This document shows, in pieces, positions 1 to 64,000 of a stretch of 64,000 nt of DNA. How positions within the stretch are numbered: position 1 is the first letter of the stretch; the number at the start of each line of letters is the position of its first letter. The stretch comes from a virus: positions 1 through 64,000 of the IMG/VR virus record IMGVR_UViG_3300020469_000023. The stretch is one strand, 5' to 3'. Both the position numbers and the translations under genes were made by a program. The notes under the pieces are model-generated. The model made no database searches, was not told the origin of the DNA, and was given only the letters and a program-made list of their open reading frames with translations.

Positions 1-579
1 GGCATAACCAGCGGGTTCACCAAATCCTGCATATGCTTCTGCGACAAACCAATCTGGTATATCACGTTTAGTCCACTTTGCAAACCCAATCTTTTCATTG
101 ACATAATACGTTTGATATGCTTTAATCGAGTCCCCAGGGACTTTACAATAATCTGGCATTGCTTGTGGAGGTTCTACGAACCCATTGTCCATTATATTTT
201 TAGGTGGAGTTGCTAGTAATTTACCTAACAATTTTTCTGTAGAATGAATCTTACCATATCGCCAAGTATACTCAACACATAGATTCATAAACAAATTATA
301 TAACCATCGATAATGTGCTTTACTTTCTCTAACCCAAATATTAGAAGGGTGATTAATATGACTTGCTTTGTACAACGTATTTTCTACGTTTGAATCTGCC
401 ATTTTAAATCTACGAATTCTGCGATTGTTTGCAGTTCTACCTTCATATTCTTCACCATCAAGAACACGATGAGCAGTTGATAATAACTGAGCATACTCAA
501 CTATCATTTTAACAACATGTTTATCGACATGTTGCTTTGCACATCTTTGTGTGTGGTGGTCTAAATAAAAAACATTCAT
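1..579 (-). CDS. Pyrimidine-dimer glycosylase-like phage protein (3' part cut by window)
   Basis: An open frame starts at an ATG at 579 and runs off the window edge without a stop, giving at least 193 residues. The N-terminus (MNVFYLD, then CAKQHVDKHVVKM and YAQLLSTAHR) resembles a family common in T4-like phages that is often annotated as pyrimidine dimer DNA glycosylase-related. The conserved His/Lys-rich start is visible, but I cannot confirm catalysis. Its ATG overlaps the stop of the upstream gene (ATGA), so the two are probably translationally coupled. The family call is from memory; a DNA-repair role is inference. Confidence 0.7.
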   Translation of the reverse strand, partial: MNVFYLDHHTQRCAKQHVDKHVVKMIVEYAQLLSTAHRVLDGEEYEGRTANNRRIRRFKMADSNVENTLYKASHINHPSNIWVRESKAHYRWLYNLFMNLCVEYTWRYGKIHSTEKLLGKLLATPPKNIMDNGFVEPPQAMPDYCKVPGDSIKAYQTYYVNEKIGFAKWTKRDIPDWFVAEAYAGFGEPAGYA

Positions 580-809
580 GTATTATCACCTTCTGTATAT
601 GTAGTTCTTTGTTTATCGAACTGCCCTGCACCAGTGAGTGGTGGTTTATTACTGATAGAAACACCAGGTCTATCTTCTCTTTTTTCTGGTAAACTGTCAA
701 TATGCTTTTTTATTTTTCTTTTTTCAACTGCATCTTTATAGAATAAAAAACCAGCATAAATTCCGAAAGATATAAATGCAATAACAATTATATAATCAAT
801 GTACATCAT
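576..809 (-). CDS. Small membrane-anchored protein
   Basis: A 77-residue product with one N-terminal hydrophobic segment (about residues 3-22), then a charged cytoplasmic-type tail rich in Lys, Arg and Glu. I chose the ATG at 809 rather than the longer frame from 896. A GGGGAT ribosome-binding sequence lies just upstream of 809, and the sigma70-like promoter at 840-868 would fall inside the longer version. The function is not recognised. Confidence 0.65.
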   Translation of the reverse strand: MMYIDYIIVIAFISFGIYAGFLFYKDAVEKRKIKKHIDSLPEKREDRPGVSISNKPPLTGAGQFDKQRTTYTEGDNT

Positions 810-839
810 TATACTATCCCCATGTAACTTAAGATTAGT

Positions 840-868
840 ATTATATACAATGAAACAAAAATTGTCAA
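840..868 (-). promoter_or_regulatory. Early sigma70-like promoter
   Basis: Minus-strand TTGACA (863-868), 17 bp, TATAAT (840-845), both boxes perfect. It sits about 30 bp upstream of the small membrane protein gene. After the -35 box it shows the AATTTTTG variant of the AATTCTTG extension found at several other early promoters here. Confidence 0.75.
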
Positions 869-870
869 GA

Positions 871-1056
871 CTACTTGTGTATAACCCATGGTTCACCTCT
901 CAATATTGCTTCTGCTTGATGTGGCCCATAGCGATAACAGTTTAACTGAATCACTTCACCACTCTCTCTTTCAATCAAATATCTTTTTGACAAGGGTTCT
1001 TTTTGTTCAACCCTTGATAAGATATCACCTTTGTATGTTTTTAAAACAAGTTTCAT
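871..1056 (-). CDS. Small early phage protein, unknown function
   Basis: A 61-residue protein with mixed charge, no membrane segment and no motif I recognise. A GAGGTG ribosome-binding sequence precedes the ATG at 1056 by about 6-9 bases. It lies between two tightly packed minus-strand genes. Its second half (IQLNCYRYGPHQAEAILRGE) looks globular. The coding strand and spacing support a real gene. Confidence 0.6.
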   Translation of the reverse strand: MKLVLKTYKGDILSRVEQKEPLSKRYLIERESGEVIQLNCYRYGPHQAEAILRGEPWVIHK

Positions 1057-1060
1057 ATTA

Positions 1061-1627
1061 TCACACCTCTATGTTTACTATTTTATCACCATATTTCTTT
1101 TCGACTTTTTGCCCTAAGACTTTAGAAATAACTTTGTACTTTGAAAAAGGTACACCTCTTTTATAACAGTAGTACCCTAAATCTACTTGACCAGTATTGC
1201 CATACATGACATCTGCATTTATAATGTTTTCTTCTAATGCTTTTTTCAAAGGAATATTAAAATACTCTGCATGGTCAACAATTTCTTTTCTAAGATTTAC
1301 CCATGCACGTCTTTCTTCTCTTCGTTCCATTTCTGCAACTTCTTTTGCTTCTTCTGAAACATCGTCAATCATTTCTTCAAGTTCGTTTACAGTATACTCT
1401 AAAAAGTTAAATCTAGGTCTAAACCCACGAGCATCTTTATGTATGTCTGAATACGTACCATAAAGTTCCCATTTGATAGCATCTTCAAGAGTATACACAC
1501 CAGCATCGTTGTAAAATTCTATTTCACAACTGACTGTTGACCAACCTTTTTCTTTATATTCTGCAGTTTTCTTTTCGCAATACTCTTCTAGAGTTTTACA
1601 ATCTGTCAAAATTACACCGTCTATCAT
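1061..1627 (-). CDS. Conserved-looking phage protein, unknown
   Basis: A 188-residue, acidic, probably soluble protein. The middle part (residues 75-110) is a Glu-rich stretch predicted to be helical (ELEEMIDDVSEEAKEVAEME). The C-terminal part contains several aromatic residues. Its ATG overlaps the stop of the preceding gene (ATGA at 1624-1627), indicating one operon. No family recognised. Confidence 0.65.
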   Translation of the reverse strand: MIDGVILTDCKTLEEYCEKKTAEYKEKGWSTVSCEIEFYNDAGVYTLEDAIKWELYGTYSDIHKDARGFRPRFNFLEYTVNELEEMIDDVSEEAKEVAEMERREERRAWVNLRKEIVDHAEYFNIPLKKALEENIINADVMYGNTGQVDLGYYCYKRGVPFSKYKVISKVLGQKVEKKYGDKIVNIEV

Positions 1628-2034
1628 ATGATTTCAGGCCTCATAACATTACATGATGCACCTCTAACTGTTTTCAAAGTTTGTTCAGGTTCATAGTCAT
1701 AAAGATAAAATTCTTTCCAAGTCGCAAGTCTTTGTATCCAAATTAATCTAGTTAAATTGTTTTTAAATGAAAAAACAAAACGAGTTTCATCTTTACACTC
1801 AAAATAAAAATACTTGATAATATCTTCTTGCGGAGAAAAATCACTAAGATTACCATGACCTAAAGAGTCAAGGTGTTCGTTATGATATCTTAAGAACACT
1901 TTGAATATAAGAGCATCACTCATATATCTTTTTTGCATTGTATAAGGAAGTTTATTATAAAGTTTAAGAAAAAACTTTCTCTCTTTCTCACCTCTCAAAA
2001 GTTTTAATACTTGTGATAATTTTTTGTTTGTCAT
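1624..2034 (-). CDS. Phage protein, unknown
   Basis: A 136-residue basic protein, rich in Lys, Phe and Tyr, without signal peptide or membrane segment. It sits in an early operon that begins at the promoter at 2258-2286, and it overlaps the next gene by four bases. No recognised motif. Confidence 0.6.
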   Translation of the reverse strand: MTNKKLSQVLKLLRGEKERKFFLKLYNKLPYTMQKRYMSDALIFKVFLRYHNEHLDSLGHGNLSDFSPQEDIIKYFYFECKDETRFVFSFKNNLTRLIWIQRLATWKEFYLYDYEPEQTLKTVRGASCNVMRPEII

Positions 2035-2036
2035 TT

Positions 2037-2234
2037 TTACCTCTCTGTTAATTCGTCAATTCTTTTTTGAACTACTAAATCAATTAAATCATCATAAACA
2101 AACTTCTCTTCATATGCTTCTTGATAAGTCATTTGCAGTTCATCTAATAAATTTTCAAATGAATAATTTGCACTCTCTATTAAAAAATGCATTTCGATTT
2201 GTTCGTGAATTTTTTCGTTATGTTGACTTGACAT
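2037..2234 (-). CDS. Small acidic early protein
   Basis: A 65-residue acidic, mostly helical-looking protein and the first gene after the strong promoter at 2258-2286. Its leader contains GAGGTATAA directly before the ATG, the same ribosome-binding arrangement as other early genes here. Small acidic first-in-operon proteins are often host-takeover factors in T-even-like phages, but that role is only inference here. Confidence 0.65.
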   Translation of the reverse strand: MSSQHNEKIHEQIEMHFLIESANYSFENLLDELQMTYQEAYEEKFVYDDLIDLVVQKRIDELTER

Positions 2235-2257
2235 TTATACCTCTAATTTATGTTGTT

Positions 2258-2286
2258 ATTATAACAAGACTAACAACATTTGTCAA
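2258..2286 (-). promoter_or_regulatory. Early sigma70-like promoter (shared extended type)
   Basis: Minus-strand TTGACA (2281-2286), 17 bp, TATAAT (2258-2263). The CTTGT before the -10 box and AACAACATAAATTA after it recur almost exactly at the promoters at 27715-27743 and 51601-51629. These three therefore form a repeated early-promoter cassette. Confidence 0.85.
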
Positions 2287-2289
2287 CCA

Positions 2290-2646
2290 TTATCTTCGCA
2301 TTTTTGCAATATCTTTTGCAAGTTGTTTGTTATCTTCAAAGATAGGTACTGCATTAGACTTATGCATAGTTGCAATACCCATGAGTTTTCTTTCACCAGA
2401 ATAGACTTTCTTATCTTGTTTAGTATTGTCACATACAGACTTTCTGAGTCTATCAAAGAAGTCCTGCTTTGCAAGTTCTCGTTCTTCTTGTTTTCGTTTG
2501 ATTTCTTTTGTTACTTCTAAAGAGACTTGTTTCTGCTTTGCGAGTATTTTATTGGGTTTTTTTACTGGATTTGCTAGATGATTCTTACGTTTTTTACCCT
2601 TCATGTCATACCGTAGGGAACCACCTCGATTAAATATTTGAGTCAT
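2290..2646 (-). CDS. Lys-rich phage protein ending in an IATMHKSN-type domain
   Basis: A 118-residue, very basic protein. The C-terminal segment (GIATMHKSNAVP, then a helix ending AKMRR) matches a short domain I remember from many marine T4-like phages, of unknown function. The start is uncertain. The ATG at 2646 lies only about 9 bases below the -10 box of the promoter at 2655-2683, so it would be nearly leaderless. An internal ATG at 2604 is the alternative. The conserved-looking FNRGGSLRYD before the second Met favours the longer form. Confidence 0.7.
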   Translation of the reverse strand: MTQIFNRGGSLRYDMKGKKRKNHLANPVKKPNKILAKQKQVSLEVTKEIKRKQEERELAKQDFFDRLRKSVCDNTKQDKKVYSGERKLMGIATMHKSNAVPIFEDNKQLAKDIAKMRR

Positions 2647-2654
2647 TGTTTACA

Positions 2655-2683
2655 ATTATACGTGGTCATACAGATAATGTCAA
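2655..2683 (-). promoter_or_regulatory. Early sigma70-like promoter, divergent from a late promoter
   Basis: Minus-strand TTGACA (2678-2683), 17 bp, TATAAT (2655-2660), both perfect. Its -35 box is one base from the plus-strand TATAAATA at 2685-2692, so the two promoters are packed back to back and probably cannot be occupied together. Confidence 0.8.
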
Positions 2684-2684
2684 G

Positions 2685-2692
2685 TATAAATA
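2685..2692 (+). promoter_or_regulatory. T4-type late promoter box
   Basis: Exact TATAAATA on the plus strand, 20 bp upstream of the ATG at 2713, with an AAGGAGAG ribosome-binding site between them. This is the consensus -10 element of T4-like late promoters (gp55/gp33 dependent). It should drive the plus-strand cassette 2713-4466. Confidence 0.75.
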
Positions 2693-2712
2693 CTACATTA
2701 AAGGAGAGAAAC

Positions 2713-2841
2713 ATGGACATAGATTTTGGTGCATTAGAACAACTATTAACTAATACTGGTTGGGGTGAAGGCATAATTTATGTGATAGGTGGATTATTTG
2801 TATATACAGTAATCCGATATATAAATAAATGGACAAGGTAA
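2713..2841 (+). CDS. Small single-pass membrane protein
   Basis: A 42-residue product starting at the ATG after AAGGAGAGAAAC. It has an amphipathic N-terminus and one hydrophobic segment (about residues 18-34), followed by a short basic tail (NKWTR), a typical N-out/C-in small membrane protein. It is the first gene behind the late promoter at 2685-2692. It could be a virion or lysis-associated peptide; nothing in the sequence decides this. Confidence 0.6.
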   Translation: MDIDFGALEQLLTNTGWGEGIIYVIGGLFVYTVIRYINKWTR

Positions 2842-2845
2842 TATT

Positions 2846-3109
2846 ATGGCAGAAGAAATATTTGATTTTGGATTTACATTAGTAGACGAAGACGAACTAG
2901 ATACAGTACAAGAGATTGAACAAAAAGTATCTGAAACATCATCAACTATAGAGGCAACTCAAGATAAACTTGATAAACTATTTAGTGCAATACAACCACT
3001 ACTAAACAATTTAAAAGCGAACCCTGAAAAAGAATTAATTAAATGGCCTAATCGTTTAGAAAAGATTGAGGCATTTGAAGACTTAATACAAGGAATATAT
3101 AAAGGTTGA
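2846..3109 (+). CDS. Conserved phage coiled-coil protein
   Basis: An 87-residue acidic protein. The start (MAEEIFDFGFTLVDEDEL) resembles a short conserved protein I recall from marine T4-like phages. Residues 20-60 form a likely coiled coil, followed by a Trp-containing C-terminal helix. It follows the membrane peptide by four bases and precedes the 364-residue gene by one base, so the three are co-transcribed from the late promoter. The function is unknown; a structural role is plausible. Confidence 0.7.
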   Translation: MAEEIFDFGFTLVDEDELDTVQEIEQKVSETSSTIEATQDKLDKLFSAIQPLLNNLKANPEKELIKWPNRLEKIEAFEDLIQGIYKG

Positions 3110-3110
3110 T

Positions 3111-4205
3111 ATGAAAACAGCGGTGTTAAGTAATTTTGATGGAGACGAATTTAGTTATCAATATCTTAATTTAGATACTATGAATAGTGATACAAATGAG
3201 TTACATGAAAAATTAGAATATTATTGTAATACGAATGCATCTTGGTTAGACCCAAATGCTATACCAAATAATATAATTGCTAGAGTTATGTATCGAGGTA
3301 GTCATATTCCACATCAAATGTTATTATCTCTAGCAAATACTATTGGTGGAAACAATATGTTAATTATACCTAATTGGAATGACAGGAAACATAACCATTT
3401 ATATAATAGAGACCATACAACAATACCTTATTTAAATACAACATCAGATGTATTTTGTCCAACACATACTTTAGTTCAACATTTTGCTCCTGTCTGGCAA
3501 AAGTTATTAACTTGTCCTTTAAATTTATATGTAGCAATGCCGCCTGGTAACAGTCTGTTTCATTATTTGTATGGACAATATGGTGTAAAAATGGTTAGTG
3601 CATCAAAACAATATACTCTTGGTGAAAATGTTTTTTCTGGTTATACTATTGATGTTCCTTCAAATATTAAATTTGATGCGGTTATGTTACTCAACCATGA
3701 TAGACCAGATGAAGGTTTAACTTATAAAGCATCTGATATTAAAAAAGACTTTGCACAATATTGTAAACCAAACTTTGTACTTCAAGATTTATATTCTCCT
3801 CCTGGGCCATTACCTATGCTTGTGGAACAAGGTCTACTGACTTATCGAGGTATTACTAGTGACATACCAGAAAGTTTAGAAGGAAAAAATAACTATGAAA
3901 AAGTAAGTCAATCTATGTTAGTAGGTAGAAGTGGTGATGGTTTAGTGCCTTCTAGCACTATGAATGAAGGAAGATTAACAGGAGATTCAGGTTCAGATTT
4001 AGAAGGAAATTTAACTGCAGAAAGATTTAGAGGTGGTGCAGTAACTCCAGTTTTTTGGAGTACGGTTGATTCAAATGGTGAGAAAGTAAGTGTTCATGAT
4101 TTAGTTGAAAAAGTAGGTTTAGAAGAGACATTTAAAATGCAACATAAGAATTTATCAGACATGGTAAATAAAAATAATTTCTCAGATATGATTAAAATCT
4201 GGTAG
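3111..4205 (+). CDS. Large uncharacterised late protein
   Basis: A 364-residue soluble protein I cannot assign. There is no signal peptide or membrane segment. Residues 1-240 look like an alpha/beta globular domain. The C-terminal third (about 255-330) is Gly/Ser-rich and lower in complexity (for example SMLVGRSGDGLVPSSTMNEG), then a short helical end. Its place in a late-promoter cassette with a small membrane protein and a coiled-coil protein fits a virion component, but this is inference. Confidence 0.65.
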   Translation: MKTAVLSNFDGDEFSYQYLNLDTMNSDTNELHEKLEYYCNTNASWLDPNAIPNNIIARVMYRGSHIPHQMLLSLANTIGGNNMLIIPNWNDRKHNHLYNRDHTTIPYLNTTSDVFCPTHTLVQHFAPVWQKLLTCPLNLYVAMPPGNSLFHYLYGQYGVKMVSASKQYTLGENVFSGYTIDVPSNIKFDAVMLLNHDRPDEGLTYKASDIKKDFAQYCKPNFVLQDLYSPPGPLPMLVEQGLLTYRGITSDIPESLEGKNNYEKVSQSMLVGRSGDGLVPSSTMNEGRLTGDSGSDLEGNLTAERFRGGAVTPVFWSTVDSNGEKVSVHDLVEKVGLEETFKMQHKNLSDMVNKNNFSDMIKIW

Positions 4206-4234
4206 AAAATACAGTTTGTATATATAGTAATGTC

Positions 4235-4268
4235 AATGATTTTTTACGTCTAAGAAATCATTATTTTT
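4235..4268 (+). terminator. Weak AT-rich hairpin
   Basis: AATGATTT (4235-4242) pairs with AAATCATT (4255-4262) around a 12-base loop and is followed by a run of five T. It lies 30 bp after the 364-residue gene. The stem is AT-only apart from one pair, so it may be a weak or partial terminator that lets some transcription reach the small gene at 4299. Confidence 0.4.
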
Positions 4269-4298
4269 ATAACGTAAAGTAATAAGAGGAAAGTCACT

Positions 4299-4466
4299 AT
4301 GACTACTGCACAACTAAGGTTTGGTGCGAAGATTGTAGTGCAAAAAATTGAAAACCTAAAAGATAATGACACCGTGTGCCATGTCTGTGAAGTCTGTAAA
4401 TTCGTAGCATTCTTAATCGGACCAATTACAATACCATTTGTGATAATGCATCTTTCGATGTACTAG
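4299..4466 (+). CDS. 55-residue Cys-rich membrane-like peptide
   Basis: A small gene starting at an ATG preceded by AGAGGAAAG. The product has two close CxxC-type pairs (CHVCEVC) at about residues 27-33, followed by a hydrophobic C-terminal segment (about 34-53) rich in Phe, Ile and Val. It could be a membrane-tethered metal or redox peptide. It is the last plus-strand gene before the strong hairpin at 4480-4506. The ribosome-binding site and clean reading frame support it. Confidence 0.55.
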   Translation: MTTAQLRFGAKIVVQKIENLKDNDTVCHVCEVCKFVAFLIGPITIPFVIMHLSMY

Positions 4467-4479
4467 AACTATGGACAAG

Positions 4480-4506
4480 AAGGAATCAACCTTGCTTTGA
4501 TTCCTT
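4480..4506. terminator. Strong bidirectional hairpin between convergent genes
   Basis: Perfect 10-bp stem AAGGAATCAA (4480-4489) / TTGATTCCTT (4497-4506) with a 7-base loop. It separates the plus cassette from the minus-strand island and overlaps the last codons of the minus gene ending at 4486. Both arms can terminate converging transcripts. Confidence 0.65.
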
Positions 4507-5118
4507 ACTTGTTGTCACAACAATTTCTACATTATCTGATTGTATCGGAATCTTTATATTATTGTGAGTATGATACAAGAAGAAAGTAGTATCTGGAAAT
4601 TCTTTGAACATTTCCGTCCAGATTGGACGCCAGTTTTGAGCAAGTCTAACTGTATTCTCTGTACTTCTATCAGATTCTAATATTGTATCTGTCCAAGAAG
4701 TTAAATCCATTTCAAAGATAGAATCAAATCCATAAATGTGAACTTCATCTGCATTCATTTGATTACATGCATAGTGAACAGCAAAGTGTCCACAATTAAA
4801 GTTTGTGGCATTACCAGCATACTTGGGAACATGTGGGTAAAAACCTCTTACTTTATGAGAGTATTTTAAATAGAAACTACCCTGCATCTCCATCCAATGT
4901 CTTGGTCTAGTACCTAGAATCCAGTCGTATTGGTCAAGAGCAAACTTACCTTCTTGAAGTGCTTTCATCATTTTGTAATCTACCATACATGTTGCATAAA
5001 CTTCATTTGGTGGTATTTCCATGGGTGGCATATTACAGATAAGTAAAGTCCCAGGCGAACCTCTACGATAGAGACCCGCATGATTACCATTCCCTAGAAC
5101 ATTAATTCTTTTTGTCAT
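4486..5118 (-). CDS. Phage glycosyltransferase-like protein (DUF115/GT29-like), uncertain
   Basis: A 210-residue protein opening with a nucleotide-binding-like strand-loop (INVLGNGNHAGLYRRG). Later blocks include DWILGTRPRHW, FNCGHFAVHYACNQ and ADEVHIYGFDSIF. This layout occurs in phage proteins distantly similar to sialyltransferase/6-hydroxymethylpterin pyrophosphokinase-like MAF proteins. Its location as the last gene of a glycosyltransferase island fits a role in sugar transfer. Family placement is from memory and should be treated as tentative. It overlaps the nuclease gene by four bases. Confidence 0.6.
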   Translation of the reverse strand: MTKRINVLGNGNHAGLYRRGSPGTLLICNMPPMEIPPNEVYATCMVDYKMMKALQEGKFALDQYDWILGTRPRHWMEMQGSFYLKYSHKVRGFYPHVPKYAGNATNFNCGHFAVHYACNQMNADEVHIYGFDSIFEMDLTSWTDTILESDRSTENTVRLAQNWRPIWTEMFKEFPDTTFFLYHTHNNIKIPIQSDNVEIVVTTSKESKQG

Positions 5119-5537
5119 TCATCATGTCCAAATAAAGTTTGGTGGTCAATGAGTTCTCTATTTTGTAAATGTTGTTCTGCAATATCTTCTTTGGATTGTC
5201 CAAAGTATGCAACTGCAAGATGAGTTTCAACCATAACTTGATTGATGTTCACACCATCACATATAATTTCACCAAGTATTCTACCATACTTACCTTTTGC
5301 ATCTTTATATGTTCTTAGTGATACTACTTCTGCATCTTTAATTGCATCTTCTAAGAAGTTTCCTGCCATTTTACCATACTTCTTTTCTTCTAAATCTCTT
5401 GTTCTGGATTCTGGTGTATCAATACCATATAATCTAATTCTCTGCTTCTTTAACCAAGTAGAGAAACCTAAATCTATATCTACATCAACAGTATCGCCAT
5501 CAACAACTCTTAAAACGTCTATTTTATATTCGTGCAT
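5115..5537 (-). CDS. Staphylococcal nuclease-like endonuclease (SNase)
   Basis: A 140-residue SNase-fold nuclease. Visible motifs are VVDGDTVDVDI near residue 11 and IRLYGIDTPESR (about 34-45), which holds the catalytic Arg and Glu. YGRILGEI (about 84-91) holds the second catalytic Arg. There is no clear signal peptide, so it probably acts in the cytoplasm on host or phage DNA/RNA. It is within the glycosyltransferase island and overlaps both neighbours by a few bases. SNase homologs are frequent in marine myophages. Confidence 0.9.
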   Translation of the reverse strand: MHEYKIDVLRVVDGDTVDVDIDLGFSTWLKKQRIRLYGIDTPESRTRDLEEKKYGKMAGNFLEDAIKDAEVVSLRTYKDAKGKYGRILGEIICDGVNINQVMVETHLAVAYFGQSKEDIAEQHLQNRELIDHQTLFGHDE

Positions 5538-6171
5538 TTATTTGCTCCTTTATCACATCGTCTCCTTTCTTTCCTGTATGATGTATTATTTTTGGGTTTT
5601 TTACATCTATCTTATCTATGTAGTCTAGGCGTAACGTATTGTATTCATGTGGTAAAGGATTGATTGCACCAAGTTTTCTGATTGCATTACCTTCCATCAT
5701 TAAATATAAAACTTCTTGGTCACCTTGCTGTGGGTTATGAATACATTGTTTTTCCCAATCTCGAAGTACTAATGGTATACCTTGAATTAAAATAACACCA
5801 CTATTATACCATTCACCCATTTCTGGTCTTCTTTTACTCCATGGTCTATCTTCAATCATACCAAGTTTATCTGGTTCAGCATAATTAAATATACTTGAGA
5901 TATCTTCTAGTACTTGACAATCTGTGTCTAACCAACAAACTTTACTATGACCTAGTTCAGCAACTTTAATAAGACTAGAAGGTTTTTTAAACCAACCTTT
6001 TGCTTTATTTTTTGACATATCAATACAAGTATAATCACCATCAGGGTAATTCATCATACCAAAGTCAGCAATAACTAATTGCGTATCGTTGTATTTTTTA
6101 AAGTTTTCGATAAACCAAGGTAATTGCCATTCTGTTTTGTGGTCACACCCTGTTACAAAAACATTAGACAT
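5524..6171 (-). CDS. GT8-like glycosyltransferase
   Basis: A GT-A-fold transferase of about 215 residues. The central CWLDTDCQVLED holds the DxD-type metal/nucleotide-sugar motif. A later GEWYNSGVILI and a His-rich IIHHTGKKG near the end match the usual GT8 plan. I chose the ATG at 6171 (MSNVFVTGCD) because the longer frame adds a low-complexity Thr/Lys leader inside the upstream gene. It probably transfers a sugar to a surface or DNA substrate of host or virion. Confidence 0.75.
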   Translation of the reverse strand: MSNVFVTGCDHKTEWQLPWFIENFKKYNDTQLVIADFGMMNYPDGDYTCIDMSKNKAKGWFKKPSSLIKVAELGHSKVCWLDTDCQVLEDISSIFNYAEPDKLGMIEDRPWSKRRPEMGEWYNSGVILIQGIPLVLRDWEKQCIHNPQQGDQEVLYLMMEGNAIRKLGAINPLPHEYNTLRLDYIDKIDVKNPKIIHHTGKKGDDVIKEQINARI

Positions 6172-6823
6172 CTGAGACTTCGTAGTTTTCGTTGTAGTTA
6201 TGTTTTGCAAGACAACCATTTACATTTTGAATAGTTGTAAAGTTATCTCTTGCTTCTACTGGCCATGGATAATATTCTTGAAGAAACTTAAATCTATCTA
6301 GATGTAAAAACGTGTCAGTTGGTCCAGCATCTATCTTTGCTTGGTCAATTAGTATTTTTGCACCTGCTGGTTTAATGCCATATGCATGTGCGCCAGGAAA
6401 ATATCTTTTACTTGTCAATGGATTTAGTCCTAATATTCCTGGTGTATTAAAGTTGCCATAACTAGGTTTACCAAAACTACAGACAAAAGTATAAGGCACA
6501 TTTGGTATAGGTGCAGTTAATACTGCATCGTGTTCAAAGATAAGTATCTCTTCATTTAACTCTACACATTTTTTCCATAAAGAATAATGTGAACAAAATG
6601 CAGATATACAATTTAAATTACGAGAGTATTGTTCTTCAAAACCTGCTTCGGGTATGCCTTCTTGTTCTAAAAACGTTAGTGGTTCGTCTCTCGGTGTGAT
6701 TGCTTCGAATCTTTTTATGTCTAAGTCATACTTATAACCAGATTCCATGCATCTCCAAGAAGTCTCTAGACTACCTTGATGGTGCATTATAGTAATAACA
6801 AATGCTTTCATATTATATCTCAT
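6164..6823 (-). CDS. GT25-like glycosyltransferase
   Basis: About 219 residues. MKAFVITI at the start, then a central LIFEHDAVL carrying the EHD motif of family GT25 (LPS-type glycosyltransferases). Later FPGAHAYGIKPAGAKILID matches the family's G-x-x-AY element. Met5 at 6811 is an alternative start preceded by GAGAT. The ATG at 6823 overlaps the preceding stop (ATGA). It is paralogous in plan to the next gene and to 17694-18374. Confidence 0.75.
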   Translation of the reverse strand: MRYNMKAFVITIMHHQGSLETSWRCMESGYKYDLDIKRFEAITPRDEPLTFLEQEGIPEAGFEEQYSRNLNCISAFCSHYSLWKKCVELNEEILIFEHDAVLTAPIPNVPYTFVCSFGKPSYGNFNTPGILGLNPLTSKRYFPGAHAYGIKPAGAKILIDQAKIDAGPTDTFLHLDRFKFLQEYYPWPVEARDNFTTIQNVNGCLAKHNYNENYEVSDV

Positions 6824-7548
6824 TGAGTTGTAGTACTCTTAAGTCCTTGTTGTATAGTAGTGTAGTAAGGATAAACGACTTGTAAAGATGGAAACAATTG
6901 CTTACACATCAATGCATCATTTGGCCACATACCAACTTCTTTTGTTTTAAGTAATAATTCTTCTGCAGTTTTTGGTGTCATAATATATGCAGAATTGCCT
7001 GCAAGTCCTTGAGGATAATCTTTTGATTCATCAACATAAGGTACATCTTGCACACCTTGTTGTTTTGATATCAAGTCGTGATACACTTGAGATTTACGAG
7101 TCATACCTCTAGGGTCATTTAGACCAACAACTTCACCTTTCCATTTATGACTTTTATTAATGTCTTCTTCAATAAACTGTCGAGTAAAAAGTGCATCGTG
7201 TTCTAGTATAATAATCTTATCTCCTGAGTTAATACACTCTTGCCATAATCTCATATGCGATATCATACATGCAATTCTATTCTTTATATCACCAGTCTCA
7301 TATGCACGAAGTCTGAGTCCAGTTGCTATGTCATACTTCTCACCGACTTGTGGATAACTATATTGTAAGAATTCTGCATCTATAGTCGTTATCTTTCTTA
7401 AATCTTCTTTAACAGTATCTGGTGTAGTCGCAGGAAAGATTAATGGGTCTATTTCAGACTTAGTTTCTTTGATAGAACCAATTACTTGTCTACTTGCTAA
7501 TGTAGATTCATGATTGTTTATCATTGTTATAATATAACCCTTTATCAT
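6820..7548 (-). CDS. GT25-like glycosyltransferase
   Basis: About 242 residues starting at MIKGYIITMI. The IIILEHDALF motif and LAGNSAYIMTPKTAEELL follow the GT25 order. The start at 7548 gives an ATGA overlap with the methyltransferase stop; the longer frame to 7581 lacks support. Three GT25-like genes in this island suggest sequential addition of different sugars, or alternative substrates. Confidence 0.75.
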   Translation of the reverse strand: MIKGYIITMINNHESTLASRQVIGSIKETKSEIDPLIFPATTPDTVKEDLRKITTIDAEFLQYSYPQVGEKYDIATGLRLRAYETGDIKNRIACMISHMRLWQECINSGDKIIILEHDALFTRQFIEEDINKSHKWKGEVVGLNDPRGMTRKSQVYHDLISKQQGVQDVPYVDESKDYPQGLAGNSAYIMTPKTAEELLLKTKEVGMWPNDALMCKQLFPSLQVVYPYYTTIQQGLKSTTTQ

Positions 7549-8072
7549 TGCTTTTGTCCTACAAATATGTGGTCTCTCCATTTACCTGACCTCTGGTCAC
7601 CTGAATGAAAAAGGTCTATATAATCATTTATAATTTTAATATCGTATTTGCTTTCTTCTGTTATACCTTCAAATGCATCGTCCATAAATCTAAAGTAATC
7701 TTTTTTATCATGTCTGGGGCCTGCACTTGGGACTATGATAACAATAATACCATTGGGTTTTAACACACGACATAGTTCTTCAAATATTTTAAATGGGTTT
7801 GCAATATGTTCTAATGTTTGTCCTGAGACCACAATGTCAAATGCTTCATCAATTGCGGGTATAGTATATTTTTCTTTCATAAAATGTGTCACACTCGGTG
7901 CATCTACAATATCTGCAATCCAGTAATGTTTAGTCCAATCTTTCCAAAGTAATTCATAACTTCTTTCAAGTTTACCACCACCCCCTAAATCTAAGATTTC
8001 ATTTTCTTTTTCTAAATATGGTGTAAGTTCTTGTATGACCTTTTCCATATTGTCTAGTGAACTTTGATGCAT
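7545..8072 (-). CDS. Class I SAM-dependent methyltransferase
   Basis: 175 residues. The SAM-binding loop ILDLGGGGK (about 26-34) is followed by DEAFDIVVSGQTLEHIANP (motifs II/III, Methyltransf_11 type) and a VLKPNGIIVIIVPSAGP strand-turn. The substrate is unknown. Its place among glycosyltransferases suggests methylation of a sugar or of an attached small molecule, which would be capsule- or O-antigen-like remodelling. Overlaps the next gene by four bases. Confidence 0.85.
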   Translation of the reverse strand: MHQSSLDNMEKVIQELTPYLEKENEILDLGGGGKLERSYELLWKDWTKHYWIADIVDAPSVTHFMKEKYTIPAIDEAFDIVVSGQTLEHIANPFKIFEELCRVLKPNGIIVIIVPSAGPRHDKKDYFRFMDDAFEGITEESKYDIKIINDYIDLFHSGDQRSGKWRDHIFVGQKQ

Positions 8073-8639
8073 TTAGTTTACTACTCCCGCAATACAATAT
8101 CTATAACCTTTTAACTGCACTGGTTTTGTTTCATGCATAACATGACCTCTAAACAAAAGTAGTCTACCATGTTTTATAGGTATTTCTACTTCTGCATCGG
8201 TAATCCATAATCCTTGTGCATTTTCTGGTGGGTCGATATAATAGGTAAATGCCCATCTTGCAGGCCAATGATTATGTGGTATAGTAATTTCTTCTTTTTC
8301 ATATCTGGTGCCCCATATTGCCACGACTCTAGAATTTTTAATAAATGTATTATAATTAGACATTTGACTTCTTCTATAATGATTAGGAGATTGATACATA
8401 TTTTCTTTTTCTGCACACTCAATTGCAAACTTAGAAATTATTTCACATAATGTTTTAATTTCAGGATATTCTAGTTCTTTACCAAGAAATGTTCCAGTGG
8501 TTAATGCTTTAACATTAGATAAAAAATGATTTTCATCTCCAGTTGAATCTATACGTGCAACTAATCTTGTATTCATATCTTCATTATCAATGTCTAAAGT
8601 ATAGATACGTTCTGTTAGTTTGGTTTCAACTGTATGCAT
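8073..8639 (-). CDS. 2OG-Fe(II) oxygenase-like protein
   Basis: 188 residues. The C-terminal half shows the double-stranded beta-helix pattern: IPHNHWPARWAFTYYIDPP, then GRLLLFRGHVMHETKPV and GYRYCIAGVV. The first and last metal-binding His are plausible (H of HNH, H of MHE) and the trailing Arg could bind 2-oxoglutarate. No HxD is exact, so the metal set is uncertain. Its neighbour 8615-9319 looks like a second member of the superfamily. Confidence 0.6.
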   Translation of the reverse strand: MHTVETKLTERIYTLDIDNEDMNTRLVARIDSTGDENHFLSNVKALTTGTFLGKELEYPEIKTLCEIISKFAIECAEKENMYQSPNHYRRSQMSNYNTFIKNSRVVAIWGTRYEKEEITIPHNHWPARWAFTYYIDPPENAQGLWITDAEVEIPIKHGRLLLFRGHVMHETKPVQLKGYRYCIAGVVN

Positions 8640-9319
8640 TTATCTCTACTACTTTTTTTAATTTTATTCCAAGTATTTGCAGTTGCAGTACCTGTAATTT
8701 GTAATGCAGGTCTTTTTTTCCATGAACCATTCCATGTTGCATGTGGTAAAGTTGACCACTCCCAAGTGACAACTTCTCCTGCTTTCCATTGTGTATGTAT
8801 ATGATTACCAAATTGAAATATCTGCCCTGGTTCCCAATCTGCAAGAAAGACTAGAAATCTTACTTTGTCTTTAGCATATTGAAATTCTTTACTTTCGATT
8901 CGTTCTTTTCTTGGTTCACCTGGTAGATTGTCTATATGAAACATTAACTGTTGATTTGGTTTTTGGTCATGAAACTTCCATGTTTGATTTTTAGTTTTGT
9001 CTAATTCAAACCACTCTGCAATTCTTCTAAAGTTAATAAATCTATTATCATCATTATATCTGTATGCATCAAACATTTCTGCATCAGGTTGACCAGCATA
9101 ATTATCTGCATCTTCAATTGCATGATAAACATCATTTACTACAGATGCTTTATTGTTTGCATAATTATATGGTTGTTCATTAAATAATTTTGTTTTCATT
9201 TGTGTTGTTCTTGCAATTGTAATCTCTTGAGTAAAGTCAATATCGAATCGACCAACTATTTTAAAGTAGTCTCCTTCTTTATCTTTCTTCCATTTGTCAA
9301 AATGATAATCTTCAAACAT
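8615..9319 (-). CDS. 2OG-Fe(II) oxygenase / cupin-like protein
   Basis: 234 residues. The second half has an HxD (MFHIDNLPG) and, further on, GQIFQFGNHIHTQWKAGEV and TLPHATWNGSWKKRPALQITG. This is the order expected for a double-stranded beta-helix oxygenase (H-x-D ... H ... R). The N-terminal half is unassigned. It overlaps the next gene by 25 bases. Hydroxylation of a surface glycan or peptide is inferred from context only. Confidence 0.6.
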   Translation of the reverse strand: MFEDYHFDKWKKDKEGDYFKIVGRFDIDFTQEITIARTTQMKTKLFNEQPYNYANNKASVVNDVYHAIEDADNYAGQPDAEMFDAYRYNDDNRFINFRRIAEWFELDKTKNQTWKFHDQKPNQQLMFHIDNLPGEPRKERIESKEFQYAKDKVRFLVFLADWEPGQIFQFGNHIHTQWKAGEVVTWEWSTLPHATWNGSWKKRPALQITGTATANTWNKIKKSSRDKCIQLKPN

Positions 9320-9918
9320 TACACTCTTATAATAAACTGAGTTTTACCTCGTCTTTCTTTAAATAACATGTTTGTTTTTATGAAAGTATCAACTGCATCG
9401 GTGACACCTCTTTTACCATACTTTGCTTTTGGCCAGTAATAATCATCACCCATAATCATACCACCAGGTTTGACAACTTTCAAAGAGTTTTCTAAATCTT
9501 TTAAACAACCTTCATAACCATGGTCACCGTCTACATATATCCAATCTAATTTTTCTGGTTTAGAATCAAACCATTCATCTGAGGTCATACGATGAATTCT
9601 CACTCTTGGGTCCATTCCACACGTTGCACGTACTTCTGAATAGATTGCATCGTAATATTCTTGAAAATCTACATCTTTCTTTTTTATGTTAAGTATGTTA
9701 GAATATTTTGTTAAATACTCGTCATAACTTTTATACTCTTTAGATTTTTTATAGGGTTCTACTGACCATGGGTCAATCATATGTAGTTCAGAAATATTTA
9801 ATCGTAAGAATTGCAATGAGGTGTTTCCTACCCAAATACCTATTTCAGCGCCTTTTGAATTAGGTGGTATATCTTTCAATATACTTTTAGAATCTTTATT
9901 TACTCTAGATGCCATCAT
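9319..9918 (-). CDS. Class I SAM-dependent methyltransferase (Methyltransf_24-like)
   Basis: 199 residues. The SAM loop GAEIGIWVGNTS, an acidic residue at the end of strand 2 (LHMIDPW), LDWIYVDGDHGYEGCLKDL and VVKPGGMIMGDDY match the CalS/TylF-like or cephalosporin-hydroxylase-like Methyltransf_24 group. These often O-methylate sugars. Context in a glycosyltransferase island agrees. Confidence 0.85.
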   Translation of the reverse strand: MMASRVNKDSKSILKDIPPNSKGAEIGIWVGNTSLQFLRLNISELHMIDPWSVEPYKKSKEYKSYDEYLTKYSNILNIKKKDVDFQEYYDAIYSEVRATCGMDPRVRIHRMTSDEWFDSKPEKLDWIYVDGDHGYEGCLKDLENSLKVVKPGGMIMGDDYYWPKAKYGKRGVTDAVDTFIKTNMLFKERRGKTQFIIRV

Positions 9919-10264
9919 GAGACTTTTTCTCCGTTATTTCACTACCGCATACATTATCTATGAGTCTCTTAACTCTTGCTCTTTCATCGTTTAGTAGATA
10001 AACAAGTCTCGACAATTCTTGAAATTTAATATCAAAGTTTTGTTCTTTTTCGTAAGTTCTTTTTTCGTCTTCAATAGTCCACAATAGGCCATTGATGTGT
10101 TTTAGTAAACTAAAAAGTCTATATGTTATTTCATTTCCATATCCTACAAAAGTTGGATTTAGTTTATCTAATTCAGTTTCTACGTCTAAACCTTTTTCTT
10201 TTTTTATTGCTAGTATTGATACTTTATCGAACAATTCACCAACACTTACTTGTATTTCAGGCAT
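9905..10264 (-). CDS. DUF6165-like protein
   Basis: 119 residues. The start VSVGELFDKVSILAIKKEKG, a DKLNP segment and a helical C-terminus match the DUF6165 family found beside glycosyltransferases in bacteria and phages. Function unknown, probably an accessory protein of glycan synthesis. It overlaps both neighbours by a few bases. Confidence 0.7.
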   Translation of the reverse strand: MPEIQVSVGELFDKVSILAIKKEKGLDVETELDKLNPTFVGYGNEITYRLFSLLKHINGLLWTIEDEKRTYEKEQNFDIKFQELSRLVYLLNDERARVKRLIDNVCGSEITEKKSHDGI

Positions 10265-11033
10265 TATATATTTTTACTCCTCTCGCTTTTGCACGAACAA
10301 AGTGGTGAGAAATATATCCACCAGTTGTGTATAAATGTATGTCTTCTGGTTTGTGATATAGATTTGCCATATGTAAAAATCCACTATCGATACCAATGTG
10401 TCCATCTGCTTTTCCCATAGCATAACCTATCGTTTGTATACTATCATTCATATCTGGTATGCTGGCATTACCTCCAACAGTAACTATTTCATATCCTTGC
10501 TCTTTATATCTATTCTCAATCACGTTAATTTCTGCTTCTGGTATACTTCTACCGGGGTCGGTAGTGTCCCATTGAGCAGTTACAAATTTACTAGGAACAA
10601 ATACTGCATGTTCTTTTTTTACTTGAAGCAAAGGATAATCTTTAAGTAATAATTCTGAAATGTCTAGTGGTAAAGGTATCGATGTTGGTGGGTCATTTGG
10701 GTGCATTTCTACAGTATCTTTATAGTAATAAGTTTCTGCATCATAACCACTTTCTTTTAAATATGCTAACCATTCATTTTCTGGTAAGTCTTGAACATCA
10801 TGGTTTTTATATGTGACAGTATCAGGAAACAAACTAATGATTTCTGGCCATGATTGTTGCTTTCTTGGTTTATCATTTTTATCAGCAGTAAGATGTATTG
10901 TTACTTTGTCATCGTGTAATAAACTATAAAGATGTCCTAACAACACACTATGTATTCTATCACCAAGTCCTGGTGTAGTAAATGGTCTGTCACCATTTCG
11001 CATACTTTTAGACCTCAATGCTAAGTGTTTCAT
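10257..11033 (-). CDS. GT9-like (heptosyltransferase-like) glycosyltransferase
   Basis: 258 residues of GT-B plan. GLGDRIHSVLLGHLYSL at residues 22-38 is the acceptor-side loop. Near the end GKADGHIGIDSGFLHMANLY matches the nucleotide-sugar binding D-S-G-x-x-H/H-x-A element of GT9. The protein is shorter than full heptosyltransferases (about 320-350), so parts of the N-domain are reduced. Likely involved in a surface glycan; the substrate is unknown. Confidence 0.7.
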   Translation of the reverse strand: MKHLALRSKSMRNGDRPFTTPGLGDRIHSVLLGHLYSLLHDDKVTIHLTADKNDKPRKQQSWPEIISLFPDTVTYKNHDVQDLPENEWLAYLKESGYDAETYYYKDTVEMHPNDPPTSIPLPLDISELLLKDYPLLQVKKEHAVFVPSKFVTAQWDTTDPGRSIPEAEINVIENRYKEQGYEIVTVGGNASIPDMNDSIQTIGYAMGKADGHIGIDSGFLHMANLYHKPEDIHLYTTGGYISHHFVRAKARGVKIYNA

Positions 11034-11461
11034 AACGAATCAATGTATGCTTGTAAATTCTCCATGTCTTGAGTTGATAAGTTTGCGGCCTGTCCCCACA
11101 TTAAAGCGGATTGAGGACCTCGTGTCTCACCATTTTTATATTGTTGTAGCATTGAAACTATTGAAGTACTACCTGCTAATTTAGGGCCGATACCACCTTC
11201 TCCTGCTTGACCATGACACATTGCACAATTAACATAAGTCTTTGCACCTTTATCTGCTGGACTTTCTCCTTGCATTGCAACTCGTTTTGCTTCCATCTGC
11301 TCTGCAAACGTTCCATATTTCTTAGTATACTCTACATAACATTCTCCGAAACAACTGTGTATACGTGAATAGTCTTTAACATCTGCTGTTTGATATGCAC
11401 CATAAAGTAATCCTGAAATTCCTGTGACTGCAATTAGTATTGGTAAAAGTACTTCTTTCAT
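11030..11461 (-). CDS. Membrane-anchored class I cytochrome c
   Basis: 143 residues. A hydrophobic N-terminal segment (about 4-22) acts as membrane anchor or uncleaved signal. The heme-attachment site is CAMCH (79-83), followed by GIGPKLAG (the conserved Pro loop) and a candidate axial Met in ALMWGQAANLS (Met121). An extra Cys pair (CFGEC, 37-41) lies before the heme domain. Expected to carry electrons in the periplasm. It is the third gene after an internal sigma70 promoter that also covers the alternative oxidase, so the two are probably co-expressed early. Confidence 0.88.
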   Translation of the reverse strand: MKEVLLPILIAVTGISGLLYGAYQTADVKDYSRIHSCFGECYVEYTKKYGTFAEQMEAKRVAMQGESPADKGAKTYVNCAMCHGQAGEGGIGPKLAGSTSIVSMLQQYKNGETRGPQSALMWGQAANLSTQDMENLQAYIDSL

Positions 11462-11462
11462 T

Positions 11463-12140
11463 TTATCTCTCCCATTTTACGTAAAGTCTTGCTCCATCGG
11501 GCATAACTTCTGTAACGTTATAATTATATTTATCAGCAAATTCAAATGACTTTGCCACTGTCCATGGATAAAAGTTTGGCATTGCTAATAAACCTTGTTT
11601 TCTTAAATCTTTTCTTGATTCATTTAAATCTTTACCTAATTGTCTAAGTGAGTTAGTCTCATATAATTTAGGACTTCTGACATAGACTTCTTTTAGTTTA
11701 CCAAAATGGTCTGCATTACCTGGATTTAATCTCCAGAAAATAGTAGACTTTTCTTTCATATGTAATACTAAGTTTTCTACTTGTTTTGATATCAAGTCTT
11801 CACTACCAAAGTTAATACTACCTAAACAAAGTGCAACATCGAATCTTTCATTCGATTTAAAATCTTCAATTGCAACAACTTCATCTGCACCAATATCTGT
11901 TATGTCAATACCATAGACATTATTAAGATACTGCTTCATTGGTTGTTCACCACAACCAACATCTAATACTTTAGCATCTTTATCAATTTGAGTAGATAAT
12001 CTTTCTGGTCTTGTCCAATTTATTCTCCACTCATAGTCTTCTTTTGGTTGTTGCTGTCTAGCAATATCTAACATTTTCTGAGTCTTTGGCCAAACATGAG
12101 TAAAATATTGTGTTAACTGTTCTCTTTCACTACTATCCAT
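11463..12140 (-). CDS. SAM-dependent methyltransferase
   Basis: 226 residues. SAM loop AKVLDVGCGEQPMKQYL, then YGIDITDIGADEV, FDVALCLGSINFGS (motifs II/III) and STIFWRLNPGN. I chose the ATG at 12140 because AGGAGA lies six bases upstream; the longer frame from 12179 would run deep into the oxidase gene. It sits between the oxidase and cytochrome c genes. It could methylate a quinone (UbiE/UbiG-like role) or a glycan; the sequence does not decide. Confidence 0.8.
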   Translation of the reverse strand: MDSSEREQLTQYFTHVWPKTQKMLDIARQQQPKEDYEWRINWTRPERLSTQIDKDAKVLDVGCGEQPMKQYLNNVYGIDITDIGADEVVAIEDFKSNERFDVALCLGSINFGSEDLISKQVENLVLHMKEKSTIFWRLNPGNADHFGKLKEVYVRSPKLYETNSLRQLGKDLNESRKDLRKQGLLAMPNFYPWTVAKSFEFADKYNYNVTEVMPDGARLYVKWER

Positions 12141-12738
12141 TCTTTCTCCTGAATGATGTAAGTCCATTTGCAAATCCATGATTTACTTCACTATGATGCA
12201 TTTCATCTGCTCTTACTTTAATTATTAAATCAGATAGTTTTGCAGATTTCTTCATCTTATAATATTTGATTGCTAGTTCTGGTGCTGGTACGTTTTCTAC
12301 TTCTCCATTCTCTACCATTGCTAGATAATCAGTATAACTTCGTACTGCTTCTTCTTCGAAGTAACCAATCATTCGATGAGCAGTTTTATAATCTATCATG
12401 TATAAAAACATATAGAAAATAAAAAACATTGCTTGAGCAATTAACACTAAGTATCTTTCAAACCAATTAGGGTTTGCTATCTCAATAAAAAACATTAAAT
12501 GCATTCTTTCGTTTTCTGCTTCTGCTAACAGTTCACGAATATCTGGTCCATAACCTGTCTTCATCTTACGTAAACTCTTCATATGTAACCACATTCCACC
12601 AACCATCCCTGGCACGCCAGCAACTGTTTCCAGAACTACGGCACGATGTCCATATCGTTTAGCGAAAAAAGTGTCAGCAAAGAATCTAAAAAACTTTGTC
12701 ATTGACATTGCAAGTGTGTTTCTTATTTTTTCAACCAT
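12133..12738 (-). CDS. aox: Alternative (ubiquinol) oxidase, AOX/PTOX family
   Basis: 201 residues with all six di-iron ligands of the family. Glu37 is in LETVAGVPG, Glu77 and His80 in ENERMH, a Glu in YFEEEAV (about 128-130), and Glu179 and His182 in RADEMHHSEVNH. Hydrophobic helices (about 92-118) fit interfacial membrane binding. The reaction is quinol oxidation with reduction of O2 to water, without proton pumping. It is shorter than plant AOX because it lacks the transit region. A perfect sigma70 promoter lies 290 bp upstream inside the preceding gene. It probably keeps the quinone pool oxidised while the infected cell's respiration is disturbed. Confidence 0.93.
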   Translation of the reverse strand: MVEKIRNTLAMSMTKFFRFFADTFFAKRYGHRAVVLETVAGVPGMVGGMWLHMKSLRKMKTGYGPDIRELLAEAENERMHLMFFIEIANPNWFERYLVLIAQAMFFIFYMFLYMIDYKTAHRMIGYFEEEAVRSYTDYLAMVENGEVENVPAPELAIKYYKMKKSAKLSDLIIKVRADEMHHSEVNHGFANGLTSFRRKNG

Positions 12739-13367
12739 AAGTATACCTTTGTATCGTTCTCTTCATAAAAATTATACTGTCCTTTAGTATGTGAAAATAT
12801 ATCATCAGGTCTACTTATATCTATATTATCACATAGTTCATACGGGTTGTTACATTTAGTTATATGCGATTTGTTATAATGTAAGAATCTTTGTATTTCT
12901 GCACATTGGTTTTCTATTTCTAGAAATAACATATCATCATCTACATAATGCTTATAGTTAGGATATTTAATATTCCAACCACCCGCTTCATGCCACCATT
13001 CAAAACAATCGACTGGTGAACGAGAGACTATTATAATAGGTTGAGCATATTTTGTCAAGTGTTCTAGTTGATATGCAAAGTCATGCGACTTGATTATCTT
13101 GATACCTTCACTATCTTTTTTAAATGGTTTATCCCATTCGTCTCGTTGAACACCATATTTTTGACCAGTGCCAAAGTATGTTGCAAAGTGATTTGGTTTC
13201 TTTTCATCATCTAGTTTATCATCTTTATTGAAATAGAATTCGTTCTTTTTTCGATAATCTGTTTGATTAATATCTGCAGAATAGTATATACCTTTAATAA
13301 CACCTGACCATCTGCTACCTGGGGCACCTGTTGCAAGTATGTAATCAAAGTTCTGGTGCCTTGTCAT
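12723..13367 (-). CDS. Sulfotransferase-like P-loop protein, uncertain
   Basis: 214 residues. The N-terminus ILATGAPGSRWSGVIKG resembles the 5'-phosphosulfate binding loop region of sulfotransferases. IIIVSRSPVDCFEWW resembles the 3'-phosphate binding R-x-P element. The protein is short and the rest unassigned. It contains the promoter for the oxidase module in its coding sequence. A role in sulfating a glycan would fit the island, but is inference. Confidence 0.5.
   Translation of the reverse strand: MTRHQNFDYILATGAPGSRWSGVIKGIYYSADINQTDYRKKNEFYFNKDDKLDDEKKPNHFATYFGTGQKYGVQRDEWDKPFKKDSEGIKIIKSHDFAYQLEHLTKYAQPIIIVSRSPVDCFEWWHEAGGWNIKYPNYKHYVDDDMLFLEIENQCAEIQRFLHYNKSHITKCNNPYELCDNIDISRPDDIFSHTKGQYNFYEENDTKVYLWLKK
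13030..13058 (-). promoter_or_regulatory. Internal early promoter for the oxidase-cytochrome module
   Basis: Minus-strand TTGACA (13053-13058), 17 bp, TATAAT (13030-13035), both perfect, inside the preceding coding sequence. It is the nearest upstream promoter to the alternative oxidase, methyltransferase and cytochrome c genes. Confidence 0.65.
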
Positions 13368-13539
13368 CTTCTATTTTAAATTTTGCTATTTTATAATTAC
13401 CTTTTCGAACTGCTTTTTCAAAAAGAAAATCATACATCTTACCAGCACCTGCAGTTATGCCAATTTTATATCCATGATAATATGCACCTATTACTACAAT
13501 AGCATAAATAATTAATTGAATGAAAAGTGTATCTGTCAT
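13345..13539 (-). CDS. Small single-pass membrane protein beside tctC
   Basis: 64 residues with an N-terminal membrane segment (about 5-30, including a Gly-rich HGYKIGITAGAG) and a basic C-terminal tail. It follows tctC by one base. The third TTT subunit, TctB, normally has four membrane helices, so this protein is too small to be a standard TctB. Whether it replaces TctB is unknown. Confidence 0.6.
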   Translation of the reverse strand: MTDTLFIQLIIYAIVVIGAYYHGYKIGITAGAGKMYDFLFEKAVRKGNYKIAKFKIEDDKAPEL

Positions 13540-13540
13540 G

Positions 13541-14641
13541 TTAACCTCTTATTATCATGTCACCATAAGTTGGTATTTGTGGTTTAATTAAATCTTCTGG
13601 TATTTCTGTATAAATCAACTCTTCTTTATATACTGATTTTAAATCAAGTGCTTTTTGATTAAACTCTACTAGATTTTTAAGTGCATCTTCTGTAATAAAC
13701 GACATTAAAGTATCTCTCATACCATCGCCTTCGTCACCAATTACCCAATCGTAGTCACCTACCTTTTGCATAATTCTGTTTGTTGATTCAGGATTATTTG
13801 TCATTCTTCTTAATGCTTCGATAAGTTTATCTTTATTAGGATTACCAGCATTTACCCATAATGCTTTTTGCAAACCATCACGAAATGATTTTGTTAGTTT
13901 ATATGCATCATAGAATTCACCTTCTGGTGCTTTACCATATTTCTGTTCATAGAGTAATTCAAACTGAACATTTGGATAGTTGATATCATCTTCATGAAAA
14001 CCTAAGTCATTTAGTATACCATGAGTAAACCAAACTTCTGCTCCAGCAAATGATTCAACGTGTTTCTTGTATGCCGCTGGATTTTCTCTTGTAACGTTTA
14101 ACTCACCTCTTTTAAATGCAAGTCTACGTTCATTACCTTTCATGCCTTTAACCCAAGTCACATTGTCTCTAAAACAATCAATTGCTTGTTCAGTATCTTT
14201 AACACTTGGTTCACCACAAATTAACATACTCATTGCCATTGCCTCAGGTACTTGACCAGAACCAAATGCAAATTTTATTTTATCGTTGTTGTCTTTCAAT
14301 CTACCAACAATAATGTTTAGATTCATCAACCCAATTGATTCGTAGTCAGCATAATTATACTCGACATTCTCTTGTAGAAAAGACACACCATTACCACCAT
14401 GTGATACCATAATAGTTTTGTCATCGAATCTTAAGTTGTTATGAAACTTATTAAATCCACCAATACCTCTTGCACTCGGTATGTGAACTAATCTAATTTT
14501 TTCATCTAATTGTTTTTCAAGTTCTTTTGCAACAATAGATGCCCAGACAGATGTACCACCACCTACTTTTTGTGGTATCACCATTGTGTAATCTGCGAAT
14601 ACTGGTGCAGATACGAGCATTAATATTAAAAGTTTTTTCAT
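13541..14641 (-). CDS. tctC: TctC-family solute-binding protein (TTT transporter)
   Basis: 366 residues. A clear signal peptide (MKKLLILMLVSAPVFA, cleavage near residue 16) leads into YTMVIPQKVGGGTSVWASIVAKEL, the diagnostic start of the TctC/Bug family. A periplasmic-binding fold continues to the end. It should bind a carboxylate or related small organic acid and hand it to TctA, whose gene overlaps its start by four bases. Unusual cargo for a phage; SAR11-type hosts rely on many such transporters. Confidence 0.88.
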   Translation of the reverse strand: MKKLLILMLVSAPVFADYTMVIPQKVGGGTSVWASIVAKELEKQLDEKIRLVHIPSARGIGGFNKFHNNLRFDDKTIMVSHGGNGVSFLQENVEYNYADYESIGLMNLNIIVGRLKDNNDKIKFAFGSGQVPEAMAMSMLICGEPSVKDTEQAIDCFRDNVTWVKGMKGNERRLAFKRGELNVTRENPAAYKKHVESFAGAEVWFTHGILNDLGFHEDDINYPNVQFELLYEQKYGKAPEGEFYDAYKLTKSFRDGLQKALWVNAGNPNKDKLIEALRRMTNNPESTNRIMQKVGDYDWVIGDEGDGMRDTLMSFITEDALKNLVEFNQKALDLKSVYKEELIYTEIPEDLIKPQIPTYGDMIIRG

Positions 14642-16080
14642 GTATACTCCATAATTGTTTTCTTATTTAGACCATATATAAGTACTGCCACTATTATAGT
14701 ACAAAGTATTATGAATAGTGGTCGTGTTATTAATGTATCTAAATTATATAACGTTGTCATTTGAATAGTTAATCCTTCAATTCTATCACTTAATATAAAC
14801 CCAATTAATAATGCGGGTCTACTAAATTTTCCATATTTACATATCAATCCAATAATACTCATGATTGCAAGTACTACGTAATCTTCCCAACCACCAGTAT
14901 ATTGAACTGCTGTCCATATTACTAATGCAGTAAGAGGTATTGCATAGTACACAAATGGTACTTTTGTAATCCTCGCAATCTGTTTATTACAAGATAAACA
15001 AATAAAACAGACGAGTATTGTAGCACAAAGAAATCCAAATGTCAAGTGAAAAATAAACTTTTCGTCTTCTAATAAGTCTGGTGTACCTAATTCAAAGTTT
15101 AGATAAGCGAATAATGCCATAAGCATTGCGGCATACTTCGCACCGGGTATACCAAATAACATTGTTGTTATCATTGATGTTGCTTTTTGAGAATTGTTTG
15201 CACCTTCAGGACCAATCACTCCTTTAATGTTACCTTTACCAAATGGGATTCTTTCGTTAGGGTTAGTTGCAACTGTCTGACCATATGCAATCCAATCTGC
15301 AATTGTACCACCAAGACCTGGTAATAAACCAATAACTGCACCAATAAATCCACCTCTAAGTGACAACCAACGATTTTTCCAGACTTCTATAAATGCTTCT
15401 TTTGTTTGTCCTGTTGTGTGTCCGAAAGTATAGTCTGTAAGTGCTTTGTTTCTCAACCCTGCAATAATTTCTGGTATTGCAAATAGACCAACTGCAACAG
15501 GTACAATTTGTACACTATCAGCGAGATAGTACCAACCAAAAGTAAATCTATCAGATGCATCATATGGATTAATACCAATCATGCCTAGAAAAATACCAAA
15601 TGCAAGTGCAATTAAACCACGTACCCACCATTTACTTGATATGAAAACAACAAAAGTAAATGCAAGAAGTGTAAATGCCCATAACTCTGGTATGCCCATA
15701 TATAAGACAATGTTTTTATAATATGGTATAAGTAAGAATGTTAAACAACCCCATATAAGTCCATTTACTGTTGATGAAATAATTGCAGACGATAATGCCA
15801 GATTTGCTTTACCTTGACGTGCAAGAGGATATCCATCAAGCATTGTTGTTGCGGCCGAGTTAGCACCAGGAATATTTAATAACACACTAGCATATGAATC
15901 ACCTGTTGTCGATGCGGCAACTAATGCCATGCAGAATAGTACTGCTAGATACGGGTCAGGAAAGAAATGTAAAAACGAAAATGTAATTACGAGACCAGTT
16001 GTAGCACCAGCAGTTGGAATTATACCTATTAGTAAACCATAGAACGTGCCTAATAATAGTACTGTAATTATCTCTAACAT
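14638..16080 (-). CDS. tctA: TctA-family large membrane subunit (TTT transporter)
   Basis: 480 residues with about ten to twelve hydrophobic segments. Family signatures include GLLIGIIPTAGATTG near the start, LLNIPGANSAATTMLDGYPL, and the second half copy GAVIGLLPGLGGTIADW followed by GPEGANNSQKA. The length is close to the normal 500. It would couple substrate import to the proton or sodium gradient. TctC follows in the operon, but no standard four-helix TctB is present in this window. Confidence 0.92.
   Translation of the reverse strand: MLEIITVLLLGTFYGLLIGIIPTAGATTGLVITFSFLHFFPDPYLAVLFCMALVAASTTGDSYASVLLNIPGANSAATTMLDGYPLARQGKANLALSSAIISSTVNGLIWGCLTFLLIPYYKNIVLYMGIPELWAFTLLAFTFVVFISSKWWVRGLIALAFGIFLGMIGINPYDASDRFTFGWYYLADSVQIVPVAVGLFAIPEIIAGLRNKALTDYTFGHTTGQTKEAFIEVWKNRWLSLRGGFIGAVIGLLPGLGGTIADWIAYGQTVATNPNERIPFGKGNIKGVIGPEGANNSQKATSMITTMLFGIPGAKYAAMLMALFAYLNFELGTPDLLEDEKFIFHLTFGFLCATILVCFICLSCNKQIARITKVPFVYYAIPLTALVIWTAVQYTGGWEDYVVLAIMSIIGLICKYGKFSRPALLIGFILSDRIEGLTIQMTTLYNLDTLITRPLFIILCTIIVAVLIYGLNKKTIMEYT
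15017..15045 (-). promoter_or_regulatory. Candidate internal early promoter upstream of tctC
   Basis: Minus-strand TTGACA (15040-15045), 17 bp, TACAAT (15017-15022), one mismatch in the -10 box, inside tctA about 380 bp upstream of tctC. It could raise expression of the binding protein above the membrane subunit. Confidence 0.4.
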
Positions 16081-16916
16081 AAGTCGATATCTAAAAAGAA
16101 CTTATCAAGTAGTTCTGTATTTTTTTTAAAATATTTTGCCGATTTGTTTTTGTGATTATCGAACTCTGTATTTGTATCTTTACCTTTAAGTAAATCATCA
16201 TATGAAACTACTTTGACTTCTGTGTACTGTTTTAACTCTGCAATGTTTGAGTCTAATATTTCGTATTCTTTTAATCCTATCGCATACGTTTTTGTTTGAT
16301 ACTCATGATGTAAATGATTTAAAAAATCTTCGGCATTCCAATTATATCTATCTGTATCTTTTAGTGCAAAATATTTTAATCCTACTGTCGATAGTGGGTC
16401 AAGAAATTCTGAAATAGATTTTACCATTCGTTGAAAATTATTCCATGATTGAATCTTTTCTTGATTGCTTGGTACACTCCAAAATATTTTTTCATATGCT
16501 CGTTGATTTCTATTTAACATCATCATCATAAAATATGGAGTCATATGATAACAAGAGTTTGCAGTTACTTTTTTAAAAAATACTAAATCATCAATATAGT
16601 CTTTTTGTCCAGTTGGATTAATTATATAAGTTATTGGACACTCACAATGATTTTTAAAAAACTCTATAGGTGAAAATCTTTTACCAAGTAAAATCGTGTT
16701 TTCATTCCAATTAGGAAAGTCACTAAACTTTACATGAAGTTTGTAATCATCAATTCGAAAAGAATTGGGACTACCAGCATATTCATTTGTTTTCGAACAT
16801 CTATTGTTATCTTTATTTTGTGTTCCTTCTACTGACCAATTATCATCTAATAATTCAGTAAAGTATGCCCCACCTGCACCAGATGGTGCCAGCATTGTAA
16901 AATTAATTGATTGCAT
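16074..16916 (-). CDS. Uncharacterised protein with sulfotransferase-like loop
   Basis: 280 residues. The N-terminal MLAPSGAGGAYFTELLDD is a Gly-rich turn similar in layout to that of 39311-40099 (YLGGNGGEFLASYL). It may be a degenerate nucleotide-binding loop of the sulfotransferase or kinase type. The rest is aromatic and Lys/Asn-rich without a recognised domain. It overlaps tctA by seven bases and the next gene by fourteen. Confidence 0.5.
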   Translation of the reverse strand: MQSINFTMLAPSGAGGAYFTELLDDNWSVEGTQNKDNNRCSKTNEYAGSPNSFRIDDYKLHVKFSDFPNWNENTILLGKRFSPIEFFKNHCECPITYIINPTGQKDYIDDLVFFKKVTANSCYHMTPYFMMMMLNRNQRAYEKIFWSVPSNQEKIQSWNNFQRMVKSISEFLDPLSTVGLKYFALKDTDRYNWNAEDFLNHLHHEYQTKTYAIGLKEYEILDSNIAELKQYTEVKVVSYDDLLKGKDTNTEFDNHKNKSAKYFKKNTELLDKFFLDIDLC

Positions 16917-17691
16917 TCATTAACTCTTCAACGTTCTCGCCTTTGTTTGGTAGTTTGTCTTTTAAAAAGAAATGTACAAAATGACATTCATCTATTTGAT
17001 TGTTTGCAGTAAATAAACCATTCCATTTCCAATGCATCTTTTGTAAAGGTATGCGATACTTTTTAACAAAGTAGTTAAGTAATGTTTGGTCAGTTGACCA
17101 TTTCCATGCACCCACACCATCAACAAAATCTTTAAACTCAGTTCTCATAAGAAAGTCTTTTGGTGATTGCCCTTGTAAGTATGGTTTAAACTTTGTTGAA
17201 TTCAATACTATCATACCCATATTACAAAACTCAAACCCTAATTCATTTGGTCTAAAGTCTAATTCATTACAATGCAATTGTCCATATTGCATTTGTGAAT
17301 AATTAATTATCTTTCTTTTATACCAGTCATCAATAGGCATATCTCGTTCTATTACAGCACCAAAGGCCGCATCTTCACTTACTTCATCAAAGATATTGGG
17401 TGAATCTGGTCTAATATAAATGTCAGCATCAACAATAGCAATTTGGTCAAAGTCATCAATGTATTCAAATGCATTTTCTTTTTCATAAATTGGTAAGAAT
17501 CCACCATATTTCATATAAGATTCTTCACTTCGACCTGATGTGAATGGGTCAGGTTTAATAAACAGTTTAGGTGAATCAAAAACAAAATGTGTAATGTCAT
17601 GTTTAAGACAATATTGACGAACAGACTCAATACAATGCTCGTATAATTTTGATTGTGGTCCTACTGCGACTTGAAATATCATTCTATCCAT
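16903..17691 (-). CDS. GT-A fold glycosyltransferase
   Basis: 262 residues. QIAIVDADIYIRPD (about 83-96) carries the D-x-D motif on a hydrophobic strand. Later LGFEFCNMGMIVLN and WSTDQTLLNYFVKKY match GT8/GT34-type nucleotide-sugar transferases, and a C-terminal HFVHFFLK supplies the late His. It follows an internal promoter at 17760-17788, so it may be transcribed separately from its upstream neighbour. Confidence 0.75.
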   Translation of the reverse strand: MDRMIFQVAVGPQSKLYEHCIESVRQYCLKHDITHFVFDSPKLFIKPDPFTSGRSEESYMKYGGFLPIYEKENAFEYIDDFDQIAIVDADIYIRPDSPNIFDEVSEDAAFGAVIERDMPIDDWYKRKIINYSQMQYGQLHCNELDFRPNELGFEFCNMGMIVLNSTKFKPYLQGQSPKDFLMRTEFKDFVDGVGAWKWSTDQTLLNYFVKKYRIPLQKMHWKWNGLFTANNQIDECHFVHFFLKDKLPNKGENVEELMNAIN

Positions 17692-17693
17692 AA

Positions 17694-18374
17694 TTAAAAT
17701 CCCCCTTGTCCGTGGTCAATTGTATTCCCAACTTTATGATTAATAATTGGTTTCGTGTAATTATACACGGATTCTTTTACTTTGTCAAGCGAATTATCAC
17801 ACTCTTTTTCTAATTTATATTTTAATAGTAAATCATCTGCAAACCCTTTAAAAACTACAGGTTGAAGCATTGTTAATAATTCTGTTGCTATTTTAGGTGT
17901 TAGTGTATATGCATGAGTAAAAGGAACTAATTTATTTCGATGTCCCCAATATGGGTGTAAAGTAAATCTGTTAGCATAATGTTTCCATTCTGATTCATTA
18001 TCATAATTACCAAATACATTTAATCCACGTTTTTCAAAGTCTAATGGGGCAACACATTCTACATCATGTTCAATAATCGCAATATCTTTATTTTCCATTG
18101 CACATTTAATCCATAATAATGAATGACTATACCAAGTTGCTTTTTCTGATTTATATAGAGGTCGACTTAGTAGTGCTTTATCATATTTGTTCAGCACTTC
18201 ATACTTATCAAATGTTAAATAGTCGTATTCATGTAGTGTATCACTCCATACACAATCAAACATATTAACATAATATCCAAATTTATCCCAACTAGGTAAA
18301 ACTAAATCAGTATAATATTTTGAAACTTTGTCTTTTGGATTCTGAATCATCCAAATGTTATCATCTATATTCAT
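17694..18374 (-). CDS. GT25-like glycosyltransferase
   Basis: 226 residues. DIAIIEHDVECVAPL holds the EHD motif. VPFTHAYTLTPKIATELLTML follows the family's A-Y-x-L/I-T-P-K element seen also in 6820-7548. It overlaps the radical SAM gene by fourteen bases. Substrate unknown. Confidence 0.7.
   Translation of the reverse strand: MNIDDNIWMIQNPKDKVSKYYTDLVLPSWDKFGYYVNMFDCVWSDTLHEYDYLTFDKYEVLNKYDKALLSRPLYKSEKATWYSHSLLWIKCAMENKDIAIIEHDVECVAPLDFEKRGLNVFGNYDNESEWKHYANRFTLHPYWGHRNKLVPFTHAYTLTPKIATELLTMLQPVVFKGFADDLLLKYKLEKECDNSLDKVKESVYNYTKPIINHKVGNTIDHGQGGF
17760..17788 (-). promoter_or_regulatory. Internal early promoter
   Basis: Minus-strand TTGACA (17783-17788), 17 bp, TATAAT (17760-17765), both perfect, inside the last 100 bp of the GT25-like gene and about 70 bp upstream of the next glycosyltransferase. 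Confidence 0.65.
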
Positions 18375-19341
18375 TTAAATCAAACTCCGTACCATGCATT
18401 TTATATAAATCTCTTTCGTGGTTAGTCCAAACTAATACTTCGGGGTCATCTAATAAAAAATCACATGACTTGCAATAATCAGGGTAATTACCAGAAGTAT
18501 GATTACTTCTTAATTCTGTATATGCTGGTCCATTCCATATTTCTTCTATAGTGTTTTCACTTGTATGTCCTAAAACTGCTTCTTCGTCTCTACCTAAAAC
18601 TTGACAACATGGTGCAACAGCACCTTTCTTTCCGTCTAAACCGCCAGCACGTATAACGACATCAGGACTAAAAGGACGACCACAAGTTTTAATCTTACCT
18701 GTTCGTTTATCTTTATTATCATATACACCACTCCAGTTATGCATTCTCCATATCTCACTTTTTACACCGAGTTTTTTAACAAGTTCTTTATATCCTTCAA
18801 GTTCTTCTTCTTGATTATCATTATCAGTAATCAAATGATAAGTTGCGACAACACAATTGCTTCCTGATTCTTCTACGTAATCTTGCATTCGCATTATGTT
18901 TTCACATATCATATCAAAGTTACTGAAATGTGGTGGTGTTTTCTCTTGTATTCTATTATACATCCATTTTCTATATTGCTCTTGATTGTGTCCAATAAAA
19001 GAAAATCGATAGAAATCTAATCCAGCATCAACACATCTTTTCATGAATCTACCGAACATTCGATATCCATTTGAAAAACAAAATGCTTTTGCATTGTATT
19101 TCTTTACTATTTTTATATATTCATCTAAGTTCGCATTCAATGTGGGTTCACCACTACCTTCTAAGTTGACAACATTGAGTCCATGTTTTGCACAATCTCT
19201 GACATTATCTTCAAACTCTATAAGAGTCATTTTTTGTAAAAATCTTTTGTCACGTCCACCAGTTCGCATATCTTGTGGACACATAGAACATGAGTAATTA
19301 CACCCACCATTTACTTCTATTACTGCTCTATCAATCTTCAT
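18361..19341 (-). CDS. Radical SAM / SPASM-domain enzyme
   Basis: 326 residues. The radical SAM cluster motif CNYSCSMC lies at residues 14-21, with the GGE-like NLEGSGEPTLN. The C-terminal third has a Cys-rich SPASM-like set (CGRPF, APCCQVLG, YCKSCDF) for auxiliary Fe-S clusters. Such enzymes modify peptides or sugars by radical chemistry. No obvious small precursor peptide is adjacent, so a sugar or cofactor substrate is as likely as a peptide. It lies between glycosyltransferases. Confidence 0.88.
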   Translation of the reverse strand: MKIDRAVIEVNGGCNYSCSMCPQDMRTGGRDKRFLQKMTLIEFEDNVRDCAKHGLNVVNLEGSGEPTLNANLDEYIKIVKKYNAKAFCFSNGYRMFGRFMKRCVDAGLDFYRFSFIGHNQEQYRKWMYNRIQEKTPPHFSNFDMICENIMRMQDYVEESGSNCVVATYHLITDNDNQEEELEGYKELVKKLGVKSEIWRMHNWSGVYDNKDKRTGKIKTCGRPFSPDVVIRAGGLDGKKGAVAPCCQVLGRDEEAVLGHTSENTIEEIWNGPAYTELRSNHTSGNYPDYCKSCDFLLDDPEVLVWTNHERDLYKMHGTEFDLNEYR

Positions 19342-20128
19342 AATACTTTACTAATGTCTTATGATATTTTTTTGCTCTATCTTGCACACCAGTTATTCTT
19401 GTTGGTAAGTCTGAGTTAAACCACTCTAAAAACTTTGGTCTGCTTGATAAGAGTTTTACTTGTGGTGTATTTGAAAATGTGACTTTTTCTGGCGATTGTA
19501 TTGCGATTGCTTTTGCAAAATTTCTTGCAATACCATGCCACATGCCTTCGTAACTTATAATATAGTCAGCATCTTTTATTAATCTAAATGCTTCTGCTAC
19601 TGGTGTTCGATAGGTAAGTTCTGTCACGTGACTTAATTTATCTAGTTCTGTTACAACATGATTCCAGTCTGCTTTAGTTAATTGTCTTTTCCAGACTTTT
19701 GGTGGTTCACTATTATGTCTTGGTGTCCAGATAACTGCAAAGTCTTTGTTAAAAGTTGGTTCTGGTAATTCTTTATATACCCAATCACGATATGGTCCGA
19801 TATCTACGTTAGGTCTATTGTCAGGAAATATCCATCGTGTTTTTGATTGATAGTCTTGTGTATATGGTATATCGTACTTGAATAAACTTGTATTGAAAAC
19901 ATGAGAAACTTTTACTCTGTCATTTTGATAATACTGTTTATGTAACCAAGACATTCTTTCAACAATAGTTTCTGGGTCACATTCATGCTCTTTGTAATCT
20001 TCGTCATGATTCCAGTGCATTTCTAATTCGACTAAGACATCGTGTGTACGAGAATAATTATGTGCAACATTTAATGCCATACAAACATCACCAACACCCC
20101 AGGTGCCTCTCCATTTAAATTGTTTCAA
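19331..20128 (-). CDS. GT9/GT-B-like glycosyltransferase
   Basis: 265 residues. RGTWGVGDVCMALNVAHNY at the start is a GT-B acceptor loop. FAVIWTPRHNSEPPKVWKRQL opens the second domain, and YIISYEGMWHGIARNFAKAIAI stands where heptosyltransferases have the D/E-G-x-x-H nucleotide-sugar site. It overlaps the carbamoyltransferase by four bases; the two may act on the same glycan. Confidence 0.65.
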   Translation of the reverse strand: MKQFKWRGTWGVGDVCMALNVAHNYSRTHDVLVELEMHWNHDEDYKEHECDPETIVERMSWLHKQYYQNDRVKVSHVFNTSLFKYDIPYTQDYQSKTRWIFPDNRPNVDIGPYRDWVYKELPEPTFNKDFAVIWTPRHNSEPPKVWKRQLTKADWNHVVTELDKLSHVTELTYRTPVAEAFRLIKDADYIISYEGMWHGIARNFAKAIAIQSPEKVTFSNTPQVKLLSSRPKFLEWFNSDLPTRITGVQDRAKKYHKTLVKYYED

Positions 20129-21690
20129 AATATTCTCACGTTGTATTCACTTTGCCAGTCTTTAACATCTTGTTCATCATTTAACATAGGTTGACCTTTA
20201 ATATTTAACGAAGTATTAAGTAGCATTGGCACACCTGTTCGTTCATAGTACTCTTCTAGTATTTGTCTGAGTACACTTTGGCAATCTTTCTTTACCACTT
20301 GACATCTAGAAGTACCATCAATATGAATAACAGAATTGTAATCATGTTTTGCTTTACAAGTGTATTGCATGTACTCGTTCTTATATCCATCAAAGTAATC
20401 ATCTGCATATTCTTCTAGTATTGCTGGTGCAAATGGTCTAAATCTTTCTCGTTTCTTTATATCGTTTACTGTATCTTTGACATCATATCTTACATCTGCA
20501 ATGAGACTTCGATTACCCAATGCTCTTGGTCCAAACTCTGCTTTACCATTTGCAATACCACAGACTCGTTTTGATAATAAGTAATCAACTACTTCTTTTG
20601 GATTAATTTTATTTTTTATATTATATCCAAGATATGGTGACCATTTTAATCTAGTCCCACCTGTTTCTTCTGCCCATGTTTTTGCGGCACACCCTAAAGA
20701 ACTACCTGAATCATTAGGTGAAATTGCAATATGCATATCATCAAACATATCTCTTATCTTTGAATTCGCAACAATATTCTGTGCGACACCACCAGAATAA
20801 ATTAATTTACTTCCGTGCTTTCTTGCAGTTTGCATAATTTCTAATATTTTGTTTTCTGCAAATTCTTGAACTGATGCCGCAATGACTTTTGCATCATGTG
20901 TTTGTTTTACTTTCCAAAGTTTTTTTATAAATCTTTTTTCTAAATCAGCAATCATTGTTGGATATCTATGATATAGAAATCCCATACTTGATTTTTTTCG
21001 TTCTGGGTTACTTGTGTCTAAAGTATATTTTAATCTTAAAAATTCTTCTCTGGTATATTGACTATACGATTCATAATAATCTGTAAAAAATTTCACTAGA
21101 TTTTTATCAGGTTCTGCATATGCAGATAAACCCATAACAATGTATTCGTGTTCTAGTGGTTTGTAACCTAATATTTTAGTTGTATAACTATAAATTTTGC
21201 CAATAGATTGTGGGTCATGAACATCATCTATGACATTAAAATTAGAGTCATAGATTACAGATGTTTGTTCTTCTCCAGCACCATCAATTGATACCATAAC
21301 TATATCATCATTTGTTTTCCATGGGCAAGTATATAAACCTTGTGCAACGTGTGACTCATGATGCATATGACACTTATCAAATGTTCCTTCATCTTCTTCT
21401 GGAAAATATCCAATTATTCCACCACGAGTTAAACTTTCACTCATTTTATTTAAATCATCAGGAAATATCTCTTTACGAAGATTGTGCATCTTGCTTCTTA
21501 TTGATGTATCTTCATAAAATGTAACAACATCATCATCTTTAATGAGTTCCATTAATTCAAATGCTATTCTAGGGTCGTATTTTATTTTTGAATATCTTTC
21601 TGAATGTGATGCAAACGATACTGAACCATCTTCTTCAATGATTGATAGTCCAGCATCATGAAACTGGTTTGAATAACCTACGTATCTCAT
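20125..21690 (-). CDS. Carbamoyltransferase (NodU/TobZ/CmcH family)
   Basis: 521 residues. The N-terminal actin/YrdC-like kinase-type domain begins VGYSNQFHDAGLSIIEEDG and has the metal-binding MHHESHVAQGLY. IYSGGVAQNIVANSKI is the ATP-binding turn. The C-terminal domain has GKAEFGPRALGNRSLIADVR and FRPFAPAIL, then the LNTSLNIKGQPM element. The reaction transfers a carbamoyl group from carbamoyl phosphate with ATP to a hydroxyl of a sugar or small molecule. The length is near the family norm (about 540-570). Carbamoyltransferases are recurrent in marine T4-like phages. Confidence 0.92.
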   Translation of the reverse strand: MRYVGYSNQFHDAGLSIIEEDGSVSFASHSERYSKIKYDPRIAFELMELIKDDDVVTFYEDTSIRSKMHNLRKEIFPDDLNKMSESLTRGGIIGYFPEEDEGTFDKCHMHHESHVAQGLYTCPWKTNDDIVMVSIDGAGEEQTSVIYDSNFNVIDDVHDPQSIGKIYSYTTKILGYKPLEHEYIVMGLSAYAEPDKNLVKFFTDYYESYSQYTREEFLRLKYTLDTSNPERKKSSMGFLYHRYPTMIADLEKRFIKKLWKVKQTHDAKVIAASVQEFAENKILEIMQTARKHGSKLIYSGGVAQNIVANSKIRDMFDDMHIAISPNDSGSSLGCAAKTWAEETGGTRLKWSPYLGYNIKNKINPKEVVDYLLSKRVCGIANGKAEFGPRALGNRSLIADVRYDVKDTVNDIKKRERFRPFAPAILEEYADDYFDGYKNEYMQYTCKAKHDYNSVIHIDGTSRCQVVKKDCQSVLRQILEEYYERTGVPMLLNTSLNIKGQPMLNDEQDVKDWQSEYNVRIF

Positions 21691-22013
21691 TTTCCTACTG
21701 TCATTTTTCCACCACGACTACCAGTTCCAGCGTAGAGACCAAACCAAGCGGCACCAGCACCGACAACAACAGATATTAAACCTGCTTGAGCAGTATTGGG
21801 TTCGGGTAAAGTCATAAACCAAACAGTTGATTTATACAATAGAACGATATAAGTAGTGATAAAAAGACGAGGAAAGATTCTCCATGCATCAACCGCATCT
21901 GCTAAATCTATCAACCATTGATATTTATTAACTTTTGGTGATTTTAAAGTTGGGTCGATTTCTAATTCAACTGCAACTTTCTTTTGCACTATATTTAAAG
22001 TATCTTCTGCCAT
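21687..22013 (-). CDS. Two-helix membrane protein, holin candidate
   Basis: 108 residues. A soluble N-terminus is followed by WRIFPRLFITTYIVLLYKST and a second Gly/Ala-rich helix (GLISVVVGAGAAWFGLYAG). This arrangement is common in marine T4-like phages, where the protein is sometimes called holin. A GGAG ribosome-binding site precedes the ATG. The neighbours (M15 endolysin at 22851) support a lysis role, but 34098-34595 is a stronger holin candidate. Confidence 0.65.
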   Translation of the reverse strand: MAEDTLNIVQKKVAVELEIDPTLKSPKVNKYQWLIDLADAVDAWRIFPRLFITTYIVLLYKSTVWFMTLPEPNTAQAGLISVVVGAGAAWFGLYAGTGSRGGKMTVGK

Positions 22014-22037
22014 AATTACTCCTTATAAAAGAACTAT

Positions 22038-22634
22038 TTATGCAGATGCTAAATCTTCGTAGATAGATTTCCAGGTGGGATATTTTTTGAATTGTTCGTT
22101 ATCCATATTGAACCCATGTTCAAACAGTACTGAGTCTAAACCATATTTCAGACCACATTCAGCATTGTCAACTTTGTCTTCAATCCATAGATAACCACTA
22201 TCTTGATATTCTGTTAGAATTCTATCTTTGTCTTCACCAGTATCTAAACAAATAATCTTTTCAAAACAAGTATCGCCAAAAATCTTTTCTAAGTTTTGTT
22301 TACGTAATTGTTGAGCAGAATAATCTTTTGATAAAGAAGTGATACAATGAAATACATACCCAAGTTCTTTGTGAATTTTTGGTACCCAATGTGCGGCATC
22401 ACGTAATGCTGGTAAGAAACCTATTGCGGCAGACTGATTAAATGTTCTAATGTGTTGTTTTGCTTCTTGTTTACTAATGTAAAAGTTATCTGCAACATTG
22501 TAAGAACCCCAACCTTCTTGTCGTTTTTCTTCACCTTGTTGTTGCATGTAGATACTAAAAGCATATCCCCAATTTAAGAGAACACCATCACAATCAGTAA
22601 GAATAACTTTGTTGTAAGGGTCTTTGTTCAGCAT
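22038..22634 (-). CDS. HAD-superfamily phosphatase
   Basis: 198 residues. The nucleophile motif ILTDCDGVLLNWG is at residues 11-23, with motif II in HCITSLS and motif III/IV near LWIEDKVDNAECG. It resembles phage 5'(3')-deoxyribonucleotidase-like HAD proteins and may act in nucleotide metabolism. Its ATG is seven bases below the -10 box of the promoter at 22641-22669, so the mRNA could be leaderless. Confidence 0.85.
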   Translation of the reverse strand: MLNKDPYNKVILTDCDGVLLNWGYAFSIYMQQQGEEKRQEGWGSYNVADNFYISKQEAKQHIRTFNQSAAIGFLPALRDAAHWVPKIHKELGYVFHCITSLSKDYSAQQLRKQNLEKIFGDTCFEKIICLDTGEDKDRILTEYQDSGYLWIEDKVDNAECGLKYGLDSVLFEHGFNMDNEQFKKYPTWKSIYEDLASA

Positions 22635-22640
22635 GTAAGT

Positions 22641-22669
22641 ATTATAACAAATACTACATGGAATGTCAA
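22641..22669 (-). promoter_or_regulatory. Early sigma70-like promoter
   Basis: Minus-strand TTGACA (22664-22669), 17 bp, TATAAT (22641-22646), both perfect. The -35 box overlaps the TGA stop of the upstream membrane-protein gene. A normal start point would be at or next to the A of the HAD gene's ATG (22634). Confidence 0.75.
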
Positions 22670-22848
22670 GTAACTAAAGAAATTAAATAGAAGTTCAGAC
22701 CCATGAAAAGTATTGTTCCTACTTGTAAAATTGATGCATAGATTACAAACTTAAGTGCATTGTCCGCCCACCAATCTCGGTCATTCTTTTGCCATCTTGC
22801 TTGTTCTTCTGGAGTGGCGTCTCTGTATGTATATTGTTTTTTACTCAT
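22666..22848 (-). CDS. Small membrane protein
   Basis: 60 residues. The charged N-terminal half contains three Trp, including NDRDWWADN. A C-terminal hydrophobic segment (about 33-57) forms one membrane helix. It lies between the M15 endolysin and the HAD gene. An accessory lysis role is possible but not shown. Confidence 0.6.
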   Translation of the reverse strand: MSKKQYTYRDATPEEQARWQKNDRDWWADNALKFVIYASILQVGTILFMGLNFYLISLVT

Positions 22849-22850
22849 AA

Positions 22851-23339
22851 TTAATTGTTGATAATAAATTCTTTTGCTACCTGATAAATTGTTTTCTTGC
22901 CATCTTTTAATGCAATCAAATTTCTTTTTCTATTTTGCGATAAGTCTGCTTTACATGAGGCATGTACCCACCCACTATTTGGTCCATCTGCTGGATTAAA
23001 GAATTCTAAAATGACTTGGTCATACTCACAATTATCTGTAATCCAATCTGCGACTTCTAAGTTAGACACACCATCTATTTCTAAATCAAGTGCTTCACCT
23101 TTACTGTGTTGTGATTTTGTTGAACCACCAATTGCTTCGTTTAGTGCTAATGACCTATAACCACTATTGATTCTTACTGGTTTGCCAAAGTGGTCTCTCA
23201 GTGGTTGTGCAATTTCATCAACTACGACTTGCAAATTATCATAATGTTCGCTATTAATAGGCATATTATTAATACCTAACTTTTTTGCTGTAGCACTTCT
23301 TATTAGTTCTTCAAGACTAAAGTTTTTGCTAAGTTTCAC
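22851..23339 (-). CDS. M15-family peptidase, endolysin candidate
   Basis: 162 residues. The zinc site of the Peptidase_M15_3/D-Ala-D-Ala carboxypeptidase-like fold is visible: RINSGYRS, SQHSKGEALDLE (His and Asp ligands) and SGWVHAS (third His). It has no signal peptide, so it would need a holin to reach peptidoglycan. Expected to cut peptide stems of the cell wall. It is grouped with several small membrane proteins. Confidence 0.88.
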   Translation of the reverse strand: MKLSKNFSLEELIRSATAKKLGINNMPINSEHYDNLQVVVDEIAQPLRDHFGKPVRINSGYRSLALNEAIGGSTKSQHSKGEALDLEIDGVSNLEVADWITDNCEYDQVILEFFNPADGPNSGWVHASCKADLSQNRKRNLIALKDGKKTIYQVAKEFIINN

Positions 23340-23736
23340 AAACTCTCCTTCTTAAATCACTTGTAGAAAATCTGTGGTCACGATTATTAAAATACAATTC
23401 TATATCTCGTTTTCTACAGATATCTCTACCAGTAAATGGTTTATCTCTATACTCTTCGCCGAGTATTCTTACGTCTATTGTATATAGACTTAACAAGTCT
23501 TCTAAATCTTTCTCTGTTGCATATGGGATAATTTCATCAACGTATTTAATACCTTTTAACTGAGTATATCTTTCAACGATGGTTTGTATCGGTGCATTCT
23601 TTTCTGCTCTGTCAACGCTTGGGTCCATCTGGAGTGCAACGATTAAATAGTCACATTGCTCTTTTGCATCACGAAGCATTTGTACATGACCAGCATGAAG
23701 TAAATCAAACGTACTGCAAGTAAAACCTATTCTCAT
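23329..23736 (-). CDS. Cytidylyltransferase-like nucleotidyltransferase (TagD/GCT type)
   Basis: 135 residues from the ATG at 23736, which overlaps the previous stop (ATGA). GFTCSTFDLLHAGHVQML has the HxGH motif. The C-terminal RFSTSDLRRR matches the R-x-x-x-I/L-S-T-S-x-I/L element that contacts CTP. The product would be an activated CDP-alcohol or CDP-sugar precursor for glycan decoration. It sits apart from the main glycosyltransferase island. Confidence 0.88.
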   Translation of the reverse strand: MRIGFTCSTFDLLHAGHVQMLRDAKEQCDYLIVALQMDPSVDRAEKNAPIQTIVERYTQLKGIKYVDEIIPYATEKDLEDLLSLYTIDVRILGEEYRDKPFTGRDICRKRDIELYFNNRDHRFSTSDLRRRVCET

Positions 23737-23963
23737 TGTAATCTTTTCCATGTTGAATGTAAAACATAAAACCAAACACCATTGATTGCTGGTTCGACAA
23801 GTGCAACTACACCTGCTTCCCATAAACTTGCACCTGTCATTACAGATACCACTGTCATTGCAATAATGACATGACCAGCAGTATAAATTAGTGCTAACGT
23901 TAAACTAGACTTCTTAAGAAGACTATTAAATGCACCTTGAATACCAGTTGTAAATTCTGTCAT
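23733..23963 (-). CDS. DUF2061-like small membrane protein
   Basis: 76 residues with two hydrophobic helices. SSLTLALIYTAGHVIIAMTV and EAGVVALVEPAINGVWFYVLH match the DUF2061 pattern of paired helices ending in a Tyr/Leu-His element. Function unknown. It overlaps both neighbours by four bases. Confidence 0.75.
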   Translation of the reverse strand: MTEFTTGIQGAFNSLLKKSSLTLALIYTAGHVIIAMTVVSVMTGASLWEAGVVALVEPAINGVWFYVLHSTWKRLQ

Positions 23964-24247
23964 TTCATATTACCATCTTTTGCTTCTTTAAATACATAGT
24001 TTGTTATCATAATAGGAACAAGAACTGCAATATGTATTATGATTGAAGTGACAATATTATAATTTTGCCAGTCTAACCAGACAATTGCAATTATTCCAAA
24101 ATAACAAGACCACATTACAAACAATGCTAATGTAAAATAACTTTGAATACTTGGGTCTTTAATATAACTTAGTGGATTGTATCGATTGTCCATGACACTT
24201 CGCCAACAAGTCAATACCCATTCAATCAATTTCATTACTATCTTCAT
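23960..24247 (-). CDS. Membrane protein, unknown
   Basis: 95 residues with two or three hydrophobic segments (about residues 37-56 and 62-84), rich in Trp and Ile. It is probably co-translated with PhoH upstream (ATGA overlap) and the DUF2061 protein downstream. No family recognised. Confidence 0.65.
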   Translation of the reverse strand: MKIVMKLIEWVLTCWRSVMDNRYNPLSYIKDPSIQSYFTLALFVMWSCYFGIIAIVWLDWQNYNIVTSIIIHIAVLVPIMITNYVFKEAKDGNMK

Positions 24248-24900
24248 TTTTTCTCCAACATTTCTTTTGTCATAATATAGTCACGTACAAAATCAGAACG
24301 AACTATATCTTTCCAATCAAACTCTATAACCGAAAAACTGTTTAGATGTTCAATTATATTAATAAACTCAATAATGCCTGCTTTATCTTTTGCTTGTTTA
24401 AAATCACTTTGATAGTAATCACCACAAAATATAATTCGACAATTATGACCAACTCGTGTGATTATACTATCTAATTCATGAAATGTCAAGTTCTGACATT
24501 CATCTATTATAAGAATAGAATCATTAAACGTGGTACCACGAATATAAGATGTTGATAGAAACTCTATCTGGTGCTTAGTCTTAAGTGTTTCATAAGAGTT
24601 TTTATCTTTAAATAATTCTGTACACATTTGTTGATAAGGTGTTTCGAATGCAGATAACTTTTCTTCTACTGTTCCTGGTAAAAACCCTAAGTCTCTTGTT
24701 GGTACAACACTTCTTATGATAACAAGTTTCTTATGATTTGACTTACCAAAGACTTCATTTAGTCCAAGATATAAAGACATAAATGTTTTACCTGTACCAG
24801 CACTACCATTTAAGACTAAATTATCTCCAACATTCCATGCAGAAAATGTTTCTTCTTGATGTTTAGTTATGGGTTTTATATCAATCGATTTTAATTTCAT
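24244..24900 (-). CDS. phoH: PhoH-like ATPase
   Basis: 218 residues. Walker A is GSAGTGKT (32-39), VIIRSVVPTRDLGFLPG follows, and Walker B is ILIIDECQN. A sensor-like IIFCGDYYQSD follows; all are in the order of PhoH. PhoH is a common marine phage gene; it has been linked to phosphate stress and RNA metabolism, but its role in phage is not settled. A perfect sigma70 promoter lies within its coding sequence. Confidence 0.92.
   Translation of the reverse strand: MKLKSIDIKPITKHQEETFSAWNVGDNLVLNGSAGTGKTFMSLYLGLNEVFGKSNHKKLVIIRSVVPTRDLGFLPGTVEEKLSAFETPYQQMCTELFKDKNSYETLKTKHQIEFLSTSYIRGTTFNDSILIIDECQNLTFHELDSIITRVGHNCRIIFCGDYYQSDFKQAKDKAGIIEFINIIEHLNSFSVIEFDWKDIVRSDFVRDYIMTKEMLEKK
24461..24489 (-). 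promoter_or_regulatory. Internal early promoter inside phoH
   Basis: Minus-strand TTGACA (24484-24489), 17 bp, TATAAT (24461-24466), both perfect. It would transcribe the membrane-protein, cytidylyltransferase and M15 peptidase genes downstream. Confidence 0.6.
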
Positions 24901-25126
24901 CTATGCTAGACAATTCAATGTCTTCAAATTTATTATCATCTACTAACCAAACTACTATCTTATTACTTTCTCTTTGATTTATTTTAATTCTCTGTTCAGT
25001 ATGTTGAAGAGTACAAGTTTTAGTAAATATTTTATCACTAGACAAACTTTTATAGGTAATAATTACATTACCTTCTTGAAGATGTTTTTTTAGTGAATCA
25101 AATGTCATGTGCGGGTATATGTGCAT
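24881..25126 (-). CDS. DUF2693-like small beta-barrel protein
   Basis: 81 residues. The pattern VIITYKSLSSDKIFTKTCTL, then VVWLVDDNKFEDIELSSI, is typical of a short SH3-like phage family (DUF2693 type) that I remember from cyanophages. Possibly a nucleic-acid-binding regulator; the function is not established. It overlaps phoH by twenty bases. Confidence 0.6.
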   Translation of the reverse strand: MHIYPHMTFDSLKKHLQEGNVIITYKSLSSDKIFTKTCTLQHTEQRIKINQRESNKIVVWLVDDNKFEDIELSSIDEIKID

Positions 25127-25473
25127 TAATGGTTACGTTTACCATCAAAGACACAAACAAAATATAAGTCTTCTTCGGTATCATTATAAACTCGGTGAAA
25201 AGCACCGTCAGGAATCAAAACTACTGTCCCTGGTTTGACATCGATTTCCTGATTATCAACTGTCATAAAACCTGTTCCTTTCACAAATAAATAAACTTCT
25301 TCTTGACCAGAATGATTATGTCCTGTTGTTTGTTTATTTGCACGAAGTAATGTTGAACTCAAAACAAGATTGTTAAGAGTTTTATTATCTTTGAGTAAAT
25401 AGATTTCATTGTCTTTGACAACTTCACCACCTATATCATCAATCGTGAATTGTATTTCTTTTTGAGAGTCCAT
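25126..25473 (-). CDS. Cupin-2 domain protein
   Basis: 115 residues. Cupin motif 1 is GHNHSGQEEVYLFVKGTG, motif 2 PGTVVLIPDGAFHRVYN. The metal ligands His, His, Glu and the last His are all present. The protein is a single beta-barrel. It may be a sugar or small-molecule isomerase/dioxygenase or a binding protein. No neighbour identifies the substrate. It overlaps the next gene by 35 bases. Confidence 0.88.
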   Translation of the reverse strand: MDSQKEIQFTIDDIGGEVVKDNEIYLLKDNKTLNNLVLSSTLLRANKQTTGHNHSGQEEVYLFVKGTGFMTVDNQEIDVKPGTVVLIPDGAFHRVYNDTEEDLYFVCVFDGKRNH

Positions 25474-25708
25474 GTTTTACTGCTACTTCACTATTACCAC
25501 CAGCACCTTTTTTTATCTTACCAAGTAAATCTTTCCAATCACTACTCGTTCTACTTAACGTAGACCCTGCTTGTGATATTGTAGATGGTGCAGATATTCT
25601 TTTTTCAAGGTGTGGATTGTCTGCTTTAAATTTATCTAAGTCTTTATAAGACATTCGATGTTCTTCTGTCTCTTCTGTTTTAGTGTTGTAAAATTCATAT
25701 GTTATCAT
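25439..25708 (-). CDS. Conserved marine T4-like phage protein
   Basis: 89 residues. The start ITYEFYNTKTEETEEHRMS, followed by DLDKFKADNPHLEKR, is a pattern I recall as recurrent in marine T4-like phages; it resembles an FmdB-type N-terminus without its zinc Cys. The remainder is Ser/Gly-rich. A TATAAATA late box ends seven bases upstream of the ATG, leaving no room for a ribosome-binding site. Confidence 0.7.
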   Translation of the reverse strand: MITYEFYNTKTEETEEHRMSYKDLDKFKADNPHLEKRISAPSTISQAGSTLSRTSSDWKDLLGKIKKGAGGNSEVAVKHGLSKRNTIHD

Positions 25709-25715
25709 AATATAT

Positions 25716-25723
25716 TATTTATA
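25716..25723 (-). promoter_or_regulatory. T4-type late promoter box
   Basis: Exact TATAAATA on the minus strand, 7 bp upstream of the ATG at 25708. With normal T4 late spacing the transcript would start within one or two bases of the ATG. Confidence 0.6.
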
Positions 25724-25731
25724 ATTAACGT

Positions 25732-25749
25732 AAGGGGGAACTCCCCCCT
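25732..25749 (-). terminator. GC-rich hairpin
   Basis: GGGGG / CCCCC stem with an AACT loop, flanked by further A-T pairs, in an AT-rich background. It lies between the 54-residue gene and the late box at 25716-25723, so it can end the upstream minus-strand early transcript before the late promoter. It lacks a strong T-run. Confidence 0.5.
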
Positions 25750-25767
25750 ACGAGATAAGACCACCCC

Positions 25768-25932
25768 CTATTGTGTTTCGTTATAAGAATCACATATAGA
25801 TTGCTTAAGGAATCCACGTTTCAACGTTAGTTTTCGGACTAGATTATCTTTACCTTGTTTTTTCAATCGATAAATTCTATTATCTAATTCTCTTTCATCT
25901 TTCCTTAAACGTTCTACTTGTGCCAATGTCAT
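25768..25932 (-). CDS. 54-residue basic helical protein
   Basis: A small gene starting at an ATG preceded by AAGGAGGG, the strongest ribosome-binding sequence in the window. The product (MTLAQVERLRKDERELDN at the start) is Arg/Lys-rich and wholly helical by appearance, with a basic C-terminal half (RKLTLKRGFLKQS). It could be a small nucleic-acid-binding or regulatory protein. It ends just before the hairpin at 25732-25749. Confidence 0.6.
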   Translation of the reverse strand: MTLAQVERLRKDERELDNRIYRLKKQGKDNLVRKLTLKRGFLKQSICDSYNETQ

Positions 25933-25992
25933 ACATTGCCCTCCTTAAGTGTCATAACGAAACTGGGAGTCAAGTTCTTTAAAGTTCCCTAC

Positions 25993-26427
25993 TTATGCAT
26001 CAAACCCAGAACCTTTAATCAAACCGGGGAATGCCTCTTTCGCAAGACCCTCTGTAAGATATTTGCAGGGTTGTTCTTTGTTTATCATTTTAATAACAAT
26101 CTCTGCATCTTCGGCATGAATAGATTCTAGTAACTGTACGAATCTTCGTTCTATTTTGAATTGAGGTATACCTTGAGATTTTCTACCACGTACAAAATCA
26201 CCAAATTGTCTATGCAATCTTCTTAATGAAGATGGCGTACTTTCTGGTCTATTGGGTGTATATGGTGGAGTACCTGCAGGTAGTAAAAATACAAGAGTAC
26301 TATCGTAACAACCTCTAACCACATCTTTCAATGCTGGTATAGAGTTGTCTTGTAAAAATTTAACTCTTTCGTTCTTACTCTTTATCTTTTCAAAACGTTC
26401 AAAAATTTCAAATAGTTCTAATTCCAT
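25993..26427 (-). CDS. DUF6433-family phage protein
   Basis: 144 residues. LVFLLPAGTPPYTPNRPEST followed by LRRLHRQFGDFVRG and a C-terminal EAFPGLI match a family conserved in T4-like phages (DUF6433). There is a helical N-terminus. The function is unknown; conservation suggests a core infection role. The 61 bp downstream to the next gene hold no further frame. Confidence 0.75.
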   Translation of the reverse strand: MELELFEIFERFEKIKSKNERVKFLQDNSIPALKDVVRGCYDSTLVFLLPAGTPPYTPNRPESTPSSLRRLHRQFGDFVRGRKSQGIPQFKIERRFVQLLESIHAEDAEIVIKMINKEQPCKYLTEGLAKEAFPGLIKGSGFDA

Positions 26428-26452
26428 AATTATATCCTATAAAGTTATATAT

Positions 26453-26476
26453 AAAAATCACTCTCTTTACGAGAGT
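26453..26476 (-). terminator. Rho-independent terminator
   Basis: On the minus strand ACTCTC-GTAAA-GAGAGT (stem arms 26471-26476 and 26460-26465), followed closely by TTTTT (26453-26457). It lies 25 bp after the stop of the early gene ending at 26501. Confidence 0.65.
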
Positions 26477-26500
26477 AATTTCACCAATTCAACTATTTAG

Positions 26501-26788
26501 TTATGATTTAAAAGCATCTAAAAGAATGCTCTTATTTTCCTGAGAAACCCCAGGCATATCTGTGATTAGTTGACCATCACTATCGCAACACTCCATATCA
26601 AACTTTGTTTGAATGAAGTCTGCTTGTTGTTCGACATATTTTATAAAAGATGAATATTCTTTCTCACCATGTGCCCTTCTTTCAGCACAATTATTTGCAT
26701 ACATTAATCTAGCAAATGCATCTAAATCAGATAAGTATTCTTCTGAGTGGTCACCAGACCAATATGGTTCGCTTCTAATATTACTCAT
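26501..26788 (-). CDS. Small early phage protein
   Basis: About 95 residues, acidic and soluble, with a CC pair (MECCDSDG) and a Trp-containing N-terminus. An upstream ATG at 26794 is the alternative start. It is the last gene of the early operon from the promoter at 27039-27067 and is followed by a terminator. Function not recognised. Confidence 0.6.
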   Translation of the reverse strand: MSNIRSEPYWSGDHSEEYLSDLDAFARLMYANNCAERRAHGEKEYSSFIKYVEQQADFIQTKFDMECCDSDGQLITDMPGVSQENKSILLDAFKS

Positions 26789-27011
26789 TTTCAATTCTTA
26801 TGTTTTCAATAAAATAATTTTCAAGTAAACTTTCATTCTCTTGAATATCACCATTTAACTGCATTCTGTTTTCTACAGATTGACATGCTAAGTCATAACA
26901 TTTCGTGTCAGACGATGCAAACAATTGACACTCTTTACTGTTAAGTGCAATCGTTACAGGATAACCAGTCGCTATATGCTCTAGTTCTACGTAATTTTTT
27001 AACTCTATCAT
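26781..27011 (-). CDS. Small acidic early protein
   Basis: 76 residues, acidic, with three Cys. It is the first complete gene after the promoter at 27039-27067, with GAGAGGTATAA just before the ATG. No motif recognised. The position and leader match other strong early genes here. Confidence 0.65.
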   Translation of the reverse strand: MIELKNYVELEHIATGYPVTIALNSKECQLFASSDTKCYDLACQSVENRMQLNGDIQENESLLENYFIENIRIENE

Positions 27012-27182
27012 TTATACCTCTCTATTAGTTAAGTTATTATTATACTTGGTTTTACAAGAATTGTCAAGTGTTTTGAAGAACTCGTCTAATTCTTTTTGTT
27101 CTTTTTCGGTGGGTTTAAAGTGTGGGTTTAAGAAGTACTCTTGTAGAAGAGTACCTCTTTTATAACCTCCGGTGCCTCGCAC
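27012..27182 (-). CDS. 56-residue protein with GTG start (tentative)
   Basis: The open frame begins at a GTG that overlaps the previous stop as TAGTG, with GAGG six bases upstream. It runs to a TAA directly before the next ATG. The product is basic-aromatic at first (GYKRGTLLQEYFLNPHFKP) and then helical (KEQKELDEFFKTL). The last third is encoded across the promoter at 27039-27067 and is Asn-rich, so the protein may be real only in its first 40 residues. Confidence 0.45.
   Translation of the reverse strand: MRGTGGYKRGTLLQEYFLNPHFKPTEKEQKELDEFFKTLDNSCKTKYNNNLTNREV
27039..27067 (-). promoter_or_regulatory. Early sigma70-like promoter
   Basis: Minus-strand TTGACA (27062-27067), 17 bp, TATAAT (27039-27044). 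The first bases of the spacer, ATTCTTG, match the consensus extension seen at 53292-53320. Confidence 0.8.
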
Positions 27183-27358
27183 TAGGCAACCTCGTCAACT
27201 AAAATTAATTTTCTTTTGCCAATTTTTATGTAACCTTTTTCTCTATCTACATAAACATCTTTGTATTTTGTAAAATCTCTAACTTTGTACTGTGTATTTT
27301 TCATTAAAGTATCGTACACGTCATCTAAGAAATTTTTATCTACTTGTTGCATTGCCAT
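27182..27358 (-). CDS. 58-residue small early protein
   Basis: ATG at 27358 overlaps the previous stop (TAATG). The product (MAMQQVDKNFLDDVYDTL at the start) has a helical N-terminus and a beta-like, Lys-rich second half (KGYIKIGKRKLILVDEV). Translational coupling to the ArdC-N-like gene is likely. No known family. Confidence 0.6.
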   Translation of the reverse strand: MAMQQVDKNFLDDVYDTLMKNTQYKVRDFTKYKDVYVDREKGYIKIGKRKLILVDEVA

Positions 27359-27681
27359 TATGCGGCCTCTTTAATTTCTTGAGACTGAGCAATAACGTTG
27401 TTCTTGTAAACTTCAAGAATTTCATTGTAAGAAAACACTTTAAAGTAGTAAGGCACTTTTGTCACTTTACCATCAGCATCTTCTTTTTCTCTCATCATCA
27501 TAAGAGTAGCAAATGCTTTAGCACCTTTAAGATATTTACCAGCAATTGTTTTGCCATTACTATCTTTTACTTTAAGCATTTGTTTGAATGTACCGAACTT
27601 GTCACCTTCTTCGGCCCCACTTGCGAGTAAGATATCAAAGTTCTGACCTGTATACTCTCTTTTTGTTAAAACATTAATCAT
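27358..27681 (-). CDS. ArdC N-terminal (ssDNA-binding)-like early protein
   Basis: 107 residues. REYTGQNFDILLASG, then DKFGTFKQML, KYLKGAKAFATLM and finally VPYYFKVFSYNEI follow the order of the N-terminal ssDNA-binding domain of ArdC antirestriction proteins (Y-x-G-x-N, W/F-x-T-F-x-Q, K-G, Y-x-V-F-x-x-x-Q/E-I). The C-terminal metalloprotease domain of ArdC is absent. It lies directly behind an extended early promoter with a GAGAGGTAAAA leader. The family match is by eye; an anti-restriction or ssDNA-protective role is inference. Confidence 0.6.
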   Translation of the reverse strand: MINVLTKREYTGQNFDILLASGAEEGDKFGTFKQMLKVKDSNGKTIAGKYLKGAKAFATLMMMREKEDADGKVTKVPYYFKVFSYNEILEVYKNNVIAQSQEIKEAA

Positions 27682-27714
27682 TTTTACCTCTCTAATTAAT
27701 TAATTTATGTTGTT

Positions 27715-27743
27715 ATTATAACAAGTGAATCAAGTATTGTCAA
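27715..27743 (-). promoter_or_regulatory. Early sigma70-like promoter (shared extended type)
   Basis: Minus-strand TTGACA (27738-27743), 17 bp, TATAAT (27715-27720), with the CTTGT / AACAACATAAATTA flanks repeated at 2258-2286 and 51601-51629. It overlaps the stop of the ANL-like gene ending at 27730. Confidence 0.85.
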
Positions 27744-28977
27744 GTCTTTTTTTCACATTTTTTATATGTCCACGAAGTTGTTCCATATTAATCTTAGTAT
27801 CGTAATCAAATAAACTTAAATCTATAGGTTCTGGACATGACTTAATTAGGTCATCTAAGTGAATAGTTTCGATTCTACCTTTTAATATGTATTGACTATT
27901 GACTATTTCTAGAATATCATCCATGTCACGTTTCTGAGTCCACATGGAGTTGTTGACAGAAACATGCCCAGTAGATGATACATCTATGTCGTAAAAATCG
28001 TCTGGTGAGACTCCTAGAGAGTCTGGTATGCATTCAGAATTACCACTTATGTAGTTTACTAGTAATGGAATTGCTGTATCTACACTACCATAGTGTGAAA
28101 TAAATTCGATGTCATACTCTTTACACATGTCTATATGTTTTTGTGTCATTGTAAATCCACACATAACTAATATTGTACCTTTTTGTAGTCCACCATTTTT
28201 ATCAAAGAATTCAATAAACCAATCTAGCATTTTTTCATTTGGTATCATTACGTGATTAAAGTTAATTAAATTAAGACCTTTGACTTGCCATTCAGTAAAC
28301 TCTGCCATTGTAAACGACCTATGTTTTTTAACTACCATAAGTGACGGCAATAGTGTACATAACATTGCACTAACATGGTGCATATTTTTACTATGTAATA
28401 TTTTAGTATCTGGTTTTAATTTAAAAATATCTATATTTCTTTTTGCTATTGCATATACTTCTTTATGTGTGAATTCAATTTTACGAGAAGGTTTAGTAGA
28501 ACCAGATGTAGAACTAATTAAAAATACATCATCTTCTGATACTTCACTAATGTAGTCCATACCTGTCGGTACTTTTAATTTAAGTTCTCGTGCATCAATT
28601 AGTTCTTTACTATATTCACGAATCATTTTACCATGCAAACCACCATAAAGTTCATCGCCTTTAAAAGCATTATGAATTAAATAATCGACAGGACCATGAA
28701 GTGCGAGTTTAGTATAAGGTAAAGACTCTTTGGTTGCAGGCGCATCAATCAAAAATATTTTTAAACCTAACTCGGCACATGCAATAATAGATGTTAAATG
28801 TAAATGATTTACATCTAGAATACCAATAGCAATTGTTTCTCCTTTGCGAACATTGTAGTTCTCTTTGAGTAACATTTTCCATTGTCTTATTTCATAAACA
28901 AGTTCTGCTTTTGATTTATTGGCATCAAAGTTTATTTCGTCATTGATAATGTTACGACTAATTTTGTTTTCCGACAT
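27730..28977 (-). CDS. ANL-superfamily (AMP-forming ligase-like) protein
   Basis: About 415 residues. The adenylation-core P-loop-like motif appears as FLISSTSGSTKPSRKIEFTH, followed by MHHVSAMLCTLLPSLMVV. FISHYGSVDTAIPLL stands at the YGxTE position. The C-terminal domain is short and the usual catalytic Lys region is not obvious, so the product may form an acyl-adenylate only or be inactive. The start at 28977 (MSENKISRN) is preferred over the longer frame. It pairs with the upstream ANL-like gene. Confidence 0.7.
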   Translation of the reverse strand: MSENKISRNIINDEINFDANKSKAELVYEIRQWKMLLKENYNVRKGETIAIGILDVNHLHLTSIIACAELGLKIFLIDAPATKESLPYTKLALHGPVDYLIHNAFKGDELYGGLHGKMIREYSKELIDARELKLKVPTGMDYISEVSEDDVFLISSTSGSTKPSRKIEFTHKEVYAIAKRNIDIFKLKPDTKILHSKNMHHVSAMLCTLLPSLMVVKKHRSFTMAEFTEWQVKGLNLINFNHVMIPNEKMLDWFIEFFDKNGGLQKGTILVMCGFTMTQKHIDMCKEYDIEFISHYGSVDTAIPLLVNYISGNSECIPDSLGVSPDDFYDIDVSSTGHVSVNNSMWTQKRDMDDILEIVNSQYILKGRIETIHLDDLIKSCPEPIDLSLFDYDTKINMEQLRGHIKNVKKRLDNT

Positions 28978-29899
28978 CATATACAATTTTGTGTGTAAAA
29001 GGTTCTGTAATTTTACTTTTAAAAAACTCAAGTGATTCTGAGTCAGGAAATAGTATTCTCTCTATTTCATGTTCACGAACTGCCTTAACTGCATAGTCTG
29101 TAATGTATTCATAAACAGGTGCTTCTTCGGGGCGTTCAGTATGGTCCATCAAAGTAATATTAAATATTTCTTCACAATTCATTAGTGCTGGTAAAAAGTA
29201 GTAATCAATACATCTATTGTGATGAATTGGTCTAGACATTGCACAATTTTTATAAGGAAATGGATATTGTTTTGTAGATTCGATAATTTGTTTATGTGTA
29301 AAGTAATCAGGGTGCCACCATTCATCAATTTCTTTTATGTCCATACATGGGTCAATAGACATAACTGCATACGAATCTTCACTTACTTCCCAGGGTTGGA
29401 TAGGTGTACCGGGATATGGTGCAACATCGTCCATCAACATAACATTGTTTGTGCCTTGTTCGTTTTCCCAATGATTATATAAATTTATTACATCGGCATA
29501 GAGACCATCTTTTAAATCCATACGAGTCAGACCACCTGAATTGTTTGGGTCTAATGGTTTATTTAAATCATGTACACAAAATTCTTGATAACCACGAAAA
29601 TACTTACTGTGAATAGTAATCATATATTGAACAGCATCTAACATATGTTTTGCATCTTTTCTTGTTTTTAATATTCTATCTGAGCAAGTAATAACTTTAA
29701 ATCCAAGTTCCCATGCCGCAAACAAGGCCGCATAGTAATCATTTGGACAATTTAATGTTGTGACACTAATACTATCATTCTTTTTTATACCTTTATCAAG
29801 ATACATATGTTTGAACTTGTTGATTCTATGGCATATTTTTTCATATGATGTGCCATTTATGATGATATTAGGATTTATTAGTTCTCTTGAAATAATCAT
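28958..29899 (-). CDS. ANL N-domain-like partner protein
   Basis: 313 residues. The first 80 residues (IINGTSYEKICHRINKF, then YYAALFAAWELGFKVITC) match the N-terminal subdomain of AMP-forming ligases (A1/A2 region). No SGTTG-type motif follows; the rest is divergent (for example WWHPDYFTHKQIIES). It overlaps the second ANL-like gene by twenty bases, so the two are coupled and could form a complex. Substrate unknown. Confidence 0.55.
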   Translation of the reverse strand: MIISRELINPNIIINGTSYEKICHRINKFKHMYLDKGIKKNDSISVTTLNCPNDYYAALFAAWELGFKVITCSDRILKTRKDAKHMLDAVQYMITIHSKYFRGYQEFCVHDLNKPLDPNNSGGLTRMDLKDGLYADVINLYNHWENEQGTNNVMLMDDVAPYPGTPIQPWEVSEDSYAVMSIDPCMDIKEIDEWWHPDYFTHKQIIESTKQYPFPYKNCAMSRPIHHNRCIDYYFLPALMNCEEIFNITLMDHTERPEEAPVYEYITDYAVKAVREHEIERILFPDSESLEFFKSKITEPFTHKIVYDVGKQN

Positions 29900-30308
29900 T
29901 TTTCATTTCTTTTATAAATTTAGAATGTATCTTACACCCAATAAACTCATTGAAGTAATCGTTTCTTAATAGAACGTCATTTTCAAATTGAAGTTTTGTT
30001 TCATAGTAAGAACACTCGCCTTTTGTTCGACATAATTGTAATATTTTTCTGTCAAAATGAAATCCTTGTTCGACAAGTTGTTTAACTTCTGCAGACGAAC
30101 CATGATAAATTTTCCAATCAGATTGGACTCTAGTAATAACTTTACGTTTTCTTGATTTATTTTTAGGTAAAACTTTCTTTTTCCAAAAGAATTTCTTACC
30201 GATATATTTCATACCAGTTTCAAGTTCTGTTACTTCGTAGACGAAACCTTGATAGTTTTCAAGTTCTTCTTCATTCATATCGAATGGTTCATCATTATAA
30301 TACCACAT
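29868..30308 (-). CDS. SegE-like GIY-YIG nuclease-domain protein
   Basis: 146 residues. GFVYEVTELETGMKYIGKKFF matches the GIY-YIG core. SDWKIYHGSSAEVKQLVEQG and LCRTKGECSYYETKLQ (with the Glu of the family) complete the SegE-like phage version. It may be a host-DNA nuclease or a domesticated homing endonuclease fold. It is not inserted into a recognisable gene. The upstream AATAAATA box ends five bases before the ATG. Confidence 0.75.
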   Translation of the reverse strand: MWYYNDEPFDMNEEELENYQGFVYEVTELETGMKYIGKKFFWKKKVLPKNKSRKRKVITRVQSDWKIYHGSSAEVKQLVEQGFHFDRKILQLCRTKGECSYYETKLQFENDVLLRNDYFNEFIGCKIHSKFIKEMKNDYFKRTNKS

Positions 30309-30313
30309 AATTC

Positions 30314-30321
30314 TATTTATT
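30314..30321 (-). promoter_or_regulatory. Late-promoter-like box (one mismatch)
   Basis: AATAAATA on the minus strand, five bases upstream of the ATG at 30308. It differs from the T4 late consensus at the first base but has the same unusual placement as several exact boxes. Confidence 0.4.
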
Positions 30322-30851
30322 TATTCTTTATCATGTAGTGCCTGAACTCTAGATTCATCATTACCCCACCATGTAATTAGTGCTAATCTTACTCCGTCTG
30401 TAACTTCTGTTACAGAATGTAATGCATCACCTGGTATTAAAAGAGTTTCATTTGCTTTTATTTTAATTTTTTGCCTTTGATATGGAGATTCTGAATTAGC
30501 ATATTCATTAATATAAAAGTCGCCACCTTTAAATTCATTTGGTTCAGATATTAATGTTGTTGTTGAAATAAGACTAAATGCATCTTCGTGTTTATGTGGA
30601 GTTGCAAGAGCACCTTCTTGATATTCTATAAAATACCAAGATTGTAAATTTAAATCTATTTTAAAATGTTTTTTTATTTTATCTGTAAATTTATTTGGTA
30701 TATTAGATGCAGTTTTAAAAATTGAAATTAAATATTTGTATATGTGAATACTATTCTTTGGTACTATGGGTTTGTATTCTAGAGTTTTAGACAACTCTTT
30801 TAATTCTTTAAATTCTGTATCTGTAAATATAGTATCAAGATTTAATTTCAT
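30321..30851 (-). CDS. 2OG-Fe(II) oxygenase (prolyl-4-hydroxylase-like)
   Basis: 176 residues. ATPHKHEDAFSLISTTTLI carries the HxD-type metal pair (His-Lys-His-Glu-Asp region). FKGGDFYINE is the conserved GGxF turn. LLIPGDALHSVTEVTDGVRLALITWW gives the distal His and the 2OG-binding Arg. It is a single-domain oxygenase, likely to hydroxylate a protein, sugar or nucleobase. Related proteins are common in marine T4-like phages. Confidence 0.8.
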   Translation of the reverse strand: MKLNLDTIFTDTEFKELKELSKTLEYKPIVPKNSIHIYKYLISIFKTASNIPNKFTDKIKKHFKIDLNLQSWYFIEYQEGALATPHKHEDAFSLISTTTLISEPNEFKGGDFYINEYANSESPYQRQKIKIKANETLLIPGDALHSVTEVTDGVRLALITWWGNDESRVQALHDKE

Positions 30852-30867
30852 CGTGAACTATTTAGAC

Positions 30868-31017
30868 TTAATTTAACAGTTCAGTTACGATAGCATCTGC
30901 ACCACACATTGGGCAAAAAACAGGTTCTTCGTTTTCTCCTTCTTCAACGATAACATGTGTATCGACACCACACACGTCACATCTTATTTCGTATTCTCTT
31001 TCTATCGAGTCTAACAA
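30868..31017 (-). CDS. 49-residue zinc-ribbon (rubredoxin-like) protein, TTG start
   Basis: The open frame starts at a TTG one base after the nrdB stop and ends at 30868. Two CxxC pairs are present (RCDVCGVD and FCPMCGAD, 22 residues apart), a zinc ribbon/rubredoxin pattern. No ATG is available upstream in frame. Small zinc-ribbon proteins occur at this position next to nrdB in marine T4-like phages, from memory. Function unknown; possibly an RNR or transcription accessory. Confidence 0.65.
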   Translation of the reverse strand: MLDSIEREYEIRCDVCGVDTHVIVEEGENEEPVFCPMCGADAIVTELLN

Positions 31018-31018
31018 A

Positions 31019-32041
31019 CTAACAACCTACATTTGCTATTGCTTCATCTAATTTATCTTCGATACGTTCTAATGATTGAGGTGTGTCAACACTTTCCCAA
31101 CCCCACTCACCTTCAAGACCATTGACAGAATACTCTGTAACTCTTTTCTCAAAGAAGTTATCATGTGATGCACCATTGAGTACCCAATCTAACCACGGGA
31201 GTGGATTGTCTTTTGCATTGAAGTTTGGTTTCATACCAAGTTGAAGAAGTCTTCGGTCTGCAATATGTCTTATGTATTGTTTGACATCTTCTTTCTTAAG
31301 ACCTTCTATTTCGTGGTCGTTGTATGCAAGGTCAATAAACTTGTCTTCTAACTTAACAACATCTTTTGCAATCTTGTAGATTTTAGATTTAAGTTCATCT
31401 GTGACTATACGTGTGTGTTCACCACAAAAATCTCGAAATAGTTTTGCATTACCTTGCACGTGTAAAGTTTCGTCACGAATTGACCACTCAACAATTGTTC
31501 CCATACCTTTCATTTTACCATAACGTTGAAAGTTTAATAACATGACAAACGATGCAAAGACAGAAAGACCTTCATTGAATACTGATTGTGCAAGTGCTAA
31601 TGCTAAACCTGTGTGAGTTGAAATATCACCATCTTTCATAAAGTCAATCTTATCTGCCATTTCTTTGTATTCTAGAAATGCACTAAAGTCTTCGTCTGGT
31701 AAACCAAGAGTATCATTAAGTAATGCATATGCACGTTGATGAACACCTTCTCTGTTTGCAAAAGAAGATAACATATTTCTTACTTCGTTATTCTTGAACT
31801 TTGGTATTAACAGTTCGTGATAGTTTTCACCTACTTGGACATCACTTTGGGTGAAAAGTCTTAGTACTTGAGTAATGAATAATTTTTCGTCTTCGCTGAG
31901 TTTGGTTCTCCAATCCTGTACGTCTTCTGACAGTTCCGCTTCGTCTTCTATCCAATGTATTTCCTCGTGTTTTTTGGTTAGTTCAACTGCCCATGGGTAG
32001 ATGAAAGGTTTGTATGTTTTTGAAAATTCTAATAATGCCAT
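31019..32041 (-). CDS. nrdB: Ribonucleotide reductase class I beta subunit
   Basis: 340 residues, the usual size. Metal ligands are visible in NREGVHQRAYA (Glu, His, and a Tyr at the radical-Tyr spacing), NEGLSVFASF and WSIRDETLHVQGN. The C-terminal tail needed for docking to the alpha subunit is present. It forms the diferric-tyrosyl cofactor and supplies the radical to NrdA, encoded two bases upstream. Confidence 0.95.
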   Translation of the reverse strand: MALLEFSKTYKPFIYPWAVELTKKHEEIHWIEDEAELSEDVQDWRTKLSEDEKLFITQVLRLFTQSDVQVGENYHELLIPKFKNNEVRNMLSSFANREGVHQRAYALLNDTLGLPDEDFSAFLEYKEMADKIDFMKDGDISTHTGLALALAQSVFNEGLSVFASFVMLLNFQRYGKMKGMGTIVEWSIRDETLHVQGNAKLFRDFCGEHTRIVTDELKSKIYKIAKDVVKLEDKFIDLAYNDHEIEGLKKEDVKQYIRHIADRRLLQLGMKPNFNAKDNPLPWLDWVLNGASHDNFFEKRVTEYSVNGLEGEWGWESVDTPQSLERIEDKLDEAIANVGC

Positions 32042-32043
32042 TG

Positions 32044-34032
32044 TTATCCTTCACATGCTTTACACTCTTCCGAGTCTTCTGTTTCTGTTTTGTCAAATAG
32101 TTCCATAAGTTCATCATAACCACCCACATATTCACCTTGTAAATATATTTGTGGAACTGTTTTAACACCTTTTCGACCCGTTACTTCTCTTGCAGTTTTA
32201 CCAATCTCTTCAAGATTAATCTCATCGTATGGTATACCACGAAGTTTCAGTTCTTCTTTTGCAAGTTGACAGAAAGGACAATTGGGTTTTGAATAGACAA
32301 TTGTACTTGTGTCACTTTGGAGTGCGACTCTCTCTACTTTTTCAGAAACATTCTCAGCACGAGACTTTGCTTCTGTTCGCAAATAATATAATCCTTTCAG
32401 ACCTGAACTCCATGCACGTAAGTGGACTTTGTTCACATATGATTTATCTGCTGTACCAGGAAAGAATAAGTTAACAGACTGTCCTTGACAGATATACTGT
32501 TGCCTATCTCCTGCATGACGAACTACCCAGTTTTGGTCTAATTCATCTGCTGTTTTATATATACTTTTTTCACCTTCTGTAAGAAACGAAAGATGCTGAA
32601 CAGACCCCTTATTCGTAATGATAGAACTCCAAATGCTATCATTATTCATTTCTTTTGTTTCAAGTAGTTCTTCTAGATATTTGTTCTTGACAAGAAAACT
32701 ACCAGCACGAGTTCTGTGTGTGTATGCATTTGCTTTAAGTGGTTCTATTGAAGGACTTGTTCCAAGAATAACACCACTAGATGCATTTGGGGCAATCGCA
32801 AGTAAATGAGAGTTTCTTTTACCACTCTTTGGTCCATCTAAATATGCACCACGTTCTTCTGCAAGTTGCTCTGTTTCTGCATGTGCTTCATCATGAATGA
32901 ACTTAAATACTTGGTCGTTAATATCTTTTGCAAGTTCAGATTCCCATGCAACACCATGCTTATGTAAAAGGGAGTGAAATCCCATTGCACCAAGACCTAA
33001 ACTTCTTTCTCTTGATGCAGAATACTTTGCACGAGCAATCGAGTCTGGTGCATTGTGTATGAAGTACTCCAGCACATTATCTAACATTCGTATTAAATCT
33101 CTTACGATTGTAGTATCTTTCCATTCATCATAGTATTCTAGATTTAATGATGATAAACAACAGACTGCAGTTCGTTCGGCACTTGTAGGTAAATGTATTT
33201 CATTACATAGATTACTTCCATGTATTTTAAGTCCTGCATCTTTCAGTGGTTGAGGTAAACCTTTGTTTGCAGTATCAATAAAGTTTAAATATGGTTCACC
33301 AGTTCTAAATCTAATTTCAAGTATTCTTTCCCATAACTTTCTTGCTTTGACAGTTTCTTTTGTACTACCATCATTTGGGTCAATTAAATTAAAATCACTA
33401 TTTGTCATAACTGCTTCCATAAACTTATCTGTTATGTTAATCGCATTGTGTATGTTTAGTGCTTTACGTTGCACATCACCAGTAGGTATACGAATGTTTA
33501 GAAACTCCATAATGTCTGGGTGGTCAACATTCATGTATGCCGCATAACTACCTTTACGTGTTTTACCTTGACGATATGCAATCATATCAGCATCTACTGT
33601 ATGCAGAAATGGTATTGGACCAGGGGCAATATCAGATACAGTTCTTACATCTGACCAATGACCACCTACACCACCACCCATGATAGATAACCATCTAAGT
33701 TCAGATGAATGGTCAATTAAACCTTCAAGTGTGTCTGGTACATAAGTAAGAAAACAAGATATTGGCATACCTTTTGATTTACTTTCTTGCCCATTGGGTG
33801 CATTTGATAAAACAGGACTTGCAAACATAAACCACTTATTACTTACATAATCATAGAGTCTTTGTGCGAGTTCTTTATCTGTCTTACCATCGTATTTTGA
33901 CCATGCTAAACTGGCACGTGCAAATCCTTCTTGTGGTGATTTTTCATAATTTGTGAGATAAAAATCTTTCAGCATTCCAACTGAATAATCTTCTAATAGT
34001 TTATCTCTTTTTTTGTCAATGTTTAAGTCCAA
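32044..34032 (-). CDS. nrdA: Ribonucleotide reductase class I alpha subunit fused to glutaredoxin
   Basis: 662 residues. The catalytic barrel has Cys93 (PISCFLT), the N-x-C-x-E triad NLCNE (274-278), the second redox Cys in TAVCCLSS (291/292), PNASSG and the YLRTEAKS radical-transfer end. There is no N-terminal ATP-cone. After the barrel, about residues 575-650 form a complete glutaredoxin (CPFC near 585-588, TVPQIY, GGYDEL). The C-terminal redox tail CKAC (657-660) follows. The glutaredoxin therefore sits between the active-site barrel and its own swinging tail, which could let the enzyme recycle itself with glutathione. A perfect early promoter precedes it. Confidence 0.95.
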   Translation of the reverse strand: MDLNIDKKRDKLLEDYSVGMLKDFYLTNYEKSPQEGFARASLAWSKYDGKTDKELAQRLYDYVSNKWFMFASPVLSNAPNGQESKSKGMPISCFLTYVPDTLEGLIDHSSELRWLSIMGGGVGGHWSDVRTVSDIAPGPIPFLHTVDADMIAYRQGKTRKGSYAAYMNVDHPDIMEFLNIRIPTGDVQRKALNIHNAINITDKFMEAVMTNSDFNLIDPNDGSTKETVKARKLWERILEIRFRTGEPYLNFIDTANKGLPQPLKDAGLKIHGSNLCNEIHLPTSAERTAVCCLSSLNLEYYDEWKDTTIVRDLIRMLDNVLEYFIHNAPDSIARAKYSASRERSLGLGAMGFHSLLHKHGVAWESELAKDINDQVFKFIHDEAHAETEQLAEERGAYLDGPKSGKRNSHLLAIAPNASSGVILGTSPSIEPLKANAYTHRTRAGSFLVKNKYLEELLETKEMNNDSIWSSIITNKGSVQHLSFLTEGEKSIYKTADELDQNWVVRHAGDRQQYICQGQSVNLFFPGTADKSYVNKVHLRAWSSGLKGLYYLRTEAKSRAENVSEKVERVALQSDTSTIVYSKPNCPFCQLAKEELKLRGIPYDEINLEEIGKTAREVTGRKGVKTVPQIYLQGEYVGGYDELMELFDKTETEDSEECKACEG

Positions 34033-34065
34033 GTCTTCTCCTTGTTTGTGAAGTTAAAGTGGACT

Positions 34066-34094
34066 ATTATACTCTACTTAGAAAGTATTGTCAA
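34066..34094 (-). promoter_or_regulatory. Early promoter of the nrdAB operon
   Basis: Minus-strand TTGACA (34089-34094), 17 bp, TATAAT (34066-34071), both perfect, about 34 bp upstream of the nrdA ATG with AAGGAGAAG as ribosome-binding site. Confidence 0.85.
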
Positions 34095-34097
34095 TGA

Positions 34098-34595
34098 TTA
34101 TTTTTTTGCTTTACGATTCTTGTCGATTGCTCTAGACCCAAACCAGAATGATATTATTGCGGCAAAGATTGCTTTTGTATCTTCGTCCCACAATATATTA
34201 ATCGCTTCTTGAAAGTCTGTTCCTGCCTGTATTGCGCCATATAGAAGTGTGCCCTCTATAACTGCGAATAAAAGAAAGAATGCATATGTAATGATTGGTC
34301 GTACTGACCTCGCTAATCCACCTATAAATCCTGTACCTGATTGCAACACTATATCGTGTTGAATTAATCTTTCGTGTTCTTTGTCTTTTGCTTGTGCTTC
34401 GAATAAATTAAGTGTTTGTTTGCCTAATTCTTTTTGGAGTTTTGCTTGAACTTGGAGTTGTTCTGATTGTATTTTTGCTTGGACTTCTAACTTTTTGAGT
34501 TCGAATTTTTGGTCTGATTTTTCTTTGAAACTGTCTAAGATACCTGGGATTATGGACCCACCGAAACCTAATAAACTACCTAATAAACTCAACAT
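34098..34595 (-). CDS. 3TM holin-like protein
   Basis: 165 residues. A Gly-rich hydrophobic N-terminus (about 1-20), then a long charged coiled coil of Gln/Lys/Glu repeats (25-80). Two closing membrane segments follow (RPIITYAFFLLFAVIEGTLL and AIFAAIISFWFGSRAIDK). RPxxxYAFF and FWFGSR match the GTA_holin_3TM group. Expected to permeabilise the inner membrane at lysis. Confidence 0.75.
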   Translation of the reverse strand: MLSLLGSLLGFGGSIIPGILDSFKEKSDQKFELKKLEVQAKIQSEQLQVQAKLQKELGKQTLNLFEAQAKDKEHERLIQHDIVLQSGTGFIGGLARSVRPIITYAFFLLFAVIEGTLLYGAIQAGTDFQEAINILWDEDTKAIFAAIISFWFGSRAIDKNRKAKK

Positions 34596-34637
34596 AATTT
34601 TCTCCTATTCTTATATATACAATTAAAATTTTAGAGT

Positions 34638-34943
34638 TTAATTGTCAACTTTTGCACTTGCTCTCCACTGATAACATGACCAATATCGTGCTTTCCATTT
34701 AGGACCAGGATTGTCGCAATTGTGTCTTGCTCGAAAAGATGCTCGTCTTCCTGGGTCATCACGTTTAATTTCCATATTCGGGTCACCGAAACCTACTTTC
34801 ACAACATTACCTTTCTCGTTCTTAACGTAGACATAGAACTTTTTCTTGCCATCGCTAGACCTAGTTGGGTTATTTAATGTAACTTTTCTACCTTGATACT
34901 CTGCGGCCTCTTGTAGTAAGTCTTCACAATTACATTTCTTCAT
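34638..34943 (-). CDS. Conserved phage protein with FGDPNMEIKRDDP domain
   Basis: 101 residues. The block VKVGFGDPNMEIKRDDPGRR and the downstream ARHNCDNPGPKWKARYWSC match a domain I recall from many T4-like phages, alone or joined to larger head proteins. Four conserved-looking Cys suggest metal binding. Probably a late structural or head-assembly protein; function unknown. A GATAAATA box ends five bases before the ATG. Confidence 0.75.
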   Translation of the reverse strand: MKKCNCEDLLQEAAEYQGRKVTLNNPTRSSDGKKKFYVYVKNEKGNVVKVGFGDPNMEIKRDDPGRRASFRARHNCDNPGPKWKARYWSCYQWRASAKVDN

Positions 34944-34947
34944 AGTT

Positions 34948-35958
34948 CTATTTATCTTTTACTGGTTCTTCAGGTTCTCTGTCTTTATTATCTAAGTCTC
35001 CAGCATCACCTTTTACCATTTGTCGCATCTTACCAAATAATTTATTTGCTAAATTAGTATTACCTGCTTTCTTGGCACCAGTATATGCCGCGGCCATCAT
35101 CAAACCTCTTCTACCACCTGCCCAAATAGTTGACATACCACCTGTAGCAATACCTGCCGCGAGTAGACCCATACCTTTAACACCAGCAGGTGTTGCCAAT
35201 ACTTCTGTGAATCCTATATTACCTGCAATTGCTTCTGGTATACTAGATAAGTCATAGTCACTATCTAAGTTACCTGAGAATGACATTTGTAACCACTGAT
35301 ATGTTAAAAATCCTGCTATTCCTACACCAGCAACTGTTTTTAATTTAGGGTACTTATTAAGAAACTCATCAACTTTTATTGTACCTTTTTGTAATCCTTG
35401 TACCATTTGTGTGGCCGCTACTTTATCTGAGGCAAAGTTTACTGCACTATCTACTGTTTTAAGACCATCAAGTGCAACTTTACCACCACCCATACCAACT
35501 GCCTTAACTGCTTTGAAGACACTTTTTTCTTTGATTGCATTTACGAGTTCGTCTCGTGCAACACCTAAATCTTTTGTAATCTGATTTACTTCACTACTAA
35601 GTGCTTTCTTTAATGTTGGGTGTTTACTGAGAGGTTCGTTATATCTTTTCGGGTCTGGTGTATCTGCATCTGCAGAACTTGTTTTGACATCAACACTTTT
35701 ATTAGTATCAGTAGTGGGTGTGTCTTTAGTTGATAGATAAGACCTCATTGCTTTTGCAGTATCAGATTGTGGATTCTTTTTAATATAGTCTTGTTGAAAC
35801 TTTTCACCTTTGTCTTGCCACCAAGGTGTCTTTTCGTCTTCTAATAACATACACCAGTCATTGTATGTACATTCATTCAGTTCACGATTTACTTGTTGTT
35901 CAAACAAGAATGTGCCTTCTGTTAGTTCTTGGTGATTGACGTAAGTTGTAAACTTCAC
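34948..35958 (-). CDS. Late virion-type protein with hydrophobic central segments
   Basis: 336 residues. The N-terminus (MKFTTYVNHQELTEGTFLFE) resembles the short targeting-like starts of neighbouring capsid-interior proteins. A charged linker follows, then Gly/Ala-rich helices and hydrophobic segments at about 210-225 and 255-295 (GLLAAGIATGGMSTIWAG). The tail is charged. Membrane-active segments in a late protein would fit an ejected internal protein, which is inference. Confidence 0.6.
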   Translation of the reverse strand: MKFTTYVNHQELTEGTFLFEQQVNRELNECTYNDWCMLLEDEKTPWWQDKGEKFQQDYIKKNPQSDTAKAMRSYLSTKDTPTTDTNKSVDVKTSSADADTPDPKRYNEPLSKHPTLKKALSSEVNQITKDLGVARDELVNAIKEKSVFKAVKAVGMGGGKVALDGLKTVDSAVNFASDKVAATQMVQGLQKGTIKVDEFLNKYPKLKTVAGVGIAGFLTYQWLQMSFSGNLDSDYDLSSIPEAIAGNIGFTEVLATPAGVKGMGLLAAGIATGGMSTIWAGGRRGLMMAAAYTGAKKAGNTNLANKLFGKMRQMVKGDAGDLDNKDREPEEPVKDK

Positions 35959-36560
35959 TTAGTTATATCTCCTGTAGTCACATACATTTTTTGATTACTA
36001 TGCAAATGAATTGCAGTATATATGTCAAGTCCTAAAACTTCATCTACAGGAGTTGATTCTTCTTCAAGAATTCTTATTTGGTCATCTTTATGTGTATCAG
36101 TATAAATGCAAGTCATACTGTCATGTTTCATTCTATAGACACCAGGAGATAATTGTTTGTCTTCTAACATAAACCATTGTGTATCTTCTGCAAGTACATC
36201 TAGTATATCAATACCAGTTGCTTCGTGAATCTTGCGAAGATTCTTATCTGATAATTCACCATGCTCTTTGATAAGTGCTAATGCGGCACCATATCTTGCA
36301 ACAAATGATTTACCACCAGGGACTTTTGCTAATAAAGATTTAAGTCTAATAACAAGACGTAGAAATGTCGTGTAATGTGTTGACAATTCCATTCTACCAT
36401 CCATTGTTAATTTAAGTTCTTCTTTCTTTTTCTTATCTACTTTACCTTCTTTATCGATGAGACCAATCTCATATGCACCTAATTTTTCAAAAGGTGTAGT
36501 TAACAACTTTAAAAATCGAAGTGTATATACCAGGTCTGCGGCAGATTTTAGAATTCCCAT
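35955..36560 (-). CDS. Conserved late phage protein
   Basis: 201 residues. The helical start GILKSAADLVYTLRFLKLLTTPFEKLGAYEIGLID and the LLAKVPGGKSFVARYGAAL segment match a protein I recall from marine T4-like phages, of unknown function. The C-terminal half is beta-rich. A TATAAATA box ends five bases upstream of the ATG. Confidence 0.7.
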   Translation of the reverse strand: MGILKSAADLVYTLRFLKLLTTPFEKLGAYEIGLIDKEGKVDKKKKEELKLTMDGRMELSTHYTTFLRLVIRLKSLLAKVPGGKSFVARYGAALALIKEHGELSDKNLRKIHEATGIDILDVLAEDTQWFMLEDKQLSPGVYRMKHDSMTCIYTDTHKDDQIRILEEESTPVDEVLGLDIYTAIHLHSNQKMYVTTGDITK

Positions 36561-36565
36561 ACGTC

Positions 36566-36573
36566 TATTTATA
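36566..36573 (-). promoter_or_regulatory. T4-type late promoter box abutting a start codon
   Basis: Exact TATAAATA on the minus strand, five bases upstream of the ATG at 36560. It overlaps the stop codon of the upstream gene. With T4 spacing (-13 to -6) transcription would start at the A of the ATG. Confidence 0.6.
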
Positions 36574-36925
36574 TCTCTCGAAGTTTCTCGACAACATTTT
36601 TATCCATTTCTATGTTGGTATACTCTTCGTTTTTAATTGTTTTAAGAAAAATAAGAAAGGGTTTGATAACTGGCCAGTATTCTAGTTCTAGTTTAAGTTC
36701 AAGAATATTAAGACCTGCTTCAATGTCAAAGACATTAAAGATTACAATAAGATGATTTAGTATAAGACGTTCAGAAAGAACACCACTATCTCTGTAACGA
36801 TTAAGTAATCGTTTGATGTATTTAAAACGTTTTAAATCTTCAAGAAAATCGTCTGTGTCAATACACTTTGGATTGTAGTAATTCTGAGCGGCATAGACTA
36901 ATAGATTATCTTTCGTTAACTTCAT
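36569..36925 (-). CDS. Conserved T4-like phage protein (DUF7207-like)
   Basis: 118 residues, helical. RFKYIKRLLNRYRDSG followed by LILNHLIVIFNVFDIEAGLNIL matches a short family I associate with T4-like phage head/neck regions. Function unknown. A perfect 7-bp inverted repeat (36926-36945) lies immediately upstream of the ATG. Confidence 0.65.
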   Translation of the reverse strand: MKLTKDNLLVYAAQNYYNPKCIDTDDFLEDLKRFKYIKRLLNRYRDSGVLSERLILNHLIVIFNVFDIEAGLNILELKLELEYWPVIKPFLIFLKTIKNEEYTNIEMDKNVVEKLREI

Positions 36926-36950
36926 GATATACTATTATGTATATCAATTC

Positions 36951-37256
36951 TTAACTAAAAAGTTCTTTTACAGTTTGTAGTAGTGTTGCTTTTGATTTTC
37001 TTCTATCTAACTCAACACCTTTTTCTCTAGCAAGTGATTCAAGTTCTAACTTATTCATTTGGTCTAGACCTTTGTTATTAGCAGGTGCTTCTGTTAACAC
37101 TTGTGCTTTTTTAGGTTTAGCACCAAAAAATAAATCTATTTCTTCTGTAGTAAATCCGGCACTTACATAAAGTTCGCCTGTGTCAGGGTCTTCCCAACCG
37201 TTCGCAGTAGGTACTGCATTTTCACACCAACCTGGTGCAACTGGTTTAATCGCCAT
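36951..37256 (-). CDS. Small protein with C-terminal SAP/HeH-like helix
   Basis: 101 residues. The N-terminal GWEDPDTGELYVSAGFTTEE is a block I recall from several marine T4-like phages. The C-terminal MNKLELESLAREKGVELD plus KATLLQTVKEL is a SAP/HeH-like helix-extended-loop-helix found in DNA-bound head proteins. Its last base overlaps the stop-start region of the next gene. A late capsid-associated role is likely but unproven. Confidence 0.65.
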   Translation of the reverse strand: MAIKPVAPGWCENAVPTANGWEDPDTGELYVSAGFTTEEIDLFFGAKPKKAQVLTEAPANNKGLDQMNKLELESLAREKGVELDRRKSKATLLQTVKELFS

Positions 37257-38944
37257 TATTTTTCTCCTTTAGTCTTTGGTAATTCTTTTGGTTGCATAGG
37301 TAAATCTTTTGGGTCATTGTCTTTAACCATTGTACCTTTATCACCATTCTTTCTTTTTGCCATTCTTTCTAAAAATGACTTAGCATCTTTAGTTCGTGCA
37401 TCAAAAGGATTTCTGTTATCTTCTTTAGCACTAGCAACTATCTTTCTCATTTCAGGTACATTTTTACCTGATAATGCCTTAATTGCTAAGTCCATAAGAG
37501 TATTTTCAGTTTTAATTGATTTCTTACCTTCACCTTCTTTAGGTTCTTTTTCACCTTTAACAGGTGCTTCTGTAGATTTAATAGGTTTAGAGTCGCCTTT
37601 TGCTTGTTGTTGTTTGACATGTTTGCCTTGTTTAGTGTCTTTAGCAGTTTTAGAAGTGTCGTCTATTGCTTTTTCACCATCAACAACTACGTCTTTTTTA
37701 CCATGTGCATCTACAAAGTCTGTCTCACCTTCAGGATTGTTCTCACCTTTTTCTTCTGGTTCAGAACCATCTTTCTCTTTTTTCTTCTTACCAACAGCAT
37801 CAACTGCCATTAGTTCGTTTAAGAGATTAGTAAAGTCTGATACTTGTGCGGCCTCACTCAATTCTTTTTGTACATCTTTAATAGTTTTTGCCTTAGCACT
37901 AACTCCTAAATTTCCCTTAGCGAATTTAATAAGTACAGCATCTGGACCTGACATTTGAACATTGTCACCGCCAAATGGACTAGAACTAATTTTTTTAATT
38001 TTAATACCAAGTTTTTTTGCATTTCGTCCGCCGGCGCTAGAACCTTCATAGTCATCAACTTTTATTGTACCTTCACCAATTTTAGAGATTTCTGCTTCTT
38101 TTTCACCAGCATTACCAGAAGTTTTCTTTTTCTTTTTGTCTTCAGGTTTTTCTACGCCAACTTTTGGTTTGTCTTCTTCTGCATCATCTTCACTAGGTTT
38201 GTCTGCATCAGGTACCATAGGTTTCTTTTTCTTCTTCATTGGGTTTTCATCTGAGTCCATCATTTTTGGTTCTTCTTCTTCTTCGTCCTCTTCTTTCATT
38301 TTTTTCTTTTGACTCTTAATCATTTTGTCATCGTCTTTGTGGACTTTTTCTTTGTGTGCTTCTGTTTGAAGAATTTGCATGTCTTCTGCAGGGACTTCTT
38401 TTTCTATACCATGAGCAAACTCAACATCATACCAGTCAACAGAACCGTCATCGTTTGGTATTGCATGAGATTCGTATACTGGTTTACCAAGTCCAAACTC
38501 TGGGTGGTCAACGTAAGTTGCACAATCGTGGTCTTTAGAATGACACATTTCACGAATGTCATCTAAACTAAATGATTCTTTTTGAAGTTTGTTTAATTCT
38601 GATTGAACATCATATTCTTTATCACCAACTTTAAATTTCTTTTCACCTTTTTCTTTTGCGGCCATTAATGCTTTACTAAATGCATTGCCTTCTTTTTCCA
38701 TTGCTTTTGAAACTGCTTTACGTCTTTTGTGAAGGAATTTATCAGAAGAGTCAACATCGCCATCGTTATCAATGTCTTTGTCTTTTCTATCGTCAAATTT
38801 CTTTTTAACTGCTTTAGGTTGAACTGCATCTAACCCATCGCCATCATCTGACTTATCGTTCTTGTTTGTTTCGTCAAGAACTTCTTCTTTTTGTTCGTAC
38901 ATACTTCTGTATGCATTTTTAATATTCTGATTTATGTCTGCCAT
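37256..38944 (-). CDS. Large charged capsid-interior candidate protein with Ca-binding loop
   Basis: About 562 residues from the ATG at 38944 (GGGGA upstream), extremely rich in Lys, Glu and Asp. Residues 55-80 hold a dockerin/EF-hand-like calcium loop (DIDNDGDVDSSD) followed by LHKRRKAVSKA. A central small globular part (CATYVDHPEFGLG) is followed by acidic and basic low-complexity blocks. The composition and place among T4-like internal head proteins suggest packaging with DNA. Low complexity makes homology weak. Confidence 0.7.
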   Translation of the reverse strand: MADINQNIKNAYRSMYEQKEEVLDETNKNDKSDDGDGLDAVQPKAVKKKFDDRKDKDIDNDGDVDSSDKFLHKRRKAVSKAMEKEGNAFSKALMAAKEKGEKKFKVGDKEYDVQSELNKLQKESFSLDDIREMCHSKDHDCATYVDHPEFGLGKPVYESHAIPNDDGSVDWYDVEFAHGIEKEVPAEDMQILQTEAHKEKVHKDDDKMIKSQKKKMKEEDEEEEEPKMMDSDENPMKKKKKPMVPDADKPSEDDAEEDKPKVGVEKPEDKKKKKTSGNAGEKEAEISKIGEGTIKVDDYEGSSAGGRNAKKLGIKIKKISSSPFGGDNVQMSGPDAVLIKFAKGNLGVSAKAKTIKDVQKELSEAAQVSDFTNLLNELMAVDAVGKKKKEKDGSEPEEKGENNPEGETDFVDAHGKKDVVVDGEKAIDDTSKTAKDTKQGKHVKQQQAKGDSKPIKSTEAPVKGEKEPKEGEGKKSIKTENTLMDLAIKALSGKNVPEMRKIVASAKEDNRNPFDARTKDAKSFLERMAKRKNGDKGTMVKDNDPKDLPMQPKELPKTKGEK

Positions 38945-38946
38945 TT

Positions 38947-39243
38947 TTATCCCCAAAGAGCATTACTTATTACACTTGCTATAACTGTTGCACAAGAAAC
39001 TATTACTATCCAAAAAACTCGATGAATTACCATAACAGTTTGAGCATTTGATTGAACTTGTGCCTCTATAGCATCAAGTTTCACACCATGATTGTTCATT
39101 CTGTCGTGGCCATTCGATAGTTGATTTTCAATACTCACTATCTTCTCTTCGACTCTTGCCAATGAAACGATAGCATCTGACAGTTTATCGATTTTATCTT
39201 CGATTCTGTCTAAACGAGTGGTTGAAGTTTCCTTTGCGACCAT
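38947..39243 (-). CDS. Coiled-coil protein with C-terminal membrane anchor (XhlA-like)
   Basis: 98 residues. Heptad-like N-terminal helices (RLDRIEDKIDKLSDAIVSL) lead into a C-terminal hydrophobic anchor (FWIVIVSCATVIASVI). This is the layout of XhlA/holin-associated proteins and of many small phage membrane proteins. A TATAAATA box lies 30 bp upstream with a GGGA ribosome-binding sequence between. Confidence 0.65.
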   Translation of the reverse strand: MVAKETSTTRLDRIEDKIDKLSDAIVSLARVEEKIVSIENQLSNGHDRMNNHGVKLDAIEAQVQSNAQTVMVIHRVFWIVIVSCATVIASVISNALWG

Positions 39244-39273
39244 TTTTTCCCATTTAAGTAAAATTTATACTTT

Positions 39274-39281
39274 TATTTATA
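39274..39281 (-). promoter_or_regulatory. T4-type late promoter box
   Basis: Exact TATAAATA on the minus strand, 30 bp upstream of the ATG at 39243, with a normal leader. It contrasts with the boxes that abut start codons. Confidence 0.55.
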
Positions 39282-39310
39282 CAAATTAATTTCTAGACAT
39301 TGAGTATGAC

Positions 39311-40099
39311 TTAAGAAAAACCTTTATTTTTGTGTAGTTTTTTATTGTCTTGCATGTATTTTTCACATAATAACATACCTAAATCAACTATTGAGTAGTC
39401 AAAACCTAAATAATCAAAAATTTTTATTAATTGTTCTTCTCTTTCATCTTCATCTTCTGTATGTAATAACTTCATTGGGTCTATATGTAACCAATCGTGG
39501 GGTTCTGGTATCCAGTCTTTATATCGTTGTGTAGTAAATAAATTAAATTCTAATGGAGTTTCCCAGATATCACCAATATTGTTTAAACCGAACTCTTGTA
39601 ATAAAGGAGTAAGTTTATTTATTGCAATTCCTTCTGGTTGATTGAATGCCGCAGTTTCTGACATAGTGTGAGTACCTTTACCAAACACTTTTATTTGTGC
39701 TAAGTCTCGACAAAACTTTGAACCTTTAAGTTCTGTTGTATTTAAAATAATAGTCTTCGATACATTCCAATCTGAGTATAAACCTTTTATCCATTGGTCT
39801 TCTTGTACTACATATCCATAACAGTGGTCAATTCGTAATGTCCACTTATCGTTTGAAGTTGTCCAAAGTTCTTCAAAAAACTCTTTTGGACTGTAATCAA
39901 CAAGGCATTTGTGTGTGCCTAAACCTAAATAAAGATGAGAATGATGGTCGAATCTGTCTCTTTTAAATTCGTATTTAGTAATATTATCTATTTTGTCAGT
40001 TTCATGTTGATTGAATTCATGATGGCGTTGTAGATATGATGCTAAGAATTCACCACCATTTCCACCTAAATAATGTATATTTAATAATTTATGTCTCAC
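39311..40099 (-). CDS. Uncharacterised protein with sulfotransferase-like N-terminal loop
   Basis: 262 residues with a GTG start; an in-frame stop lies just upstream and no ATG is nearby. LNIHYLGGNGGEFLASYLQRH is a Gly-rich turn after a strand, comparable to 16074-16916. There are many His and Trp, and a long helical C-terminus. A nucleotide or PAPS-binding transferase is possible but not established. An AATAAATA box ends six bases upstream of the GTG. Confidence 0.5.
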   Translation of the reverse strand: MRHKLLNIHYLGGNGGEFLASYLQRHHEFNQHETDKIDNITKYEFKRDRFDHHSHLYLGLGTHKCLVDYSPKEFFEELWTTSNDKWTLRIDHCYGYVVQEDQWIKGLYSDWNVSKTIILNTTELKGSKFCRDLAQIKVFGKGTHTMSETAAFNQPEGIAINKLTPLLQEFGLNNIGDIWETPLEFNLFTTQRYKDWIPEPHDWLHIDPMKLLHTEDEDEREEQLIKIFDYLGFDYSIVDLGMLLCEKYMQDNKKLHKNKGFS

Positions 40100-40105
40100 A
40101 AAAAG

Positions 40106-40113
40106 TATTTATT
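40106..40113 (-). promoter_or_regulatory. Late-promoter-like box (one mismatch)
   Basis: AATAAATA on the minus strand, six bases upstream of the GTG start at 40099 and overlapping the end of the preceding gene. Confidence 0.4.
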
Positions 40114-40447
40114 TAGTTTTTACGTACAGTCTATTTTTTGCTTGTTTTGTATTATCAAATGACATACCATACATTTTACCTATTCTATTGAGTTGTATGA
40201 CTCTTTGATTGCTAGGCATGTTCATTAATTGTTTTTGCATTGTACCAAATAGTTTTTTCATTGCATCTATTTCAGTAGTAACCATTTGTCCTTCTTCTAC
40301 ATTTTCACCACGAGCATTCTTAAAATCTTGGGCCGAAGGTGCGCCTTTCTCACCAGGTTTTCTCATCTTCTTACCACTTTTTCGTTTCTTATGGATATTG
40401 GCCCATAAAGACTCGTTTGAAGAAGCGAATTGTTTAAATGATTTCAT
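40109..40447 (-). CDS. Basic capsid-interior candidate protein
   Basis: 112 residues. It begins MKSFKQFASSNES, the targeting-like start shared by several neighbours and similar to T4 internal proteins (MKTYQEF..E). The block LWANIHKKRKSGKKMRKPGEK is strongly basic, for DNA contact. EIDAMKKLFGTMQKQL is echoed inside the 903-residue protein encoded next to it (EVDAMKKLSKDMQKVL). The first Met overlaps the neighbour's stop. Confidence 0.7.
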   Translation of the reverse strand: MKSFKQFASSNESLWANIHKKRKSGKKMRKPGEKGAPSAQDFKNARGENVEEGQMVTTEIDAMKKLFGTMQKQLMNMPSNQRVIQLNRIGKMYGMSFDNTKQAKNRLYVKTK

Positions 40448-43155
40448 TTTCCGAGTAGTCTTTTTAGACCTTGAACTGTCATTTTCTTATCGTTCATTGC
40501 AGTTTGAACTTTAAGTCTGTCTTGTGGTTTACGAATTGCATCAAACTTTTTCATCATCATCTTAGCATCTGCTGGTTTCAACATTACTTTTTTACCATTT
40601 CGTAATTCTATTTGTGCAGGTCTTTGTAAATCTGTAACTTTTCTTATTTGCATAACAACATTTTTATCTGCGGCCTTTCTGTCATCTTTAGTTGCAACAC
40701 CGTAACCATCATCGTCTTTATCTTTACGTTTACCCATATCTCTCATTGCATCTGCTTTTGCACGAGACATAGATTCTGTATTTATTGCCTTTTCTAAATC
40801 ATCTGCCTGTTTTGCATGAGTCTTAGAACCACCTCTTAACTTCTTAACTAAGTCTTTGACAAATGGTTTGTCTTTGGCATCTAATGCTTCTGACTTAGGT
40901 TTCTCATGAGTATAACCCATTTTACCAAACTTCATATGGTCAGCATATGTATTTGCCATGACTTCTTTATCACCCTTATACATTTTATGTGGTTTAAAGT
41001 CTTTCTCATCTGCACATTCATTCTTAGGTTTCTCACCTCGTTCTTTCTTAGAGATTGCAATTGCGGCCTGTTGTGCGGGAGATACTGCTTCTATTTTATA
41101 TTTTTTACCATAATTAGTCATAAGTGTTTTTAATGCTTTTAAATCTCTTTTGTCATAGGCATTTCCCAAAGCAAGATAAAGTGTAGAATCAATTTGTCCT
41201 TTTGGTTTAACAATCTTAGCAATTTTTTCTTGTTCTGCTTTACCCAATCTAGGGAATCTTTCTTTAACTCTTTGTAATATTGCTTTTTGGTTAGGTGATA
41301 CTGCTTCTTTTTGCATTAACATTTTAGTATTAAGAGTTCCAATCATTTTAAGGATTGAGTCTCTTGCATCTAAAACTTTTTTATAGTCTTTGTTATGTCT
41401 TGTATCTTTTAATTCTTTATCACCTATAGTTGCAATCTTTTGATAAGTTTGTAAAACCTTTTGCATGTCTTTGGAGAGTTTTTTCATTGCATCTACTTCT
41501 TGTCTTGTGACTTCTTGTAAATCAGTTGACTCTTTTCTTGATTTACCAGCAACTTTCATTGTAAGATTAACAAGTCCTGGTAATTTAAGTGTGTCCATTC
41601 TTTTCTTGTTCTGTGAATTAACTTTGTCATATACAGATGCTATCATACTTGCAGTTGTTAAGTCAAGTTGCATACCGTCTATTTTCATCATAGATTTTTT
41701 CTTAACTACTTGACGAACCTTCTTCATAGTTGCAGACTCTTCGTTAAGTGGTGTACCTGATTTATAACCTTCGTATATCAAACTGAATATTAATCCATTA
41801 CTTGCTTGTAAAATAACTTCATAAACATCGTCCCTAATTGCAGTATCTAAATCTGCAAACAAGTTTAATTCTTTAGGGTCTCTCATTATCTTTTTACCCT
41901 TTTTAGTAATAGTCATTCCTTTTGAGATTACATCAATTATCTTCTTAATTTTTGGGGCGTCCATTTCATCTCTCGGTTCACCTTTACCAAAAGCGGCGCC
42001 TTTCTTAGCGGCACCTCTTCTATCTTGGTTCATTATTCTTGCAAGTGACCTAACAATAAGAGAAGTATTCGGGTCTTTTATTTTATGTTTACCGTCTTTC
42101 TTTTTCTGAAGCATGTCCATGACATCATCATGTTCCATTGCTGGACCCGATGCTCTAGATTTTTTGAATTTGGTTCTAATTTTTCGTTCAAGACCGTCTT
42201 GGCCTGGTTTTAGTGCAAATTGTTTTTCTAACAAGTCAAGTTGTTCTTCAAGAGAGTTTAGTTGTGCAAGTACATCTTCTGTTGCAGTATCTTTAGTTCT
42301 TTGTATTTCGTCTTTCTCTTGTTCTGCTTCTCTTTTATGTTTTGCTTTTAAGTCTGCCATTTCTTTTGCTCTTTCAACTGCATCTTCAATTAAAGACGGG
42401 TCTCCATAAGATGATTTACCTCTTGCCACTGCATCAAAGTCTCTTAACTGTTTCTTATTGCCACTCATAGTTACAAGAGTATCATTACCTTTTTTCTTAA
42501 ATGCTACTTTCAACTTCATTAACTTTGCAGATGAATTAAACTTGTCCATTTCAGGTTTTTGTATACCTTTAACTCGGTAAGTCATCGTATTTTCATTTAT
42601 CGATTCTTTCATAGCAGGTAGTTCACCCATTTTAATCGCCATTCTTGAGAAACCTTTTGGATTTTGTTTCTGCATTGACTGTAAAACTTTAACACTAGTC
42701 ATGTTCATAAGATTTGCAATACCGTCTATCTCTTTTCTATTTCTAGTTTTGAATAGTTTACCCAACTTATCTTCCATAGACTCTTCAAGGTCTTTTCTTT
42801 TTAAAACTTTAGTTTTCTTTACTTTACCAAGTGGTATACCATCTGGCATTGCAACAGAAGTTGTGCTTGTCATATCTTCGTTTGCAGTTTTAAGTGCTTG
42901 TTGAACAACAGGCATCTTTGAAAGACCTCTTTTAAGTTTTTCTATTTCTTTACTTGCGAGAGTATAATTACCACCTAAATCAAGTGCAAGTTCAATTGCT
43001 TTCTTAACTGTCTTGTCTTTAGCGGCCATTTTTGCTTTAGGATTATCTTTATAATACTTTGCAACTTCTTGACCCGTAAGTTTAGACTTACCCATTTTAG
43101 ATAATGGGTCTAACTTACCACCTTTAACTCTTTCAGATATGTCTCTGAACTTCAT
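40444..43155 (-). CDS. 903-residue Lys-rich internal-head polyprotein candidate
   Basis: Very basic and almost wholly helical. Recurring blocks suggest a string of modules: EAVSPNQKAI and EAVSPAQQAA, EVDAMKKLSKDMQ, and several E-[AS] junctions in short disordered linkers (for example DLEESMEDKL, LNEESATMKK). T4-like prohead proteases cut internal head proteins after Glu in such contexts, so this may be processed into several DNA-bound peptides in the capsid. No enzyme motif is visible. AGGAG lies upstream of the ATG. Confidence 0.65.
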   Translation of the reverse strand: MKFRDISERVKGGKLDPLSKMGKSKLTGQEVAKYYKDNPKAKMAAKDKTVKKAIELALDLGGNYTLASKEIEKLKRGLSKMPVVQQALKTANEDMTSTTSVAMPDGIPLGKVKKTKVLKRKDLEESMEDKLGKLFKTRNRKEIDGIANLMNMTSVKVLQSMQKQNPKGFSRMAIKMGELPAMKESINENTMTYRVKGIQKPEMDKFNSSAKLMKLKVAFKKKGNDTLVTMSGNKKQLRDFDAVARGKSSYGDPSLIEDAVERAKEMADLKAKHKREAEQEKDEIQRTKDTATEDVLAQLNSLEEQLDLLEKQFALKPGQDGLERKIRTKFKKSRASGPAMEHDDVMDMLQKKKDGKHKIKDPNTSLIVRSLARIMNQDRRGAAKKGAAFGKGEPRDEMDAPKIKKIIDVISKGMTITKKGKKIMRDPKELNLFADLDTAIRDDVYEVILQASNGLIFSLIYEGYKSGTPLNEESATMKKVRQVVKKKSMMKIDGMQLDLTTASMIASVYDKVNSQNKKRMDTLKLPGLVNLTMKVAGKSRKESTDLQEVTRQEVDAMKKLSKDMQKVLQTYQKIATIGDKELKDTRHNKDYKKVLDARDSILKMIGTLNTKMLMQKEAVSPNQKAILQRVKERFPRLGKAEQEKIAKIVKPKGQIDSTLYLALGNAYDKRDLKALKTLMTNYGKKYKIEAVSPAQQAAIAISKKERGEKPKNECADEKDFKPHKMYKGDKEVMANTYADHMKFGKMGYTHEKPKSEALDAKDKPFVKDLVKKLRGGSKTHAKQADDLEKAINTESMSRAKADAMRDMGKRKDKDDDGYGVATKDDRKAADKNVVMQIRKVTDLQRPAQIELRNGKKVMLKPADAKMMMKKFDAIRKPQDRLKVQTAMNDKKMTVQGLKRLLGK

Positions 43156-43163
43156 TGATACTC

Positions 43164-43430
43164 CTATCTAAATGCTACTGAAACTCCAAGAACTGCCGCG
43201 TTTGCCGCAAATATCTCGTCTGTCTTACCTTTTCTTACGTATATCTCTTGATTACCAGCAAGTGTAAAAGTTCCTATTGCCACTCCAGCAGAAGTTTCAA
43301 CTGTAACTAATCTTGCAGTACCACCACTATTAATAAGGCGAACTAATCCTGCTTTACCAAAATTACTACCATTAGTAGTCGATGTACCACATGCGGCCTC
43401 TGTTCCTAATACTTGAATATATCTTGCCAT
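43164..43430 (-). CDS. Small beta-rich structural protein
   Basis: 88 residues. MARYIQVLGTEAACGTSTTNG followed by alternating hydrophobic strands and Gly/Ala (ARLVTVETSAGVAIGTFTLAG) matches a marine T4-like phage family I remember, likely a decoration or virion protein. AGGAGAAAAAC precedes the ATG. Confidence 0.7.
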   Translation of the reverse strand: MARYIQVLGTEAACGTSTTNGSNFGKAGLVRLINSGGTARLVTVETSAGVAIGTFTLAGNQEIYVRKGKTDEIFAANAAVLGVSVAFR

Positions 43431-43439
43431 GTTTTTCTC

Positions 43440-43685
43440 CTAACCTAAATCTTGGTCGTGATTTAATTTAATACCTTTCTTTTTCTTAGTAATGAAGGCA
43501 TTAACTCTTGCCATACCCCATTGTGCTGGAGTTGTCCCTGGTCTATGACCAGTTCTCCATGCGGCAACACCTCTATCGAATACTTTTTTTAAAGTTTTAA
43601 ATGCAAATCCAGACTTTGATGCCTTGTTTTGAAGACCTTTAGTCGAACTTTCTTCTATTTCTGCATATTCTTTAAAAGATATCAT
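43440..43685 (-). CDS. DUF5824-like capsid-interior protein
   Basis: 81 residues from MISFKEYAEIEESS, which fits the shared targeting start; the long upstream frame is the shadow of the neighbour gene. The rest (KTLKKVFDRGVAAWRTGHRP followed by TTPAQWGMARVNAFITK) is the DUF5824 domain found in phage proteins. TATAAATA ends five bases upstream of the chosen ATG. Confidence 0.75.
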   Translation of the reverse strand: MISFKEYAEIEESSTKGLQNKASKSGFAFKTLKKVFDRGVAAWRTGHRPGTTPAQWGMARVNAFITKKKKGIKLNHDQDLG

Positions 43686-43690
43686 GTTTC

Positions 43691-43698
43691 TATTTATA
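43691..43698 (-). promoter_or_regulatory. T4-type late promoter box abutting a start codon
   Basis: Exact TATAAATA on the minus strand, five bases from the ATG at 43685. It falls in the short gap before the nucleotidyltransferase stop, so it is not explained by coding constraint. Confidence 0.6.
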
Positions 43699-43701
43699 CT
43701 A

Positions 43702-44940
43702 TTAGTCATCGCCAAACATTTGTTTGTATGATTTCGTATGTTTACTAAGTTTTGTTCCTTTCTTTCTTGCCTTTTTGTCTCCAGGTGCATCTTTGTATGC
43801 AGATGGATTATCATCGTCCATCTTACCATGTTTAGCAAAATGTGATGCTCTAGAACTTTTCGTTTTCTTTGCTACACCTTTATAGTAAACAGATGGTTGC
43901 GAACCTTCTTTATCTTTGACATCTTTATCTTGAGCAACTCTTGCCTTTTCTTTTTCCATGATAGTCGCAACGTCATCAACAATTTTTTCTGCAACACGTT
44001 TAGCAGTAGCAGTAGCAATTGCCATTTTTTTACTCATGTCCATTTTAGGGTTATCTTTTTCAATTGCTTTTGCTATCTCTTCTCTTTTCTTAAGTTCTGC
44101 TGGTGTTAGTTTCTTTTCAACAAGTTCTATTGCATCTAACCATTTACGTACTTTCTTTTTATCACTTGTTTCAATAATAACATAATTAGAACCTAATACT
44201 GTAATAACACCAACTTCTTCTGATTCTTTGATAACAACAGTATCGCCTATTTCATAAAGACTACCTTTGATGTAGTTCTCTCGAAGTTCGTTTAATTTAC
44301 CAAGGTCAACATGACGTTTGAACTTTTTCTCTTCTTTAAGTCCCATGCCTTTACGAACATCATTAAATAACTTACGAGTATCTTTATCATTCATTGTGCT
44401 TGGTACACCTTGAGAGAATGCAGTATAATCATTTTGTTGAGCATTTGCTCTTTGTTTTGATGCAGACATACCAGCAACTCCTTCAGCATCTGGGTCACGT
44501 TCACCTGCAGACAATACATTAATTGATTCAAAGTTGTAGAAACCATGTCTACCTTTGACACCATTATACTTTTTCAATAGTGTGTCAAACTCTCTAACTC
44601 TATCAGAACCAACAATCATATTTACTTTACGATATCCTTGGTCATATAGTTCTGTTACAGCATCAAAGGCAGTTCTTATCTTTTTATTAATGATAATACT
44701 TCTACCATGTTTTGGAAACATTTTTCGCATATGTTTGATTTTATCTGAGTAAGATAGTGGGTCTTTCTTTGGATTAGATACTTGTGAAGTAAAAACTTTA
44801 TAGTCATTTCTACCAGATTTCTTTGCTAAATTTTCAAGTACTTTACCATGTCCAATAGTAGGTGGATTCATTCTACCAAACGTGAAGAATACCTCTCTTT
44901 CTGCTTCAATTAAATATTGTGAAAAGTTTTTGATTGCCAT
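43702..44940 (-). CDS. Nucleotidyltransferase with capsid-targeting-like N-terminus
   Basis: 412 residues. The first dozen residues (MAIKNFSQYLIEAER) fit a cleavable targeting peptide. Then FFTFGRMNPPTIGHGKVL gives the HxGH-type motif (here HGK after G) of the NMN/cytidylyltransferase superfamily. VNMIVGSDRVREFDTLL and ISKQR-like SASKQRANA complete the core (about 15-190). A KOW-like segment and a basic C-terminal tail follow. Substrate (NMN, phosphopantetheine or a sugar phosphate) is not determined. An enzyme carried within the head is inferred. Confidence 0.8.
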   Translation of the reverse strand: MAIKNFSQYLIEAEREVFFTFGRMNPPTIGHGKVLENLAKKSGRNDYKVFTSQVSNPKKDPLSYSDKIKHMRKMFPKHGRSIIINKKIRTAFDAVTELYDQGYRKVNMIVGSDRVREFDTLLKKYNGVKGRHGFYNFESINVLSAGERDPDAEGVAGMSASKQRANAQQNDYTAFSQGVPSTMNDKDTRKLFNDVRKGMGLKEEKKFKRHVDLGKLNELRENYIKGSLYEIGDTVVIKESEEVGVITVLGSNYVIIETSDKKKVRKWLDAIELVEKKLTPAELKKREEIAKAIEKDNPKMDMSKKMAIATATAKRVAEKIVDDVATIMEKEKARVAQDKDVKDKEGSQPSVYYKGVAKKTKSSRASHFAKHGKMDDDNPSAYKDAPGDKKARKKGTKLSKHTKSYKQMFGDD

Positions 44941-44946
44941 GATATA

Positions 44947-45309
44947 TTACTTATCTTCTTTAGATTTCTTTTTCTTTGCTAACTCATCTTTCCTTACTTG
45001 TGGTAAAATCTTTACAGCAAACTTTTTAATCTTATTTTTCATTTTGTCAAGTTTTTTCTCAATCTCATTTCTTCGAGCAAGAGATACTTGTTGAGGTGCT
45101 TGACCTTTAGTTATTTTCTTAAAGAACTTTAGACGTGCTTTTTTCAATGCACGTTTCTTTAGTTTCTCAGGTGATGCTATTTTACGGGCCGCTTTCTTTC
45201 GACCCATTGCGATTTTTGCCTTGATTTTTTTGAATTGACGAGACCTCTTCAACCTTTGTTGAACTGTCATTGCTTCGTCTGTAGTTGTGAACTCTTTAAA
45301 TGATTTCAT
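44947..45309 (-). CDS. Very basic capsid-interior protein
   Basis: 120 residues. Starts MKSFKEFTTTDEA, matching the targeting signature with a possible cut before Ala. The remainder is Lys/Arg-rich (MTVQQRLKRSRQFKKIKAK and RKKAARKIASPEKLKKR), consistent with a packaged DNA-binding protein. It recalls a block found in other marine T4-like phages. Confidence 0.7.
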   Translation of the reverse strand: MKSFKEFTTTDEAMTVQQRLKRSRQFKKIKAKIAMGRKKAARKIASPEKLKKRALKKARLKFFKKITKGQAPQQVSLARRNEIEKKLDKMKNKIKKFAVKILPQVRKDELAKKKKSKEDK

Positions 45310-45310
45310 T

Positions 45311-47557
45311 TTACCTCGGTTTATCCCATCCTTTCAATATATTAGCAGAAAAGTTATTATAAGAAAATTCTAATCTATCAACTAACTTAACTGCACCACC
45401 ACCTAACTTATCAATAGCAACATATCCTTCTGCACCTGTTGTTTTATAACCATTTCTTGTTTTTACAAATGCATCTATATTGCTAATGTTGTTTAATCTA
45501 TTTATAAGTTTTAGTTTTGCGAGAACTATATTCTTCTGTAAATCAAACATATTGACAAGCGAAACTCTATTTTGTGGTGAAAAGAACTTTAAAATTGTGT
45601 CTAATTTATCTTGTTGTGTTTGTTTTCCTTTTGCAGTTTTACGTTTGTCCATTTCTTTTTTATATTTATTCTCAATCCAACGTATCAATCTTGCAGTATG
45701 TTTCTTACTGTCTGGTAACATTTGCCCTGCTCTAACAAAAGTATTATTGTATTGTTCGATTAATTGTGCAAGTTCTGGATTCTTTTCTAGTTCTCGAAGT
45801 GTATCACCAGCGACTTTGTTAAAAAGAAAACCAGCAGTACTTAAATAACCTGTAACTTCTGTTGTTTCTTTTTCATTCATTGTTGCCTCACCAGCGCCAC
45901 TTAGTTCTGCATCTTGCGACCAAACTGCTGGAGAAGATGGTATCTTTTTCACACCATACGATGCTTTCATTGATGCAAAGTCTTTACCTTTATATGTTGT
46001 ATGCCAAACTATACCAATCTGTGACTTAGTAATACGTTTGGCCGCTTCTGTACCTGATTCAACTGCATAGACAATTGTGTTTGGGTGAAATGTAATATAC
46101 TGCTTACCATCTATTTTAGTTTTACTTAAGTCTTGTTTTGAGTATAAGAAGTCTCCTTGTATGACATCTTTAATACCAAGATTCTTTAAATGCTTCAATG
46201 CAAGTTTTAGTTTCTCTGCTAAATCGCCTGAAGTATCAGCATCAATATCAGCATTTGATTTATATACTTTTGGATTCTTAGCAAAGATACCTTTCTTAGC
46301 AACAAAGAACTTACCATCACTTGGGTCTTCACCACAGAAGATTGCTGGTGCACCATCCCACTTAACTGACATCTTAGTTGATGATTTACCTGCTAACATA
46401 TCACGTATACTTCTCAAGGCATTGATTGCCTCTCTTGTACCTTTGACTCCACCATACAAAACTTTATCTTCTATATGTGTCATGTGTGTATTCTTTTCTT
46501 CTGGTAAGAAAAGACTTTTGTAAGATTCTGTCTGAAATGGTGTCAACTTACGATACTTTTTATTGTTCTTCGGGTGATATTCCATGTAGTCTTCGTTTCT
46601 TTCTTTAGTTTTCTTTTTCATCTTATTAATATATGTACGATAGATTGCCGCTTCTGCAGATTTACCCATTTCTTTTGCACGTTGTTCCATAGCAACTGCC
46701 GCTTGGATTTTGTGTGCATGTTTTTTACCAGAGTTTTCTATCTTCTTAACACTTGCTCTTGCAGTTTCAACGTCTTTAAATCCTAATCCATGTATTGTAC
46801 CTTTAGGGTTTTCATCTGTATATAAATCAGAATGTTTTTTAGAGTTAGCGGGTTGACCTTTCTTTCTAGGTATTCTAGGGTTTGTCTCTTCTTTCTGAGT
46901 CTTTATCCACTTTTGTGCAATTGGATTCATAGGTTTCTTGTCTGCAAATTGTTTTATTATTCTAAATGCTCTAGTTGTTTCTTTATTATAGTCTTTTCCA
47001 TCTGAGTTGTCAACTATTGTCAATCTACTTTTAAATGCTCTTTGATATTTACCAACGTTTCTTTGAACATTGTCCCACATCTTTGCAACTTCTTTCGGGT
47101 CTAGTTTTCTTGCTCTTTCCATATTTCTACGTAAAGCAGTTTCTTTATCTGTGTTGACAAATATCATTGCAGTAGAATAACCTAATTCTTTTAGTTTTTC
47201 ATTCTGTCTAATTATTTTATCTGCATCACGCCCTGTACCATCAATGACTAAACCAAGTCTGCCTTTCATATACATCATTTGTTGTTTTGCAGTCAACTCT
47301 TTTGCTTTAGTTCTTATATCTTGACCACCAACAGAAAAAATATTATCAGGGTTCATTTCTAGACCTGCTTGATTCATTGCACGTTCAAATGCAGTATCAG
47401 AATTTACAACTTTAAAACCTAAAGATGTAAGTCCTGTTTTACCAACAATAAATGATTTACCACTACCTGGTCCACCAGCAAGAAAGATTGCTTTGAAGAT
47501 TGCAGGGTCATTAACACCTTCTTCAACTTCTGCTATGTGTTCATTAAAACTTAACAT
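45311..47557 (-). CDS. P-loop kinase fused to ligase-like nucleotidyltransferase (DUF6321/DUF6267-like)
   Basis: 748 residues. A targeting-like start (MLSFNEHIAEVEEG) is followed by a kinase domain (Walker A GGPGSGKS 28-35, LVIDGTGR near 103-110) of the PNK/zeta type. A linker domain (about 225-315; HSDLYTDENPKGTIHGLG) resembles DUF6321. The C-terminal half has SVKWDGAPAIF with the K-x-D-G of covalent nucleotidyltransferases at 399-402. A later EGYV (near 710) and VKLVDR could be motifs IV and V. Together these suggest a nucleic-acid end-healing and sealing enzyme. The ligase assignment is my reading of the motifs, not a known annotation. Confidence 0.7.
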   Translation of the reverse strand: MLSFNEHIAEVEEGVNDPAIFKAIFLAGGPGSGKSFIVGKTGLTSLGFKVVNSDTAFERAMNQAGLEMNPDNIFSVGGQDIRTKAKELTAKQQMMYMKGRLGLVIDGTGRDADKIIRQNEKLKELGYSTAMIFVNTDKETALRRNMERARKLDPKEVAKMWDNVQRNVGKYQRAFKSRLTIVDNSDGKDYNKETTRAFRIIKQFADKKPMNPIAQKWIKTQKEETNPRIPRKKGQPANSKKHSDLYTDENPKGTIHGLGFKDVETARASVKKIENSGKKHAHKIQAAVAMEQRAKEMGKSAEAAIYRTYINKMKKKTKERNEDYMEYHPKNNKKYRKLTPFQTESYKSLFLPEEKNTHMTHIEDKVLYGGVKGTREAINALRSIRDMLAGKSSTKMSVKWDGAPAIFCGEDPSDGKFFVAKKGIFAKNPKVYKSNADIDADTSGDLAEKLKLALKHLKNLGIKDVIQGDFLYSKQDLSKTKIDGKQYITFHPNTIVYAVESGTEAAKRITKSQIGIVWHTTYKGKDFASMKASYGVKKIPSSPAVWSQDAELSGAGEATMNEKETTEVTGYLSTAGFLFNKVAGDTLRELEKNPELAQLIEQYNNTFVRAGQMLPDSKKHTARLIRWIENKYKKEMDKRKTAKGKQTQQDKLDTILKFFSPQNRVSLVNMFDLQKNIVLAKLKLINRLNNISNIDAFVKTRNGYKTTGAEGYVAIDKLGGGAVKLVDRLEFSYNNFSANILKGWDKPR
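46985..47013 (-). promoter_or_regulatory. Internal sigma70-like promoter
   Basis: Minus-strand TTGACA (47008-47013), 17 bp, TATAAT (46985-46990), both perfect, inside the kinase-domain coding sequence. Its purpose in a late gene is unclear; it may be fortuitous. Confidence 0.4.
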
Positions 47558-48644
47558 TTCTTTTTACTCTAATATCTGGTATCGCACCAAGAAAAGATGT
47601 AAGTTGTCTCAAACCTTTTTTAAAAAAGTTTGTAACTTTACTCCATGTTTTACTTACAAATGATTTAACTTTATTTAATATGTTAAATTCAACTAATGTT
47701 TCTTTTTCATTTGTATCTAATTCTTCTGTCATAGAGTCTACTATTAATGAAATTACTGACCAGAAAAAATATTCTCCAGTTCCACCTTTTTCATTAGTCG
47801 GAGATACAAGTTCTTTTTTAGTTCGTTGTGATGTTTTAAACCTTGTTTGAAGTTTCATTGCAGTTGCTATTTTTTCACAATAACTATCATCATTAACATC
47901 ATGAATTTCTACTTTTCCACCGTCAGCAGTAGAGACCAACATTAAGTCTGCAGATGCTGGACTACTTTTACCAAATTTTTCATAACCTGACATTGCTTCT
48001 CTGGCAAATTCTATTTTAAATTCTTTAGACTGATTAAATAAATTACCAAGTTCTTTCATACAATCTTTGTGTGCTTTTTCCGCGGCATTAACTACTTTGT
48101 TTGTACCCGCTTTAATTAAAGGTCTAATTTTTGAAGGTGCTAATGTATTTTTTACAAAACCTTCTAATACTTGATTTGTTTTTTTATATTGTGGACTTTT
48201 TACTAAATCTGAATTAGAATTTTTAACTGCCGCTTGAAACGTTGCAGTTGATTCTGCTTTACCGCCAGACATTAGTTGTGCTAAACCTATTTTAACTGAA
48301 AAGTTTTTATCACCTATTTTTACATCTGTTTTTGGTGTAGTATCAGAAGCATCATATGATTTCCAAAAATCTGTTAAACTAGATTTTGTTCTACCAAATA
48401 CTTCTGCTTTTTTATTTTTTAGTTGTGGGTAATCTTTTAGTATTTTTGTTGCAATTAATTCACCTGTTTTTTTGGCACTTGGAGTATTTTCTATTTTATC
48501 GTAAAGTTGTTGTTTAATACCATAATCTTCTGTAGATTCCATTACTCTTTTAGTTACAGTATAAAAACCCATAACTATTGCCGCTTCATAATCTTCTGCT
48601 TTTAATTTTGCTTCTGTCAAAAAATTATTTTTAAATGAATGCAT
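47544..48644 (-). CDS. Capsid-interior candidate, possible PD-(D/E)XK-like nuclease
   Basis: 366 residues. The start MHSFKNNFLTEAK fits the targeting signature (cut possible at TE/A). A central stretch FGRTKSSLTDFW, then TPKTDVKIGDKNFSVKIG, has the D-(x)n-K spacing of a PD-(D/E)XK active site, although the Glu/Gln before the last Lys is missing. The C-terminal 60 residues are amphipathic and basic (VSKTWSKVTNFFKKGLRQL), possibly membrane- or DNA-binding. Nuclease function is tentative. It overlaps the kinase-ligase gene by 14 bases. Confidence 0.6.
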   Translation of the reverse strand: MHSFKNNFLTEAKLKAEDYEAAIVMGFYTVTKRVMESTEDYGIKQQLYDKIENTPSAKKTGELIATKILKDYPQLKNKKAEVFGRTKSSLTDFWKSYDASDTTPKTDVKIGDKNFSVKIGLAQLMSGGKAESTATFQAAVKNSNSDLVKSPQYKKTNQVLEGFVKNTLAPSKIRPLIKAGTNKVVNAAEKAHKDCMKELGNLFNQSKEFKIEFAREAMSGYEKFGKSSPASADLMLVSTADGGKVEIHDVNDDSYCEKIATAMKLQTRFKTSQRTKKELVSPTNEKGGTGEYFFWSVISLIVDSMTEELDTNEKETLVEFNILNKVKSFVSKTWSKVTNFFKKGLRQLTSFLGAIPDIRVKRNVKF

Positions 48645-48816
48645 ATCCGAACTCTGTTAATATCTGTTGTTTATCTATTGCTTCATCAAGAGGCAATCTC
48701 TGTATTGTTGATGTAAAGTTGAAAAATTCTGTGATGATTACAGTATCATCTTCTAGAATTGAAAAGTTGACGAAGTGTCCTTCGTCTTCCATTGTTCCTG
48801 CCCAACATTGTGTCAT
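48631..48816 (-). CDS. Small late protein, unknown
   Basis: 61 residues, acidic, beta-rich by appearance (HFVNFSILEDDTVIITEFFN). TATAAATA ends six bases upstream of its ATG. It overlaps the following gene by 14 bases. No family recognised. Confidence 0.6.
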   Translation of the reverse strand: MTQCWAGTMEDEGHFVNFSILEDDTVIITEFFNFTSTIQRLPLDEAIDKQQILTEFGYAFI

Positions 48817-48822
48817 AACTAC

Positions 48823-48830
48823 TATTTATA
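48823..48830 (-). promoter_or_regulatory. T4-type late promoter box close to a start codon
   Basis: Exact TATAAATA on the minus strand, six bases upstream of the ATG at 48816, in the short gap after the exonuclease gene. It should start transcription of the capsid-interior gene block running down to 34948. Confidence 0.65.
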
Positions 48831-48834
48831 ATAG

Positions 48835-49527
48835 TTAAAATTTGACACTAGTGTTTTCTTCGTTCCATTGAGCAATTACTGATTTTAGTGGTGTGACCCA
48901 GTTATCTCTATGTTCAATATAGACAATAGGGTCTCTGTCATCAACTGCAATTAGAGTTACGAGTTGAGTAATAGGTAATTGTGTTCGTTCTTCCCACATA
49001 ATCGCATATGCAGATTCTTGCATGAAGTAGTTATGACACCACTGTTTCTTTTTATACTTACGACTTGTTTTGAAATCAATAATAGATAGTTTGCCCTGCC
49101 ATTCTGCAACACAATCGACTCTACCTGCAACCCCTAGATAATTAGAATAAAGTGGTGCCTCTTGAGCATGAATATTGTTTATGTTTTCATCTAGAATAGG
49201 TCTTATCTTTTGAAACGTTTCTATATTGTTTGGCATTACGCCATCTAAATAATCAGCATCATTGTCTAGATACTTTTCGCAAACTGTATGAACTGCAGTA
49301 CCACGATTCGCCGCACGAGTTGATATCTTATTTGCTTCTACTTCACCGACTCTTTTACGCCACTTTGCAATACTATCTCTACTGAGTATTGATAATACTG
49401 TAGTAATCGATGGTAAGTCTATACCTTCGGGTGTGTGATACTTACGACCTTCATCTGTCGTTACAGCATTCATTTCAGTTAATTCTACTGGAATATGGTT
49501 AAAATTTTGTTTCTCTTTCATATGCAT
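48835..49527 (-). CDS. RecB-like PD-(D/E)XK exonuclease
   Basis: 230 residues. Early ITTVLSILSRDSIAKWRKRVG and ANRGTAVHTVCEKYL (the His helix), then VAGRVDCVAEWQGKLSIIDFKTSRK with the D...D-x-K catalytic set, and QESAYAIMWEE (motif after the site). This is the Cas4/RecB-like nuclease common to marine T4-like phages. It probably processes DNA ends in replication or recombination. An alternative ATG is at 49521. Confidence 0.85.
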   Translation of the reverse strand: MHMKEKQNFNHIPVELTEMNAVTTDEGRKYHTPEGIDLPSITTVLSILSRDSIAKWRKRVGEVEANKISTRAANRGTAVHTVCEKYLDNDADYLDGVMPNNIETFQKIRPILDENINNIHAQEAPLYSNYLGVAGRVDCVAEWQGKLSIIDFKTSRKYKKKQWCHNYFMQESAYAIMWEERTQLPITQLVTLIAVDDRDPIVYIEHRDNWVTPLKSVIAQWNEENTSVKF

Positions 49528-49798
49528 CTTGCTCGTCTATTTCGCCTTTGATTAATAATTGTTGTGCATGAATTAACTCATGTGCCAATGTTGTAAATCT
49601 TTCTTCATCATATCTAATGTAGATATCTAAATGTTCTAACTGTTCATCAAATTCAATATAACCTTTAGTGTTTTGTAATGAGATAGTTGGTGGTAATTTT
49701 CGAATTGAAACAATTACGTCTGCATCATCTATCTTTAGTTGCTTTACTAGTTCTATTGCTTTGTTCTGAATCTCTTTGTTTTTGCAAATAATGTTCAT
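49499..49798 (-). CDS. Small zinc metallopeptidase-like protein
   Basis: 99 residues. FTTLAHELIHAQQLLIKGE has the H-E-x-x-H zinc site (about residues 73-77), preceded by a short beta-rich half. The third ligand is probably a Glu/Asp downstream (EIDEQDAYERE). It resembles IrrE/SprT-type minimal domains. It may cleave a host regulator or serve as a scaffold; unknown. It overlaps the exonuclease gene by 29 bases. Confidence 0.75.
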   Translation of the reverse strand: MNIICKNKEIQNKAIELVKQLKIDDADVIVSIRKLPPTISLQNTKGYIEFDEQLEHLDIYIRYDEERFTTLAHELIHAQQLLIKGEIDEQDAYERETKF

Positions 49799-49880
49799 CT
49801 TGTTCTTCGATGTATTCCATATAAGGACATTTCTCTTCTTCTTCTTGTTTTGAAAATAACTTTTTAAACCAATTAATCAT
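49725..49880 (-). CDS. 51-residue small early protein (tentative)
   Basis: ATG at 49880 follows the promoter at 49894-49922 by about 14 bases. The product starts MINWFKKLFSKQEEEEKCPY and continues charged and helical, similar to short 'NW(F/L)KKLF' proteins I recall from marine T4-like phages. It overlaps the metallopeptidase frame by 74 bases and has no clear ribosome-binding site, so support is moderate. Confidence 0.5.
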   Translation of the reverse strand: MINWFKKLFSKQEEEEKCPYMEYIEEQDEHYLQKQRDSEQSNRTSKATKDR

Positions 49881-49893
49881 TTATTTTGACTAC

Positions 49894-49922
49894 ATTATAC
49901 TTAAATATGCAAGAAAAGTCAA
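49894..49922 (-). promoter_or_regulatory. Early promoter with -35 box inside a terminator stem
   Basis: Minus-strand TTGACT (49917-49922), 17 bp, TATAAT (49894-49899); one mismatch in the -35. The -35 hexamer is part of the descending arm of the hairpin at 49915-49938. TTTTCTTG follows the -35 as at the other early promoters. Confidence 0.65.
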
Positions 49923-49938
49923 CCCTTAAGTTGACTTT
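49915..49938 (-). terminator. Terminator after the DUF932 gene
   Basis: Perfect 9-bp stem AAAGTCAAC (49915-49923) / GTTGACTTT (49930-49938) with a six-base loop. On the minus strand it ends in TTTTC. It lies 16 bp after the DUF932 stop. Confidence 0.7.
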
Positions 49939-49953
49939 CCTCACTTGAAAAGA

Positions 49954-50910
49954 TTATGCCGCTTCGGCGTATTCTACTGCCTTCTCGACTGCTTTAATCT
50001 TTCTACTTTGGTTTCTACCAAACCATGCAGATGCCATTCTCGAATCTGCTTCTCTACCCATCTTGTGGTCTGTAAGATAAGTAACTGAGTTAAGTGCCTG
50101 CCACCAAGTTCCAGCACCCATTTCTGCACCCGGTTGGGTCTCAAGAACTGAGTATGCATCTTGACCTGTAGTAGATAAGTCTTCAAACTTTTCAACTGTT
50201 ACAGGTTTCTTACCTTGGTAAGTTCTAGGGAACACTTCATTGTAGTATTGAACTAATGCTTTCGCACTAAAGTTTTTACTTGCAAGAAATTGTGCCACAT
50301 CTTTGTATTGAGCAAACTTTTCACTTGCAAGACCCATAGTCTCTTTTACGTGGTTAGCATCAAACACTTTTCTGTGATTCAATTTTGTACCCTGGTTTTT
50401 AACAGATGCTAATGCCATACTTAAAGTATTATTACAAACAACTCTGATTGGAGTAAATCTAATATCAATAGACTTTCCATATTCATGTGGGTTTGCAAAC
50501 AATAGGTATGAATCTACTTGGTCATTTTTACCAATGTCAAATGATTCTTTGACTTTTGCAAGTCCCCAAACCATTTTACCATCACGTAATGAACCAGCAG
50601 TTTCCATACTCATGTCACCTGCTAAACAGTACTCTGAGAAGAATTCAAATGATTCTTCGTTTTGTACTGGGTGCCAATTCTTACCAACTTGAGTAAGAAC
50701 TTTGTTATCAGAACTTCTTACCAATGCTTCTTGCCCAGTAAGAACTTCTATTTCACCAACTCTTGCATAAGTTGGAACCTTGTTGACTTGCCAATCAAGT
50801 CCTGCTTTTACCATTATCTGGTTGGGACTCAAGTCATCGCTGACTTTCGTACCAAGGCCATGCCAAGGAACTTCTCCTGCATATGCCATACTTTCAACTG
50901 CCGCTACCAT
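49954..50910 (-). CDS. DUF932 / TIGR03299-family phage protein
   Basis: 318 residues. SMAYAGEVPWHGLGTKVSDD at the start, then EALVRSSDNKVLTQVGKNW and SFEFFSEYCLAGDMSMETAG, followed by IRFTPIRVVCNNTLSMAL, all in the family order. The family is widespread in phages and plasmids and of unknown function. GGAGG lies upstream of the ATG, and a strong terminator follows the gene, so it is probably highly expressed. Confidence 0.88.
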   Translation of the reverse strand: MVAAVESMAYAGEVPWHGLGTKVSDDLSPNQIMVKAGLDWQVNKVPTYARVGEIEVLTGQEALVRSSDNKVLTQVGKNWHPVQNEESFEFFSEYCLAGDMSMETAGSLRDGKMVWGLAKVKESFDIGKNDQVDSYLLFANPHEYGKSIDIRFTPIRVVCNNTLSMALASVKNQGTKLNHRKVFDANHVKETMGLASEKFAQYKDVAQFLASKNFSAKALVQYYNEVFPRTYQGKKPVTVEKFEDLSTTGQDAYSVLETQPGAEMGAGTWWQALNSVTYLTDHKMGREADSRMASAWFGRNQSRKIKAVEKAVEYAEAA

Positions 50911-50925
50911 ATAAACCTCCTATAG

Positions 50926-51312
50926 TTAGTCATTCCAATTGTAATCTGGTTGAACTTGACCATTGAGAATTTCCTCAATGAATTCAACCGCTTCATAACA
51001 TGTGCCACCTATGTGCCACTCGTATTCTTCTGTAGGCGTACCACCAGTTTTCCAATTGTAAACTGTCGCCTTAATAGTTTCATAATCTTTGTCACCATAT
51101 TCATCTGTAAAATAAACTTTACCGTCAATTGCCCATTGAGTTTGAACTTTGTCATATGGGTCACCTGTTGAATAAGAAGGTGTACCAAATAAGTTATATA
51201 ACTTATCATAAGTAGTAGTCACATAACTTTGTAAACTACTACCACTTTCTGGATTTTCAGCAACTTCATACTCGCAGTTTTCTGCAAGAATTTTCTCTGA
51301 TAGATAAATCAT
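50926..51312 (-). CDS. Early phage protein, unknown
   Basis: 128 residues, acidic, aromatic-rich with repeated Tyr (SYVTTTYDKLYNLFGTPSYS) and Trp segments (YEWHIGGTCYEAVEFIEE). Probably globular, without membrane segments. It may be an early moderator like those next to DUF932 in cyanophages, from memory. ATGA overlap with its upstream neighbour. Confidence 0.6.
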   Translation of the reverse strand: MIYLSEKILAENCEYEVAENPESGSSLQSYVTTTYDKLYNLFGTPSYSTGDPYDKVQTQWAIDGKVYFTDEYGDKDYETIKATVYNWKTGGTPTEEYEWHIGGTCYEAVEFIEEILNGQVQPDYNWND

Positions 51313-51569
51313 ATGTTTGCTACCTCTAACATTGAAAGAGGCACTCTGTATGCTTTACCTCTCATTTGAACAACTGCTTTCTTTTGTTTAATCTCAATGA
51401 TTGTACCAAAAGTTTTTTTAGTTTTTTGAACAACGAACACGCCGTCACCTTCTTTGAAACTTGCTTTCGCAAGGGCATCTAAAATATCTTTACCGAAATG
51501 ATAGACTTCTGCCAATTGTTCAGGTGTCTGAATCTTTGACAGTTCTTTTATTAACGTTTTACTTAACAT
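51309..51569 (-). CDS. Small early protein with KOW-like segment
   Basis: 86 residues. The N-terminal helices precede KEGDGVFVVQKTKKTFGTII and EIKQKKAVVQMRGKAYRVPL, a pair of strands like a KOW/SH3-type nucleic-acid-binding fold. It is the first gene after the extended early promoter at 51601-51629, with a GAGAGGTAAA leader. A role in host takeover is inference. Confidence 0.65.
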   Translation of the reverse strand: MLSKTLIKELSKIQTPEQLAEVYHFGKDILDALAKASFKEGDGVFVVQKTKKTFGTIIEIKQKKAVVQMRGKAYRVPLSMLEVANI

Positions 51570-51600
51570 TTTACCTCTCTGTTTATTAATTTATGTTGTT

Positions 51601-51629
51601 ATTATAACAAGTCAAACAATAATTGTCAA
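51601..51629 (-). promoter_or_regulatory. Early sigma70-like promoter (shared extended type)
   Basis: Minus-strand TTGACA (51624-51629), 17 bp, TATAAT (51601-51606), with CTTGT before and AACAACATAAATTA after the -10, as at 2258-2286 and 27715-27743. Confidence 0.85.
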
Positions 51630-51638
51630 CTCTTTTTT

Positions 51639-52094
51639 TCATATTAATTGAAATTTTTCTACCTCTGGTTGGAAGTTAAAATCCCAATCTTCAAAATTTT
51701 CACACAATGGGTGAGAAAACCAACCATCACGACTATAATTTGTACTATACCCGTCTAACCAAACTTTTACTTGTTTTTCAATAAAGTCTTCGTAAGGAAC
51801 AAAGACAAACAAAACATCGTCTCTAGAACCTTCTTTAGTATAAAATTTACGAGTATAAAATTTTATTGTTATACCTTTCTTAAAGTCATTTTTTCTAAAG
51901 TCAACATAACCCGTGACCCAAGGTAAAGACTCACCTAATTCTTCTGCTAATTTTTCATCGGTGATTTGAACTTCTTTTACATTCTGTTCATAATCACTAT
52001 GGAAAGTATATTTACCATCTTTATAATTATAATCTGTAGAATTAGACCTATAAATGTCTTCTTTTACTCTTTCAATAAATTGATTACTTTGCAT
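51639..52094 (-). CDS. Early phage protein, unknown
   Basis: 151 residues, acidic and aromatic-rich, with no signal peptide or membrane segment. The second half (VLFVFVPYEDFIEKQVKVW, then GWFSHPLCENFEDWDF) looks globular. It has its own promoter (52125-52153) and an AGAGGTAAA leader. Not recognised. Confidence 0.6.
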   Translation of the reverse strand: MQSNQFIERVKEDIYRSNSTDYNYKDGKYTFHSDYEQNVKEVQITDEKLAEELGESLPWVTGYVDFRKNDFKKGITIKFYTRKFYTKEGSRDDVLFVFVPYEDFIEKQVKVWLDGYSTNYSRDGWFSHPLCENFEDWDFNFQPEVEKFQLI

Positions 52095-52124
52095 TTTACC
52101 TCTTTTCTTATTCTTAATACAAGT

Positions 52125-52153
52125 ATTTTACAGGGTCAAACAGGAATTGTCAA
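52125..52153 (-). promoter_or_regulatory. Early sigma70-like promoter
   Basis: Minus-strand TTGACA (52148-52153), 17 bp, TAAAAT (52125-52130), one mismatch. The spacer begins ATTCCTG, close to the common ATTCTTG. Confidence 0.6.
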
Positions 52154-52189
52154 CCCTTGTAATTAAAATAAGTGTTTTGCTACGACAGA

Positions 52190-52675
52190 TTATGTCGCAT
52201 ACTTTGAAAAGAATGTAATTACAGTTCTATCTGTATTGCCATGTAAGGGGTGATGTGGTACGTTTGCATTGAAACAAACTGCACGATTGTATTTAAATGG
52301 AACTTCGTCACCATCTATCCAAGTGCCACCATTTCCTTCTAGATAAATGACACCTGAAAAGTCCCATGCTTTATCGATATGTGGCATGGGTGTAGATATG
52401 TTTTGTTCTAGTAAATGTTTGTAGAAAGTAATCCAACCAACTTTTACATCAAACATGTTTTGTATTTTATTGACGACCTCAGGAAGTTCGAACATAAGAT
52501 TTTTAGTTCGAAGTCCTGGCCATTTACCAATGGATTCGCTTTTATTATATTCTGCATATTGTTTTGCAGTATAATAATTAGAACTCTTAGAAAACTCTAA
52601 GACTTCATCTGGGTCATCAAGAAAGTTTTCAAATACTTGATATTTAGATTTTGACACTAAACTGTAAGGTTGCAT
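52190..52675 (-). CDS. 2OG-Fe(II) oxygenase-like protein
   Basis: About 161 residues from MQPYSLVSKS; MMTTILTNS at 52702 is an alternative start deeper in the neighbouring gene. STPMPHIDKAWDFSGVIYLEG has the HxD pair, GGTWIDG a Gly turn, and NANVPHHPLHGNTDRTVITFF the distal His and the Arg. A compact oxygenase similar to other phage members of the superfamily. Substrate unknown. Confidence 0.7.
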   Translation of the reverse strand: MQPYSLVSKSKYQVFENFLDDPDEVLEFSKSSNYYTAKQYAEYNKSESIGKWPGLRTKNLMFELPEVVNKIQNMFDVKVGWITFYKHLLEQNISTPMPHIDKAWDFSGVIYLEGNGGTWIDGDEVPFKYNRAVCFNANVPHHPLHGNTDRTVITFFSKYAT

Positions 52676-53261
52676 AGAGTTTGTCAGTATTGTAGTCATC
52701 ATCTACTATGTATCTAACCCCAGGTCTTATGGTGAACTTTTTACCAAACTTAATATTTAACATGATATCAGTTTGAATATCTTCAAATTCTCCATCATCT
52801 ACACCGTCTTTTGCGAATGCGAATCTAGGTGAGAAATGAACTTGTGGTGCAAAACAAACTAAGTCTGTATTACATTGAAAGTTACCTTTATACCCAAGAG
52901 TAGTTAAGACTCTAAAGTAATAAGTATCACTTTTTTTACCTTCGATATCACGATACTCTACTCTAGGTCTAAAGTAGAAACCATTATCTTGTTCAAAGAG
53001 TTTTACTGATACTCTAGGTCGGTGTTCAATTCTGCCTTTCTTTTCAATGTACTGATATGAAAAATCCCAGTTATCGAGTTTGTAACCCAATTGGTGATGT
53101 GTTTTATCAGTATCTCCAAAGTAATGTCTGTATCTCCAAGATACATTATTACCAAAACTATCTTTAGTTTGTAATTTTAAATTTAATTGTTCTCTATCCC
53201 AATTTTCTGCAGAAAATACTGATGCAGATAAGAACATTATTAATATTAAAAGGTTTTTCAT
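52644..53261 (-). CDS. Outer-membrane beta-barrel protein with signal peptide
   Basis: 205 residues. Signal peptide MKNLLILIMFLSASVFSA (cleavage near residue 18). The mature protein is built of amphipathic strands with alternating aromatic residues (VSWRYRHYFGDTDKTHHQLG; GFYFRPRVEYRDIEG; FTIRPGVRYIVDDD) and ends in a beta-signal-like LQFSVKI. About eight to ten strands, resembling DUF2490-type barrels. It has its own early promoter and is divergent from the curli-like operon. A phage-encoded barrel could alter the host surface or block receptors. Confidence 0.75.
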   Translation of the reverse strand: MKNLLILIMFLSASVFSAENWDREQLNLKLQTKDSFGNNVSWRYRHYFGDTDKTHHQLGYKLDNWDFSYQYIEKKGRIEHRPRVSVKLFEQDNGFYFRPRVEYRDIEGKKSDTYYFRVLTTLGYKGNFQCNTDLVCFAPQVHFSPRFAFAKDGVDDGEFEDIQTDIMLNIKFGKKFTIRPGVRYIVDDDYNTDKLYATLQFSVKI

Positions 53262-53291
53262 TATATTACTCCAATAATAAATTTAACAAAT

Positions 53292-53320
53292 ATTATACTC
53301 GCACTAACAAGAATTGTCAA
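53292..53320 (-). promoter_or_regulatory. Early promoter of the beta-barrel gene
   Basis: Minus-strand TTGACA (53315-53320), 17 bp, TATAAT (53292-53297), perfect, with spacer start ATTCTTG. It is 41 bp from the oppositely directed late box at 53361-53368. Confidence 0.85.
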
Positions 53321-53360
53321 TACTTGCTTAGTATATATGCTTCTTATAACTCTGTTTTCA

Positions 53361-53368
53361 TATAAATA
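53361..53368 (+). promoter_or_regulatory. T4-type late promoter of the curli-like operon
   Basis: Exact TATAAATA on the plus strand, seven bases before the ATG at 53376. No sigma70-like promoter is visible on this strand, so the operon 53376-60192 is predicted to be late. The intergenic region 53262-53375 holds only these two divergent promoters. Confidence 0.7.
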
Positions 53369-53375
53369 GACGTGT

Positions 53376-53672
53376 ATGAACAATATAATGAAATTATTAA
53401 TGGAAGTGGGTATCCCGATTGGTAGTGCAATCATCATGGGGTTCTTTATCTTTCTGACTTTAAAATACATTTTAGATAGTGTTGGTGGTTCTGTTACAGG
53501 TCTTACTAACATTATGAATGGTTTAGAGTCAAGAGTTCGTCAAATGAATAATGATATGATAAAGATTGACTTGTTAGTAAGTGAGTCTTTAGATTTAAGA
53601 CCAGACATCGATAGAGTTGCGAGAGCAGAAAACTTTATGGAAGATGGTAAGATAGACTCTAGGAGAGATTAA
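53376..53672 (+). CDS. Small membrane/coiled-coil protein A of the curli-like operon
   Basis: 98 residues. The N-terminal membrane helix (EVGIPIGSAIIMGFFIFLTLKYI, about residues 10-33) is followed by a short coiled coil (RQMNNDMIKIDLLVSE) and a charged tail. It is paralogous in plan to the next gene (EVG-x-P, MG-[FY]-F-I, then [MN]-x-ND-[LM]-I). Holin- or scaffold-like proteins have this form. As first genes of the operon they may anchor the system in the inner membrane. Confidence 0.65.
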   Translation: MNNIMKLLMEVGIPIGSAIIMGFFIFLTLKYILDSVGGSVTGLTNIMNGLESRVRQMNNDMIKIDLLVSESLDLRPDIDRVARAENFMEDGKIDSRRD

Positions 53673-54001
53673 TGAACAGCAGTAATATTAATCAAATTGT
53701 TTTGATTATTGATGAGGTTGGTTATCCAGTTTTAATGGCAATCGGTATGGGATATTTTATCTGGTATGTTTGGAAGTATGTGACGAAAGAACTAAAACCA
53801 AAAATTGGTGCTTCACATAAGACTCTTATTAAATTATTAGACCAGATTAGAATGCTTGACAATGACTTGATACGATTACAACAGAAAGTAAATACTGTAA
53901 TCGAATATAGAAAACAAGAAGAATTAAAAAAACAAGGGCAAGAAGATGAAGACAGCACAGTATATATTAATGATATGGGTAAGTCTAACGATAACAAGTA
54001 A
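53672..54001 (+). CDS. Small membrane/coiled-coil protein B of the curli-like operon
   Basis: 109 residues. A membrane helix (EVGYPVLMAIGMGYFIWYVWKYV) begins near residue 15. A coiled coil (KLLDQIRMLDNDLIRLQQK) and an acidic/Lys tail follow. Its start overlaps the stop of its paralogue by one base and its end overlaps csgF by 56 bases. The duplicate with matching layout suggests a hetero-oligomer. Confidence 0.65.
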   Translation: MNSSNINQIVLIIDEVGYPVLMAIGMGYFIWYVWKYVTKELKPKIGASHKTLIKLLDQIRMLDNDLIRLQQKVNTVIEYRKQEELKKQGQEDEDSTVYINDMGKSNDNK

Positions 54002-54428
54002 TTTGTTTGCTGACCAGATAGTTCATAAATTTAAATCTCCATCATTTAGTGGTATTGGACAATCGTCACACTATTTAACAATAGAGAATCAACAGAAGTC
54101 TCGTAGAGATAAGATTCAAGAAGATATCGAATCTGCAATTGCAAAAGCAGAACGTGAAGCAGATAGTACGACCCATGCTAAGTTCCTTAGAAACTTAGAG
54201 TCAAGAATCTATGCTCAAATATCAAAACAATTAGTTGACCAAATGTTTGGTGATGGAGTAAATGAAGGTTCAATAGAAGGTTTCTTTGATATGCTTGGTA
54301 ATACTGTAGCATACGAATTATGTACAGGTTGTGGTGATGATGGTATTGATGTAATTAGAATTACAATTACAGGCGATGATAATACAACAACAACATTAGA
54401 TGTACCAGTAGGTAGTGGAGCATTTTAG
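53946..54428 (+). CDS. csgF: CsgF-like curli assembly factor
   Basis: 160 residues. Signal peptide (MKTAQYILMIWVSLTITSNLFA, cleavage near 22). The mature start IVHKFKSPSFSGIGQSSHYL matches the CsgF N-terminus (F-x-x-P-x-F-G-G), the part that inserts into the CsgG pore. A helical middle and beta-strand end (VIRITITGDDNTTTTLDV) also follow CsgF. An insertion with two Cys (ELCTGCGDDG) is unlike E. coli CsgF. It is directly followed by csgG (TAGTG overlap), so the pore and its extracellular cap are coupled. Confidence 0.82.
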   Translation: MKTAQYILMIWVSLTITSNLFADQIVHKFKSPSFSGIGQSSHYLTIENQQKSRRDKIQEDIESAIAKAEREADSTTHAKFLRNLESRIYAQISKQLVDQMFGDGVNEGSIEGFFDMLGNTVAYELCTGCGDDGIDVIRITITGDDNTTTTLDVPVGSGAF

Positions 54429-55300
54429 TGAAAATATTTTTATTGATAGGAGTATTCGTTCTATCAAGTTGTGCTAGTATTCCTTCTTTCTCACGTATAG
54501 ATTGTGATGAAAGAGAATTAGCATGTCGAGAAAGTGCAACTATAGAAAAGTTGCCATCGACAGCAGAATTAAAAAAAGTGCCAGGTCCAAGTAATGGTAA
54601 ACCTGTAGTAGTTGCAGTTTATGGATTTACAGACAAAACTGGCCAAAGAAAAAGTAGAGATACATTTTCAGATTTTTCTACTGCAGTAACACAAGGTGCA
54701 GATTTACTTGTTATTGATGCACTTAAAACTGCAAGTAATGGAGAGTGGTTTAGAGTAGTTGAGAGAACTAATATAGATGCTCTCATAAGAGAAAGGCAAA
54801 TAATAAGAAGTTCTAGAGAAGAGTTTAAAGAAGATAAACAACTAGCATCTTTAGTATTTGCAGGGATTTTAATTGATGGTGGTGTTGTTGGGTACGACAC
54901 TAACATCGAAAGTGGTGGTCGTGGAGCAAGATACTTAGGTATCGGACACAATACATCATATAGAAGAGATTCAGTAATTGTTAGTCTAAGGGCAACCTCA
55001 ACACTAACAGGTGAAATTTTAATGAATGTTCAGGCGAAAAAAACTATTTTGTCTGTCGGTGGCGGTTATGATTTATTCCGATTCTTTGATATGGATACAA
55101 AGTTATTGGAATTTGAAGATGGTAACGGATTTAACGAAAGTGTAACGTTTGCAGTTCGCTCCGCTATTGAAGTTGCCGTATTAGAACTTATTTACCAAGG
55201 ACACGATAGAGGTTTTTGGAAAATGAAAAGTGACCATCGTCACCCACACTTAAGTGATGGGACTAACGATAAACACTTAATAACTAAGGAGAAAGAATGA
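54428..55300 (+). CDS. csgG: CsgG-like outer-membrane secretion lipoprotein
   Basis: 290 residues with a GTG start overlapping the csgF stop. Lipobox LSSC (Cys15) gives an outer-membrane lipoprotein. KPVVVAVYGFTDKTGQRKS and WFRVVERTNIDALIRERQII are CsgG signatures. Then LIDGGVVGYDTNIESGGRGARYLG spans the first transmembrane hairpin and VSLRATSTLTGEILMNVQ the second. Family role: nonameric diffusion pore that exports curli subunits across the outer membrane. A His-rich C-terminal extension is present. Confidence 0.93.
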   Translation: MKIFLLIGVFVLSSCASIPSFSRIDCDERELACRESATIEKLPSTAELKKVPGPSNGKPVVVAVYGFTDKTGQRKSRDTFSDFSTAVTQGADLLVIDALKTASNGEWFRVVERTNIDALIRERQIIRSSREEFKEDKQLASLVFAGILIDGGVVGYDTNIESGGRGARYLGIGHNTSYRRDSVIVSLRATSTLTGEILMNVQAKKTILSVGGGYDLFRFFDMDTKLLEFEDGNGFNESVTFAVRSAIEVAVLELIYQGHDRGFWKMKSDHRHPHLSDGTNDKHLITKEKE

Positions 55301-56214
55301 GAACTTTAATTCTCGCTTTATTATTAACAGCAAGTGCTTTTGCATTTGCGGATAATGAAATATATATCGAGCAAGTTGGTGAAGGTGTAGAAATTATTAT
55401 TGAACAAACAGGTAATGGAAACTTGATTGGGCAAAATACTAGCACTGGTGCTAATGCGACCGACATGAAACTGCAGATAGGTAACTCTAATGCATATTGG
55501 TTGTTTAATGGAAGTAACAACTTACTATTTGGTGATATCAACTCAGATGGTTCAAACATTGACTATAATGTTCAAGGTTCGAACAACAGAATCAATCAAT
55601 TGATTGGTACTGTAACTGGTAATACTAGTAGTAATCAAAGTGCAGATGCCATTGATATGAATGTAGATGTTCAAGGTGATTATAACCAGACAACGTTTAG
55701 GTTAGGTAATAAATCTGAAACTTACAATACACCTCATAATTTAGGTGATGGTGCATTTTTTAACAATAGTGCAGGTTTTAAAACGTATAGCAATCATACA
55801 TTTACAGGTAGTAACATCACGGGTTATGGAACTTATGGTGGTAATGCTACAAGTAACTATGGGTCAAATGCCGCATATTGGGATGCCTGGAATATTACAG
55901 AAGGTAGTGCTGATGGTGCCAACATTGACTTATTAGTTGATGGCAGTGGTGCTTCAAATACTATTGGTGCATTTATAAACTCTTCAAATGCTGTTTGGGA
56001 TTGGGACATAACTGGTTCAAATAACTGGATATTAACAACTCAAGAAGATGGAAGTGATAATAAAATATCTGTTGATTTAACAGGTGATAAAAACTATGTA
56101 TTTGTTGGTCAAAGAACAGGTACAAGTATAAGTGGTGCAGAGGCGATATTAGATGCAAGTTTTGTTACAGACGGTTCAGAAATTACGATTATTCAACAAG
56201 ATACTGGCGAGTAA
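55297..56214 (+). CDS. Curlin-repeat secreted protein 1 (CsgA/CsgB-like)
   Basis: 305 residues, about twice CsgA. Signal peptide ends AFAFA/DN at residue 18. The mature start NEIYIEQVGEGVEIIIEQTG has the Q-x-G spacing of curlin repeats. Further Asn/Gly/Ser-rich strands repeat with motifs like GSNNRINQLIG, GDYNQTTFRLGN and GDKNYVFVGQ, and the end is VTDGSEITIIQQD. Likely a beta-solenoid or amyloid substrate of CsgG/CsgF. It is non-canonical: repeats are irregular and long loops contain Trp and Tyr. AAGGAGAAAG precedes the ATG. Confidence 0.8.
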   Translation: MRTLILALLLTASAFAFADNEIYIEQVGEGVEIIIEQTGNGNLIGQNTSTGANATDMKLQIGNSNAYWLFNGSNNLLFGDINSDGSNIDYNVQGSNNRINQLIGTVTGNTSSNQSADAIDMNVDVQGDYNQTTFRLGNKSETYNTPHNLGDGAFFNNSAGFKTYSNHTFTGSNITGYGTYGGNATSNYGSNAAYWDAWNITEGSADGANIDLLVDGSGASNTIGAFINSSNAVWDWDITGSNNWILTTQEDGSDNKISVDLTGDKNYVFVGQRTGTSISGAEAILDASFVTDGSEITIIQQDTGE

Positions 56215-57304
56215 TCTTATTCTAATAGGGTCTGTTTATGCAGACTCTATTGGCGATATTCGTGAGCATACTGGTAGTGCGGCAATCGAAAGAGAATCTG
56301 GTGAAGAACTAGTTGTCTCTCCTGCTTTTTTACCTGATGTTGAAATGAATGATACTGCTATTACTGGTAATGGCAGAATGTTAATTGAATTCAAAGATAA
56401 AGAAGAATTAGCATTGACTGAACACACAAAGATTTATATTGATGAAGTATATTATGACCCTGACCCATCGCTGTCAAAGATGACTATGCGAATGGCACTT
56501 GGTACTGCTAGATTTACATCTGGTAGAGGTGAAATGATTGACAAAGCAAACATTGACATTTCAACACCAACTGCTCAGATAGGTATTCGGGGAACAGATT
56601 TTACAACTACAGTTGATGAACTCGGTAGAACGTTAGTTGTATTATTACCTGATGAAAATGGAGAATCATCTGGTGAAATATTTATTACAAATGCTGGTGG
56701 GACAATTACATTGAATGAAGCATATCAATCTATGATGCTTCAATCATTTGATGTAATGCCACAAAGAACAGTTATTCTTGAAGGCATTACGCCCGATTCA
56801 ATTAATAATATGTTTATTGTTAATCCACCAAAAGAGATAAAAGAAGTAGAAGCAGAAGGAGAAAGTAAAGAAGACGATGCTCAAGGTATTTTAGATGTAG
56901 ACTTCTTGGCATACGATGCCTTAGAAGAAGATGCTTTAGAAGATAAAGGAGAATTAGAATATACAGAACTAGATATTGACTTATTAGATGTTGAGTTTCT
57001 TCAAGACGTATTAGACATTACTGCTGACCTCGATAGAATAAATGAGATTGATAGAGAGGTTGCAGATATAGGTAATGTTAACATTGAAGGTACTCAAGTA
57101 GGGTTTGATGATGATAGTCAATATAGTACGTTTGTTAATAAAGAAGAAGAGACGATTGTTATGACTAGAGAAGTAGAAGGTGTAATTAGAATAACTCATG
57201 CGATTTATACAAATGCAGTTATTGAAACATACACTAACCAAAAACCAAGCGAGATAACTTTAGGAGATGGTTCAGATGCAAGAATCATAATAATACAAGA
57301 ATGA
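56153..57304 (+). CDS. FecR-domain periplasmic protein
   Basis: 383 residues. Signal sequence to about residue 30 (GSVYA/DS). The FecR domain is at about 34-185: ALTEHTKIYIDEV, MRMALGTARFTSGRG, and TAQIGIRGTDFTTTVDELG, the last a hallmark block. A long acidic segment (225-330, Glu/Asp-rich) and a beta-rich end follow. In bacteria FecR domains relay outer-membrane signals; stand-alone secreted FecR proteins often neighbour CHASE2 cyclases, from memory. The gene overlaps curlin 1 by 62 bases, a tight coupling. Confidence 0.88.
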   Translation: MQVLLQTVQKLRLFNKILASNLILIGSVYADSIGDIREHTGSAAIERESGEELVVSPAFLPDVEMNDTAITGNGRMLIEFKDKEELALTEHTKIYIDEVYYDPDPSLSKMTMRMALGTARFTSGRGEMIDKANIDISTPTAQIGIRGTDFTTTVDELGRTLVVLLPDENGESSGEIFITNAGGTITLNEAYQSMMLQSFDVMPQRTVILEGITPDSINNMFIVNPPKEIKEVEAEGESKEDDAQGILDVDFLAYDALEEDALEDKGELEYTELDIDLLDVEFLQDVLDITADLDRINEIDREVADIGNVNIEGTQVGFDDDSQYSTFVNKEEETIVMTREVEGVIRITHAIYTNAVIETYTNQKPSEITLGDGSDARIIIIQE

Positions 57305-58131
57305 TTAAATTTTTAAAAGAAAATACATCACCACAAGGTATAAAGACTATCGTAACAATGTGGATTTTATTTGCATTTGCTATTGGTGGTTGTGAATATG
57401 TATATGCTGATAATGAAGTATATATTACTCAAAGTGGTGAAGGTACAAAGTTGTTTATCGAACAAGAAGGTAAAGATAATAAAGTAGACTTCTCAATGCA
57501 ACATCAGGGTAATGAAGTAAAAATAATCCAGCATGGGCATAATAATAAAATAGCATATGGACATTGGGGTTCACTAACTAGTGGAGATATAGATGGAACG
57601 TTTAATTCATTAGACTTTGCACAAATATGTGGACGTGGTTCAAGTTGTAAAGAATCTGATATCGGTCTGCATATCTATGGAGACAATAACTCAATACGTT
57701 GGGGACAAGGATATATTTTAAGTTCTCCGACTTCAACTTGGACATGGGACGGAAGTGAAGGTGGTGGTCATCATCTAACTTTAGATGTTCATGGAGATAA
57801 TAATAATGTTGCGGGTAGTCAAAGAAACTCATCTGCAGGCATCTATAGTGAACACCAAGCAGATATCTATCTTTACTCTAATAACAATAGTGTTTTTTGG
57901 AGACAAAATACAGATGGTGTTAAAGATGTAAATTTATACACATATAATGATGGTAATAATATTACTGGTTATCAATCTGGTTATGCAACACATACTGCAA
58001 ATATATCTTTAACTGGGTCTAGTCCAACAACATTAAATTTAACTCAAGAAGGTAACTCTGCTCAATCATATTCACTATCACAAAACTGCCAAACTATGGG
58101 TGGTTGTAGCATTTCTGTTACACAACAATAA
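57301..58131 (+). CDS. Curlin-repeat secreted protein 2
   Basis: 276 residues. A longer signal segment (hydrophobic 18-35) ends YVYA/DNEVYI, so the mature start NEVYITQSGEGTKLFIEQEG is nearly the same as that of curlin 1. Repeats such as GNEVKIIQHGHNNKIAYG, GDNNSIRWGQG and GDNNNVAGSQRN show the curlin-type N-x-x-x-x-Q spacing. Two Cys pairs are present (ICGRGSSC, NCQTMGGC). An IGGC before the cleavage site could alternatively be a lipobox. ATGA overlap with the FecR gene. The two proteins may be a major/minor subunit pair like CsgA/CsgB. Confidence 0.78.
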   Translation: MIKFLKENTSPQGIKTIVTMWILFAFAIGGCEYVYADNEVYITQSGEGTKLFIEQEGKDNKVDFSMQHQGNEVKIIQHGHNNKIAYGHWGSLTSGDIDGTFNSLDFAQICGRGSSCKESDIGLHIYGDNNSIRWGQGYILSSPTSTWTWDGSEGGGHHLTLDVHGDNNNVAGSQRNSSAGIYSEHQADIYLYSNNNSVFWRQNTDGVKDVNLYTYNDGNNITGYQSGYATHTANISLTGSSPTTLNLTQEGNSAQSYSLSQNCQTMGGCSISVTQQ

Positions 58132-58136
58132 AGACA

Positions 58137-59966
58137 ATGTATAATTGGAAAGTTGTTCTCGTAACAATAGCATTACTTGTAAGTGTTCGTATTGCTGACC
58201 CTAAATTAGTAGAGCAGTTTCGTTTAAACTATTTTGATTCACTTCAATATTTACAAGAACCCGTAGACTCTGGTATTGTTTTAGTTGATATTGATGAAAA
58301 GTCTTTAGAGCAATTTGGACAGTTTCCATTTCCACGTGATATCTATGCACAAGAATTAAGTAAGAATGGTGCATTGTCTTTGTATGTAATGAATATGAGT
58401 TTTACAGAAGCAGATAGATTTGGTGGTGATGAAGACTTAGCAAACGTGATGAATCTTCGTGAAGTTATATTATCTTCTATTCCTACAAACGTAACAAATA
58501 AAGGCGACAAACCATTTCTTGGTTTTGGCAAACTAGGTAAAGGTAACCCAAGTAATTGGTTATATAACTACAAAGGTATTTCTACACCAATAAAAGAATT
58601 AAATCCTGTTGGAGTTGGTGTTGTAAGTGCGGCACCAAGTGTTGATGGTATAGTTCGTGAAGCACCCTTAATGGTAATTGCAAACGAACATATCTATCCT
58701 TCTCTTGCATTAGAAACTTTACGTGTTTGGAATCGTCAACCTAATTATGCAATGAAAGTAAAAGAAGCAGGTGTTGAATGGGTAAGAATGGGTAAACTAG
58801 ATAAAATGTCCACTACACCTAACTCTAATATTCAGATTGCATATTGGAATAATTTTAAACGTATTTCTTTTGGTGAACCAATGCCAGATGGGCAAATGTA
58901 TATTATAGGACTATCTGCTGGTGGATTGGTAAACCCAGTACCAACACCCATGGGTGCAATGTACCCACATGATGTTCAAGCAAACTTAATTCAAACTGTC
59001 GTGAGCGGTGTACAAATACAAAGACATTTCTTTCTTGAACAGTTAGAAATACTTGTTCTGATAATAAGTACACTATTAATACTACTTATGGTATATAGAT
59101 TGCCTACGTATTTAAGTGGTATACTATCTCTTGCAATGATTGGTGGTATAGTTGCAACAGGACTATATTATTGGTATACTGCTCTGTTACTTATTGATGT
59201 AGTTTACACGTCACTGGCATTATTCCTAGTGTTTGGACATGCATCATTTAACAAGTACTACGTCACATACAAACTTAAGGAAATGATTAAAGGACAGTTT
59301 AAAACATATCTATCGCCAGATATGGTAGATAAACTTGCAGAAGACCCAAGTCTTTTAAAACTTGGTGGTGAAAGAAGAAACATGACTTTCTTTTTTATGG
59401 ATATTGTAGGGTTTACACCAATATCAGAACACTATAAAAACAATAATGACCCCGAAGGTCTAGTGGAATTAATTAATAACTTTTTAGATAGAACATCAAA
59501 TATTATACTAAATAATGGTGGTACTATTGATAAATACATGGGTGATTGTATAATGGCGTTTTGGAATGCTCCATTAGACAACAAGTATCATGCAGAACTT
59601 GCCTGTATATCTGCAATTCAAATAGAAAAAGAAGTAGGAGAAATTCAAGATGAATTTAAAAGAAAAAATCTACCTAGCATTAATGTTGGTATTGGTATTA
59701 ATACCAGTGATTGCATATGCGGTAATCTTGGTAGTCAATCCAGATTTGATTATTCAGTCATCGGAGATGGCGTCAATCTCGCCGCACGTCTGGAAGCATT
59801 AGCGGGTAGAGGCGATTATAAAAAACATATGACTATAGTTGGACAAGATACTGTTGATTCAATAGTTGTAAATGGATATAGTCAGAAAGATGTTATGTTT
59901 AATTACATTGATGAGATACAAGTAAAAGGTAAAGAAGAAAAAATAAAAATATATTCACCGAGTTAG
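58137..59966 (+). CDS. CHASE2 sensor - class III adenylate cyclase
   Basis: 609 residues. N-terminal membrane helix (4-20), extracytoplasmic CHASE2 domain (about 35-295; VLVDIDEKSLEQFGQFPFPRD and PLMVIANEHIYPSLALE), three membrane helices (about 302-367), then the cyclase (about 410-605). Metal Asp422 (FMDIVGFT) and Asp470 (KYMGDCIMAF), the adenine-selecting Lys466, and the transition-state Asn547 and Arg551 (GDGVNLAARLE) are all present, so it should be active and make cAMP. The periplasmic sensor faces the compartment of FecR and the curli subunits. It ends the regulatory part of the operon. Confidence 0.93.
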   Translation: MYNWKVVLVTIALLVSVRIADPKLVEQFRLNYFDSLQYLQEPVDSGIVLVDIDEKSLEQFGQFPFPRDIYAQELSKNGALSLYVMNMSFTEADRFGGDEDLANVMNLREVILSSIPTNVTNKGDKPFLGFGKLGKGNPSNWLYNYKGISTPIKELNPVGVGVVSAAPSVDGIVREAPLMVIANEHIYPSLALETLRVWNRQPNYAMKVKEAGVEWVRMGKLDKMSTTPNSNIQIAYWNNFKRISFGEPMPDGQMYIIGLSAGGLVNPVPTPMGAMYPHDVQANLIQTVVSGVQIQRHFFLEQLEILVLIISTLLILLMVYRLPTYLSGILSLAMIGGIVATGLYYWYTALLLIDVVYTSLALFLVFGHASFNKYYVTYKLKEMIKGQFKTYLSPDMVDKLAEDPSLLKLGGERRNMTFFFMDIVGFTPISEHYKNNNDPEGLVELINNFLDRTSNIILNNGGTIDKYMGDCIMAFWNAPLDNKYHAELACISAIQIEKEVGEIQDEFKRKNLPSINVGIGINTSDCICGNLGSQSRFDYSVIGDGVNLAARLEALAGRGDYKKHMTIVGQDTVDSIVVNGYSQKDVMFNYIDEIQVKGKEEKIKIYSPS

Positions 59967-59970
59967 CGTT

Positions 59971-60192
59971 ATGAAAAAAGTAGAGAGGTCTTTTTCAAGT
60001 GCAGTAAGAATGCCTTATCAAGATGCAATTGCATTTGCACTAAGACTTCATGACTTTCATATCGCACAATCTATTCAAGACTCAAAAAATAAAGAGTTTC
60101 ATAAAAAACAAGCACAAAGAATGCGAGATTGGTTAACTGATATGAAAGATTTTATTATTTCGAATGAGTCTTCTCATGAACATGAAGCATAA
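59971..60192 (+). CDS. Small basic protein at the end of the curli-like operon
   Basis: 73 residues, helical (SSAVRMPYQDAIAFALRLHDF and KKQAQRMRDWLTDMKDF), soluble, His-rich C-terminus. It lies four bases after the cyclase and converges with the DUF3310 gene, overlapping it by 38 bases. Function unknown. It could belong with the cyclase, but resemblance to a general phage protein cannot be excluded. Confidence 0.6.
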   Translation: MKKVERSFSSAVRMPYQDAIAFALRLHDFHIAQSIQDSKNKEFHKKQAQRMRDWLTDMKDFIISNESSHEHEA

Positions 60193-60430
60193 TCAAAGCA
60201 TAATGAATAACTTTTAATAAGTCATCTTTATTATACCCATTCTTATTTCCATATCGCTGTGCATATTTCATTATGTTGCCGATACAAAACCCTTCGCCAT
60301 GTCCACCATCAATAATAAACTCGGTTGCTTGAAACTTGTTTTTAGAATAATGTTGATTGTAAGTTTTATCAACATAACTTTTAAGTTCTTCTAGAAATTT
60401 GTCTTCGTTGTATTTGTATGTATTTTTCAT
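60155..60430 (-). CDS. DUF3310-family protein
   Basis: 91 residues. FQATEFIIDGGHGEGFCIGN, followed by MKYAQRYGNKNGYNKDDLLK and IHYALIML, matches the DUF3310 family (proposed nucleotide-kinase-like fold) common in phages. It starts right after the promoter at 60439-60467, with almost no leader. Confidence 0.85.
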   Translation of the reverse strand: MKNTYKYNEDKFLEELKSYVDKTYNQHYSKNKFQATEFIIDGGHGEGFCIGNIMKYAQRYGNKNGYNKDDLLKVIHYALIMLHVHEKTHSK

Positions 60431-60438
60431 TGTGGTAT

Positions 60439-60467
60439 ATTATACACTATTATTCAGGCGTTGTCAA
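60439..60467 (-). promoter_or_regulatory. Early sigma70-like promoter
   Basis: Minus-strand TTGACA (60462-60467), 17 bp, TATAAT (60439-60444), perfect. The -35 lies in the last codons of the upstream gene, and the expected start point is within about two bases of the ATG at 60430. Confidence 0.75.
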
Positions 60468-61079
60468 GTCTTCAATTACTTCATTTAAGTAATTCATGTT
60501 AGTAAACTTTAGTGCCATTGTAAATCTATCGCATGAAGTATAAGCAGAATGCCAACAATGATTTTCTGGGTCATTCTCTTCACCAAAATGAAACCAACGA
60601 CATTGCCAACCTTTCTTATCTGGTATAGTGACTATTTCATTTGTTTTTTTATCTAAGTAATTAAAATACCCATCGCCTTTTAAACTATATGTAAATAGCA
60701 TTTGATATGCAGATGCATTCCAATTTGTGTGCCAACCTATAAATCCACCTGGTGGATAATAATTTAATAAAGCATTATGTTTTGCGCCAATTTCTGGTGG
60801 AAATTGATATTTGTAATATTCATAAAATTTTTTCCAGACGCTTGGATTTTTTTCAGATGCATTACTTGTAGAAGTATTATAAAATGCATCAGGGTATCCA
60901 TCGTGATTTCTTGACATAATATCATTTAAGTACTCTCTAGAGCAATAATATTCACCATTATCTAAATCACCTCTAATTGTATTATAATCCATGTTGTCGT
61001 AATCTAAAGAATAAAATTCATCTATTAAATTATTTAACTTGTTGTTATAATAAGAATTATTAATTACTATTTCTGCCAT
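60450..61079 (-). CDS. 2OG-oxygenase/cupin-like phage protein
   Basis: About 209 residues from the ATG at 61079 (MAEIVINNS); a TTG at 61088 gives a three-codon longer form. The second half LNYYPPGGFIGWHTNWNASAY, GDGYFNYLD, and CRWFHFGEENDPENHCWHSAY with TSCDRFTMALKF fits a double-stranded beta-helix with His ligands and a late Arg. The HxD is replaced by H-T-N, so activity is uncertain. Confidence 0.6.
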   Translation of the reverse strand: MAEIVINNSYYNNKLNNLIDEFYSLDYDNMDYNTIRGDLDNGEYYCSREYLNDIMSRNHDGYPDAFYNTSTSNASEKNPSVWKKFYEYYKYQFPPEIGAKHNALLNYYPPGGFIGWHTNWNASAYQMLFTYSLKGDGYFNYLDKKTNEIVTIPDKKGWQCRWFHFGEENDPENHCWHSAYTSCDRFTMALKFTNMNYLNEVIEDLTTPE

Positions 61080-61332
61080 ACCAATCAATTAATTCATCGC
61101 CTTTTAATGCTTTACCAAAAATATGAATTAATTTACCATTCTTTACTCTTTCAATTCTTTTGTCATTGAAATGAGTATCAGTAACCATTTCACCATTTGC
61201 TGTGTCTTCTGGTCTATTATCATACCACATACTGCTTAAACTATGTACGTGTACAGAATTAGTGCCTTTTGCCCACTCTTCTGCTTCAAGTAAAAGTCTC
61301 TGTCTTTCTACAGCACTATTAAATTCACCCAT
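61060..61332 (-). CDS. Small phage protein, unknown
   Basis: 90 residues, mixed charge, with a helical N-terminus (EFNSAVERQRLLLEAEEWAKG) and a beta-like C-terminus (GKLIHIFGKALKGDELIDWY). It overlaps the next gene by twenty bases and directly follows the SDR gene. No family recognised. Confidence 0.55.
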   Translation of the reverse strand: MGEFNSAVERQRLLLEAEEWAKGTNSVHVHSLSSMWYDNRPEDTANGEMVTDTHFNDKRIERVKNGKLIHIFGKALKGDELIDWYGRNSN

Positions 61333-62006
61333 TATGCACCATACATTTCTATGTTTGTGATTAAGTCCATAAAAACCGGTACTCTATCTTTCTCTTCCCA
61401 GTTTCTGTTTTGTTCAATTCCAACTTCAAACTGCTTTAAATATAATTTATTTTCTATATCTTTCCACATTCTTTTAGCAATATCATCTGGGTCTAACATG
61501 GGATAGTCTTTATGTTTTGTTGGGTCAAAATTACCAGTTTCGTCTTTGCTTGTTAAACCAGTTCTAGTTAGACCAAGACTGTAGTTTGTCCAATATATAT
61601 TTTTTGCTTCTCTATTTCTTACTTTCCACATATATGCTTCTAGTAGCAATTTTGCTTTACTGTTGGTGTAGTGCATATATGGTTGTTTTATTAAACCATC
61701 ATAAAAATCATCTAAGTTATCCACTAAAAAAGCATAAGCGAGAGCAGACCCAGTCGTAATCATAACACCTTTTTTAAATCTTTCTACAAACCAAGTAGCA
61801 ATGTTATTTTGATTGCCATATCCCCAAACATTGTTAAACAATATATCTGGTTGATATTCTTTTATAAAACCAAGAACATCTGGAAGATTATTAACAATGT
61901 CATGACCTGTTGAACGAGAAATACCTTTTACTTCATAATCACTAGGGCAATTTTCTAGTATTGCTTTACCAATACCAGAAGTATGTCCTGTGATTAGTAC
62001 TTTCAC
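61332..62006 (-). CDS. Short-chain dehydrogenase/reductase (SDR)
   Basis: 224 residues. The Rossmann loop VLITGHTSGIGKAIL (TGxxxGIG) is at residues 3-17, NNVWGYG at the NNAG position, and YTNSKAKLLLEAY gives the YxxxK pair, with Ser in TTGSALAYAF. Substrate unknown; nucleotide-sugar or small-molecule oxidoreduction is possible. It lies between small genes near the helicase. Confidence 0.85.
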   Translation of the reverse strand: MKVLITGHTSGIGKAILENCPSDYEVKGISRSTGHDIVNNLPDVLGFIKEYQPDILFNNVWGYGNQNNIATWFVERFKKGVMITTGSALAYAFLVDNLDDFYDGLIKQPYMHYTNSKAKLLLEAYMWKVRNREAKNIYWTNYSLGLTRTGLTSKDETGNFDPTKHKDYPMLDPDDIAKRMWKDIENKLYLKQFEVGIEQNRNWEEKDRVPVFMDLITNIEMYGA

Positions 62007-62275
62007 TATACTCTATCAATTATTGATGTTGCATCTTCATATGCTTTTTTAACATCTTCATGAGTATCAACTTTTAATACTACATTGCTTTTTCTAAAAT
62101 CAACTTTATCAGGTGATTCTACACTTGTTACACATACTCCTTTTGCAAATCCAAATCCTTCTTGAGATTGGATTACCATTTTAGGTTTAGATAGAGTAAT
62201 GATATCTCCACTTTCGTATGTCAATTCACCTATGTATTCTCCATAAGTTGTTACTACAGTTGTTATGTCTGCCAT
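62006..62275 (-). CDS. Small beta-rich phage protein, unknown
   Basis: 89 residues. YGEYIGELTYESGDIITLSK and KMVIQSQEGFGFAKGVCVTS look like short strands, then a helical end (THEDVKKAYEDATSII). It resembles small Sm/SH3-like phage proteins, without a firm match. GGAGAAA lies just upstream of the ATG. Confidence 0.6.
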   Translation of the reverse strand: MADITTVVTTYGEYIGELTYESGDIITLSKPKMVIQSQEGFGFAKGVCVTSVESPDKVDFRKSNVVLKVDTHEDVKKAYEDATSIIDRV

Positions 62276-62283
62276 ATTTTCTC

Positions 62284-62487
62284 CTATAATTTTATTGCTA
62301 ATACAACTAGTATTGCTAACTGTATTAATATAACTATTAACAACTCAATACCCAAGATAGTATGATACCATATCCACCTAGTTTTATATGCATTGTCAAC
62401 ACTTAATTCTTCGGGGTCTGGTTCACCAGATATACCTTTATCAGGTTGTCCCCATAATGTCTCTTTTATTTTGTTTATTATTCCCAT
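62284..62487 (-). CDS. Small C-terminal membrane-anchored protein
   Basis: 67 residues. The N-terminus MGIINKIKETLWGQPDKGI is amphipathic, an acidic linker follows, and a long hydrophobic helix (about 40-66) closes the protein. I recall similar proteins next to the helicase in marine T4-like phages. It might tether replication factors to the membrane, which is speculation. It overlaps the helicase gene by ten bases. Confidence 0.6.
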   Translation of the reverse strand: MGIINKIKETLWGQPDKGISGEPDPEELSVDNAYKTRWIWYHTILGIELLIVILIQLAILVVLAIKL

Positions 62488-63866
62488 TTGAAATCTTTAA
62501 ATTTTTCTGAACTTACTCGTTCACCTGACGTTGACTTATCAAATACTGGAACATCATCTTTATTACTAACAACACCTTGGTCATTATCATCTGCTAGTTT
62601 CATTTTGCTTCTATCAACTTTTAATGTGAATCTATTATATTTAGTCGGGTCGTTATATCTGTTTTTTAATTGCTTAACAAGTATCTTGCCCATTGTATTT
62701 AATTCTTCATTTGATATTAATGCAAACATTAAGTCAGCAGTTGCTGGCAAACCAAACGATTCAGAAGTATCTTCTAGACCAGGGTCGTCACTAGTAAACC
62801 CACTTCTGTTTGTTTGTGTTGCACTCATAATCGGGACATTAAACTCTACAGCAAGACCTCGCATTTCTTCTGCAATACTCTTGATATAAGAATAAGAGTT
62901 GATACTACCACCAATCATTTTCATTCTACTTGATGCACATATGTTTAGATAGTCAACAAAGATTATTTCTGGTACAAAATTCTTTTTAAGTTTTAATTCA
63001 TTTAACAATGCACGAAAGTGAGAAGTGTTTGCTTGACCTGTGGGATATTCTTTGATAATTAATTTACCATCTGTCTTTGCAGTTATCTGACCTACTTTAT
63101 CTCTAAACATATCTTTAGATAAATTCTCAATTTGGTCAATTGGTATATTCAATAAGTTTGCATCGATTCTTTCTGCGATTCTTTCTTCTGCCATTTCCAT
63201 AGTAATATATAAAACGTTTCTACCTTGTGCTAATATATTAGATGCACAATGACACATGAATAATGATTTACCAACACCTGTGCCTGCAAGAGCAATGTTT
63301 AGAGTTTTATTTGGTAGACCACCTTTCGTTATCTTATTAAAATTATCTAAGTCAAAAGGTATTCGTTCTTCTTGTTCATGATAAAAATCATATCGTTCAT
63401 CTACTTGTTCAAGATAATCATGCCCTACTTTAGTATCAAACGAAACACCAAGTGCTTTTGATAGAACATCAGGGATTGCATTCTTTTGAAGTGTTGCATG
63501 TTTACCATCGATGATAGATATAGACTCCATGACTGCATTATATACAGAACGGTCTTGACACCATTTCTCAGTTCTTTCAATTAACCAATCTAAATTCTCT
63601 GGTTCAGCAGTAAAGATATTGGGTAACATTTCAATTGCTTGTCGATAGTTGTCTTCACTTAATCTATTACCTTCATCAACTTCAATCTTAAATGATTCAA
63701 GTGTTGGTATCTTATTAAACTTAGATACAAACTTTGCAACTTCTTTAAATAAGTCTTTGTAAACACCTTCGAAATAATCGGGTGCTAAAAAGGGTAATAC
63801 TCTTCGTGTGTATTCTTCGTTAGTAAGAAGATTACGAAGAATCGTTTGTTCTAGATTTATATTCAT
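62478..63866 (-). CDS. 41: Replicative DNA helicase (T4 gp41 / DnaB-like)
   Basis: 462 residues. An N-terminal helical domain (1-150) is followed by the RecA-like core: Walker A GTGVGKS (195-201), the YITMEMAEERIAERIDANLL block, Walker B IIFVDYLNI, SATQTNRSGF, and the ILVKQLKNRYND arginine-finger/Q region. It unwinds the fork 5' to 3' as a hexamer with the phage primase. Its length matches gp41 (about 475). The start overlaps the upstream gene by 35 bases. Confidence 0.95.
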   Translation of the reverse strand: MNINLEQTILRNLLTNEEYTRRVLPFLAPDYFEGVYKDLFKEVAKFVSKFNKIPTLESFKIEVDEGNRLSEDNYRQAIEMLPNIFTAEPENLDWLIERTEKWCQDRSVYNAVMESISIIDGKHATLQKNAIPDVLSKALGVSFDTKVGHDYLEQVDERYDFYHEQEERIPFDLDNFNKITKGGLPNKTLNIALAGTGVGKSLFMCHCASNILAQGRNVLYITMEMAEERIAERIDANLLNIPIDQIENLSKDMFRDKVGQITAKTDGKLIIKEYPTGQANTSHFRALLNELKLKKNFVPEIIFVDYLNICASSRMKMIGGSINSYSYIKSIAEEMRGLAVEFNVPIMSATQTNRSGFTSDDPGLEDTSESFGLPATADLMFALISNEELNTMGKILVKQLKNRYNDPTKYNRFTLKVDRSKMKLADDNDQGVVSNKDDVPVFDKSTSGERVSSEKFKDFKWE

Positions 63867-64000
63867 TTTCTGCCCATGCTATATTTTCTTCTGTTGCTAG
63901 TACTTCGTGATTCTCTTTATCCCATGCCATCATCGACCCATCTGTAATTGATGCTTCAATAATATTACTTAGTATTCTCCCAGAGTACTCTTGGAATTCA
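63832..64000 (-). CDS. C-terminal part of an unidentified gene (5' end beyond window)
   Basis: An open frame enters at the window edge and ends at a TAA at 63832, overlapping the helicase start. The visible 56 residues (ending AENEYKSRTNDSS) are acidic with helical EFQEYSGRILSNIIEA. Nothing identifies the product. In T4-like genomes replication and recombination genes often stand here. Confidence 0.5.
   Translation of the reverse strand, partial: EFQEYSGRILSNIIEASITDGSMMAWDKENHEVLATEENIAWAENEYKSRTNDSS

Follow-up and report, generated by a model that had tools for sequence, protein, structure and literature searches.

A probable late-expressed curli module with a curlin-tailed FecR protein in a T4-like marine phage

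A near-gapless run of genes at positions 53376-59966 (+ strand) of the window, the 64,000-nt stretch of IMG/VR virus record IMGVR_UViG_3300020469_000023 analysed here, is in our judgement probably a complete curli (type VIII secretion) module of the alphaproteobacterial type in a T4-like marine phage. Its transcription is probably late in infection, when it would assemble curli on the host surface. Judged by sequence, the export machinery consists of the pore CsgG and its cap or chaperone CsgF, and the cargo of two proteins with curlin repeats. There is also a secreted FecR protein whose C-terminal strand resembles curlin; most loci add a CHASE2 cyclase, and two small membrane proteins are specific to the phages. 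The open reading frames from csgF to the cyclase lie on one strand at the coordinates that the earlier note had given; the two paralogous membrane proteins that open the run were absent from that note. The features are as follows.

53361..53368, + strand: T4-type late promoter octamer TATAAATA, first base 15 nt before the first ATG
53376..53672, + strand: small membrane protein A, 98 aa, one hydrophobic helix, phrog_18771, conserved RxARAENFxEDGxxDxRRD end
53672..54001, + strand: small membrane protein B, 109 aa, single-helix, paralogue of A, phrog_18771
53946..54428, + strand: CsgF, signal peptide, FKSPSFSG CsgG-binding-type motif, PF10614
54428..55300, + strand: CsgG, outer-membrane pore lipoprotein, lipobox LSSC, PF03783
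55297..56214, + strand: curlin-like protein 1, secreted repeat protein, family matched to PF07012 and to 8c50
56153..57304, + strand: FecR protein, signal peptide, PF04773, AF2 model
57301..58131, + strand: curlin-like protein 2, ends SISVTQQ, nearest NCBIfam model CsgB
58137..59966, + strand: CHASE2-class III nucleotide cyclase, PF05226 and PF00211
59971..60192, + strand: 73-aa protein of unknown function, found in nearest relatives only (8 loci)

The profile searches that the earlier note had proposed matched CsgF (PF10614, E 9.1e-9), CsgG (PF03783, E 8e-46), FecR (PF04773, E 1.5e-8) and the cyclase (CHASE2 PF05226, E 3e-29; Guanylate_cyc PF00211, E 5e-17), all above the Pfam cut-offs. CsgG also matched the solved E. 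coli CsgG with E 6e-46 and was aligned to 3x2r/4uv2. For the curlin model the outcome was divided: taken singly, proteins 1 and 2 (E 0.08 and 0.038) missed the cut-off, which their families clearly exceed, with PF07012 found in 23 of 32 members of the curlin-like 1 family (best E 1e-5) and reaching 1.7e-9 in the curlin-like 2 family. Family profiles also matched solved curli subunits, namely 8c50 (E 3.8e-7 for curlin-like 1, and 1.8e-4) and CsgA 8enq (E 2e-4), and curlin-like 2 matched PRK10101 CsgB with E 3.2e-5. At the family level, both proteins thus appear to be curlin-repeat cargo of the CsgA/B kind. Their mature chains share the DNE[IV]YIxQ start noticed before; they begin at the first repeat, and the N22 export signal of CsgA was not found in them. 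The AF2 model of curlin-like 2 is a solenoid, but a Foldseek search of it against the PDB gave no significant curli entry (best match the SufB beta-helix, E 8e-3) and so did not confirm the fold.

The module is strongly conserved as a unit. With T for small membrane protein, F for CsgF, G for CsgG, c for curlin, R for FecR and A for cyclase, the order T-T-F-G-c-R-c-A was kept, up to the ends of the contigs, in all 84 phage loci of the survey. The scattering of genes that the earlier note had set beforehand as evidence against its single-system reading was therefore not seen, and its view of a curli pore and curlin-family cargo as one co-conserved system stands. CsgF and the membrane pair were present in 71/71 loci, FecR and the second curlin in 36/36 and the cyclase in 31/36. 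On the question put in the earlier note, FecR thus accompanies csgFG in every locus so assessed, but the cyclase does not, being missing from five of the 36 loci, close relatives of this phage among them. The same gene set is carried by the 80 loci that were found via the membrane pair and by the phages in which this pair stands tail-to-tail.

The late timing postulated earlier is supported by the predicted T4-type late promoter adjoining the first ATG. Across phages, TATAAATA precedes the first membrane-protein gene in 45 of 96 non-redundant loci, mostly 13 or 15 nt upstream, where 1.7 would be expected. Its significance lies in this fixed place before the operon and not in its count over the whole window, which is nine against 11 expected by chance. 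Perfect sigma-70 promoters number 14 in the window (0.08 expected), and all of them lie on the strand opposite the operon.

The gene combination itself is already known, since the pelagiphage curli module was published between 2020 and 2022 (PMC7029224, PMC9004378, PMC9599517); the earlier note, too, had mentioned curli-related clusters in pelagimyophages. As described by Wittmers 2022 (PMC9599517) and Zaragoza-Solas 2020 (PMC7029224), the pelagiphage module, including that of HTVC008M, has the order ('HK')-CsgF-CsgG-CsgA/B-FecR-CsgA/B-adenylate cyclase; the HTVC008M CsgG is 47% identical to the one here. The operon of the Methylophilales phage Melnitz has the same eight-gene order, with a CsgG of 41% identity (PMC9004378). 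Relative to the available parts of the pelagiphage descriptions, what is new is that the 'HK' genes do not encode kinases, that FecR has a curlin-like tail, that a late promoter precedes the operon and that some phages have a tail-to-tail arrangement.

Compared with E. coli csgBAC-csgDEFG, the phage module shares homologues of CsgG and CsgF, curlin repeats and a CsgB-like C-terminal tail, but it lacks CsgC, CsgD, CsgE and the N22 signal and adds FecR, the CHASE2 cyclase and the membrane pair. No match to the CsgE gate was found within the operon. Given that Alphaproteobacteria generally have no CsgE (PMC3521004), neither it nor N22 is required of alphaproteobacterial curli. The missing gate and the retention of the module in many phages whose host populations are crowded could suggest that an open CsgG pore or surface curlin blocks rival phages or admits larger nutrients, as raised in PMC7029224 and PMC9599517. 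We regard this as unlikely, because the general absence of CsgE means that its lack here implies no open pore, the late promoter speaks against early exclusion, and cargo would be superfluous for uptake.

The closest cellular counterpart lies on the chromosome of Hyphomonas sp. TMED17, where csgF-csgG-curlin-FecR-CHASE2 cyclase follow in the same order as in the phage, among cellular genes on a contig of 705 kb. Unlike the phage operon, it has a single curlin and no membrane pair. It is rare: among 200 genomes of its order, only one other gave so much as a weak FecR match. Changes at the CsgG constriction were considered as a phage-specific trait and rejected, as the positions of E. coli Tyr51/Asn55 also differ in the Hyphomonas CsgG. 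Among 197 Pelagibacteraceae genomes, CsgG was found in three; these cases are likely stray phage DNA, given that one is a short contig within a MAG of Pelagibacter, and that in the other two a cyclase follows on the same strand of the contig at the spacing seen in the module.

The genes upstream of the pelagiphage module are apparently called histidine kinase ('HK') in PMC9599517. On the sequence evidence this label is wrong, and the products are small membrane proteins of 90-118 aa: among 24 members, kinase domains gave no match at E<1, and no conserved His was present as a phospho-acceptor candidate. The family has no Pfam or PDB relative of weight. Where at least 3 kb of downstream sequence was available, the pair adjoined the curli module in 56/56 cases, including 18 in which it stands tail-to-tail on the opposite strand. 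Small size, one hydrophobic helix and a weak YvrJ match in some members (E 0.15) are holin-like traits. A role as a general holin was nevertheless rejected, because the pair is found only alongside the curli module; in a set of 50,697 phage records, the only ones with the pair are those of HTVC008M and Melnitz, which also carry csgG.

These traits, the constant presence of the pair beside the module and the late promoter would fit a device for lysis control, in which a late-opened CsgG pore, helped by the membrane pair, makes the envelope leaky or depolarised and so sets the moment of lysis. This pinholin/secretin idea was put forward for Melnitz, whose operon was treated as an incomplete pore (PMC9004378); in contrast, the cargo genes here are complete and conserved. 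Two curlins and FecR would be unneeded for such a device, yet 36/36 loci retain them and their ends are conserved; moreover, CsgG resides in the outer membrane, where no proton gradient is held. We consider a lysis timer improbable, and the controlled leakage proposed in the earlier note leaves the universally kept cargo genes unexplained.

The FecR protein is modelled by AF2 as a signal peptide, a FecR domain (~33-200), a helical linker and a C-terminal six-strand domain (~310-383) with the end IIIIQE. The motif [IV]x[IV]xQ falls within the last 12 residues in 65/77 curlin-like 1, 63/65 FecR and 63/71 curlin-like 2 proteins, but only in 2/218 proteins of the three other kinds compared (cyclase 1/52, CsgF 1/78, CsgG 0/88), with about one expected in each set. 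In FecR tails the Q (44/44) and I/V at the two I positions (41/44 and 44/44) are, together with one Arg, the most conserved residues. E. coli CsgB ends comparably in AIRVTQR and E. coli CsgA has no such tail; the Hyphomonas FecR ends in FILE, without Q. Profile-profile comparison of the FecR tail gave a modest match to curlin-like 2 (hhalign probability 31%, E 5e-4) and none to curlin-like 1. The model of the FecR domain finds matches in PupR, to its FecR-type domain (6ovk, E 2e-4), and in an RTX adhesin, to a 'cell surface anchoring domain' (5ix9, E 1.8e-3, TM 0.73 by target; profile E 0.021). Of the hallmarks of FecI/FecR signalling, only the FecR domain is present: the AF2 model has no membrane helix after the signal peptide and no cytoplasmic anti-sigma region, and genes for a FecI sigma factor or a TonB receptor were found neither within nor adjoining the operon. 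FecR therefore looks like a partner of the fibre or pore rather than a FecI-type regulator, and its curlin-like tail and modelled layout make the periplasmic signalling role first assigned to it the less likely one.

The catalytic residues of a class III adenylate cyclase are in place, as both metal Asp, the adenine-site Lys and the transition-state Asn/Arg are retained in the alignment, with Ser at the usual Thr/Asp adenine position. A circuit in which FecR and CHASE2 sense the state of the envelope or fibre and the cyclase reprogrammes the cell via cAMP would agree with these intact domains and with the adjacency of FecR and a CHASE2 cyclase outside curli in 3/30 alphaproteobacterial loci. 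It is nevertheless quite unlikely: the cyclase is dispensable, FecR has neither an anti-sigma region nor an internal membrane helix, unlike FecI/FecR systems, and a search for cNMP-binding domains found none in the contig, 20 related phages and 186/197 genomes of Pelagibacteraceae, SAR11 being the presumed host. A class III cyclase was likewise absent from 194/197 of these genomes. The reporting by cAMP suggested in the earlier note is thereby weakened.

In the preferred reading of late surface curli assembly, the CsgG-CsgF pore would be inserted into the outer membrane late in infection, and the two curlins would pass through it and fold into a predicted curli-type solenoid fibre. FecR may serve as an anchor in the manner of CsgB, its C-terminal strand bound to the fibre or to the mouth of the pore and its FecR domain facing the periplasm or the cell surface. 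On the inner-membrane side, assembly would be gated or sensed by the CHASE2 cyclase together with the membrane pair. The host envelope would then be covered in anchored fibre around lysis. The most likely use for the phage, if weakly suggested, is adhesion or aggregation that raises contact of the progeny with further hosts, or the blocking of rival phages; no clumping was observed in OM43 cultures infected with Melnitz, which has the same module (PMC9004378). Tentatively, the phage FecR could even be a new kind of curli anchor. Its FecR domain, which resembles an adhesin anchoring domain, would be joined with a short solenoid of curlin type, and the invariant I-x-I-x-Q terminus of this solenoid would bind either the fibre or the opening of CsgG-CsgF. 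With assembly controlled by the phage-specific inner-membrane pair, this would make an envelope-spanning anchored fibre machine unlike E. coli curli.

This analysis corrects two functional names in current use, 'histidine kinase' and 'iron regulator FecR'. The purpose of the module is a question raised in three papers; the conserved end of FecR, the membrane pair that travels with the module and the late promoter lead to testable predictions on it, namely on the proteins that should appear at the surface, the time of their arrival and the residue by which they are retained. Very many marine phages carry curli modules while their hosts have none, and infection would thus give the most abundant bacteria of the ocean a new surface.

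The curli-type module lies in a virus record of 99,095 bases that carries a T4-type portal gene. Its nine ORFs overlap or lie a few bases apart, while the early genes run the opposite way.

52644-53261, - strand: divergent gene whose small product resembles outer-membrane beta-barrels (weak DUF2490, OMP_b-brl)
53292-53320, - strand: perfect TTGACA-17-TATAAT promoter, back to back with the curli operon's late promoter
53361-53368, + strand: TATAAATA, upstream of the first module gene
53376-59966, + strand: module, in order two small membrane proteins, CsgF, CsgG, curlin-like 1, FecR, curlin-like 2 and CHASE2-cyclase
59971-60192, + strand: ninth ORF, a 73-aa protein

Domain matches of CsgF, CsgG, FecR, CHASE2 and the cyclase exceeded curated cut-offs, bearing out the identities proposed in an earlier note. 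The two curlin-like substrates suggested there fell below the curlin cut-off when taken singly, but their families matched the Pfam curlin repeat (best 1e-5 for curlin-like 1, 1.7e-9 for curlin-like 2) and two curli subunits of known structure, 8c50 and 8enq; curlin-like 2 was nearer to CsgB (3.2e-5) than to CsgA (0.048). The genes had been read as a single system rather than scattered neighbours, and their order was indeed constant in 84/84 phage loci, the window counted, with breaks due to contig ends only, a result that favours the single-system reading. In the loci survey, the membrane pair and CsgF were each present in 71/71; for FecR and for both curlins the count was 36/36, and for the cyclase 31/36, the enzyme being missing in L009, L011, L013, L014 and L072, which are among the closest relatives of the window phage. 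The outer-membrane beta-barrel-like gene adjoined the module in 11/84 loci.

Phage csgF and csgG have been described for pelagimyophages (PMC7029224) and for Melnitz (PMC9004378), where lysis timing was proposed and clumping was not seen. In PMC9599517 the full module is reported for podo- and myophages, in the order one or two 'HK', CsgF, CsgG, CsgA/B, FecR, second CsgA/B, adenylate cyclase. Since this order is already published, and HTVC008M and Melnitz show a gene order identical to that of the window, the module is not new as such; it is real and ordinary within its phage group.

A search started from protein B of the membrane pair gave 80 loci; 56 of them had 3 kb or more of downstream sequence, and in every one of these the curli module adjoined the pair. 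The pair ran in the module's direction in 38 and, encoded on the other strand, met it tail to tail in 18; four of the latter were read further, and F-G-curlin-FecR-cyclase was complete to csgF in 4/4. That the pair stays with the module even where its strand is inverted points to a link in function, not to a common promoter. Its members (90-118 aa) have a single hydrophobic helix and, after it, a charged part that is probably a coiled coil. Neither a kinase domain nor a conserved His was found in them, and the histidine kinase label was rejected. By position, the 'HK' of PMC9599517 appears to be this pair, consistent with its omission from the trees there as short, diverged or paralogous.

The FecR model (AlphaFold2, 47 sequences, mean pLDDT 81) begins with a signal peptide and a FecR domain, from which a helical linker, itself poorly predicted, leads to a six-strand C-terminal domain (pLDDT ~90). 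By Foldseek, the first domain matched the FecR-type domain of PupR (6ovk, E 2e-4) and a 'cell surface anchoring domain' (5ix9; 64 residues, E 1.8e-3, TM 0.73 by target), the latter reaching E 0.021 by sequence profile. A C-terminal [IV]x[IV]xQ was shared by FecR (63/65), curlin 1 (65/77) and curlin 2 (63/71) but rare elsewhere in the module (cyclase 1/52, CsgF 1/78, CsgG 0/88), and its Gln was invariant across 44 aligned FecR tails with identity to the window's tail down to 9%. E. coli CsgB ends in AIRVTQR, whereas E. coli CsgA has no such end. The motif was absent in two FecR proteins adjoining CHASE2 cyclases outside curli loci, and FecR of the bacterium Hyphomonas sp. TMED17, unlike phage FecR, ends in FILE. 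Profile-profile comparison of the FecR tail with curlin 2 (31%, E 5e-4) gave modest support for homology. We infer, as our main new claim, that FecR would be a third curli partner, docking to the fibre or pore.

The proposed late timing was supported at the sequence level by the placement of TATAAATA and by perfect sigma-70 promoters confined to the - strand. TATAAATA lay no more than 100 nt from the same gene in 45/96 non-redundant co-oriented loci, where 1.7 were expected; in most it preceded the ATG by 13 or 15 nt, a spacing at which the late message would be almost leaderless. All 14 perfect sigma-70 promoters (TTGACA-17-TATAAT) in the 64-kb window fell on the - strand (0.08 expected) and form an early set of host type that is remarkable for its strictness.

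Envelope sensing reported by cAMP fared less clearly: the cyclase retains its catalytic residues, but a cNMP-binding domain was found neither in the window's contig nor in 20 related phages. Among Pelagibacteraceae, relevant here because we infer a SAR11-like host, 11/197 had such a domain, mostly within proteins of at least 870 aa, so the cAMP report lacks a known receiver. Class III cyclases occurred in 3/197, and in two of the three the contig also bore a phage-like module. The enzyme may instead have a structural role, make another nucleotide or act through another receptor. In the Melnitz cyclase (L003 13655-15706), the active-site surroundings are changed (VIKYIGDASMH; Asn to Ser in VSTAARIE), and this enzyme may be inactive.

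The module was also seen on virus contigs of 250-358 kb with a T4-type portal (G401, G402, G408, G409; loci L077, L079, L189, L229), far larger than known pelagimyophages (HTVC008M, 147 kb) and possibly jumbo phages with other hosts. Between curlin 2 and the cyclase, the large phages have 2-4 kb of additional genes that vary by phage; by eye, these include one glycosyltransferase-like, one ferredoxin reductase-like and two cytochrome-like secreted proteins.

L077, 13842-17121: extra genes between curlin 2 and cyclase
L079, 13849-17635: the same interval
L081, 13650-15857: the same interval

Complete phage-type modules with the membrane pair, or portions of such modules, on contigs in several GTDB bacterial bins (L084-L093, L096, L130; Sphingobacteriales, Planctomycetaceae, Pelagibacter and others) are most likely phage contamination.

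Hyphomonas sp. TMED17 is a cellular case, though rare: csgF-csgG-curlin-FecR-CHASE2 cyclase lies amid genes for TonB receptors and metabolism on a contig of 705 kb. The membrane pair was absent from every alphaproteobacterial curli locus surveyed, Hyphomonas included, and from whole-genome searches of Hyphomonas, Azospirillum and Pseudovibrio genomes; CsgE absence is usual in Alphaproteobacteria (PMC3521004). Given the Hyphomonas operon and the FecR-CHASE2 couples away from curli (3/30), the phage module is probably a curli operon of alphaproteobacterial origin that brought along its FecR-CHASE2 couple, with the membrane pair and a second curlin as phage additions. Beyond the published record, our analysis contributes two corrected labels, a late promoter, a cellular relative and a tail motif suggesting that FecR is a cargo or an anchor.

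What the first reader, a model, noticed from the sequence alone, without database searches (positions are those of the whole stretch)
58137..59966. Phage-encoded transmembrane second-messenger cyclase with all catalytic residues
Seen: both metal Asp (422, 470), purine-selecting Lys466, Asn547 and Arg551, plus a full CHASE2 domain and four membrane helices. A phage making its own sensor cyclase is unusual. It could raise cAMP in the host or, being late, act on the host population after partial lysis.
Basis: partly seen in the sequence, partly recalled or inferred. Interest (0 to 1): 0.8.

Follow-up and report, generated by a model that had tools for sequence, protein, structure and literature searches.

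The report
Phage curli operon's CHASE2 adenylate cyclase
A marine T4-like phage carries an intact membrane-bound cyclic-AMP-making sensor as the last gene of an already published curli (amyloid fibre) secretion operon; gene neighbours, evolution and a late-phage promoter suggest it reports on fibre secretion late in infection, although neither the phages nor their likely SAR11 hosts have a recognisable cAMP receptor.

Summary
Window 58137-59966(+) encodes a 609-aa CHASE2 + class III cyclase with four hydrophobic segments and all five named catalytic residues (D422, K466, D470, N547, R551); its model matches P. aeruginosa CyaB (Z 26, 1.8 Å). It is not an isolated oddity: it closes an eight-gene curli/T8SS cassette (53376-59966) already reported, cyclase included, in pelagiphages (PMC9599517) and annotated in cultured HTVC008M and Melnitz.

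What I add: (1) catalytic residues are kept in about 90 viral homologues; (2) a T4-type late promoter (TATAAATA, 53361) heads the cassette here and in 31/49 viral loci; (3) bacterial relatives lie beside FecR-domain proteins and type I secretion genes, sometimes with cNMP-binding effectors, never beside curli genes; (4) in close relatives lacking only the cyclase, the FecR domain has diverged most (47%), so FecR tracks the cyclase rather than the fibre; (5) neither the phages nor 58/60 SAR11-family genomes have a cNMP-binding domain.

Best explanation: FecR relays the curli-export state to CHASE2, which sets cyclase output late in infection. Product, ligand and receptor are unproven. A new member of a published phage module, with a sharper, testable mechanism.

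The parts
53361..53368 (+). T4-type late promoter TATAAATA, 7 nt before the first cassette ORF
   Evidence: one of only 3 plus-strand copies in 64 kb; exact motif within 100 nt upstream of the cassette in 31/49 distinct viral loci, about 0.36 expected; phage encodes late sigma gp55 and clamp gp45
53376..53672 (+). small membrane/coiled-coil protein (phrog_18771)
   Evidence: PHROGs E 5e-25; hydrophobic segment; no kinase domain
53672..54001 (+). second small membrane/coiled-coil protein (phrog_18771)
   Evidence: PHROGs E 8e-27; no kinase domain
53946..54428 (+). CsgF
   Evidence: Pfam PF10614 E 9e-9
54428..55300 (+). CsgG outer-membrane curli pore
   Evidence: Pfam PF03783 E 8e-46
55297..56214 (+). 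curlin-like subunit (first)
   Evidence: profile match to second subunit, probability 99.7%; PF07012 only sub-threshold, E 0.08
56153..57304 (+). FecR-domain periplasmic protein with curlin-like C-terminal strand motif
   Evidence: Pfam PF04773 E 1.5e-8; PupR signalling-domain fold; C-terminal motif in 72/72 viral homologues vs 2/1612 control ORFs
57301..58131 (+). curlin-like subunit (second)
   Evidence: NCBIfam CsgB E 3e-5, below its curated cut-off; PF07012 sub-threshold
58137..59966 (+). CHASE2-class III adenylate cyclase (the finding)
59971..60192 (+). 73-aa ORF, absent together with the cyclase in AC-less relatives; unknown

Best explanation
A curli-coupled membrane adenylate cyclase of HTVC008M-like marine T4-type phages. 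The cassette is transcribed late as one operon; CsgG/CsgF form the outer-membrane export pore for two curlin-like subunits. The FecR-domain protein sits in the periplasm and transmits the state of the outer-membrane export/fibre machinery to the periplasmic CHASE2 domain, which through three further membrane helices sets the output of a dimeric cytoplasmic class III cyclase, most likely making cAMP. Shown: domains, catalytic residues, late promoter motif, conserved gene order, selection, FecR-AC co-variation. Inferred: FecR-CHASE2 contact, cAMP as product, direction of signalling. Unknown: the receptor, since neither phage nor typical SAR11 has a recognisable one.
For: Gene order sm-sm-CsgF-CsgG-curlin-FecR-curlin-AC complete in 56 of 100 viral loci, nearly all the rest being subsets of it. 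Of 35 CsgG-seeded viral loci with enough downstream DNA, 35 have FecR and two curlins, 33 have AC, and AC never occurs without FecR. Late promoter, gp55. Bacterial AC relatives: FecR within the fetched flanks in 37/80 loci, in about two dozen as the next gene upstream on the same strand; HlyD in 26/80; no CsgG/CsgF/curlin in any. In L034 the order is T1SS ABC, HlyD fused to a cNMP-binding domain, CHASE2-AC, two cNMP-binding proteins, with a convergent FecR-RTX protein and its own T1SS genes nearby. FecR model matches the cell-surface-signalling domain of anti-sigma regulator PupR (6ovk, E 6.6e-5). In AC-less relatives the FecR domain is 47% identical to the window's while other cassette genes are 64-87%; in AC-bearing loci it is 57-92% even where curlins are 26-40%. 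CHASE2-FecR gene pairing is independently reported with AC in Campylobacterota (PMC9239204) and with a histidine kinase in a Burkholderia biofilm operon (PMC5192318). Catalytic residues conserved, dN/dS about 0.1.
Against: No physical evidence that FecR binds CHASE2. The AC-less comparison rests on one clade, so one evolutionary event. No receptor: PF00027 in 0/9 phage records and 2/60 SAR11-family genomes. The FecR C-terminal domain shows no significant profile similarity to curlins (hhalign probability 3.6%), so docking to the fibre is only a motif-level suggestion. The cassette persists without AC in one clade, so AC is not essential for it. Melnitz lost N547 (Ser) and one contig has D422Y.
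Confidence: 0.55

Rival explanations
1. The cyclase acts outward on host physiology: it raises cAMP to reprogramme the host, and its link to curli is only co-transfer of a hitchhiking gene.
For: Intact catalytic residues; PMC9599517 suggests cAMP-linked regulation by analogy with gammaproteobacterial curli control; OM43 hosts of Melnitz were not tested for receptors.
Against: cNMP-binding domain in only 2/60 and class III cyclase in only 2/60 SAR11-family genomes, and both of those cyclases lie in phage-type cassettes on small contigs; constant position next to FecR across divergent phages; FecR domain tracks AC presence.
Confidence: 0.2
2. The cassette is a lysis/pore device (CsgG pore as pinholin-like element, as proposed for Melnitz) and the cyclase senses envelope damage to time lysis.
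For: Late promoter; CsgG pore; Melnitz authors' proposal (PMC9004378).
Against: Two curlin-like subunits are present in all 35 loci that could be judged, and both Melnitz subunits carry PF07012 repeats above cut-off, so it is not merely a pore; HTVC008M encodes endolysins elsewhere.
Confidence: 0.12
3. The cyclase makes another product (cGMP or a pyrimidine cNMP) or is a nucleotide sink or decoy with no receptor.
For: No receptor found; second purine-contact position is Ser540, and Cya2, a guanylyl cyclase, is also a close structural neighbour.
Against: Lys466 is invariant (93/93) and is the residue found in the adenylyl cyclase CyaB; bacterial relatives have the same Ser/Thr and some sit beside cNMP-binding proteins.
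Confidence: 0.1
4. A non-functional remnant, an ordinary passenger of gene transfer.
For: One clade lacks it without loss of the rest; the window copy departs at three otherwise conserved cyclase positions, G524S, V528C, M531L.
Against: dN/dS about 0.1 and catalytic residues kept across about 90 viral homologues; cyclase present in 33/35 cassettes.
Confidence: 0.03

Closest known systems
Pelagiphage T8SS gene cluster with FecR and adenylate cyclase (PMC9599517; HTVC008M I899_gp014-gp019; Melnitz _99-_104)
   Same: Same genes in the same order, including the cyclase as last gene; this is the same module.
   Different: That paper reads FecR as an iron/ferric-citrate regulator and the leading small genes as histidine kinases; here FecR looks like the cyclase's partner and the small proteins (98 and 109 aa) have no detectable kinase domain. 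A late promoter and AC-less natural variants are added.
Bacterial FecR-CHASE2-cyclase gene pairs (Bradyrhizobium, Thalassospira, marine Alphaproteobacteria here; Campylobacterota in PMC9239204)
   Same: CHASE2 + class III cyclase with a FecR-domain protein nearby, often as the next gene upstream.
   Different: Bacterial FecR proteins are often giant RTX- or cadherin-like exported proteins and type I secretion genes recur nearby, some with cNMP-binding effectors; phages have curli (T8SS) instead and no recognisable effector.
Burkholderia BiofilmReg operon (FecR/LysM protein + CHASE2 histidine kinase, PMC5192318)
   Same: FecR-domain periplasmic protein encoded next to a CHASE2 sensor, linked to biofilm formation.
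   Different: Output is a two-component kinase, not a cyclase.
CyaB of Pseudomonas aeruginosa (3r5g)
   Same: Cyclase domain fold and all five catalytic residues (Z 26, 35% identity).
   Different: Only the catalytic domain was compared; the fold search barely tested the phage protein's periplasmic CHASE2 part.

Membership tests
Class III nucleotide cyclase (adenylate cyclase type) | catalytic-domain fold | tested here: met
   PF00211 E 5e-17; CyaB Z 26, 1.8 A over 185 residues
Class III nucleotide cyclase (adenylate cyclase type) | two metal Asp, Asn/Arg transition-state pair | tested here: met
   D422, D470, N547, R551 aligned with CyaB
Class III nucleotide cyclase (adenylate cyclase type) | Lys plus Asp/Thr adenine-selecting pair | tested here: inconclusive
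   Lys466 present; partner position is Ser540, as in 72/81 bacterial relatives with Thr in the other 9
Class III nucleotide cyclase (adenylate cyclase type) | makes cAMP from ATP | not testable with these tools
   needs an enzyme assay
CHASE2 sensor family | periplasmic CHASE2 domain between TM1 and three further TM helices | tested here: met
   PF05226 E 3e-29; helices and hydropathy
Phage T8SS/curli cassette (PMC9599517) | CsgF, CsgG, curlin-like subunits, FecR and AC in conserved order | tested here: met
Phage T8SS/curli cassette (PMC9599517) | leading genes annotated as histidine kinases | tested here: not met
   98 and 109 aa, no kinase domain in Pfam or NCBIfam; the homologous genes lead the cassette, so this questions the published annotation, not membership
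Curli (T8SS) substrate CsgA/B | Curlin_rpt (PF07012) above curated cut-off | tested here: inconclusive
   window subunits sub-threshold (E 0.04-0.08), Melnitz homologues above cut-off
Phage T8SS/curli cassette (PMC9599517) | produces extracellular amyloid during infection | not testable with these tools
   needs infection and amyloid staining or microscopy

The most novel reading that the evidence does not exclude
FecR-CHASE2-cyclase is a general periplasmic sensor of fibre/adhesin export, used by bacteria with giant RTX-like proteins (T1SS) and re-plugged by marine phages onto curli (T8SS), giving a late-infection second-messenger signal in a SAR11 host that otherwise has no class III cyclase and no cNMP-binding receptor, and hence an undiscovered cAMP target.
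Probability: 0.3. Interest if true: 0.75.

Novelty: new member of a known kind. Interest (0 to 1): 0.5.

Why it matters
Why phages of the ocean's commonest bacteria carry amyloid-export genes is an open question, and the published module left the cyclase and FecR as loosely connected 'regulators'. The evidence here ties the cyclase to FecR rather than to host catabolite control, gives the operon a late promoter, and supplies natural cyclase-minus variants in nearly the same genome neighbourhood, so the role of the signal can be tested. It also exposes a puzzle: a conserved, selected cyclase whose likely host lacks any recognisable cAMP receptor.

Tried and rejected
(a) cAMP receptor in the phage: PF00027 in 0/9 records including complete HTVC008M and Melnitz; other receptor types were not searched. 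(b) FecR C-terminus as a curlin homologue: hhalign probability 3.6% and 1.4%; only the terminal [ILVF]x[ILVF]xQ motif stands. (c) Foldseek of the FecR model gave PupR/anti-sigma signalling domains and no curlin among the listed matches (no evidence of absence). (d) Curli next to CHASE2-AC in bacteria: 0/80 AC loci had CsgG/CsgF/curlin, and the 3 loci with CsgF above cut-off among 289 Alphaproteobacteria had no FecR or AC in about 20 kb, so an intact bacterial donor module was not found in this small sample. (f) The SAR11 family was reached through FISH-probe sequences recalled from memory; a literature check found no paper holding the probe, but all four probe sites occur in order in the 16S genes of both genomes found. 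(g) Host assignment: core genes are closest to phage C48C1 (host unstated), then Melnitz and HTVC008M, so SAR11 is likely, not proven.

Full report
OBSERVATION. The ORF at 58137-59966(+) encodes 609 aa with a CHASE2 domain (PF05226, residues 11-315, E 3.4e-29) and a class III cyclase domain (PF00211, residues 414-605, E 5.3e-17). An AlphaFold2 model from 55 window and locus sequences has mean pLDDT 89.9; its cyclase domain matches CyaB with Z 26.0, 1.8 Å over 185 residues, 35% identity, followed by CyaC and Cya2. Four hydrophobic segments (6-24, 305-323, 328-346, 349-367) agree with one helix before and three after the periplasmic domain. The second purine-contact residue is Ser540 rather than Asp or Thr; it is Ser in 92/93 viral homologues and Ser or Thr in all 81 bacterial ORFs compared. 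Adenylate cyclase is the likely activity, but this is inference.

SURROUNDINGS. The gene is the last of eight plus-strand genes in a stretch where neighbours run on the minus strand: two small membrane proteins (phrog_18771), CsgF (PF10614), CsgG (PF03783), a curlin-like protein, a FecR-domain protein (PF04773), a second curlin-like protein and the cyclase. The genes overlap or abut (gaps -62 to +5 nt). TATAAATA, the T4-type late promoter (consensus from general knowledge of T4), lies at 53361, 7 nt before the first ORF; it is one of three plus-strand copies in 64 kb, and the exact motif lies within 100 nt upstream of the cassette in 31 of 49 distinct viral loci, where about 0.36 are expected. 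The 99-kb record is an HTVC008M-like T4-type phage (gp23 61%, gp41 56%, RegA 70% identical) and encodes the late sigma factor gp55 and the clamp gp45. So 'late' is supported; it was not measured. Core genes are nearest to phage C48C1 (host unstated), then Melnitz and HTVC008M, so a SAR11-like host is likely but not proven.

KNOWN MODULE. PMC9599517 (2022) describes this cluster, with FecR and adenylate cyclase, in podo- and myovirus pelagiphages; PMC7029224 (2020) had found CsgF/CsgG. HTVC008M gp014-gp019 and Melnitz _99-_104 have the same order, the last gene annotated as cyclase. The finding is therefore a member of a published module. Two published statements need qualification. The leading genes called histidine kinases are 98 and 109 aa here and have no kinase domain. 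Melnitz was said to lack csgA/csgB (PMC9004378), yet two of its cassette proteins carry PF07012 curlin repeats above cut-off.

CONSERVATION. Two searches brought about 100 viral loci with full or partial cyclase homologues. Gene order is complete in 56 of them, nearly all the rest being subsets in the same order, as expected of cut contigs. Starting instead from CsgG, of 35 loci with at least 6.5 kb downstream all have FecR and two curlins, 33 have the cyclase, and the cyclase never occurs without FecR. Catalytic positions are kept in 98-100% of viral sequences that cover them; exceptions are Melnitz (N547S, with S540D) and L174 (D422Y). Median dN/dS is 0.11 for CHASE2 and 0.09 for the cyclase domain. 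The sampled viral cyclases form one side of a fully supported branch against the bacterial ones.

BACTERIAL RELATIVES. The 80 best bacterial loci are mostly Alphaproteobacteria. None has CsgG, CsgF or curlins near the cyclase, but 37 have a FecR-domain ORF in the fetched flanks, in about two dozen as the adjacent upstream gene on the same strand. Many of these FecR proteins are giant and cadherin- or RTX-like. HlyD-like proteins occur in 26 of 80 loci and cNMP-binding proteins in 16; no control rate for random loci was computed. In L034 the cyclase lies between HlyD fused to a cNMP-binding domain and two small cNMP-binding proteins, after a T1SS ABC gene, with a FecR-RTX protein and further T1SS genes convergent. 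CHASE2-FecR pairing is reported with adenylate cyclase in Campylobacterota (PMC9239204) and with a histidine kinase in a Burkholderia biofilm operon (PMC5192318). Conversely, three alphaproteobacterial csgF loci had no FecR or cyclase in about 20 kb. In this sample the union of curli with FecR-CHASE2-cyclase is seen only in phage-type cassettes.

FECR TRACKS THE CYCLASE. L243, L205 and L206 are close relatives (L243 gp41 helicase and UvsX 96% identical to the window's) with the cassette in the same place but no cyclase: the second curlin gene is followed directly by the DUF3310 gene. Their other cassette genes are 64-87% identical to the window's, but the FecR domain is 47%. In the cyclase-bearing loci compared it is 57-92%, even where the curlins are only 26-40%. 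Over all loci, pairs with CsgG 60-80% and first curlin above 60% identity average 66% FecR-domain identity when both have the cyclase (minimum 54) and 49% when one lacks it (maximum 51). Loci with the L243-type FecR that could be judged all lack the cyclase. This is one clade, hence one event, and pairs are not independent; very distant cyclase-bearing pairs can also be low (minimum 33%). It nevertheless points to FecR being constrained by the cyclase. The FecR model resembles the PupR cell-surface-signalling domain, which in that system (general knowledge) relays outer-membrane receptor state to an inner-membrane regulator. All 72 viral FecR proteins end in [ILVF]x[ILVF]xQ, as do most curlins here, against 2 of 1612 control ORFs; profile comparison with curlins was not significant.

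RECEPTOR. No cNMP-binding domain was found in nine phage records, two of them complete genomes. Two of 60 SAR11-family genomes have PF00027 and two have PF00211. The latter two also have CsgG, and reading the contigs (23.2 and 14.6 kb) shows phage-type cassettes with the same order, bar an undetected second curlin, so they are likely phage DNA binned with, or infecting, the host. The family was reached through recalled SAR11 FISH-probe sequences, all four of which are present in order in both genomes.

MECHANISM. Most likely the periplasmic FecR protein reports the state of curli export or fibre attachment to CHASE2, which sets cyclase output late in infection. The pairing, co-variation, promoter motif and catalytic conservation are shown; FecR-CHASE2 contact, product and downstream effect are inferred. 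Interest 0.5: the gene is published, but its partner, timing and missing receptor make the question of what phage curli are for directly testable.

Noticed in passing
window 53376-54001: The two small genes that lead the cassette (published as histidine kinases in related phages) encode 98- and 109-aa proteins with one hydrophobic segment and no kinase domain.
   Followed up: partly
window 56153-57304; 72 viral FecR homologues: Every viral FecR protein ends in a curlin-like [ILVF]x[ILVF]xQ strand motif (2/1612 control ORFs do); profile homology to curlins is not significant.
   Followed up: partly
L205, L206, L243, L284, L285, L287-L290: Phages closely related to the window with the whole curli cassette but no cyclase, and with a strongly diverged FecR domain: natural cyclase-minus variants.
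   Followed up: yes
L034 2753-7765 (similar in L033, L041, L043, L048, L050): Marine Alphaproteobacteria place a HlyD fused to a cNMP-binding domain directly before a CHASE2 cyclase, followed by one or two small cNMP-binding proteins: looks like cAMP-gated type I secretion.
   Followed up: partly
L030 (Melnitz) 6176-6892 and 7954-8967: Two proteins with PF07012 curlin repeats above cut-off, although the Melnitz paper states the phage lacks csgA/csgB.
   Followed up: partly
L030 (Melnitz) 8986-11034; L174 10001-11836: Melnitz cyclase has N547S and S540D and departs at 17 conserved cyclase positions; L174 has D422Y. Possibly altered or inactive enzymes.
   Followed up: no
L199 6624-11917 and L201 2596-8513: Phage-type curli-FecR-cyclase cassettes on small contigs inside SAR11-family genome assemblies; perhaps phage DNA from infected cells.
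   Followed up: partly
window 58137-59966, residues 524, 528, 531: The window's cyclase departs at three otherwise conserved positions (G524S, V528C, M531L), more than any other viral homologue except Melnitz.
   Followed up: no
phage record OR851715.1 (Salmonella phage S.Kent 1-2-1, 1499 bases): An unannotated 1.5-kb phage record matching CsgG, probably host DNA deposited as phage.
   Followed up: no
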